Positions 1-36,233 of a stretch of DNA of 36,233 nt are shown here, piece by piece (the first letter of the stretch is position 1; every line of letters begins with the position of its first letter). A program made the translations under genes and the position numbers. This DNA is from Acidocella sp. GTDB lineage: Bacteria; Pseudomonadota; Alphaproteobacteria; Acetobacterales; Acetobacteraceae. The notes below the pieces were generated by a model, which saw only the letters and a list, made by a program, of their open reading frames with translations, had not been told where the DNA came from and made no database searches. The DNA lies in NCBI RefSeq assembly GCF_013044125.1, contig NZ_JABEVC010000190.1, positions 1 through 36,233 on the forward strand, given 5' to 3'.

Positions 1-1
1 C

Positions 2-248
2 ATCGCCGCCTACGGATTCCTGATCTCCGAAACGGAAGCGATTCCCCCCTCAGGGCCACGCAACACGATTCTCGTCAAAGAACATCCCCTTCCCGCAGGC
101 TATCCACCCCGCGGATCCCCCGATCCGGCCTGAGCGTAACGTGCCAAACTCAATCACCTCCGTCCGCATCGCCATCGCCCGCGCGATCTCCCGCACGCTG
201 CCACGTTGCCCATGCTGCCAACAAATTTTCAATCGAAAAAATTTATGA
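2..248 (+). pseudogene. 3' remnant of an IS701-like transposase, frameshifted
   Basis: Frame 2 reads IAAYGFLISETEAIPPSGPRN...PAGYPPRGSPDPA*; another frame then continues PIRPERNVPNSITSVRIAIARAISRTLPRCPCCQQIF*, resembling the C-terminus of IS701-type transposases (RHVPNSI...LPRCPCC). Confidence 0.6.
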
Positions 249-644
249 CATAGTAAGACTAGGCGGGTGCGCGCATCCGTCCGGTGCCTCCGGCAGTTCA
301 AGGCCTAGCCGGTCTTTAAGGCTGGCCGCCACGAAGCCCGTGCACTGGCGTTCGCCGATTTGTAGCAACGGCCGGCGGATGAGAAGCGGCTGACTGAGTA
401 TCAGCGCCAGGGCATCGTCAGCGACGAGGGCTTCTGGCGAGACATCTCCTGATTTGACCGCCGGTGCAGACATATTGAACCAGTGCGTTACGGGCAGATT
501 GCCAAAGAAGGCACGCAGACGTTCCGCTGTCCACGGCTCGGCTAGCAGGCTGCGGGCGATGACCGTGTGCCCTGCCGCACGCAGCACCGCCTTCTGGCGG
601 GCGTTCCCGGCGCAGCCTGGCTTCTCATAGAACACGATCTCCAT
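243..644 (-). CDS. ArsC/Spx-like nitrogenase-associated protein
   Basis: MEIVFYEKPGCAGNARQKAVLRAAGHTV...PWTAERLRAFFG...VKSGDV...PLLIRRPLL: thioredoxin-fold ArsC-like, nitrogenase-associated type; lies just after the upstream minus-strand CDS. Confidence 0.8.
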   Translation of the reverse strand: MEIVFYEKPGCAGNARQKAVLRAAGHTVIARSLLAEPWTAERLRAFFGNLPVTHWFNMSAPAVKSGDVSPEALVADDALALILSQPLLIRRPLLQIGERQCTGFVAASLKDRLGLELPEAPDGCAHPPSLTMS

Positions 645-646
645 GG

Positions 647-1072
647 CTACAGACTCAGTTGGATGAGCGGGGCGCCACCGCGGCCGAGCCCCGTGTCCAC
701 CTTCTTGCGCACGGCCTCTATGCCCAAGGGCTTGGCCAGCGCGCCATGGGCCCCGGCCCGCAACGCCGCCAGCGCGGGCGCTTCCGTGTTCTTGTCGTGC
801 ACCACCAGCACCCGCACGCCAGGATAGGCTGTGGTCAGGTCGTCAACCACAGCAGCCCCACGCGCCTCCACCACCCCTGCAGAGAGCAGCACCAGGTCGG
901 GCTTTAGCCAATCCTGTCCCTTTTCGTACACCTCCTCGGGGGAGGACATTTCATGGGTCTCGATTTCGTCCTGCAGGATAAACTGCAGCACCGCGCGGGT
1001 GATTTCATCGGGCTCCACGATGAACACGCGGCGCTGATCGACCGCCCTGGCTGTATCCACTCCGATCTGCAC
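647..1072 (-). CDS. receiver-domain-like protein, likely non-canonical (pseudo-receiver)
   Basis: GTG start at 1072 preceded by GGAGG; VFIVEPDEITRAVLQFIL...KPDLVLLSAGV...VRVLVVHDKN...GAHGALAKPLG pattern of a CheY-like receiver. The longer ORF to 1408 would run through the nifH promoter region. Confidence 0.65.
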   Translation of the reverse strand: MQIGVDTARAVDQRRVFIVEPDEITRAVLQFILQDEIETHEMSSPEEVYEKGQDWLKPDLVLLSAGVVEARGAAVVDDLTTAYPGVRVLVVHDKNTEAPALAALRAGAHGALAKPLGIEAVRKKVDTGLGRGGAPLIQLSL

Positions 1073-1106
1073 CCCTAACCTCCATCTGCGTTGGTCCAAA
1101 GGGGAA

Positions 1107-1122
1107 AGCAAGAACCATTCCC
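1107..1122 (-). promoter_or_regulatory. candidate divergent sigma54 promoter for the receiver-arsC pair (weak)
   Basis: Minus strand GGGAATG-GTTC-TTGCT keeps the -24 GG and -12 GC at correct spacing, but the -24 box deviates from TGGCAC. Confidence 0.35.
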
Positions 1123-1141
1123 GCGCCGCAAGCTGGTATTT

Positions 1142-1157
1142 TGTCCCGTTTAAGACA
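1142..1157. promoter_or_regulatory. NifA upstream activator sequence
   Basis: TGT-CCCGTTTAAG-ACA, exact TGT-N10-ACA. Confidence 0.8.
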
Positions 1158-1171
1158 GGGCCGACACGGGC

Positions 1172-1187
1172 TGTCAGGTTCGACACA
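1172..1187. promoter_or_regulatory. NifA upstream activator sequence
   Basis: TGT-CAGGTTCGAC-ACA, exact TGT-N10-ACA, 30 bp from the first. Confidence 0.8.
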
Positions 1188-1243
1188 TCGCCATGACTTT
1201 CTAAACCACCAGAAAAACACTTGAATTTTCTTGATGTATGGTT

Positions 1244-1259
1244 TGGCATGGCGATTGCA
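1244..1259 (+). promoter_or_regulatory. sigma54 (-24/-12) promoter of nifHDK
   Basis: TGGCATG-GCGA-TTGCA. Confidence 0.9.
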
Positions 1260-1371
1260 TCGTGGTCTACGGGACGGCGAGTGAGGGCTGAACACAGGCA
1301 GACGCGCAGGACGAGCGCTGTGTTCCTTCCCGTGACCGCGAGCACGTTACCGAAAGAGATGGACCGCGTGA

Positions 1372-2310
<939 letters not shown>

Positions 2311-2319
2311 GGCCAAACG

Positions 2320-2344
2320 CCCTGGCTGACTGGAACGGCCAGGG
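2320..2344 (+). other. intercistronic stem-loop between nifH and nifD
   Basis: CCCTGGC-(11 nt)-GCCAGGG, 7-bp perfect stem, no T tract. Confidence 0.5.
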
Positions 2345-2375
2345 TCCCCAAACGGATAAGCCAAGGAGCAAGAAG

Positions 2376-3875
2376 ATGAGCGTTGTAGAAACCCTGAGCG
2401 TCGAAGACATCAAGGCGCGCAACAAGGAACTGGTCGAAGAGGTGCTCCGGGTCTATCCGGAGAAAACCGCCAAGCGCCGGGCCAAGCACCTGAACGTGCA
2501 CGAGGAGGGCAAGGCCGATTGCGGCGTGAAGTCGAACATCAAGTCTATCCCTGGCGTGATGACGATTCGTGGCTGCGCCTATGCTGGCTCGAAGGGCGTG
2601 GTGTGGGGTCCGATCAAAGACATGATCCATATCAGCCACGGCCCCGTTGGCTGCGGCCAGTATAGCTGGGCGGCGCGCCGCAATTATTATATCGGCATCA
2701 CCGGTATCGATACTTTCGGCACCATGCAGTTCACCTCGGATTTCCAGGAGAACGACATCGTCTTCGGCGGCGACAAGAAGCTGGCCAAGGTGATCGACGA
2801 AATTCAGGCATTGTTCCCGCTCAACCGCGGCATCTCGGTGCAGTCCGAATGCCCTATCGGCCTCATCGGCGATGATATTGAGGCAATCTCCAAGACCAAG
2901 TCCAAGGAATATGAGGGTAAGACCATCGTGCCCGTGCGCTGCGAAGGCTTCCGCGGCGTGTCGCAATCGCTCGGTCACCACATCGCCAACGATGCGGTGC
3001 GGGACTGGGTGTTCGACAAGATAGGCGACAAGCTACTGGCCTTTGAGCCGAGCGCGTATGACGTTGCCATCATCGGTGACTACAACATTGCCGGCGATGC
3101 GTGGTCTTCTCGCATCCTGCTGGAAGAGATGGGCCTGCGCGTGATCGCGCAATGGTCGGGCGACGGCACGCTGGCCGAGCTTGAAGCCACGCCGCGCGCC
3201 AAGCTGAATGTGCTGCATTGCTACCGCTCTATGAACTACATCTCGCGCCACATGGAAGAGAAATACGGCACCCCCTGGGTGGAGTATAATTTCTTTGGCC
3301 CGACCAAGATCGCTGAATCGCTGCGCAAGATCGCCAGCTACTTTGACGACAAGATCAAGGAAGGCGCCGAGAAGGTCATCGCCAAGTACCAGCCGCTGGT
3401 TGATGCCGTCATCGCCAAGTACAAGCCGCGCCTGCAGGGCAAGACGGTAATGCTTTATGTTGGCGGTTTGCGTCCGCGCCATGTGATTGGCGCCTACGAG
3501 GATCTGGGCATGGATGTTGTCGGCACGGGTTACGAGTTTGGCCATAACGACGATTATCAGCGCACCGCCCAGCATTACGTGAAGGACGCAACGCTGATAT
3601 ACGATGACGTCACTGGCTACGAGTTTGAGAAATTTGTCGAGAAGGTGCAGCCCGATCTCGTTGGCTCCGGCATCAAGGAAAAGTACATCTTCCAGAAGAT
3701 GGGGGTGCCGTTCCGCCAGATGCATTCTTGGGATTATTCGGGTCCCTATCATGGCTATGACGGCTTTGCCATCTTCGCCCGCGACATGGACATGGCGATC
3801 AATTCCCCCGTGTGGAATTTGACCAAGGCGCCGTGGCCCCCCAAGCCGCAGCCGCTGCAGCTTGCCGCGGAATAA
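2376..3875 (+). CDS. nifD: nitrogenase MoFe protein alpha chain
   Basis: [24 protein letters not shown]...[12 protein letters not shown]...[15 protein letters not shown]. Confidence 0.99.
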
Positions 3876-3911
3876 ACGGTCATTCTCAGGACTTAAGGAA
3901 AGGGCTTCATC

Positions 3912-5471
3912 ATGACCCAGGACGCAGATAAGGTACTCGACCATTTCGAGCTGTTCCGCGGCGCGGAATACAAGGAAATGTTCGCCAATAAGAGGGCGAA
4001 TTTTGAAAACACGCACCCTGATGCCGAGGTTGACCGGGTGCGCGAATGGGCGAAAACCAAGGAATACCAGGAGAAGAACTTCGCCCGCGAGGCACTGGTG
4101 GTTAACCCCGCCAAGGCTTGCCAGCCGCTGGGCGCGGTGTTCGTGGCCGTGGGCTTTGAGGGCACGCTACCCTTTGTGCACGGGTCGCAGGGGTGCGTTG
4201 CGTATTACCGCAGCCATTTTTCACGCCACTTTAAGGAGCCGACCTCGTGCGTTTCCTCGTCGATGACGGAAGATGCGGCCGTGTTCGGCGGCCTCAACAA
4301 CATGGTTGACGGCCTGGCCAATGCCTACAGCATGTACAAGCCCAAGATGATCGCTGTCTCCACCACCTGCATGGCGGAAGTCATCGGCGACGATCTCAAT
4401 GCTTTCATCAAGACTGCCAAGGAAAAAGGTTCCGTTCCCGCCGAGTTCGACGTCACCTTCGCGCATACGCCGGCCTTCGTCGGTAGCCATGTGACCGGCT
4501 ACGATAACGCGATGAAGGGCGTGATCGAGCATTTCTGGGATGGCAAGGCCGGTACCGTGCCCAAGCTGGAGCGGGCCGAGAACGGCTCCATCAACTTCAT
4601 CGGCGGGTTTGACGGCTATACCGTCGGTAACATTCGCGAGGTCAAGCGCATCTTCGATCTGATGCAAGTTGAGTACACCATCATCGGCGATAATTCCGAT
4701 GTGTGGGATACGCCGACCGATGGCGAGTTCCGCATGTATGATGGTGGCACAAAGCTGAATGATGTTGCGAATGCTGTAAACGCCAAGGCGACCATTTCGA
4801 TGCAACAGTTTTGTACCGAAAAGACGCTGGAACTTGTTCGTAATCATGGCCATGAAGTGCTGGCCTTCAACCACCCGGTGGGTGTCGCCGGGACCGACCA
4901 CTTCCTCATGGAAGTGTCTCGCCTGTCCGGCAAGCCGATCCCGGCTGAGCTGGAGAAGGAACGCGGCCGGCTGGTGGATGCCATCGCCGATTCAAACGCC
5001 CATATTCACGGCAAGAAATTCGCCATCTATGGCGACCCCGACCTGACCTATGGGCTGGCCGCGTTCCTGCTTGAACTGGGCGCGGAACCCGTGCATGTGC
5101 TAGCGACCAATGGCAACAAGGCGTGGGCCGCGAAGATGCAGGCGCTGTTCGACAGCTCGCCTTTCGGCGCCAATTGCAAGGCTTATCCGGGGAAAGATCT
5201 GTGGCACATGCGCTCACTGCTGTTCACCGAGCCTGTCGATTATCTTATTGGCAATACCTACGGAAAATATCTGGAACGCGATACCGGTACGCCGCTGATC
5301 CGCATAGGCTTCCCCATCTTCGACCGGCACCATCATCATCGCCGGCCGGTATGGGGCTACCAGGGCGGCATGAACTTACTGATCACCATCCTCGACAAGA
5401 TCTTCGATACGATGGATGCAAAGACGAACGTTGCAGGCCAGACGGACTATAGCTACGACATCATCCGCTGA
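3912..5471 (+). CDS. nifK: nitrogenase MoFe protein beta chain
   Basis: [36 protein letters not shown]...[21 protein letters not shown]. Confidence 0.99.
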
Positions 5472-5479
5472 TGATGCCA

Positions 5480-5507
5480 AGCCTCCGCCGCCAATATGCG
5501 GCGGAGG
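5480..5507 (+). other. strong intercistronic hairpin between nifK and nifE
   Basis: GCCTCCGCCGC-caatat-GCGGCGGAGGC: perfect 11-bp stem, 6-nt loop, no U tract. Confidence 0.75.
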
Positions 5508-5552
5508 CGAACCAACTGGAGACCACTGAGCGCAACAGAAGGAGCACGCCGC

Positions 5553-6998
5553 ATGACTTCGCTGAATGCTAAGATCCAGGAGGTTTTCAACGAGCCCGCT
5601 TGCGGCGTTAATCACAACAAGACCGAGAAAGAACGCAAGAAGGGGTGCACGAAGCAGTTGCAGCCTGGCGGCGCGGCGGGTGGTTGCGCCTTCGATGGTG
5701 CCAAAATTGCGTTGCAGCCATTCACGGATGTCGCGCATCTGGTGCACGGTCCGATCGCCTGCGAGGGCAATTCCTGGGATAATCGCGGTTCAAAATCCTC
5801 CGGATCGGCACTATGGCGCATGAGCTTTACAACCGACATGAATGAAACGGACATCGTCTTCGGCGGTGAGAAGCGGCTTTATAAGGCGATCAAGGAAATC
5901 GGCGAGAAATACGATCCCGCCGCGATCTTCGTGTACCAAACCTGCGTGCCCGCCATGATCGGCGATGACATCAACGCCGTATGCAAGGCCGCGGCCAAAA
6001 AATTCGGCCGGCCGGTGATTCCGGTGAATTCTCCGGGCTTTGTGGGGCAAAAAAATCTAGGTAATAAGCTCGCTGGAGAAGCGCTTCTTGACCACGTCAT
6101 CGGCACCGCCGAGCCTGAATATACCACGCCCTATGACATCAATATCATTGGCGAATACAATTTATCCGGCGAGCTGTGGCAGGTGAAACCGCTGCTGGAC
6201 GAGCTTGGCATCCGCATTCTCTCCTGCATTTCCGGCGACGGAAAATATCTGGAGGCCGCCTATTCCCATCGCGCCAAAGCGGCGATGATGGTTTGCTCGC
6301 GCGCCATGATCAACGTCGCCAGCAAAATGGAGAAACGGTATAATATCCCATTCTTCGAGGGGTCATTCTACGGCATTGGCGACACAAGCGATTCTCTGCG
6401 CGAAATTTCCCGCCTGCTCATCAGCCGCGGTGCACCGGACAAACTGATGTTTCATACCGAAGCACTGGTCGCCCGCGAGGAGCAGAAGGCCTTTGCCGCG
6501 ATTGAGCAGTTCAAGGTCCAGCTTGCAGGAAAGCGCGTATTATTGATTACCGGCGGGGTTAAATCTTGGTCGGTGGTGGCGGCGCTGCAGGAAGCCGGGC
6601 TGGAAATTGTCGGTACCAGCGTCAAGAAATCGACGAAGGAAGACAAGGAGCGCATCAAGCAGATCATGGGCGAGGATGCCCATATGATCGACGATATGAC
6701 GCCGCGTGAGATGTACAAGATGCTGCGCGAGGCGCGCGCCGATATCATGCTCTCTGGCGGACGCTCGCAATTCGTGGCGCTGAAGGCAGCAATGCCATGG
6801 CTCGATATCAACCAGGAACGTCATCACGCCTATATGGGCTATGTCGGCATGGTGGACCTTGTCCGGCAAATAGAGAAGAGCCTTTATAATCCGATCTGGG
6901 AGCAGGTGCGTCAGCCGGCGCCGTGGGACGTGAATGGTGAGAGCTGGCAGAAAAAGGCGCAGGCCGCGCCTGCCGCGCTGCCGCTCGCCGCGGAGTAG
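5553..6998 (+). CDS. nifE: FeMo-co biosynthesis scaffold NifE
   Basis: MTSLNAKIQEVFNEPACGVNHNKTEKERKKGCTKQLQPGGAAGGCAFDGAKIALQPF.... Confidence 0.97.
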   Translation: MTSLNAKIQEVFNEPACGVNHNKTEKERKKGCTKQLQPGGAAGGCAFDGAKIALQPFTDVAHLVHGPIACEGNSWDNRGSKSSGSALWRMSFTTDMNETDIVFGGEKRLYKAIKEIGEKYDPAAIFVYQTCVPAMIGDDINAVCKAAAKKFGRPVIPVNSPGFVGQKNLGNKLAGEALLDHVIGTAEPEYTTPYDINIIGEYNLSGELWQVKPLLDELGIRILSCISGDGKYLEAAYSHRAKAAMMVCSRAMINVASKMEKRYNIPFFEGSFYGIGDTSDSLREISRLLISRGAPDKLMFHTEALVAREEQKAFAAIEQFKVQLAGKRVLLITGGVKSWSVVAALQEAGLEIVGTSVKKSTKEDKERIKQIMGEDAHMIDDMTPREMYKMLREARADIMLSGGRSQFVALKAAMPWLDINQERHHAYMGYVGMVDLVRQIEKSLYNPIWEQVRQPAPWDVNGESWQKKAQAAPAALPLAAE

Positions 6999-7003
6999 GC
7001 GGC

Positions 7004-8362
7004 ATGGCCATTGTCACCACCATCAGAAAATCATGTACCGTGAATCCGCTGAAGATGAGTCAGCCCGTCGGGGGGGCGCTGGCCTTCATGGGGTTGCGCA
7101 ATACAATGCCGCTGCTGCATGGCAGCCAAGGCTGCACCTCATTCGGCCTCGTCCTCTTCGTTCGGCATTTCAAGGAAGCCATTCCACTGCAAACCACCGC
7201 GATGAGCGAGGTTGCAACAGTTCTCGGTGGTTACGAGAATATTGAGCAGGCGATCCTGAACATCTATAAGCGCACAAAGCCAGATCTCATTGGCATTTGC
7301 TCAACTGGCGTTACCGAAATAAAAGGTGATGACGTGGAGGGCTTCATCAAGCTCTTCCGGATGAACCATCCTGAATTCACGGACTACCCGATCGTCTATG
7401 TTTCAACACCAGACTTTTCGGGCGCCTTTCAGGATGGCTGGGACAAGGCCGTGACGCGGATTATTGAAGCGCTTGTACCGGCACAGGTTCTTGCGCGCGA
7501 CCCGCGCCATGTGAATGTTCTGCCTGGCTGCCACATAACGGCCGGAGACATCGACGAATTGCACGAGATTTTTGAGAATTTCGGGATGGAGGCGGTATTT
7601 TTGCCAGATCTATCAGGGTCTCTTGATGGCCATATCCCCGATGATTTCACGCCAACCACGCTGGGCGGAATTGGCGTTGATGAGATCGTCCAAATGGGCT
7701 CGGCGAACTGGACCATTGCGATTGGTGCACAGATGAGTGCCGCGGCGCAGGCGCTGCAAGCCCGCTCGGGTGTTCCGTTCAGGCTGTTTGAGCGACTGTG
7801 CGGCTTAAGGCCGAATGATGAATTCTTTGCGTTCCTGAGCGAGATCAGCGGCCGGCCGGTACCAGCAAAATACCGCCGCCAGCGCAGCCAGTTGATCGAC
7901 GCCATGCTCGATGGACATTTTTATACCGGCGGGCGAAAGCTTGCCATCGGCGCGGAGCCAGACCTTCTTTACGACATTGCCTCGCTGCTGCACGAGATGG
8001 GAGCCGAGATCGTCGCGGCGGTGACGACGACGGCCTCTCCGGTTCTGGAAAAACTCGCGGTTGATGAAGTCCTCATTGGCGACCTGGAAGATTTGGAAAT
8101 CCGCGCCAGCGCTCGTGGAGCTGATCTGCTGCTCACTCACGCGCATGGGCGGCAGATGGCGGCACGGTTGGAATTGCCGTTTTTCCGCATTGGCCTGCCG
8201 ATATTCGACCGGCTTGGCGCGGCGCATATTGTAACTGTCGGCTATAAAGGCACGCGCAATCTTATTTTCAGCATGGCCAATCTGCTGATGGAACACAATG
8301 AAACGTATCACAAGCCCACACCGGATTCGTGGCGCCGAGCGGCGCAAGAGGAGGCAGTATGA
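7004..8362 (+). CDS. nifN: FeMo-co biosynthesis scaffold NifN
   Basis: MAIVTTIRKSCTVNPLKMSQPVGGALAFMGLRNTMPLLHGSQGCTSFGLVLFVRHFKEAIPLQTTAMSEV. Confidence 0.97.
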   Translation: MAIVTTIRKSCTVNPLKMSQPVGGALAFMGLRNTMPLLHGSQGCTSFGLVLFVRHFKEAIPLQTTAMSEVATVLGGYENIEQAILNIYKRTKPDLIGICSTGVTEIKGDDVEGFIKLFRMNHPEFTDYPIVYVSTPDFSGAFQDGWDKAVTRIIEALVPAQVLARDPRHVNVLPGCHITAGDIDELHEIFENFGMEAVFLPDLSGSLDGHIPDDFTPTTLGGIGVDEIVQMGSANWTIAIGAQMSAAAQALQARSGVPFRLFERLCGLRPNDEFFAFLSEISGRPVPAKYRRQRSQLIDAMLDGHFYTGGRKLAIGAEPDLLYDIASLLHEMGAEIVAAVTTTASPVLEKLAVDEVLIGDLEDLEIRASARGADLLLTHAHGRQMAARLELPFFRIGLPIFDRLGAAHIVTVGYKGTRNLIFSMANLLMEHNETYHKPTPDSWRRAAQEEAV

Positions 8363-8754
8363 AAATCGCATTTTCTACACAGGATAAGAAGCGCGTCGAT
8401 GCGCATTTCGGCTGGGCGCGCCATATCGTCATCTATGAGGTCACCCCTGATGGTTCCAAATTTCTTCAGGATCTGACGTTTGACGGTGACCTCGCCGAAG
8501 ATGGTAACGAGGACAAGCTCGCGCCCAAACTGAATGCGATTCGGGATTGCGCCATTTTATATGTCGCGGCCATTGGCGGCTCCGGTGCGGCACGCGTGGT
8601 GGCCAGCAACATTCATCCCATCAAGGTCAATCAACCTGAGCCGATTGATAAACTGCTGGTGAAACTGCAAGAGGTCCTTGCGGGAACACCGCCGCCATGG
8701 CTGCGCAAGGCATTAGCGAAGGATAAAGAAAAAATCTTAAATTTTGAGGATTAA
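8359..8754 (+). CDS. nifX: NifX, FeMo-co precursor carrier
   Basis: [28 protein letters not shown]...; ATGA overlap with nifN. Confidence 0.92.
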
Positions 8755-8758
8755 TAGC

Positions 8759-9211
8759 ATGCCTGATGTGATTGATACCGTGGATGTCCCCTTCGTTAAG
8801 GAGCTTATCAATATCTGGCGTGCCCAGGATTCACACGGCACCTGGGACGGCAAGCCGGACATTGAATTGCTGACGCCATATATTCTTGACAAGGAGGCGC
8901 GCCGCGATCTGCCGATTATAGGCGATCCCGATCCGGAGACGATCTGGCGTTTGGAATTGTTCTTCAATGCCGTTTGTTTGGGCATTGAGCGCGCGACATG
9001 TGTGATGATCACGCCAATGCTGAAGATGAGCCATGAGGGCTTCGGCCGTATGGTGCTGATCGGCGGGCGGTTGATTGTGGTGAACAAGCAACTGCGCGAC
9101 GTGCATCGGTTCGGCTTTGACAATCTGGCCAAGCTTGCTGAAGAGGGCGACAAATATGTGCAGGCGGGTGTCGAGATGATTACGAAATTTCCCGAAGTGG
9201 CGAATTGCTGA
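8759..9211 (+). CDS. NifX-associated nitrogen fixation protein (DUF269-type)
   Basis: [48 protein letters not shown]; position immediately after nifX. Confidence 0.9.
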
Positions 9212-9411
9212 TGAGCGATGTTGAAACCTTGAAAGCGGAGATCAAGAAGCTTTCGGCGAAAGCGATGCAGGCAAAGATGGACCTGCATGACCTCTCCGAA
9301 GAATTGCCGCTGAACTGGCAGTCAGTCATCGGCATCGCCCAGCGCACGCATGAGGCGTTTGAGGCGCTGGAGGAGAAACGGGCGGCGCTCAAGGAACTGG
9401 AATCAGAATGA
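9211..9411 (+). CDS. small nif-associated protein (CCE_0567/DUF683-like)
   Basis: [64 protein letters not shown]; position. Confidence 0.85.
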   Translation: MSDVETLKAEIKKLSAKAMQAKMDLHDLSEELPLNWQSVIGIAQRTHEAFEALEEKRAALKELESE

Positions 9412-9428
9412 GCCTAAGGAGAGACACG

Positions 9429-9713
9429 ATGAGTCTGACATCGCGCAACGGAAGCATCTGGAAGCCAGAATATCTTCTGGCCATTAACCCTGAAAAATGC
9501 ATTGGCTGCGGTCGTTGTTACAAAGTTTGCGGCCGTGATGTGATGACGCTCAAAGGGTTGAATGAGGATGGAGATTATGTAGACCTTGATGATGACGATG
9601 ATTATGAGATTGAGAAGAAGGTGATGGTGCTGGCAGCAGCCGGTGCATGCATCGGCTGCGGCGCCTGCGCGCGCGTCTGCACCACCAACTGCCAGACACA
9701 CGGAGCAGGCTGA
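9429..9713 (+). CDS. fdxB: nif-specific ferredoxin III (2[4Fe-4S])
   Basis: CIGCGRCYKVCGRDVM ... DDDDDYEIEKKVM ... CIGCGACARVCTTNCQTH. Confidence 0.9.
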   Translation: MSLTSRNGSIWKPEYLLAINPEKCIGCGRCYKVCGRDVMTLKGLNEDGDYVDLDDDDDYEIEKKVMVLAAAGACIGCGACARVCTTNCQTHGAG

Positions 9714-9715
9714 GC

Positions 9716-10336
9716 ATGGATGCGGCTGTGGCCTATGCCTGGTTCATGGACGCTCCATCGCCCGGCTATGATGCGGAGGATCGTCACGCCATTGCCAGCA
9801 TTCTGGCGGTGGGGCTGGCCGAAGCCGGCGGCAATCTGCGCGATGTGTGCGCGCAAGTGGGACTGAGCGACGGCGCGCTGGGTCAGCTCGTGGCCGGCAT
9901 GTTCCCAGGGGCCGCTGGGATTTTCTCCGCTATCGATACGAGCATCAGCGTCGATGTACCAGAGGAGGAGCAGGCTTTGCGCGATCTGTTCCGCCTATAT
10001 GCTCGTGACACATCAATGTTGACAAAATGGGTCGGCGCCATGGTGGCGCGGCGCGCGCAATCGCCCAATCATTTGTGGCAGGATATGGGGCTGCGCGACC
10101 GGGCCGAGGGTTCAGCCCTCATTTCGCGGCATTTTCCGGGCCTCGCGGCGCGCAACAGCCAGGATATGAAATGGAAGAAGTTCTTCTACCGGATGGTCTG
10201 CCGCTCGGACGGCTTCACGCTGTGCGCCGCTCCGGTGTGTTCGGATTGTGATGATTTCGATCATTGCTTCGGTGCCGAGGATGGCGAGACCCTGCTAGCG
10301 CGCGTGAGCAACGGTTCTACATTGCCGGCGGCTTGA
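9716..10336 (+). CDS. nifQ: NifQ, molybdenum-handling Fe-S protein
   Basis: C-terminal C-X4-C-X2-C-X5-C (CAAPVCSDCDDFDHC) preceded by MKWKKFFYRMVC. Confidence 0.9.
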   Translation: MDAAVAYAWFMDAPSPGYDAEDRHAIASILAVGLAEAGGNLRDVCAQVGLSDGALGQLVAGMFPGAAGIFSAIDTSISVDVPEEEQALRDLFRLYARDTSMLTKWVGAMVARRAQSPNHLWQDMGLRDRAEGSALISRHFPGLAARNSQDMKWKKFFYRMVCRSDGFTLCAAPVCSDCDDFDHCFGAEDGETLLARVSNGSTLPAA

Positions 10337-10368
10337 ATCCATGCGGCGTCCGGGGCTAGCTTGAACAC

Positions 10369-10749
10369 ATGACCACTGCTTATGTCATCTGCCGTCTTGA
10401 GGATATTCCCAGCCGCCAGGCGCGTGGCTTTCTGCTCGCGCGGCGCGGCGGAGCGGGGGAGGAGATTCCCTGGCCCGTGTTTATTGTGCGCTGGGGCCGG
10501 CATGTCTTTGCCTATGAGAATAAATGCCCGCACCAGGGCACGCGGCTGGACTGGGAAAAGGACCAGTTCATGGATGGTGCTGGCGAGCGGTTGATTTGCG
10601 GCAAGCACGGCGCGCTGTTTGAACTGGATACCGGCCGGTGCATCGTCGGCCCCTGCGCCGGCGCCGCGCTCATCTCAATTCCCGTCAGCGTCGAGGATGC
10701 AGACATCTGCTTCCTCGGCGTTGATCTGATGGAACCAGGCGAGGATTAA
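10369..10749 (+). CDS. Rieske-type [2Fe-2S] ferredoxin
   Basis: CPHQGTRLDW ... CGKHGALFELDTGRC, Rieske C-X-H/C-X2-H motif. Confidence 0.85.
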   Translation: MTTAYVICRLEDIPSRQARGFLLARRGGAGEEIPWPVFIVRWGRHVFAYENKCPHQGTRLDWEKDQFMDGAGERLICGKHGALFELDTGRCIVGPCAGAALISIPVSVEDADICFLGVDLMEPGED

Positions 10750-11336
10750 ACCGGGCGATTTTCGTTTCTGTTTCGCACTGGAGTTGTTAGCTTCAAGACC
10801 TCCTCGAAGGACTTCTCCTGATAGTCGGAGACGAAGCTGATCGCCTTATCGGCGAGTTGGTCCAGCTTGCCGCCGGTGCTCAGCTTTTTCATGTCGGTTT
10901 TGTCTAAGCCGATCAACTCCATCAACTCCATCCACACGGTGGATTCGTCGAGCGGCAGGATGTTGAAAGTGATGTTACCCATTTTCACACGGTATTTGGC
11001 AAGAAGATCGATGTTGTTGCAGAACATGAAGTAGGTGCCTGTGGGTGAGAGCAGGCCGCTCAGCACTTTGGCGGCATCGGCCAGATACGCGAAGGAGTGC
11101 AGGTAGCCGGCCAGAAAAGGCAGAGGGCTGTTATCCTCGGACGCAATGATGAAGACCTGCTCGATGGAGTATTCGGGCGGGCGTTTCTCATCGGCCAGTT
11201 GCTGCTGGAATTTAAGTGCGATGTCGCCGCGGAAGCCAAAGCGCCCGGGCTTTGTGGTTGGTGCTTTGAGCACTGCGTTGAGCAAACGGTGTTCCTGCTC
11301 CAAGCGATTCAGCGCCGTAGTCTCGATACTGGTCAT
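10746..11336 (-). CDS. protein of unknown function, 196 aa, divergent from iscA-nifU-nifS
   Basis: Long intact ORF opposite to the operons, MTSIETTALNRLEQEHRLLNAVLKAPTTKPGRFGFRGDIALKFQQQL...; candidate sigma54 promoter upstream; not recognised. Confidence 0.75.
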   Translation of the reverse strand: MTSIETTALNRLEQEHRLLNAVLKAPTTKPGRFGFRGDIALKFQQQLADEKRPPEYSIEQVFIIASEDNSPLPFLAGYLHSFAYLADAAKVLSGLLSPTGTYFMFCNNIDLLAKYRVKMGNITFNILPLDESTVWMELMELIGLDKTDMKKLSTGGKLDQLADKAISFVSDYQEKSFEEVLKLTTPVRNRNENRPV

Positions 11337-11391
11337 ACAAAAATTCCTGTCTTAGCTGGTCGTGGGCGCGTCACTGCGCTCTGGGCTCTAA

Positions 11392-11407
11392 GGCAAGGAG
11401 CGTGCCG
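11392..11407 (-). promoter_or_regulatory. candidate sigma54 promoter for the antisense unknown gene
   Basis: Minus strand CGGCACG-CTCC-TTGCC: one deviation in -24 and one in the last base of -12, exact spacing. Confidence 0.55.
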
Positions 11408-11444
11408 AAATTATGCGCCGCCGCAGGGGCGGTTTGGGGGGCTG

Positions 11445-11460
11445 TGTCGTCCAACCGACA
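11445..11460. promoter_or_regulatory. NifA upstream activator sequence
   Basis: TGT-CGTCCAACCG-ACA. Confidence 0.8.
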
Positions 11461-11468
11461 GCTACGCG

Positions 11469-11484
11469 TGTCGGGAAGCCGACA
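11469..11484. promoter_or_regulatory. NifA upstream activator sequence
   Basis: TGT-CGGGAAGCCG-ACA. Confidence 0.8.
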
Positions 11485-11543
11485 TGGCGCGGCAAAGCCC
11501 GACACGCTTGAAAAAAAGCCTGACAATTTATGTTGTTTGGTAT

Positions 11544-11559
11544 TGGCACGGGGGTTGCA
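11544..11559 (+). promoter_or_regulatory. sigma54 promoter of iscA-nifU-nifS-nifV operon
   Basis: TGGCACG-GGGG-TTGCA, consensus match. Confidence 0.92.
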
Positions 11560-11611
11560 TTGAAGCCCCTGTAGACCCGCGGTACGCCGCGCCAGGACAA
11601 CGGAGTGACCC

Positions 11612-11950
11612 ATGATCAACTTGACAGACAGCATCAACTTGACAGACAGCGCGTTGAATGCGGTGCGGACAGCGATGGCAGGCGCACCCGGCCCGGTGGC
11701 GGGTTTGCGCATCATGGTAGAGACCGGTGGCTGCGCCGGATACAAATACATGATGGGTCTGATTCCCGATTCCAATGCTGATGACGAGGTAGTGGAACGC
11801 GACGGCATTAAGTTATTTCTGGACCCCAAGAGCCGCGGCCTGCTGGCTGGCACCTCCATCGACTTTGTGGTGGCGCTGCAAGGTTCTGGTTTCACCTTTG
11901 AGAATCCCAACGTCACCAATAGCTGCTCGTGCGGCAAATCATTCGGGTAG
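11612..11950 (+). CDS. nif-associated IscA/HesB-type Fe-S carrier
   Basis: LTDSALNAVRTAM...GLRIMVETGGCAGYKYMMGL...NPNVTNSCSCGKSFG; three conserved Cys. Confidence 0.93.
   Translation: MINLTDSINLTDSALNAVRTAMAGAPGPVAGLRIMVETGGCAGYKYMMGLIPDSNADDEVVERDGIKLFLDPKSRGLLAGTSIDFVVALQGSGFTFENPNVTNSCSCGKSFG
11615..11650 (+). repeat. perfect 18-bp tandem duplication at the 5' end of the iscA-like CDS
   Basis: ATCAACTTGACAGACAGC repeated twice, encoding INLTDS INLTDS. Confidence 0.97.
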
Positions 11951-11958
11951 GGGGCGCC

Positions 11959-12249
11959 ATGTTCGTTCAGCAAGAGGCATCATCCCTCACCGCCGCCAGC
12001 GATGATCTGCGCCGGCAACTGATCGAAGCCGCCATCGAGGAAATCCGCCCCACTCTGCGCCGTGATGGCGGTGACTGCGTGCTGGTCGGCATTGAGGGCA
12101 AGACCGTGCAGGTGCGGCTCACAGGTGCGTGCATGTTCTGCAAGCTCAGCGGTGCCACGTTGGCAGGAATCCAGAGCCGTGTCGCAGAGAAATTAGGCGA
12201 GTTCGTGCGCCTGGTGCCCGTGCCCGGAGGCGTCAAGTCAGCCTACTGA
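11959..12249 (+). CDS. NifU C-terminal domain (Nfu-type) protein
   Basis: IEEIRPTLRRDGGDCVLVGIEGKTVQVRLTGACMFCKLSGATLAGIQ; CxxC motif; lacks IscU-like and 2Fe-2S domains. Confidence 0.93.
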   Translation: MFVQQEASSLTAASDDLRRQLIEAAIEEIRPTLRRDGGDCVLVGIEGKTVQVRLTGACMFCKLSGATLAGIQSRVAEKLGEFVRLVPVPGGVKSAY

Positions 12250-12272
12250 TCCGTCAGCAGCAAGGGGGCATT

Positions 12273-13448
12273 ATGCAGGTCTATCTTGACAACAACGCGA
12301 CAACCCGCACCGATCCGGCCGTGGTTTCGGCAATGATGCCGTATTTTAGCGAGTATTTCGGCAATGCCTCATCGGTGCATGGGCTGGGTGGCGGTGTCAG
12401 CGGGGCCCTGCGCCTTGCGCGGCGCCAGCTGATGACATTGCTGGGCGCACCGCAGGAACAGGAGATCGTCTTCTGCTCCGGTGGTACCGAAGCCAACAAT
12501 ACCGCTATTCACGTGGCGTTGGAGACCTTGCCCGAACGCGACGAGATCATCACGAGCACGGTCGAGCACGCGGCGATTCTCGCGCCATTGGCGTGGGCAC
12601 AGAAAACGCGCGGCATAAAATTGCGCCATATTCCTGTGGATACCCATGGACGGTTGGACCTTGACGCTTACCGTGCTGCCCTGGGCCCGCGCACGGCGCT
12701 GGTCAGCCTGATGTGGGCGAATAACGAGACGGGTACGGTGTTCCCTGTGGGCGCATTGGCGAAAATGGCGCACCAGGCCGGGGCGCTGTTCCACACCGAT
12801 GCTGTGCAGGTCATTGGCAAGCTGCCCATAGCGCTGGCGGGCACGCAGATCGACATGCTCTCCCTCTCTGGACATAAATTCCACGGTCCCAAGGGCGTGG
12901 GTGCGCTTTATGTCCGCAAGGGGATAAAGTTCAGCCCCCTGTTGCGCGGCGGGCACCAGGAACGCGGGCGCCGGGCGGGGACGGAGAATGTGCCCGCCAT
13001 TGTGGGGGTGGGCGCGGCGGCGGCGCTTGTGGATAGCGCCGCTTGGTCCCGCATGGCGGCGCTGCGCGACCGTCTGGAGGCCGGGATACTGGCGGCAGTA
13101 CCCGGCTGCCGGGTGAATGGCGATGCGGCGAACCGCCTGCCTAATACCTGCAATCTGGCTTTCGAGCATGTGGATGGCGAAGCCGTGCTGAACAATCTGG
13201 CCAGGGCGGGCATCGCCGCTTCGTCCGGTTCGGCCTGCACCTCGGGCAGCATGGAGCCCTCGCATGTGCTGCGCGCCATGCGCGTGCCGCTTAATGCGCT
13301 GCACGGCGCCGTGCGCTTTTCGCTCTCGGCCGAAACGTCCGAGGCCGAGATTGACTATGTGCTGGCGGTGCTGCCCGGCATTGCCGCCAAGGCGCGGGAG
13401 CGCTCGCCGCTCTGGGCCGATCATCTGAAAGCCGTGAACTTTACTTGA
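12273..13448 (+). CDS. nifS: cysteine desulfurase NifS
   Basis: MQVYLDNNATTRTDPAVVSAMMPYFSEYFGNASSVH...SGHKFHGPKGVGALYVRKG...SSGSACTSGSMEPSHVL. Confidence 0.97.
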   Translation: MQVYLDNNATTRTDPAVVSAMMPYFSEYFGNASSVHGLGGGVSGALRLARRQLMTLLGAPQEQEIVFCSGGTEANNTAIHVALETLPERDEIITSTVEHAAILAPLAWAQKTRGIKLRHIPVDTHGRLDLDAYRAALGPRTALVSLMWANNETGTVFPVGALAKMAHQAGALFHTDAVQVIGKLPIALAGTQIDMLSLSGHKFHGPKGVGALYVRKGIKFSPLLRGGHQERGRRAGTENVPAIVGVGAAAALVDSAAWSRMAALRDRLEAGILAAVPGCRVNGDAANRLPNTCNLAFEHVDGEAVLNNLARAGIAASSGSACTSGSMEPSHVLRAMRVPLNALHGAVRFSLSAETSEAEIDYVLAVLPGIAAKARERSPLWADHLKAVNFT

Positions 13449-13460
13449 GGAGCTGAGGAC

Positions 13461-14612
13461 ATGACCCCGAATCCTATTCCCGTCATCTTCAATGACACCA
13501 CGCTGCGCGATGGTGAGCAGGCGCCGGGCGTAGCCTTCACGCCGAAGGAAAAGTTGAAGATCGCTCGTGCGCTGGATGAGGCGGGAGTGGACGAGATCGA
13601 GGCCGGAATCCCGGCTATGGGTGAGGCCGAGATCGCCGCCATCAGCGCGGTGTGCGCCGAAGTACGCCAGGCGGCGGTGATTGGCTGGTGCCGCATGAGC
13701 GAGGCCGACGTGGCGGCGGCGCAGCGGGCCGGGCTGTCGCGCGTCAATTTGTCGATCCCAGTGTCTGATCGCCAGATCCAGGCGAAGTTCGGCACGGGCC
13801 GTGCCGATGCGCTCGCGCGTCTGCGCCGTGTAGCAAGGCTGGCACGCGATGCCGGGCTGGATGTAGCCGTGGGCTGCGAGGATGCTAGCCGGGCGGATAT
13901 GGAATTTCTGCTGCAGGTGCTGGAGACGGCCGACAAGGCCGGCGCCCACCGGTTACGCTTTGCTGACACGCTGGGCGTGCTCGACCCCTTTGCGACGTAT
14001 GGCATATTCCAGACATTGCGGGCACATACCGGCATCGAGCTGGAATTCCATGGCCATGATGATCTGGGTTTGGCCACGGCCAACACACTAGCAGCGCTGC
14101 GGGGCGGGGCCACGCATGCCAGCGTATGCGTGCTGGGCCTGGGCGAGCGCGCCGGCAATGCCGCGCTGGAAGAGGTGGCGGCCGCACTTTCGCCCATTCT
14201 GGGAATGCACACCAATGTTGACCTGACCCGCTTGCCTGCCTTGGCCGCACTGGTAGCGCGCGCGGCGCGCCGGCCGATAGATGCCGCCAAGCCCATTGTC
14301 GGTTCGGCGGTGTTTGCCCATGAATCCGGGATTCACGTCTCCGGCCTGCTGCGCGACCCGCAATGCTACGAAGCGCTGGACCCGGTCCGCGTCGGGCGCC
14401 ACCGCGAAATTGTGCTGGGTAAACATTCCGGCACGGCCGCCGTGGGGAATGCGTTGGAGCGGCTCGGCTTCTGTCCCAGCCGGGACGAGGTGCAGACCGT
14501 GCTGGCCTGGGTCCGCGCCCGCGCTCAGGCCGCCAAGCGCGTGGTGAGCGACATGGAGCTGGCGGCCTTCTACCACGCGGCCCATGATGTGGCGCTGCGG
14601 GCGCCGCAATGA
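13461..14612 (+). CDS. nifV: homocitrate synthase NifV
   Basis: [45 protein letters not shown]...[12 protein letters not shown].... Confidence 0.96.
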
Positions 14613-15313
14613 ACCCGCTGGCGTGCTGGGCCGAGGATGTCGCCTGTGTGCGCGGGCGCGACCCGGCGGCGCGCGGCACGGCGGAAATCATACTCACATA
14701 TCCCGGCGTGCACGCGCTGTTCTACTACCGCCTCGCGCACGCGCTGTGGCGGCGTGACATGCGCTTTCCCGCGCGCCTGCTGTCCTGGTTCGGGCGGCTC
14801 GTCACCAATATCGACATCCACCCCGGCGCGGCCATCGGCCGGCGCTGCTTCATCGACCACGGCGCCGGGGTCGTCATTGGCGAAACCTCTCTAGTTGGCG
14901 ACGATGTCACGCTCTATCACGGCGTCACGCTGGGCGGGGTGAGCTGGTCGCCGGGCAAGCGCCACCCCACGCTTGGCGATGGCGTGCTGGTGGGCGCGGG
15001 CGCGAAAATCCTGGGGCCGATTACCGTCGGCGCGGGCGCCCGCGTGGGCGCCAATTCAGTGGTGGTGGAGGACGTGCCCGAGAGCATGACCGTGGTCGGC
15101 ATTCCCGGGCGGATTGTGCGCGAACTGCGCGACAGGCGTCTGGCCGATGGCCGCCTAGACCTGGAACATCATCTCATCCCCGATCCTGTTGGCGAAGTTC
15201 TTACCCTCATGCTCGATCGCATCGCCTTCCTAGAAACACAGGTGGCGCATCTGCGCGGGGCGCAGCGTCTGCGTTCCGCCTCAGCTTGGAGACAAACACA
15301 TGACTATACTTAA
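14609..15313 (+). CDS. cysE: serine O-acetyltransferase
   Basis: [21 protein letters not shown]...[43 protein letters not shown], left-handed beta-helix hexapeptides. Confidence 0.95.
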
Positions 15314-15650
15314 AGATCTCGCTAAACTCTCCGCCGCCGAGGAGTTTTTCGCCTATCTCGATGTGGCCTACGACCCGGCGGTGGTCCACGTCTCGCGCCT
15401 GCATATTTTGCGCCGCATGGGCCAGTATCTGCGCGAGAGCGATGCACGCGGAATCTTCAACAAGATGGACAATGCGCAGGTGCGCCTGCTGTGCCGCGAC
15501 CATCTGGCCAAGGCCTACCAGGATTTTGTCGTATCCACGCCAATCCAGGAGCGTTTGTTCAAAGTCCATAAGGATGCTGTCGCGCCTAAGACGGCCGCGG
15601 AGAAACCTTTTGTGCCACTCAGCATGCTGACCGGCGTGCAAGGTGCGTAG
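15300..15650 (+). CDS. nifW: nitrogenase-stabilizing/protective protein NifW
   Basis: [40 protein letters not shown]. Confidence 0.93.
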
Positions 15651-15653
15651 GAA

Positions 15654-15669
15654 TGTCGGCGATGCGACA
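15654..15669. promoter_or_regulatory. NifA upstream activator sequence
   Basis: TGT-CGGCGATGCG-ACA. Confidence 0.75.
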
Positions 15670-15751
15670 TGATGGTGGGGTTTATGCGCCGCCTGCGTCG
15701 AAATCCGCCTGCGCCGCGGGACAATGCCGGCGTTTTACCTGCGGCGGCATT

Positions 15752-15767
15752 TGGCACGGTGTTTGCT
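15752..15767 (+). promoter_or_regulatory. sigma54 promoter of fixABCX
   Basis: TGGCACG-GTGT-TTGCT. Confidence 0.92.
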
Positions 15768-15837
15768 CTTTCAGTTTTGCGAGCCGGAGACGACAGAGCG
15801 CCGGCGGCGCTGGATCAGCCAGGAAAGAGACCGTGTG

Positions 15838-16686
15838 ATGCATATAGCCGTGTGTATGAAGCAGGTGCCCGACAGCGGACAAATCCGCGTGCATCCGGTG
15901 ACCAACACCATCATGCGCCAGGGCGTGCCGACCATCATCAACCCATATGATTTGTTCGCGCTCGAAGAGGCCCTGCGCCTTCGCGACAAGTTTGGTGGCG
16001 AGGTGACGGTGCTGACCATGGGGCCGCCAATGGCCGAGGACTCGCTGCGTAAGACGCTCACTTTCGGCGCCGACCGCGCCGTGCTGCTGACCGACCGCTT
16101 CTTCGCCGGCTCCGACACTTTGGCGACAAGCTTTGCGCTCGCGGCCGCGCTGGAGAAGATTGCCCGGGAATTCGGCGAGATGCCGGTCATCTTCACCGGC
16201 AAGCAGACCATCGATGGCGACACCGCCCAGGTCGGCCCCGGCATCGCCAAGCGGCTGAACCTGAACCAGCTCACCTATGTGTCGCGCATCAATGAGCTGG
16301 ATACGGCGGCAGGGACCATCACCGTGGAGCGCCGCGCCGAGGGTGGCGTGCAGCTGCTCTCCACTAAAATGCCGGTGCTCATCACCATGCTGGAGGGCAC
16401 CAACGAAATCCGCCGCGGCTCCCTGGCCGACGCCTATCGTGCTGTTTCCGCGAAAATCGTTACCTGGAGCGCAGTAGATGCTGGCATCACGGATATTACC
16501 AAATGCGGTCTGCGCGGCTCGCCGACCATCGTGAAGAAGGTGTTCGCCCCCCAGGCCCACGCCGAAAAAGCAACGATGTTGCCCGTGGAGGATGGCTATG
16601 ACGCCGCCGCCGCCCTGATGAACGAGATTTTCAAGCGCCAGCCAGCCCTGGAGGCGGACCTCATGCGGTTTGCCTCTGGCCAGTAA
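15838..16686 (+). CDS. fixA: electron transfer flavoprotein beta subunit FixA
   Basis: MHIAVCMKQVPDSGQIRVHPVTNTIMRQGVPTIINPYDLFALEEALRLRD. Confidence 0.97.
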   Translation: MHIAVCMKQVPDSGQIRVHPVTNTIMRQGVPTIINPYDLFALEEALRLRDKFGGEVTVLTMGPPMAEDSLRKTLTFGADRAVLLTDRFFAGSDTLATSFALAAALEKIAREFGEMPVIFTGKQTIDGDTAQVGPGIAKRLNLNQLTYVSRINELDTAAGTITVERRAEGGVQLLSTKMPVLITMLEGTNEIRRGSLADAYRAVSAKIVTWSAVDAGITDITKCGLRGSPTIVKKVFAPQAHAEKATMLPVEDGYDAAAALMNEIFKRQPALEADLMRFASGQ

Positions 16687-16698
16687 AGGAGAACGGTC

Positions 16699-17772
16699 AT
16701 GTCCGAATCCAGCCGCGCCAGCACAAGGAAGGAGCTGCCCGAGCATTTCAAGGCCTACAAGCATGTCTGGGTCGCCATCGAATTAGAGCATGGCATTGTC
16801 CATCCGGTGTCGTTCGAGCTGCTGGGTGAAGGCCGCAAGCTGGCCGATAAGCGCGGCGCTGAACTGGCCGGTGTGGTGCTGGGTGGCGACGCCGCCAGCG
16901 TGGCGGAGGCCGCGCAATCCTGCTTTGAATATGGTGCGGACCTTGTGTACACCATCATCGATCCGGTGCTCACGCATTACCGCAATGAACCCTATACCAA
17001 GGGGCTCACCGATCTGGTGAATACCCATAAGCCGGAAATCCTGCTGCTGGGGGCCACCAATCTGGGCCGCGACCTCGCCGGTTCGGTGGCCACCACCCTC
17101 AAAACGGGCCTTACCGCCGACTGTACGGAGCTGGCGATTGACGAAGAAGGCTCGCTGGCGGCCACCCGCCCCACCTTTGGCGGCTCGCTGCTGTGCACGA
17201 TCATGACATTGAACTTCCGGCCGCAGATGGCGACGGTGCGCCCGCGCGTGCTGGTCATGCCGCCGCACCAGGAAGGGCGCAGCGGGCGGATCATCGCAAG
17301 GGAGTTGGGGATGAGCGAGGATGATATTATTACCAAGGTAATAACATTCATCGCTGACCGCGACTCCAACAAGGCCCAGCTAACCTATGCTGACATTGTC
17401 GTGGCGGGCGGGCTTGGTCTGCGCTCGGTGGATAATTTCCAACTCGTGAAAACCCTGGCCGAAGTGCTGGGTGCCGAATATGGCGGCTCGCGCCCGCTGG
17501 TGCAGAAAGGCTGGATCACCACTGACCGGCAGATCGGCCAGACAGGCAAGACCATCCGCCCGAAACTCTACATCGCGGCGGGTATCTCGGGGGCCATTCA
17601 GCACCGCGTGGGCGTTGAGGGGGCCGACATGATCATCGCCATCAATACCGATCCCAAGGCACAGATTTTTGAATTCGCGCATCTGGGGATTGTGGCGGAT
17701 GCCGTCGAGTTCCTCCCTAAACTCACCGAGGCGTTCCGTTCGTATTTATCCGTCAACCGCCTGGCTGGCTGA
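16699..17772 (+). CDS. fixB: electron transfer flavoprotein alpha subunit FixB
   Basis: [29 protein letters not shown]...[44 protein letters not shown]. Confidence 0.97.
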
Positions 17773-17783
17773 GGAGCAGAGCA

Positions 17784-19091
17784 ATGATCGAGGACAAATT
17801 TGACGCGATCGTGGTGGGGGCGGGCGCATCCGGCAATGCCTGCGCCTATACCATGGCCAAACTGGGGCTGAAGGTTTTGCAGCTTGAGCGTGGCGAGTAT
17901 CCGGGTTCCAAGAACGTGCAGGGCGCCATTCTCTACGCCGACGCGCTGGAGAAGATCATCCCCGATTTCCGCGACGACGCCCCGCTGGAGCGCCATATCA
18001 TCGAGCAGCGGCAGTGGACGATGACCGAGACCTCGCATGTCGGGATGCATTACCGCGACGACAGCTTCAACGAGGAACGGCCCAACCGCTACACCATCGT
18101 GCGCGCGCAGTTCGACAAATGGTTCAGCCGCAAAGTGCGTGACGCCGGCGTGACCCTGCTGTGCGAAACCACGGTAACGGAGTTGCTGCGTGACGGCCAG
18201 GGCAAGGTGATTGGCGTGCGCACCGACCGTGCCGATGGCTTGGCCTATGCCAATGTCGTCGTGCTGGCCGAGGGCGTGAACGGCCTGGTGGGCGAGCGCT
18301 CGGGCCTGCGCCCGGTGGTAACGCCCGAGAGCGTGGCGCTGGCGGTAAAGGAGATGCATTTTCTTCCCCGCGAGGTCATCGACGAGCGCTTCAACCTGAA
18401 GGGCAATGAGGGCGTGGTCATCGAGGCGATGGGCACCATCACCAACGGCATGACCGGCACGGCCTTTCTCTATACCAATGGCGAGTCCATCTCTGTGGGT
18501 ATTGGCTGCATCGTCTCCGATTTCGAGGGCACTGGCCAGACGCCTTACGGGTTGCTGGAAGCCTTCAAGAACCATCCCAGCATCAAGCCGTTGCTGGCAG
18601 GCTCGGAATGCAAGGAATACGCCGCCCATCTCATCCCCGAAGGCGGTTACAATTCCATTCCGCAGCTCTATGGCGATGGCTGGGTCGTGGTGGGTGATGC
18701 CGGACAGTTCGTCAACGCCGTGCACCGCGAAGGCTCGAACCTGGCCATGACGACCGGGCGCATTGCCGGTGAAACGATTTCCTGGCTGAAAACACGGCGC
18801 GATCCGGCCACGGCCGCGAACCTGACCGAATACCAGCGCCGCCTGGAGACCAGCTTCGTCATGAAGGACTTGAAGAAATACAAGAACATCCCCGACTTCC
18901 TGCACAAGAGCGGCGCGCATGTGTTCACCCTCTACCCGCGCCTCATCGCGCAGGCGGCACAGACCTGGTTCCGCGTCGACGGCAAGGATAAGAGGGCCAA
19001 GGAGGTCGAAATTTTCAACAGCTTCCGCAAGGGCCGGTCGCTGCCGGGCCTTCTGGGGGACGCATTCAAACTAGCGAGGGCGTGGCGATGA
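17784..19091 (+). CDS. fixC: FAD-dependent ETF-quinone oxidoreductase-like FixC
   Basis: [46 protein letters not shown]. Confidence 0.97.
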
Positions 19092-19399
19092 CTGCTGTGA
19101 GCAATGCCGGGGACGCTGGTCCCAAAGTTGAAGAAAAACTGTTTCAGAACCGTTACCTGGTGGATGCCGGGCGGCCGCATATTAAGGTGATCCCGGGGGC
19201 GGAGCCATCGGCGGCTTTGCGTTCGCTGGTCACCACCTGCCCGGCCGGGTGTTACAGCACCAACGATAGGGGGCAGGTCGAGATTGTCGCCGATGGCTGC
19301 ATGGAATGCGGCACCTGCCGTGTCGTTACGGCCAAGACCGGCGAGATCGAGTGGCAGTATCCGCGCGGGGGCTATGGCATCCTCTATAAGTTTGGCTGA
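19088..19399 (+). CDS. fixX: ferredoxin-like protein FixX
   Basis: [21 protein letters not shown]...CPAGCYS...[15 protein letters not shown] overlap with fixC. Confidence 0.95.
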
Positions 19400-19412
19400 G
19401 AGTGTGGCGATC

Positions 19413-20255
19413 ATGATCTGGCCGATGACCAGTCCGGCGCTGGCCGGTCTACTGGAAGACGACATTCGCTTCGGCGATCTCACCACGCGCGCGCTGGGCA
19501 TTGGCGCCGCACCAGGGCGCATCAGCTTTGCCGCGCGCGGGGCCTTGCGGTTGTGCGGTGTGGAGGAAGCGGCGCAGATGCTGGCCGGATTGGGGGCGGA
19601 GATCACCTTCAGTGCCGTGAGCGGGGTTGACGTCGCGGCGAGCGAGCTTGTGCTGGCTGCCACAGGTCCGGCCTGCGGTCTGCATGCGGGCTGGAAGATG
19701 GCCCAGCTCGTCATGGAATTCGCCTCCGGCGTGGCGACCGAGGCAGCGGCAATTGTCGAGGCAGCAGCCGGCATCCCCGTAATGGTGACGCGCAAGTCAA
19801 CGCCGTTCACGCGGGCCCTGTCGCTCAAGGCGGCATTGGCAGGTGGCACGGAAATCCACAGGCTGGGGCTGCATGATACAATCATGATCTTCCCTGAGCA
19901 CCTGGTGTTCTTCGCCGGCGGCCTGGCGGAGGCGGTAGCCACGGCGCGCCGCCATGCGCCCGAGCGCGCGGTGATGGTGGAGGTGACGGATCAGGCCAGC
20001 GTACGCGAAGCGGCGCTGGCGGGGGCCGATGTCATCCAGTTAGAAAAATTTTCTCCCGAGGCGGCGGCTGAGGCGGTGCGCGCGGTCACGCGCCGCGCCG
20101 ATGGCCGCCCCTTCATCGCCACGGCGGGGGGCGTGAACGCGCAAAATGCGGCGGCTTATGCGGCAGCAGGCGTGGACACGATGGTCACTTCCGCGCCCTT
20201 TTCAGCGAAACCACTTGATATCAGTGTAAAAATGGAAATGGCTGCACGTGGATAG
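19413..20255 (+). CDS. modD: ModD (NadC-like, molybdenum-associated phosphoribosyltransferase-family protein)
   Basis: LLEDDIRFGDLTTRALGI...VMVTRKSTPFTRALSLKAALAGGTEIHRLGLHDTIMIFPEHLVFF; HRLGL-TI-IFP is ModD-like. Confidence 0.8.
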   Translation: MIWPMTSPALAGLLEDDIRFGDLTTRALGIGAAPGRISFAARGALRLCGVEEAAQMLAGLGAEITFSAVSGVDVAASELVLAATGPACGLHAGWKMAQLVMEFASGVATEAAAIVEAAAGIPVMVTRKSTPFTRALSLKAALAGGTEIHRLGLHDTIMIFPEHLVFFAGGLAEAVATARRHAPERAVMVEVTDQASVREAALAGADVIQLEKFSPEAAAEAVRAVTRRADGRPFIATAGGVNAQNAAAYAAAGVDTMVTSAPFSAKPLDISVKMEMAARG

Positions 20256-20395
20256 GATTAAAACATTCCCGCCGGGGCAAGAAAATCTTGAGTTTTTAGC
20301 AAGGTTCTGCGAGGTTCGAACCAGGAGCGCCACAGTGACAGAAGTGTTTTTGCGGCCGCAGCTTGGGGGAAGCGACCTGACGTAAGGGGGTTGCT

Positions 20396-22168
<1,773 letters not shown>

Positions 22169-22286
22169 TCTTTCGCCATCGTCACTTGTGGCGATGATGC
22201 GTGTTCGATACCATGCGGACACAGGCTTGGCGCCTTTCCGTCAAGCCTTGTTGTATTATAGCTACTTCGGCAAACAGAGGTGAATC

Positions 22287-22493
22287 ATGAAGCTGAGTGC
22301 ACGCAATATCATTCCGGGCAAAATCGTTAGCATCACCAAGGGCGCGACCACCTCTCACATCAAAATTGAGATCGCCCCCGGGCAGATGGTCACCTCCTCC
22401 ATTACCAATGAATCGGTTGAGGATCTCGCCCTTGCCATTGGTGATGAAGTGAGCGCGATCATCAAATCCTCTGACGTGATCATCGGCAAGTAA
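22287..22493 (+). CDS. molbindin (Mop/TOBE domain)
   Basis: MKLSARNIIPGKIVSITKGATTSHIKIEIAPGQMVTSSITNESVEDLALAIGDEVSAIIKSSDVIIGK. Confidence 0.93.
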   Translation: MKLSARNIIPGKIVSITKGATTSHIKIEIAPGQMVTSSITNESVEDLALAIGDEVSAIIKSSDVIIGK

Positions 22494-22755
22494 GCCGTCA
22501 CGCCTCGGCACGCTGGAGTGCAGGACGGTAAAGTCTGCCCCAGCGCATCATACCCTCCCACCATCGCCCCGCCACATCATTGCGGCACAGCGGCATGGCG
22601 TCATAGCCGCCGCTGAAGTCCTGCCGATCGGGGAGATTTTTCCGCGGCACGGCGGTCAGTACGGGTTGTGCCACTCAGCACGGCATAGGAAATTTCGGCG
22701 CGCATGCCGTGTCCCTGCGCTTCCTGACTGCTGAATTTATCATGTATGTCTCCTG

Positions 22756-22771
22756 TGTCGGCTTTACGACA
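22756..22771. promoter_or_regulatory. NifA upstream activator sequence
   Basis: TGT-CGGCTTTACG-ACA. Confidence 0.75.
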
Positions 22772-22912
22772 AGATGCGCCCGACAAGCGTCCCGCGCGGA
22801 GAATCCCCAGCAACTGGCGTGCCACTGTCCTGTAATGCCCGGCGGCGTCGCAAAACCGACGGTGTTTGTCGCGGCGCCGCCATTTTTGTAGCCCGGCGGC
22901 GGGCTTCAGGAA

Positions 22913-22928
22913 TGGCACGCGGTTTGCT
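22913..22928 (+). promoter_or_regulatory. sigma54 promoter of fdxN-nifT-SIR2-like operon
   Basis: TGGCACG-CGGT-TTGCT. Confidence 0.9.
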
Positions 22929-22969
22929 GATAGCCGGGTAGAACATGTCTTACCGGAAGGAGTCCGACA

Positions 22970-23164
22970 ATGGCCTACAAGATTATCGCCTCGCAATGCA
23001 CCGGCTGCTCGGCCTGCGAGTTTGAATGTCCCAATACCGCCATTTCGATGAAGGGCGACACTTTCATCATCAACCCCAAAAAATGCACCGAGTGCAAGGA
23101 TCATTTTGATTCGCCTAAATGCGCCGAGGTCTGCCCCGTCGATAATACCTGCGTGCCGGCGTGA
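22970..23164 (+). CDS. 2[4Fe-4S] ferredoxin, FdxN-like (copy 1)
   Basis: [64 protein letters not shown]. Confidence 0.93.
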
Positions 23165-23376
23165 AGGTGATGATCCGGCGTTCGCTGGACACCGGGCTGT
23201 GCATCTATGTGCCCAAAAAGGATCTTGAGGAGCCCATCGTCGAGGTGGAGCGCGAGAGTCTGTGGGGTGGCTGGGTGCGTGTGGCCAATGGCTGGGTGCT
23301 CGACCTGCCGGACATGCCAGCAGATACGCGCCTGCCCATTACCGTAAATGCGCGCAAGCGCGGCGAGGAGGAATAA
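23161..23376 (+). CDS. nifT: NifT/FixU protein
   Basis: [53 protein letters not shown] start overlaps fdxN stop. Confidence 0.92.
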
Positions 23377-23377
23377 A

Positions 23378-24226
23378 ATGAGTGCAGCGCTTGATACATT
23401 TGCCAAAGCGCGCACCGCATTGCGCACTATCGCGGAATTGCTGAAAACCGGCAGCGCCGTGCCCTATCTGGGGCCAGCCGTGGCGCAAGGCGCCCCCGGC
23501 CGGCGCACACCTGAAGCGCTGGCCGCGTTCCTTGGCACCAAAGTGGCGTTGCCGCGCCGGGCGAAAGGAAATGTCTGGGCGGCAGCGCAGCACATTGAGA
23601 GCTATAAGCACCGCAATACGGTGACAGCACTGATGAACGAGGCCTTCGCAGCCCCGGTGCCGCCGGCGCCGCTGCACAGCGCGCTGGCGCAGCTTAACCT
23701 GCCCCTGATTGTGGAAAGCTGGTATGACGACGCCATGCGTTCAGCCCTGGCAGGGCTGGATAATTGGGGCGAGGTCCAGGGCATCACGCGCGCTGGCATC
23801 GGCGAAGATCGTTGGTTCCGCTTTTATAATGCCGCGGGTGAGGCGACCTGCGCGACGCAGGCCGCAGAGTGGACGACGCTGCTTTACCGCCCGCATGGCG
23901 GTGTCACGCCCGCGCGTAACTATCTCATTTCCGATGCCGATTATGTCGAGGTGCTGACCGAGATCGACATCCAGACCCCGATCCCCGAGGAGGTGAGGCA
24001 CCGCCGCGCCGGGCGCAGCTTTCTGTTTCTCGGCTGCCGCTTCCACGACCAGATGCTGCGCTCCTACGCGCGCCAGATTATGAAGCGCAGCACCGCCACG
24101 CATTACGCGCTGCTGCCGGAGGGCGAGATCACGCGCAACGAAAGCCGCTTCCTGACCGAACAAGGCATTATCCCCGTGACGCTGCCATTCAACGATGCCA
24201 TTTCGGAACTTTTGTCCTGTCTGTGA
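23378..24226 (+). CDS. SIR2-like domain protein linked to nif genes
   Basis: IAELLKTGSAVPYLGPAV...VWAAAQHIESYKHRNTVTALMNEAF...LIVESWYDDAM...RSFLFLGCRFHDQMLRSYARQIMKRS: SIR2-like Rossmann pattern. Confidence 0.8.
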   Translation: MSAALDTFAKARTALRTIAELLKTGSAVPYLGPAVAQGAPGRRTPEALAAFLGTKVALPRRAKGNVWAAAQHIESYKHRNTVTALMNEAFAAPVPPAPLHSALAQLNLPLIVESWYDDAMRSALAGLDNWGEVQGITRAGIGEDRWFRFYNAAGEATCATQAAEWTTLLYRPHGGVTPARNYLISDADYVEVLTEIDIQTPIPEEVRHRRAGRSFLFLGCRFHDQMLRSYARQIMKRSTATHYALLPEGEITRNESRFLTEQGIIPVTLPFNDAISELLSCL

Positions 24227-24294
24227 CGTCGTGTTCTTGACACCGTTCCATGTCTGAAAGACCGCAGATCGTTGGAAAATCAAGGCATGTTCGT

Positions 24295-24310
24295 TGGCAC
24301 GCGGTTTGCA
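24295..24310 (+). promoter_or_regulatory. sigma54 promoter of nifB
   Basis: TGGCACG-CGGT-TTGCA. Confidence 0.92.
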
Positions 24311-24385
24311 AGGTTTGTTGCGGGACGTGTATCCACGGTCGCCGGAGCAGAAATGCCCGGCGGCAACCAACAGCAAGGAGCCGAC

Positions 24386-25933
24386 ATGGTTGAGATGATC
24401 GCGCAGACTTCCAGCCCTAACATTGATGCAGTGATACAACAGGTGGCCGGGCATAAGGGATGTGGCACCACCGCCAATTCCGGCAAGGCGAGTTGCGGCT
24501 CCGCCGCCGGGCAAGGCGATCTGCCCGCCGCGATTTGGGAAAAGGTGAAGAACCACCCTTGCTATTCCGAGGAGGCGCATCACCATTTCGCGCGCATGCA
24601 TGTTGCTGTGGCGCCGGCCTGCAATATCCAGTGCAATTACTGCAACCGCAAATATGATTGCGCCAACGAATCCCGCCCTGGCGTCGTCAGCGAGAAACTG
24701 ACGCCCGCGCAGGCCGCGAAGAAAGTCGTCGCCGTGGCCTCGGTGATTCCGCAGATGACCGTGCTGGGCATCGCCGGCCCGGGCGACCCGCTGGCCAACC
24801 CGGCCAAAACCTTCGAGACTTTCGGGCTGGTGGCTCAGGGCGCGCCGGATATCAAATTATGCCTCTCCACCAACGGCCTGATGCTTCCCGAATACGTGGA
24901 CCGCATCGCGCAGTACAACATCGGCCACGTCACCATCACCATCAACATGGTGGATCCCGAAATCGGCGCGAGAATTTATCCATGGATTTTCTACAATCAC
25001 AAGCGCTACACGGGTGTTGAGGCTGCGCGCATCCTCACAGATCATCAGCTCCGCGGGCTGGAGATGCTCACCGCGCGCGGCATTCTGTGCAAGGTCAACT
25101 CGGTGATGATCCCGGGCATCAACGACAAGCATCTTATCGAGGTCAACAAGGCGGTAAAATCGCGTGGCGCCTTCCTGCACAACATCATGCCGCTCATCTC
25201 CGCGCCGGAACACGGCACTGTATTCGGCCTGAACGGCCAGCGCGGCCCGAGCGCGCAGGAGCTGAAGGCTCTGCAAGATGACTGTCAGGGCGAGATGAAC
25301 ATGATGCGCCATTGCCGCCAGTGCCGCGCTGATGCGGTAGGGCTGCTGGGCGAGGATCGCTCGGCCGAATTCACCACCGACAAGATCATGGCGATGGACG
25401 TGACTTACGATCTCGACGCCCGCCGCGTCTATCAGGAGGCTGTCGAGGAGGAGCGCCAGGCGAAGTCCGCCGCCAAGCATGAGGAGCTGTCCAAGCTCGC
25501 CGGCGAGGAGAGCGATATTTCCCTGCTCGTCGCCGTGGCCACCAAGGGTTCCGGGCTCATCAACGAACATTTTGGCCATGCCAAGGAGTTCCAGATTTAC
25601 GAGCTCTCCACCTCGGGCGCCAAATTTGCCGGGCATCGCCGCGTCGATATGTATTGTCAGGGCGGTTATGGCGAAGAGGATACACTGGATACGGTGATCC
25701 ACGCCATTAACGATTGCCATGCCGTATTTGTCGCTAAAATAGGCGGCTGCCCAAAGGCGGACCTCACCGCTGCGGGGATCGAGGCGGTGGATGGCTACGC
25801 GCATGAGTTCATCGAGAAATCCGCGCTCGTCTGGTTCAAGAAGTATCTGGCGAAAGTGGCGAGCGGCGGGATCAAGCATGTCAACCGTGGCGATGCGCAG
25901 ATCCGCCAGGGCGCGCTCATCTCCGCCGCATAG
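24386..25933 (+). CDS. nifB: FeMo-co core biosynthesis radical SAM protein NifB
   Basis: [47 protein letters not shown] plus C-terminal NifX-like domain. Confidence 0.98.
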
Positions 25934-25947
25934 GAAGGGACAAAGAT

Positions 25948-26172
25948 ATGGCCTACAAAATTGTCGCCTCACAATGCACTGGCTGTTCGGCCTGCGAGGC
26001 GGAATGTCCCAATGCCGCGATCAGGGAGAAGGGCGGCACCTTCATCATCGACCCGAAGAAATGCACGGAATGCATCGGCTATTTCGAGACCGCGCAATGC
26101 GTCGCGGTCTGCCCGGTGGACGATACCTGCGTCATCGACAATTCCTACCCGCGTTATCAGCCGAAGGCGTAA
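25948..26172 (+). CDS. fdxN: 2[4Fe-4S] ferredoxin FdxN (copy 2)
   Basis: [61 protein letters not shown]. Confidence 0.93.
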
Positions 26173-26176
26173 CATC

Positions 26177-26518
26177 ATGAATCTGACCATCACGCCAAAG
26201 GCGCAGAAATTCATCCGCTTCAGGCTCCTGGCCGATGGCGGGCCAGGGGCAGGGTTCAGCCGGGCAGTTACACCGGGTGGCTGCTCGGGGCTGAACGCCG
26301 AGATCGCGGTGTGGGCCGCTCCCGCCGAGGGCGAGGCCGGGCTCGAGCTTGCCGGAATTACGATGTTCCTCAATGCCGAGAGCCCCATGCTGCAGGATGG
26401 CGCCACGCTTCTTCCTGTTCTCGCTCAAAGTCTATGCCTATCTGCGCATGCGTGTGGGCGATTTGGCCGATGGCTGCCTGGCCTTGGAGAAACTTCTAGA
26501 ACTCGACCTCTTGGATAA
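26177..26518 (+). pseudogene. HesB/IscA-like protein with disrupted C-terminus
   Basis: MNLTITPKAQKFIRFRLL...AVTPGGCSGLNAEIAVWAAPAEGE...LNAESPMLQDGAT then unrelated tail LLPVLAQSLCLSAHACGRFGRWLPGLGETSRTRPLG; C-terminal CxC lost. Confidence 0.65.
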
Positions 26519-26579
26519 GATCGGCGCACAGGTGCTGCTGGATGTCCTGGCACGGGCGGAGGAGGCCGAGGATGACTGA
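26397..26579 (+). CDS. small TPR-like ORF (possible 3' part of a separate nif-associated gene)
   Basis: FFLFSLKVYAYLRMRVGDLADGCLALEKLLELDLLDKIGAQVLLDVLARAEEAEDD in another frame; overlaps start of next gene. Confidence 0.5.
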   Translation: MAPRFFLFSLKVYAYLRMRVGDLADGCLALEKLLELDLLDKIGAQVLLDVLARAEEAEDD

Positions 26580-27312
26580 TATCGACCAAGCCCTCGACTG
26601 GCGCAGCAATGCCGTGGACTGCACCACATGCCCGCAGCACGGCCAGGCCAGATGCGGCCTGCTGCGCGCCTGCGTGCAGGACCGTTACGCCAGGCGCATC
26701 GACCGCTTTTTCGACTGGAATCCGGCGCTGGCCAATTTCTATCTGGACCATCCGCATTTCGAAGTGCGTGCCATCGCGGCCAAGCATGCCGACATCTTCC
26801 GCTTGCCGCCGCTGCTGGAGGCTGAGGATGAAACCGTGCGCTGGAACGCGGCGCGGCGTCTGCCCGAGAGGCATTGCCTGAAGCTGCGCAACGACCCGCA
26901 CCGCGAAGTGCGCATCCGCGTGGCGACACGGCTGGAGGGCGCGGATCTGGCGCCCATGCTCTGGGATCCTGATTATTACGTGCGCCTGGTGGCCGCGTGG
27001 CGCGTGCCGCCGGCGCTGTTGCTCAGTCTTATCCAAGACCCCGAAGCCGAGGTCAGGCGGGTTGCTGCGTCGCGTCTGCCGGTGGAGCATCTCCTGCTGC
27101 TGGCTGCCGACCCCGATGAGCTGGTGCGCCGCGAAGTGGCGCAGCGTTTGCCGGCCGACCTGCTGGTCCAGTTGCGCGCCGATGCAAGCTGGCGCGTGCG
27201 GCTGGAAGTGGCGCAACGTGGTCCGCGCGCCGCAGCTGCCGAACTGGCCGGCGATCCCGACCCGCTAGTGGCCGAGACCGCACAACAACGGATGCTGGCG
27301 GCGGTGTCATGA
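26572..27312 (+). CDS. 4Fe-4S leucine-rich-variant (LRV) repeat protein
   Basis: N-terminal Cys motif VDCTTCPQHGQARCGLLRAC followed by HPHFEVRAIAAKHAD..DPHREVRIRVATRL..DPEAEVRRVAASRLP..DPDELVRREVAQRLP repeats. Confidence 0.88.
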   Translation: MTDIDQALDWRSNAVDCTTCPQHGQARCGLLRACVQDRYARRIDRFFDWNPALANFYLDHPHFEVRAIAAKHADIFRLPPLLEAEDETVRWNAARRLPERHCLKLRNDPHREVRIRVATRLEGADLAPMLWDPDYYVRLVAAWRVPPALLLSLIQDPEAEVRRVAASRLPVEHLLLLAADPDELVRREVAQRLPADLLVQLRADASWRVRLEVAQRGPRAAAAELAGDPDPLVAETAQQRMLAAVS

Positions 27313-27629
27313 CCAACATTGTGCGCGACAGCGACGAGGTTGAACTCTCCAGCCCGCCTGCCTTCAATTATGGAGAGAAGGTCCGCTCGCGCCGCGTCAT
27401 CCGCAATGACGGCACGTATCCCGGCAAGGAGATCGGGGAGCAATTGGTAAAGAAGGGCGAAGAAGGTTTCGTTGTCAGCATCGGGACATTCCTGCAGCAA
27501 TTCTACATTTACGGTGTCGAATTCACGACCTCGGGGCATCGCGTCGGCATGAAGCGGCGTGAACTGGAACCCGTCCGCCCCATTAGCGATGACGACGACA
27601 TCCCCTTGCCCGGAAGGAACCGCACATGA
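27309..27629 (+). CDS. nifZ: NifZ
   Basis: FNYGEKVRSRRVIRNDGTYPGKEIGEQLVKKGEEGFVVSIGTFLQQFYIYGVEFTTSGHRVGMKRREL. Confidence 0.93.
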   Translation: MTNIVRDSDEVELSSPPAFNYGEKVRSRRVIRNDGTYPGKEIGEQLVKKGEEGFVVSIGTFLQQFYIYGVEFTTSGHRVGMKRRELEPVRPISDDDDIPLPGRNRT

Positions 27630-27865
27630 TCGAACCGCGCGTACCCAAATATGGCTGGGGCCAGCCTGTGCTGGCCGCAGAAGATCTTTTCAACGATGGC
27701 AGCTTTCCCGGTGCCGAGGCAGGAGCAAAGCTGGTCGAGGTGAGCGAGCGTGGCGAGATTGTGAATGTCGGCACCCATGTGGATGCCAACCTCCCGATCT
27801 ATCTGGTAGAATTTTCCGGCAACCGCGTGGTGGGCTGCCTGGAAGAGGAAATCTCCCCGGTTTAG
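27626..27865 (+). CDS. second NifZ-domain protein
   Basis: PKYGWGQPVLAAEDLFNDGSFPGAEAGAKLVEVSERGEIVNVGTHVDANLPIYLVEFSGNRVVGCLEEEI. Confidence 0.85.
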   Translation: MIEPRVPKYGWGQPVLAAEDLFNDGSFPGAEAGAKLVEVSERGEIVNVGTHVDANLPIYLVEFSGNRVVGCLEEEISPV

Positions 27866-27867
27866 CC

Positions 27868-28191
27868 ATGGCGCCGCATCCCAACGAATTTGACCAGCAC
27901 CGCATCGAGCGCGCATTGGCGCGGCGCGTGCGCTACCGCTATGTGGCGCCGCGTGTGGTGGCGGAAGCGGGTGGCTACAAGGTGGAAAGCCCATGCTGCT
28001 CACGCAATGTCGATACCGAGGGAGACGTCATCGACATCGCTCTGATCCAATATGATGCAGCCGAGCGCCTATGGTGCCTGTCGCGCAAGAACCACAAAGC
28101 GGGTGAATGGCTGCTCGTGAATGTGTTCGGCACGCTGCACGAATTGTTGGCGGTGCTGACCGAGGATGCCAGTCGGAAATTTTGGCAGTGA
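27868..28191 (+). CDS. small nif-linked protein, DUF3024-like
   Basis: MAPHPNEFDQHRIERALARRVRYRYVAPRVVAEAGGYKVESPCCSRNVD...; family name from memory. Confidence 0.6.
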   Translation: MAPHPNEFDQHRIERALARRVRYRYVAPRVVAEAGGYKVESPCCSRNVDTEGDVIDIALIQYDAAERLWCLSRKNHKAGEWLLVNVFGTLHELLAVLTEDASRKFWQ

Positions 28192-28198
28192 ACTTGCA
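28183..28198 (+). promoter_or_regulatory. internal sigma54 promoter
   Basis: TGGCAGT-GAAC-TTGCA, overlapping the stop of the preceding gene; no exact TGT-N10-ACA seen nearby. Confidence 0.65.
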
Positions 28199-28236
28199 TT
28201 GTCAGGTTTGAGACTTCGCTCGAAAGGGACAACCGT

Positions 28237-28503
28237 ATGGCCGTGAGCGCCGATGACCTTGCCGCGATTGATCGCGCGCTGGCGAACGCCGCTGGTGTGG
28301 CGGAGACCCTGACGAAGCTGCGCGAAGCCTTTCCGTATCTGCGCTGGCTCTCCTGCGATGCCGACGACGTGACGGAGGAGCCGTTCCGCAGCTACGCGCA
28401 GGCGGATTTGCATTTCCTCGACTGCTCGAATCATTGCGTGCATGTGGTGGCGGATGCCGCCCAGGCCAGCGGCGTGCTGCTGGCGCAGCGGAGGGGCGCT
28501 TGA
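28237..28503 (+). CDS. small nif-linked protein of unknown function (possibly DUF6129-like)
   Basis: MAVSADDLAAIDRALANAAGVAETLTKLREAFPYLRWLSCDADDVTEEPFRSYAQADLHFLDCSNHCVHVVADAAQASGVLLAQRRG. Confidence 0.6.
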   Translation: MAVSADDLAAIDRALANAAGVAETLTKLREAFPYLRWLSCDADDVTEEPFRSYAQADLHFLDCSNHCVHVVADAAQASGVLLAQRRGA

Positions 28504-28910
28504 GCACTCTGCTCTCGGACCCCGGCATCTCGCCCCTGGAATTCGCCGCCGTGGCGCAGGCATTGTGCGCGCCGAATATATCCGCCGCGCCAGAGGTGAG
28601 CGAGATGCACTGGATGTTCTATCTCGTGCATCTGGGCACGCGCTTCTCGCGCTCCAGCCGCGATGTCATTGCCGCCGGTCTGCATGGCGCCGGCGTTGAG
28701 GTGCTGGCCTATTCCTCGCCGCTGCATCTACAGCGCCCGTATTTAGATGCCGGCTACCGGCGCAGCGATTTTCTGGTGACGGAAAAAATCGCCAACCGCG
28801 CCATCACACTCCCCTTCCACGCCCACCTCACCGCCGGCGAGATCGAGTTCATTGTAGAGACGCTCAAAGACGTCTCGATCAATATCGGCGCCGGCACCGC
28901 CATCGATTGA
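28500..28910 (+). CDS. truncated/internally deleted DegT/DnrJ/EryC1/StrS aminotransferase-like protein
   Basis: LSDPGISPLEFAAVAQAL (N-terminal-like) fused to MHWMFYLVHLGTRFSRSSRDVIAAGLHGAGVEVLAYSSPLHLQRPYLDAGYRRSDFLVTEKIANRAITLPFHAHLTAGEIEFIVETLKD (C-terminal DegT pattern); PLP core absent; TTG start at 28500 overlaps previous stop. Confidence 0.65.
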   Translation: MSTLLSDPGISPLEFAAVAQALCAPNISAAPEVSEMHWMFYLVHLGTRFSRSSRDVIAAGLHGAGVEVLAYSSPLHLQRPYLDAGYRRSDFLVTEKIANRAITLPFHAHLTAGEIEFIVETLKDVSINIGAGTAID

Positions 28911-28939
28911 ATCCTAACCTGAAACGAAAGGAAATTGTC

Positions 28940-29248
28940 ATGTCCACGCTTACCATCATGCCGTCCGGCAAGAGCGCTGAAGTCGCCGCCGGCACCACCT
29001 TGCTCGCCGCCATCCTCGCGGCTGACGAAACGATCACCCATAAATGCGAAGGCAAGGCCGCCTGCGGCACCTGCCATATCTATGTGCAGGAGGGCCGCAA
29101 GGGCGTGTCCCGCATCGCCCGCGAGGAAAACGAGCGCCTGGATACGATCGTCGGCATCGGCTCGAAATCCCGCCTCGCCTGTCAGGCCACCTTTCTGGGT
29201 ACGGAAGACGTGAAGATTGAGCTGCTGGGCTTCGGCTCGGGACTGTGA
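28940..29248 (+). CDS. [2Fe-2S] plant-type ferredoxin, nif-associated
   Basis: THKCEGKAACGTCHIYVQEGRKGVSRIAREENERLDTIVGIGSKSRLACQA. Confidence 0.92.
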   Translation: MSTLTIMPSGKSAEVAAGTTLLAAILAADETITHKCEGKAACGTCHIYVQEGRKGVSRIAREENERLDTIVGIGSKSRLACQATFLGTEDVKIELLGFGSGL

Positions 29249-29260
29249 ACGACGCGGCCT

Positions 29261-29276
29261 TGTCAGAAACCCGACA
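29261..29276. promoter_or_regulatory. NifA upstream activator-like sequence upstream of modABC
   Basis: TGT-CAGAAACCCG-ACA. Confidence 0.6.
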
Positions 29277-29303
29277 AGGGTTGTTGTCATTTTGGCCATG
29301 GTT

Positions 29304-29318
29304 TTCGTGAATCACGAA
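29304..29318. promoter_or_regulatory. 15-bp palindromic operator candidate upstream of modA
   Basis: TTCGTGA-A-TCACGAA, perfect 7-bp arms. Confidence 0.5.
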
Positions 29319-29400
29319 TATGGCGATATGCCTGGGTAGCGCCCTCTGGCCAGGCCGGTATCAAGGATAAGGTGAGTATTTGGCCTTAAAGGAGACTGAA

Positions 29401-30180
29401 ATGAAGACGACAGGATTTCCGCTCAACTGCCGTGCCCTTGGTTTCGCCGCCGCCGCTCTGGCGCTGCTGACCGTTCTTCCCGCTCCCGCCCGTGCGGCCT
29501 CCACTTCCATTGCGGTCGCCGCCAATTTTACTGTACCCGCAAAGCGCCTGGCGGCCGCTTTTGCGCAGAAGACCGGCGACAATGTGGTGCTGAGCTTTGG
29601 CTCCTCAGGCCAGTTCGTCACCGAGATCACGCAAGGCGCACCCTATGAGGTGTTTCTCTCCGCCGATGCCGTGCGCCCGGAAAAGCTGGCTGCTATTGGC
29701 CTTGCCAGTAAATCCAGCCTGTTCACCTATGCAGTTGGCAAGCTGGTCCTCTACAGCGCCAAGCCCGGCTATGTGGATGCAGCCGGCAAGGTGCTCGCCA
29801 GCGGCAAATTCGCGCATATCGCCATAGCCGACCCTAAAGCAGCACCCTATGGCGCCGCCGGCATCGAGGCGCTTAAGGCACTCGGTCTCTATGATACCGT
29901 GATGTCGAAAATCGTCACGGGCAAGAGCATAGCCCAGACCTATGAGTTCATTGCCACCGGCAATGCCGAGCTGGGCTTTGTCGCGCTCTCGCAGGTCATC
30001 AATGCCAAAGGCGGCTCGCAATGGCTGGTGCCCGCCGCTGATTACCAGCCGATCGTCCAGGACGCGGTGCTGCTGAAAGCCGGTGATAATGATCCGGTGG
30101 CCAAGGCCTTCCTCGCCTATATCAAGAGCCCCGAGGCGCTGGCCGTGATCCGTTCCTACGGCTACGCCACCAAGCCATAA
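29401..30180 (+). CDS. modA: molybdate ABC transporter substrate-binding protein
   Basis: Signal peptide then AASTSIAVAANFTVPAKRLAAAFAQKTGDNVVLSFGSSGQFVTEITQGAPYEVFLSAD. Confidence 0.96.
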   Translation: MKTTGFPLNCRALGFAAAALALLTVLPAPARAASTSIAVAANFTVPAKRLAAAFAQKTGDNVVLSFGSSGQFVTEITQGAPYEVFLSADAVRPEKLAAIGLASKSSLFTYAVGKLVLYSAKPGYVDAAGKVLASGKFAHIAIADPKAAPYGAAGIEALKALGLYDTVMSKIVTGKSIAQTYEFIATGNAELGFVALSQVINAKGGSQWLVPAADYQPIVQDAVLLKAGDNDPVAKAFLAYIKSPEALAVIRSYGYATKP

Positions 30181-30182
30181 CC

Positions 30183-30842
30183 ATGGGAGCGGCAGCCGTC
30201 CTCACGCTGGAGCTGGCGAGTCTCACGACGCTGGTTCTGCTCATGCTCGGCGTGCCGCTGGCTTGGGGCCTGGCTTATGCCAAAGGCTGGTGGGCGGAGG
30301 TGGTTGGCGCCGTGGTTTCGTTGCCGCTGGTGTTGCCGCCCACTGTGTTGGGTTTCTATCTGCTTATCCTGCTTGGCCCCAATGGGCCGTTCGCCCCGTT
30401 ACTTAGCCATTTTGGCCTGACCACTTTGGCCTTCTCATTTCCAGGGCTGGTCATCGGTTCCTGCGTGTATTCCCTGCCCTTCATGGTGCAGCCTGTCCGC
30501 GGCGCCTTTGCCGCGCTGGGTCAGGGCGCCTGGGAAGCCGCTCTCACCTTGCGCGCCACCCCGCTTGACGCCTTTTTTTCGGTGACACTGCCGCTGGCAC
30601 GCGGCGGCATCGCCACCGGCGCGCTGCTGGCTTTCGCCCATACGTTGGGCGAGTTCGGCGTGGTGACGATGATCGGCGGCGATATTCCCGGCAAAACCGA
30701 TGTCCTCTCCATCGTCATCTTCGACGACGTGGAGAATCTCGACTGGAACCAAGCCGGGCGGATTTCCGCGGTTCTGGCACTATTCTCCTTCCTGGTCATT
30801 TTGGCCACGCTGCGGCTTGGGCACCGCACGGAGCGGACATGA
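30183..30842 (+). CDS. modB: molybdate ABC transporter permease
   Basis: SLPLVLPPTVLGFYLLILLG...GEFGVVTMIGGDIPGKTDVLSIVIFDDVE. Confidence 0.96.
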   Translation: MGAAAVLTLELASLTTLVLLMLGVPLAWGLAYAKGWWAEVVGAVVSLPLVLPPTVLGFYLLILLGPNGPFAPLLSHFGLTTLAFSFPGLVIGSCVYSLPFMVQPVRGAFAALGQGAWEAALTLRATPLDAFFSVTLPLARGGIATGALLAFAHTLGEFGVVTMIGGDIPGKTDVLSIVIFDDVENLDWNQAGRISAVLALFSFLVILATLRLGHRTERT

Positions 30843-31903
30843 GCCGCATCATCGCCAGTTTCCAAGGTTCATTCGGGGGTTTCAGGCTCGACGCCGGCTT
30901 TGACATTCCGGCCGGCGGAAGAACTGGTCTGTTCGGCCCGTCGGGCTGCGGCAAGAGCACAGTGCTGCGCTGCATGGCCGGGCTTGTCCGCCTGCAAGGC
31001 GGGAACCTGCGCGTTGGCGGGGAGGTATGGCAGGAAGACGGGTATTTCCTGCCGCCCTACAAGCGGGCCGTGGGCTATGTGTTTCAAGATGCGCGGTTGT
31101 TTACGCATCTCTCCGTGCGCGATAATCTTCGTTTTGGGCTGCGCCGTGCGGGGGGCGGGCGTATCGCCGAAGCGGATGTGGTGGAGTTTCTCGGTCTGGC
31201 GCCGCTGCTGGGGCGGTATCCGGCGGCGCTCTCGGGCGGCGAGCGCCAACGCGTGGCAATCGGCCGCACCCTGCTGGCGCAACCGCGGTTGCTGCTGATG
31301 GACGAGCCGCTGGCGGCGCTGGACCGTGAGAGCGCCGAACAGATTCTGCCCCGTCTGCGTGAAGTTTCGGCGCGGTTTGGTGTGCCGGTGCTCTATGTCT
31401 CGCACCAGATGGATGAAATTGAACGCATCGCCCAGCATTTGCTGCTCATGCGCGCCGGGCGCGTCATGGCTGCGGGGGCATTAACCGATTTGCTGACGGA
31501 CCTCTCACTCCCCTTTGCCGCGCGTGACGGTGCGGCCACGGTGCTGGAACTGACCGTAAGCGCCTATGACGAAACCTATGGCCTGACACTCGCCGGCGCG
31601 CCCCCGCTCTGTCTTACCGTGCCAGGGTGGTTGGGGGCCGTGGGGGCGGTAATTCGTCTGCGGGTGCGGGCCAGCGATGTCAGCCTGCTGCGGAGACCCG
31701 CGTCAAGCAGCGTCCTCAATTTGCTTCCCACGCGCATTCTGGCGGCGGATATTCAAACCGGGCCGCATGTGCTGGTGGTGCTGGGGGTGGGCGAAGCCCG
31801 GCTGCTGGCGCGCATCACTCGCAAATCCTGGGACCAGATGGGGCTTGCCTTGGGGCAGGAGATTTTTGCGCAAGTGAAGGCAGAGGCTTTGGCCGGGGCG
31901 TAA
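30839..31903 (+). CDS. modC: molybdate ABC transporter ATP-binding protein
   Basis: GLFGPSGCGKSTVLRCMAG, LSGGERQRVAIGRTLLAQPRLLLMDEPLAALD, C-terminal TOBE domain. Confidence 0.96.
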   Translation: MSRIIASFQGSFGGFRLDAGFDIPAGGRTGLFGPSGCGKSTVLRCMAGLVRLQGGNLRVGGEVWQEDGYFLPPYKRAVGYVFQDARLFTHLSVRDNLRFGLRRAGGGRIAEADVVEFLGLAPLLGRYPAALSGGERQRVAIGRTLLAQPRLLLMDEPLAALDRESAEQILPRLREVSARFGVPVLYVSHQMDEIERIAQHLLLMRAGRVMAAGALTDLLTDLSLPFAARDGAATVLELTVSAYDETYGLTLAGAPPLCLTVPGWLGAVGAVIRLRVRASDVSLLRRPASSSVLNLLPTRILAADIQTGPHVLVVLGVGEARLLARITRKSWDQMGLALGQEIFAQVKAEALAGA

Positions 31904-31919
31904 TAGAATGGAGAAGATC

Positions 31920-32435
31920 ATGACGGAACAGACCCTTTTTATGCGCCTGGGCGGGGCGGAAGCCGTCGTCCGGCTCGTGGACGAATTTTATAATAACATG
32001 GAGCAACGCCCGGAATTCGCAGCCACGCGCGCACTGCATGCGCCATATCTCGCCGCCACGCGCGACGTGCTGAAGCTTTACCTGATGGAATGGACCGGCG
32101 GCCCGGCCAGCTACTCGTCCGCCAAGGGCCATCCGCGTTTGCGCCGCCGCCATATGCATATCCGCATCGGTGCGGCTGAGCGCGACGACTGGATGAACTG
32201 CATGAGTGCCGCCCTGACTTCGGCCGTGGCCAACGCCGAGGCGCGCGCCGAGATCACCGAGAATTTCGCCAATCTGGCGGATTGGATGCGCAACCAAGCC
32301 GGCAACCCGCATGATGCCGGGCAGAGTTTTGCCGGCACGGGCGTGCATGAACCCGCGCCCGCCGATTGCATGCACGTCGCAAATTCGACTGTCGAGAACC
32401 CGACAAAGAGCGGCTGCACGCCCAGCGAAGCCTAA
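31920..32435 (+). CDS. group II truncated haemoglobin with C-terminal extension
   Basis: LFMRLGGAEAVVRLVDEFYNNMEQRPEF...YLMEWTGGPASYSSAKGHPRLRRRHMHIRIGAAERDDWMNCMSAAL. Confidence 0.9.
   Translation: MTEQTLFMRLGGAEAVVRLVDEFYNNMEQRPEFAATRALHAPYLAATRDVLKLYLMEWTGGPASYSSAKGHPRLRRRHMHIRIGAAERDDWMNCMSAALTSAVANAEARAEITENFANLADWMRNQAGNPHDAGQSFAGTGVHEPAPADCMHVANSTVENPTKSGCTPSEA
32390..32405. promoter_or_regulatory. NifA upstream activator sequence inside the 3' end of the globin CDS
   Basis: TGT-CGAGAACCCG-ACA. Confidence 0.75.
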
Positions 32436-32454
32436 CCAAGCGCCGCCCCGGCAC

Positions 32455-32470
32455 TGGCACGGCGCTTGCA
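32455..32470 (+). promoter_or_regulatory. sigma54 promoter of sufBCD
   Basis: TGGCACG-GCGC-TTGCA, consensus match. Confidence 0.92.
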
Positions 32471-32507
32471 GTAACACCTTCCAGAGCGGATGGAGAGAGT
32501 AACGGGA

Positions 32508-33962
<1,455 letters not shown>

Positions 33963-33987
33963 ACCGTTTTGCACAAGGAGTCACGCC

Positions 33988-34746
33988 ATGACCAAGCTGC
34001 TCGAAGTTGAGAACCTGCACGCGCGCATTGCCGGCGGGCGCGACATTCTCAAGGGAATTTCGCTCAGCGTGGGGGCGGGCGAGGTTCATGCCATCATGGG
34101 CCCCAATGGCGCGGGCAAATCCACCCTCTCGGCGGTGCTCGCCGCCAAGCCGGGCTATGATGTCACGGCGGGCAGCATAAGCTACGGCGGCGCGGATATC
34201 GCCGATATGGCCGCCGATGAGCGCGCCCGCAAAGGCATCTTCCTGGCCTTCCAATATCCGGTGGAAATTCCGGGCGTGAACAACACCTATTTCCTGCGCG
34301 CGTCAGTGAACGCCATCCGGCGCGAGCGGGGCGAACCGGATCTCGATGCCTCGCAATTCCTCAAGCTCGTAAAAAAAAAGATGTCGCTGCTCGACATCAA
34401 GGACGATCTGCTCAAACGCGCCGTCAATGTCGGGTTTTCCGGCGGCGAGAAAAAGCGCAACGAGATTTTCCAGATGGCGATGCTGGAACCCAAGCTAGCC
34501 ATTCTTGACGAAACCGATAGCGGGCTGGACATTGACGCCCTGCGTGCCGTCTCCGATGGCGTGAACAAATTACGAGACCCAAACCGGGCGATCGTGATGA
34601 TCACGCATTATCAGCGTCTGCTGGATTATATCGAGCCTGATTTTGTGCATGTGCTGGCCAATGGGCGCATCGTCGCCTCTGGCGATAAATCCTTCGCGCG
34701 TGAACTGGAGAAGACCGGCTACGCGCATCTGGAACGCGCGGCATGA
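33988..34746 (+). CDS. sufC: Fe-S assembly ATPase SufC
   Basis: MTKLLEVENLHARIAGGRDILKGISLSVGAGEVHAIMGPNGAGKSTLSAVLA...FSGGEKKRNEIFQMAMLEPKLAILDETDSGLDIDAL. Confidence 0.97.
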   Translation: MTKLLEVENLHARIAGGRDILKGISLSVGAGEVHAIMGPNGAGKSTLSAVLAAKPGYDVTAGSISYGGADIADMAADERARKGIFLAFQYPVEIPGVNNTYFLRASVNAIRRERGEPDLDASQFLKLVKKKMSLLDIKDDLLKRAVNVGFSGGEKKRNEIFQMAMLEPKLAILDETDSGLDIDALRAVSDGVNKLRDPNRAIVMITHYQRLLDYIEPDFVHVLANGRIVASGDKSFARELEKTGYAHLERAA

Positions 34747-35888
34747 GCGCGGCGGTATTGGCGGCCGAGCCGCTCTGGCTGACGGCGCGCCGTGCAGTTG
34801 CCATGGACCGTTTTGCAGCACGGGGCTTGCCCACGGCCAAGGACGAAGCCTGGCGCTTCACCAATCTGCACGCCCTCACTGCCCGCGCCCCCAGTGGCAC
34901 GGCGCGCCTTACCTTAAGCGCCGCGCCGGAGGGCGTAACCTTTACCCGCCTTTCCACGCTGTTGGCGCAAGCGCCGGAGCGCCTGGAAGCGTTGCTGGCA
35001 CTGCCCGAAGGCGCGGATGCCCTCTCGGCACTCAATCTGGCCATGTTTAGCGACGGCTATGTGCTCGAAGTGGCGCCAGGCCTGCATCTCGATGCGCCGC
35101 TGGAGGTCAGCCACGACAACCAGGGCCGCGCCGTACATATGCGCGCGCTGGTGCTACTGGGTGAGGGCGCTTCCGCCACGCTGGTGGAACGCGCCAATGG
35201 CTCGGGCTGGAGCAACAATGTTACCCACGCCGTGTTGGGGGCGGGGGCGCGGCTGCGCCACGCCAAGCTCCAGGCCCAGGCGGCCGATTCCGTGCATCTC
35301 TCCGCCATGACACTGACTTTGGGCGCGGGCGCGGATCATGAATCCGTCATTCTCGCTTTGGGCGCAGGCGTCTCGCGTGAGGCGGTGACAACGGCGCTGA
35401 CCGGGGAAGGCGCCACCGCCTCGCTACGCGGCGCCTACCTGCTGGGGGGCAAGCAGCAGGCCAGCTTTGTGCCCGAATTGCTGCACCTCGCCCGCAACTG
35501 CACCAGCCGCCAACTGGTGAAAGGCGTGCTGGGCGGCACGGCGCATGGTGTGTTTTTGGGGCATATCGGCGTGCCGGAAGGGGGGGATGGCACCAATGCC
35601 GGCCAGACCAACCGTAACATCCTGCTCAGCCCCGGCGCGCGGGTGGATACGCGCCCGCGCCTGGAAATCCTGGCCGATGACGTGAAATGTAGCCACAGCG
35701 CCACGGTCGGCGCCCTCGATGAGACCGCCCTATTCTACCTACAATCGCGCGGCCTCGCCCCGCCTCAAGCGCGGCGGATGCTGATCGAGGCCTTCGCCGC
35801 CGATATCGTGGACGGGGCCGATCTCCCCGCGCCCCAGCGTGAATCGTTGCAGCAGGCCCTGTCCTTCTGGGCGGAGACGCTGGCATGA
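34743..35888 (+). CDS. sufD: Fe-S assembly protein SufD
   Basis: DEAWRFTNLHAL...PRLEILADDVKCSHSATVGALDETALFYLQSRGLAPPQARRMLIEAFAADIV. Confidence 0.95.
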   Translation: MSAAVLAAEPLWLTARRAVAMDRFAARGLPTAKDEAWRFTNLHALTARAPSGTARLTLSAAPEGVTFTRLSTLLAQAPERLEALLALPEGADALSALNLAMFSDGYVLEVAPGLHLDAPLEVSHDNQGRAVHMRALVLLGEGASATLVERANGSGWSNNVTHAVLGAGARLRHAKLQAQAADSVHLSAMTLTLGAGADHESVILALGAGVSREAVTTALTGEGATASLRGAYLLGGKQQASFVPELLHLARNCTSRQLVKGVLGGTAHGVFLGHIGVPEGGDGTNAGQTNRNILLSPGARVDTRPRLEILADDVKCSHSATVGALDETALFYLQSRGLAPPQARRMLIEAFAADIVDGADLPAPQRESLQQALSFWAETLA

Positions 35889-35975
35889 CCACCTTGCGCC
35901 TGAATCCCGTGCGGCGGGTTTCAACCCCCAGGCGCTAAGGGACAAATTCCCCATCTTCGCGCGTCATCCGGCCCA
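35885..35975 (+). pseudogene. sufS: 5' fragment of sufS (cysteine desulfurase), frameshifted
   Basis: ATGA overlap with sufD; MTTLRLNPV in one frame then AGFNPQALRDKFPIFARHP in another, the expected SufS N-terminus; stop at 35936-35938. Confidence 0.7.
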
Positions 35976-36120
35976 CCTGATCTGCGATCTTGTCAGCCAG
36001 GAGCTTGATCTTTCCGCGATCATGGGGGCCTACACCGAGATGAAGGGCTATCCGCCTTATCATCCGGCCACGATGGTGGCACTGCTCCTTTATGCCTATC
36101 GCAGCGGTGTTTATTCGTCG
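35966..36120 (+). mobile_element. transposase N-terminal fragment (IS1182/DUF772-like)
   Basis: HPAHLICDLVSQELDLSAIMGAYTEMKGYPPYHPATMVALLLYAYRSGVYSS, then loss of similarity. Confidence 0.7.
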
Positions 36121-36233
36121 CCCCGGGGTAATCCCCCCGTTTTTAACCTATCCGATTCACACAATTCCGGCTGCTATTCGCGCGCCGTATTTGATTTCAT
36201 GATAGCGCCGGAGACCGCGTGAGAGTGTGGCGG

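Follow-up and report, generated by a model that had tools for sequence, protein, structure and literature searches.

The nitrogenase accessory proteins NifW, NifT, NifZ, NifX/NafY and CowN are small, nif-linked, NifA-controlled and not universal. In outline, the product of ORF196, the gene described here, is alike; it differs from all of them in that neither sequence nor HMM comparison related it to a Pfam or NCBIfam family. The gene is carried on a 36,233-nt stretch of Acidocella sp. DNA (NZ_JABEVC010000190.1, positions 1 to 36,233), and this whole stretch is referred to below as the window.

The closest described genes have appeared in expression tables from nodulating bacteria, where the orthologs are already listed as hypothetical proteins (PMC4926349, PMC8305402). 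In Bradyrhizobium diazoefficiens, bll1754 has the same orientation as ORF196 and is flanked by blr1753, a Rieske gene, and blr1755, an iscN homolog (PMC8632152, PMC6515984). Its orthology is based on position, orientation and genus-wide conservation, and homologs at this position in other Bradyrhizobium are 61-70% identical to ORF196. The bll1754 transcript showed a log2 fold change of -4.8 in nifA-mutant nodules (PMC4926349 Table 3); in microoxia its protein increased by log2 +6.2, and in bacteroids its mRNA was up 121-fold (PMC6515984 Table 2). The two Paraburkholderia phymatum genes, Bphy_7752 and Bphy_7807, encode proteins that are 48% identical to ORF196 over the full length and end in the same NENRPV tail, but they are present as two copies, are divergent from nifH rather than iscA, and have no Rieske neighbor. 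Without nifA, they were found at log2 -11.54 and -11.11, respectively, in nodules, the lowest computable values in the symbiotic-plasmid gene table (PMC8305402). Expression of the orthologs is thus strongly NifA-dependent according to published nodule data. It should be noted that bll1754 was scored "-" for the NifA+RpoN1/2 regulon list of Hauser et al. 2007 (reproduced in PMC6515984 Table 2), as were nifS, nifT, nifW, fixB, and fixC (PMC6515984). Absence from that list is a feature of its stringency and not a defining criterion. No mutant of an ORF196 family gene was found in the literature searched.

The features of the window on which the analysis is based are as follows (strand in parentheses; a dot marks a site without strand).

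10369..10749 (+): nif-type Rieske [2Fe-2S] ferredoxin gene, convergent neighbor that co-occurs with ORF196
10746..11336 (-): ORF196, gene for a 196-aa protein; intact, ATG start, type I family member, C-terminus ...NRNENRPV
11392..11407 (-): putative sigma54 -24/-12 promoter of ORF196, CGGCACGCTCCTTGCC, with GG-N10-GC spacing, conserved in relatives
11445..11460 (.): putative NifA upstream activator site TGT-N10-ACA, TGTCGTCCAACCGACA, centered at about -72 from the predicted ORF196 transcription start
11469..11484 (.): putative NifA upstream activator site TGT-N10-ACA, TGTCGGGAAGCCGACA, centered at about -93 from the predicted iscA transcription start
11544..11559 (+): putative opposing sigma54 promoter of iscA-nifU-nifS, TGGCACGGGGGTTGCA
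11612..11950 (+): iscA/HesB-type Fe-S assembly gene, divergent neighbor of ORF196
11929..12249 (+): nifU, 106 aa, comprising just the Nfu-like domain of the C-terminus (domain called by reading the sequence)
12273..13448 (+): nifS cysteine desulfurase gene, with the start set at an internal ATG of ORF 12129-13448
20396..22168 (+): nifA, the activator gene (TIGR01817, 724 bits, over the cut-off)

An earlier sequence-only reading of this region had described an intact 196-aa ORF on the antisense strand, transcribed toward the Rieske operon, and both points were confirmed: ORF196 runs tail-to-tail with the Rieske gene, whose stop is overlapped by 4 nt at the ORF196 3' end. On the other side, ORF196 stands head-to-head with iscA across a 275-bp gap. 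The iscA-nifU-nifS order given for the opposite strand also holds, but the "nifU" in it is only the C-terminal Nfu-like part of 106 aa.

A homolog scan with one genome per bacterial and archaeal species returned 87 relatives, of which 80 were kept. These are 61-74% identical to ORF196 and come mostly from Bradyrhizobium, with others from Methylocystis, Xanthobacter, and Aquabacter. Comparison with the nearest relative gave a dN/dS of ∼0.12 (0.188/1.61), which indicates strong purifying selection at the amino-acid level. Since 80 homologs were kept at this identity and dN/dS is this low, ORF196 is taken to be protein-coding. The neighborhood is conserved as well: of the 84 loci examined, 71 have a Rieske gene no more than 700 bp from the 3' end, and 78 have a divergent iscA no more than 700 bp from the 5' end.

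Within the 275-bp gap, the earlier reading had placed a correctly spaced minus-strand sigma54 site upstream of ORF196 and two TGT-N10-ACA sites between it and the iscA promoter, all of which were recovered (11407-11392 with GG-N10-GC; 11445-11460 and 11469-11484). The C of the GC element is at position -57 relative to the ATG, a plausible spacing for a promoter, and the TGT-N10-ACA enhancer agrees with the position expected in this regulon, about 70-150 bp upstream of the promoter. Such motifs are enriched across the whole window: TGT-N10-ACA occurs 12 times vs. 3.5 expected, and YGGCA-N6-TTGC nine times vs. 1.7 expected, counts that were reached in 0 of 100 shuffles in either case. A sigma70-like promoter, which would have pointed to transcription of ORF196 independently of NifA, was not found in 10600-11700.

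The same layout is kept in relatives. Both opposed sigma54 sites were present in 76 of 78 ORF196-iscA gaps, and TGT-N10-ACA lay between the two promoters in 69 of them (these loci are mostly from Bradyrhizobium and hence not independent). Not one of 3900 mononucleotide shuffles of the gaps contained even both promoters. Opposed promoters with a NifA site were also seen in a relative of the window (L003), in Xanthobacter (L070), and in Methylocystis (L059). Because exactly one TGT-N10-ACA was found in 64/78 gaps, the usual arrangement, as judged from these motifs, is one enhancer shared by the two directions, whereas two are present in the window. The gene for NifA itself lies within the same window as ORF196, and we infer that ORF196 is under NifA control in the window's own organism. 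The membership of ORF196 in the NifA regulon proposed by the sequence-only reading is therefore upheld by the conserved control region and the published nifA-mutant nodule data. Its description as a new member needs qualification: NifA regulation of the orthologs is already in published data, and ORF196 is new only as an unnamed and unstudied family.

Similar control elements were seen elsewhere in the island. A sufB-sufC-sufD operon (window 32390-35888) lies downstream of a TGT-N10-ACA (32390) and a strong sigma54 site (32455, TGGCACGGCGCTTGCA), and since these two elements precede it, the SUF Fe-S machinery of the nif island looks NifA-controlled. In this same nif island, only the C-terminal domain of NifU is left. 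Just before the suf operon lies a gene for a truncated globin of bacterial type (31908-32432). Another TGT-N10-ACA (22756), with two opposed sigma54-like sites (22824, minus strand; 22913, plus strand), was detected in the interval 22756-24226, followed by a small ORF that resembles ferredoxins (22970-23164) and by a SIR2-like gene (23348-24226). The nif region of Paraburkholderia aromaticivorans likewise contains a SIR2-family gene.

We examined the distribution of the family against that of NifD. In a phylum-wide sample, all 13 carriers of the family had NifD (called over the curated cut-off) vs. 41 of 399 genomes overall (p ∼2e-14, on the assumption of independent genomes). Within the window's own genus, a single further carrier was sampled, and it is also the single further genome with NifD. 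Among 199 genomes of Bradyrhizobium (the genus of G234), 124 had both genes, 69 had neither, three had ORF196 only and three had NifD only (G974, G999, and G1116); NifD was thus present in 124 of 127 carriers. The co-occurrence with nif that the earlier reading named as a check is borne out in both samples. Of the NifD-less carriers, G1092 and G1111 gave partial hits to nif genes, whereas the homolog of the third, G983, is 31-33% identical and lies away from nif genes (L115:4623-5162; the genome is 89% complete with no detected NifD, and the contig is without nif genes). This homolog keeps the body of the protein, lacks the DEKRPP loop and the NENRPV tail, and is the sole homolog outside a nif cluster. 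Apart from this one exception, the family shows the restriction to diazotrophs and the nif linkage that mark the broad class of nitrogenase accessory proteins. A decayed ORF196 copy with two stops was observed ∼3 kb from a second nifD in another genome (G1031:C2:458486-458875).

The family is absent from 28 of the 41 sampled NifD genomes, and a more sensitive profile (A3) found no homolog in those 28 (the hits at E 0.06 and 1.5 are at chance level). We concluded that the ORF196 family is not a core requirement of nitrogen fixation. Its distribution follows that of a close nif-type Rieske protein, which was found in 5/5 sampled alphaproteobacterial NifD genomes with ORF196 and in 0/6 without it, a correlation drawn from few and related genomes. 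In one of the five (G385), the Rieske gene is present but unlinked to ORF196.

Two subfamilies were distinguished. Type I comprises the window-like proteins that end in NENRPV and is represented among alpha-, beta-, and gammaproteobacteria. Type II proteins (loci L102-L108) are 21-25% identical to the window protein; the seven sampled genomes in which they were found belong to other families, and every one of these genomes has NifD. They resemble ORF196 in that they are homologous by profile (E 1e-11 to 3e-16), occur in NifD genomes and in several cases lie inside nif clusters; they differ in the absence of the DE-RPP motif, in a tail of the form G-[AP]-[VI] instead of NENRPV, and in their neighbors. 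One type II gene is located between an LRV-FeS gene and nifEN. At L104:4041-5968 and L106:4994-6334, type II genes adjoin a nicotinate phosphoribosyltransferase gene in genomes with draT, and the L104 locus also has an isochorismatase-family gene (possible nicotinamidase); this neighborhood perhaps reflects NAD salvage linked to ADP-ribosylation of NifH. Among type I, the Paraburkholderia/Cupriavidus copies have neither Rieske nor iscA as a neighbor; beside them are an ankyrin gene and a truncated globin gene, with draT instead of the globin in G444. At L109:5213-6642, draT is 47 bp downstream of the ORF196 homolog on the same strand, divergent from nifHDK. Residues L18, R36, G37, N108, K150, and K157 are invariant across both types; within type I, there is almost no variation in the ADEKRPP loop (∼48-54) or in the NRNENRPV tail at the C-terminus.

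The family had gone unrecognized in the earlier reading, and database searches left it so. ORF196 matched nothing in sequence searches of Pfam, NCBIfam, PHROGs, and PDB, and HMMs of the named nif families (NifW, NifT, NifZ, NifX, NifY/NafY, NifQ, CowN, DraG/DraT) gave no match. The AlphaFold2 model (pLDDT 88.7, pTM 0.86) had no counterpart among PDB folds (best E 0.053, TM 0.29), and results against a viral fold library were empty or at chance; the comparison covered solved (PDB) and viral folds rather than predicted cellular structures. No well-characterized family outside nif was thus matched by sequence or fold in these collections. A phage origin was rejected for want of a match. Low-pLDDT stretches of the model (46-53 and 192-196), where the low confidence may stem from a shallow alignment and not from real flexibility, contain or lie beside the ADEKRPP loop and the NRNENRPV tail. 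The type I alignment has no conserved metal-binding cysteine/histidine set, and the window's protein has a single Cys; a metal carrier is therefore not favored, and an Fe-S scaffold was rejected for lack of a conserved cysteine set.

Taken together, ORF196 is almost certainly a nif-dedicated member of the NifA regulon and very probably an overlooked nitrogenase helper. The fuller explanation that we prefer stands at about an even chance. The ORF196 product would be a soluble, cytosolic accessory protein dedicated to nitrogenase. When oxygen and fixed nitrogen are low, NifA bound at the enhancer site(s) between the divergent sigma54 promoters would switch on both ORF196 and iscA-nifU-nifS. The protein may then serve the nif Fe-S assembly module and the nif Rieske ferredoxin as a non-catalytic adaptor, or as a partner in maturation or electron transfer, and would dock by two invariant flexible segments, the ADEKRPP loop and the NRNENRPV tail. 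The non-catalytic reading is suggested by the lack of a conserved metal-binding Cys/His set and of a recognizable enzyme fold. Docking by these motifs fits because both segments are near-invariant, lie in or beside low-pLDDT parts, and are absent from the G983 homolog. A partner in Fe-S assembly or linked to the Rieske protein appears most likely given the conserved alphaproteobacterial neighbors and the 5-vs-6 co-occurrence with Rieske, which holds even when the genes are unlinked; the link is not universal, since the Paraburkholderia/Cupriavidus copies have other neighbors. The adaptor mechanism itself, judged from gene neighborhood and the predicted structure, is proposed tentatively, at somewhat less than an even chance.

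The chief rival is that ORF196, instead of helping to build Fe-S clusters, protects nitrogenase (NifH) against O2/NO or contributes to its post-translational shut-down. We consider this unlikely but worth weighing: in Paraburkholderia and Methylococcus the gene comes directly after a group II truncated hemoglobin gene and is divergent from nifH, in G444 it is followed after 47 bp by draT in the same orientation, type II genes have nicotinate/nicotinamide salvage genes as neighbors in genomes that carry draT, and a globin is also found in the window's island. However, the conserved neighbors in alphaproteobacteria are Fe-S assembly and Rieske genes rather than a globin, and draT is absent from the sampled alphaproteobacterial carriers, for which reason draT was rejected as a general functional partner. 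An enzyme or a ligand-binding protein for a small molecule (e.g., a cofactor precursor), working through residues kept in both subfamilies, is less probable still. R36, N108, K150, and K157 (and nearly E137 and K146) are indeed shared by type I and type II despite an overall identity of 21-25%, but no enzyme family or fold was matched, and the linear motifs best conserved in type I fall within low-confidence parts of the model. That ORF196 is a passenger of nif clusters that contributes nothing to nitrogen fixation, or that it regulates the Rieske gene by antisense, might be read from the 4-nt tail-to-tail overlap, the decayed copy beside a secondary nifD (G1031:C2) and the NifD genomes without ORF196, but is very improbable in view of the purifying selection at the amino-acid level, the conserved promoter, the unlinked copies kept in NifD genomes, the NifA dependence of both P. 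phymatum duplicates (PMC8305402) and the detection of the bll1754 protein in the microoxic proteome (PMC6515984).

Returning to the nitrogenase-dedicated adaptor, it is conceivable, and we say so with more reserve than for the mechanism above, that ORF196 founds an accessory family with a fold absent from the PDB, whose loop and tail dock on a Nif partner, and that it would expose a so far undescribed step of nitrogenase maturation (Fe-S delivery or Rieske-linked electron transfer) restricted to some proteobacterial lineages. The known nif accessory genes are commonly regarded as an almost complete set, and this set serves as the parts list for moving nitrogenase to new hosts. The ORF196 family is as tightly NifA-controlled as nifHDK, strongly selected, and present in nearly all sampled Bradyrhizobium NifD genomes. 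With neither a name, a Pfam model nor a mutant to date, it is a candidate missing part that is directly testable.
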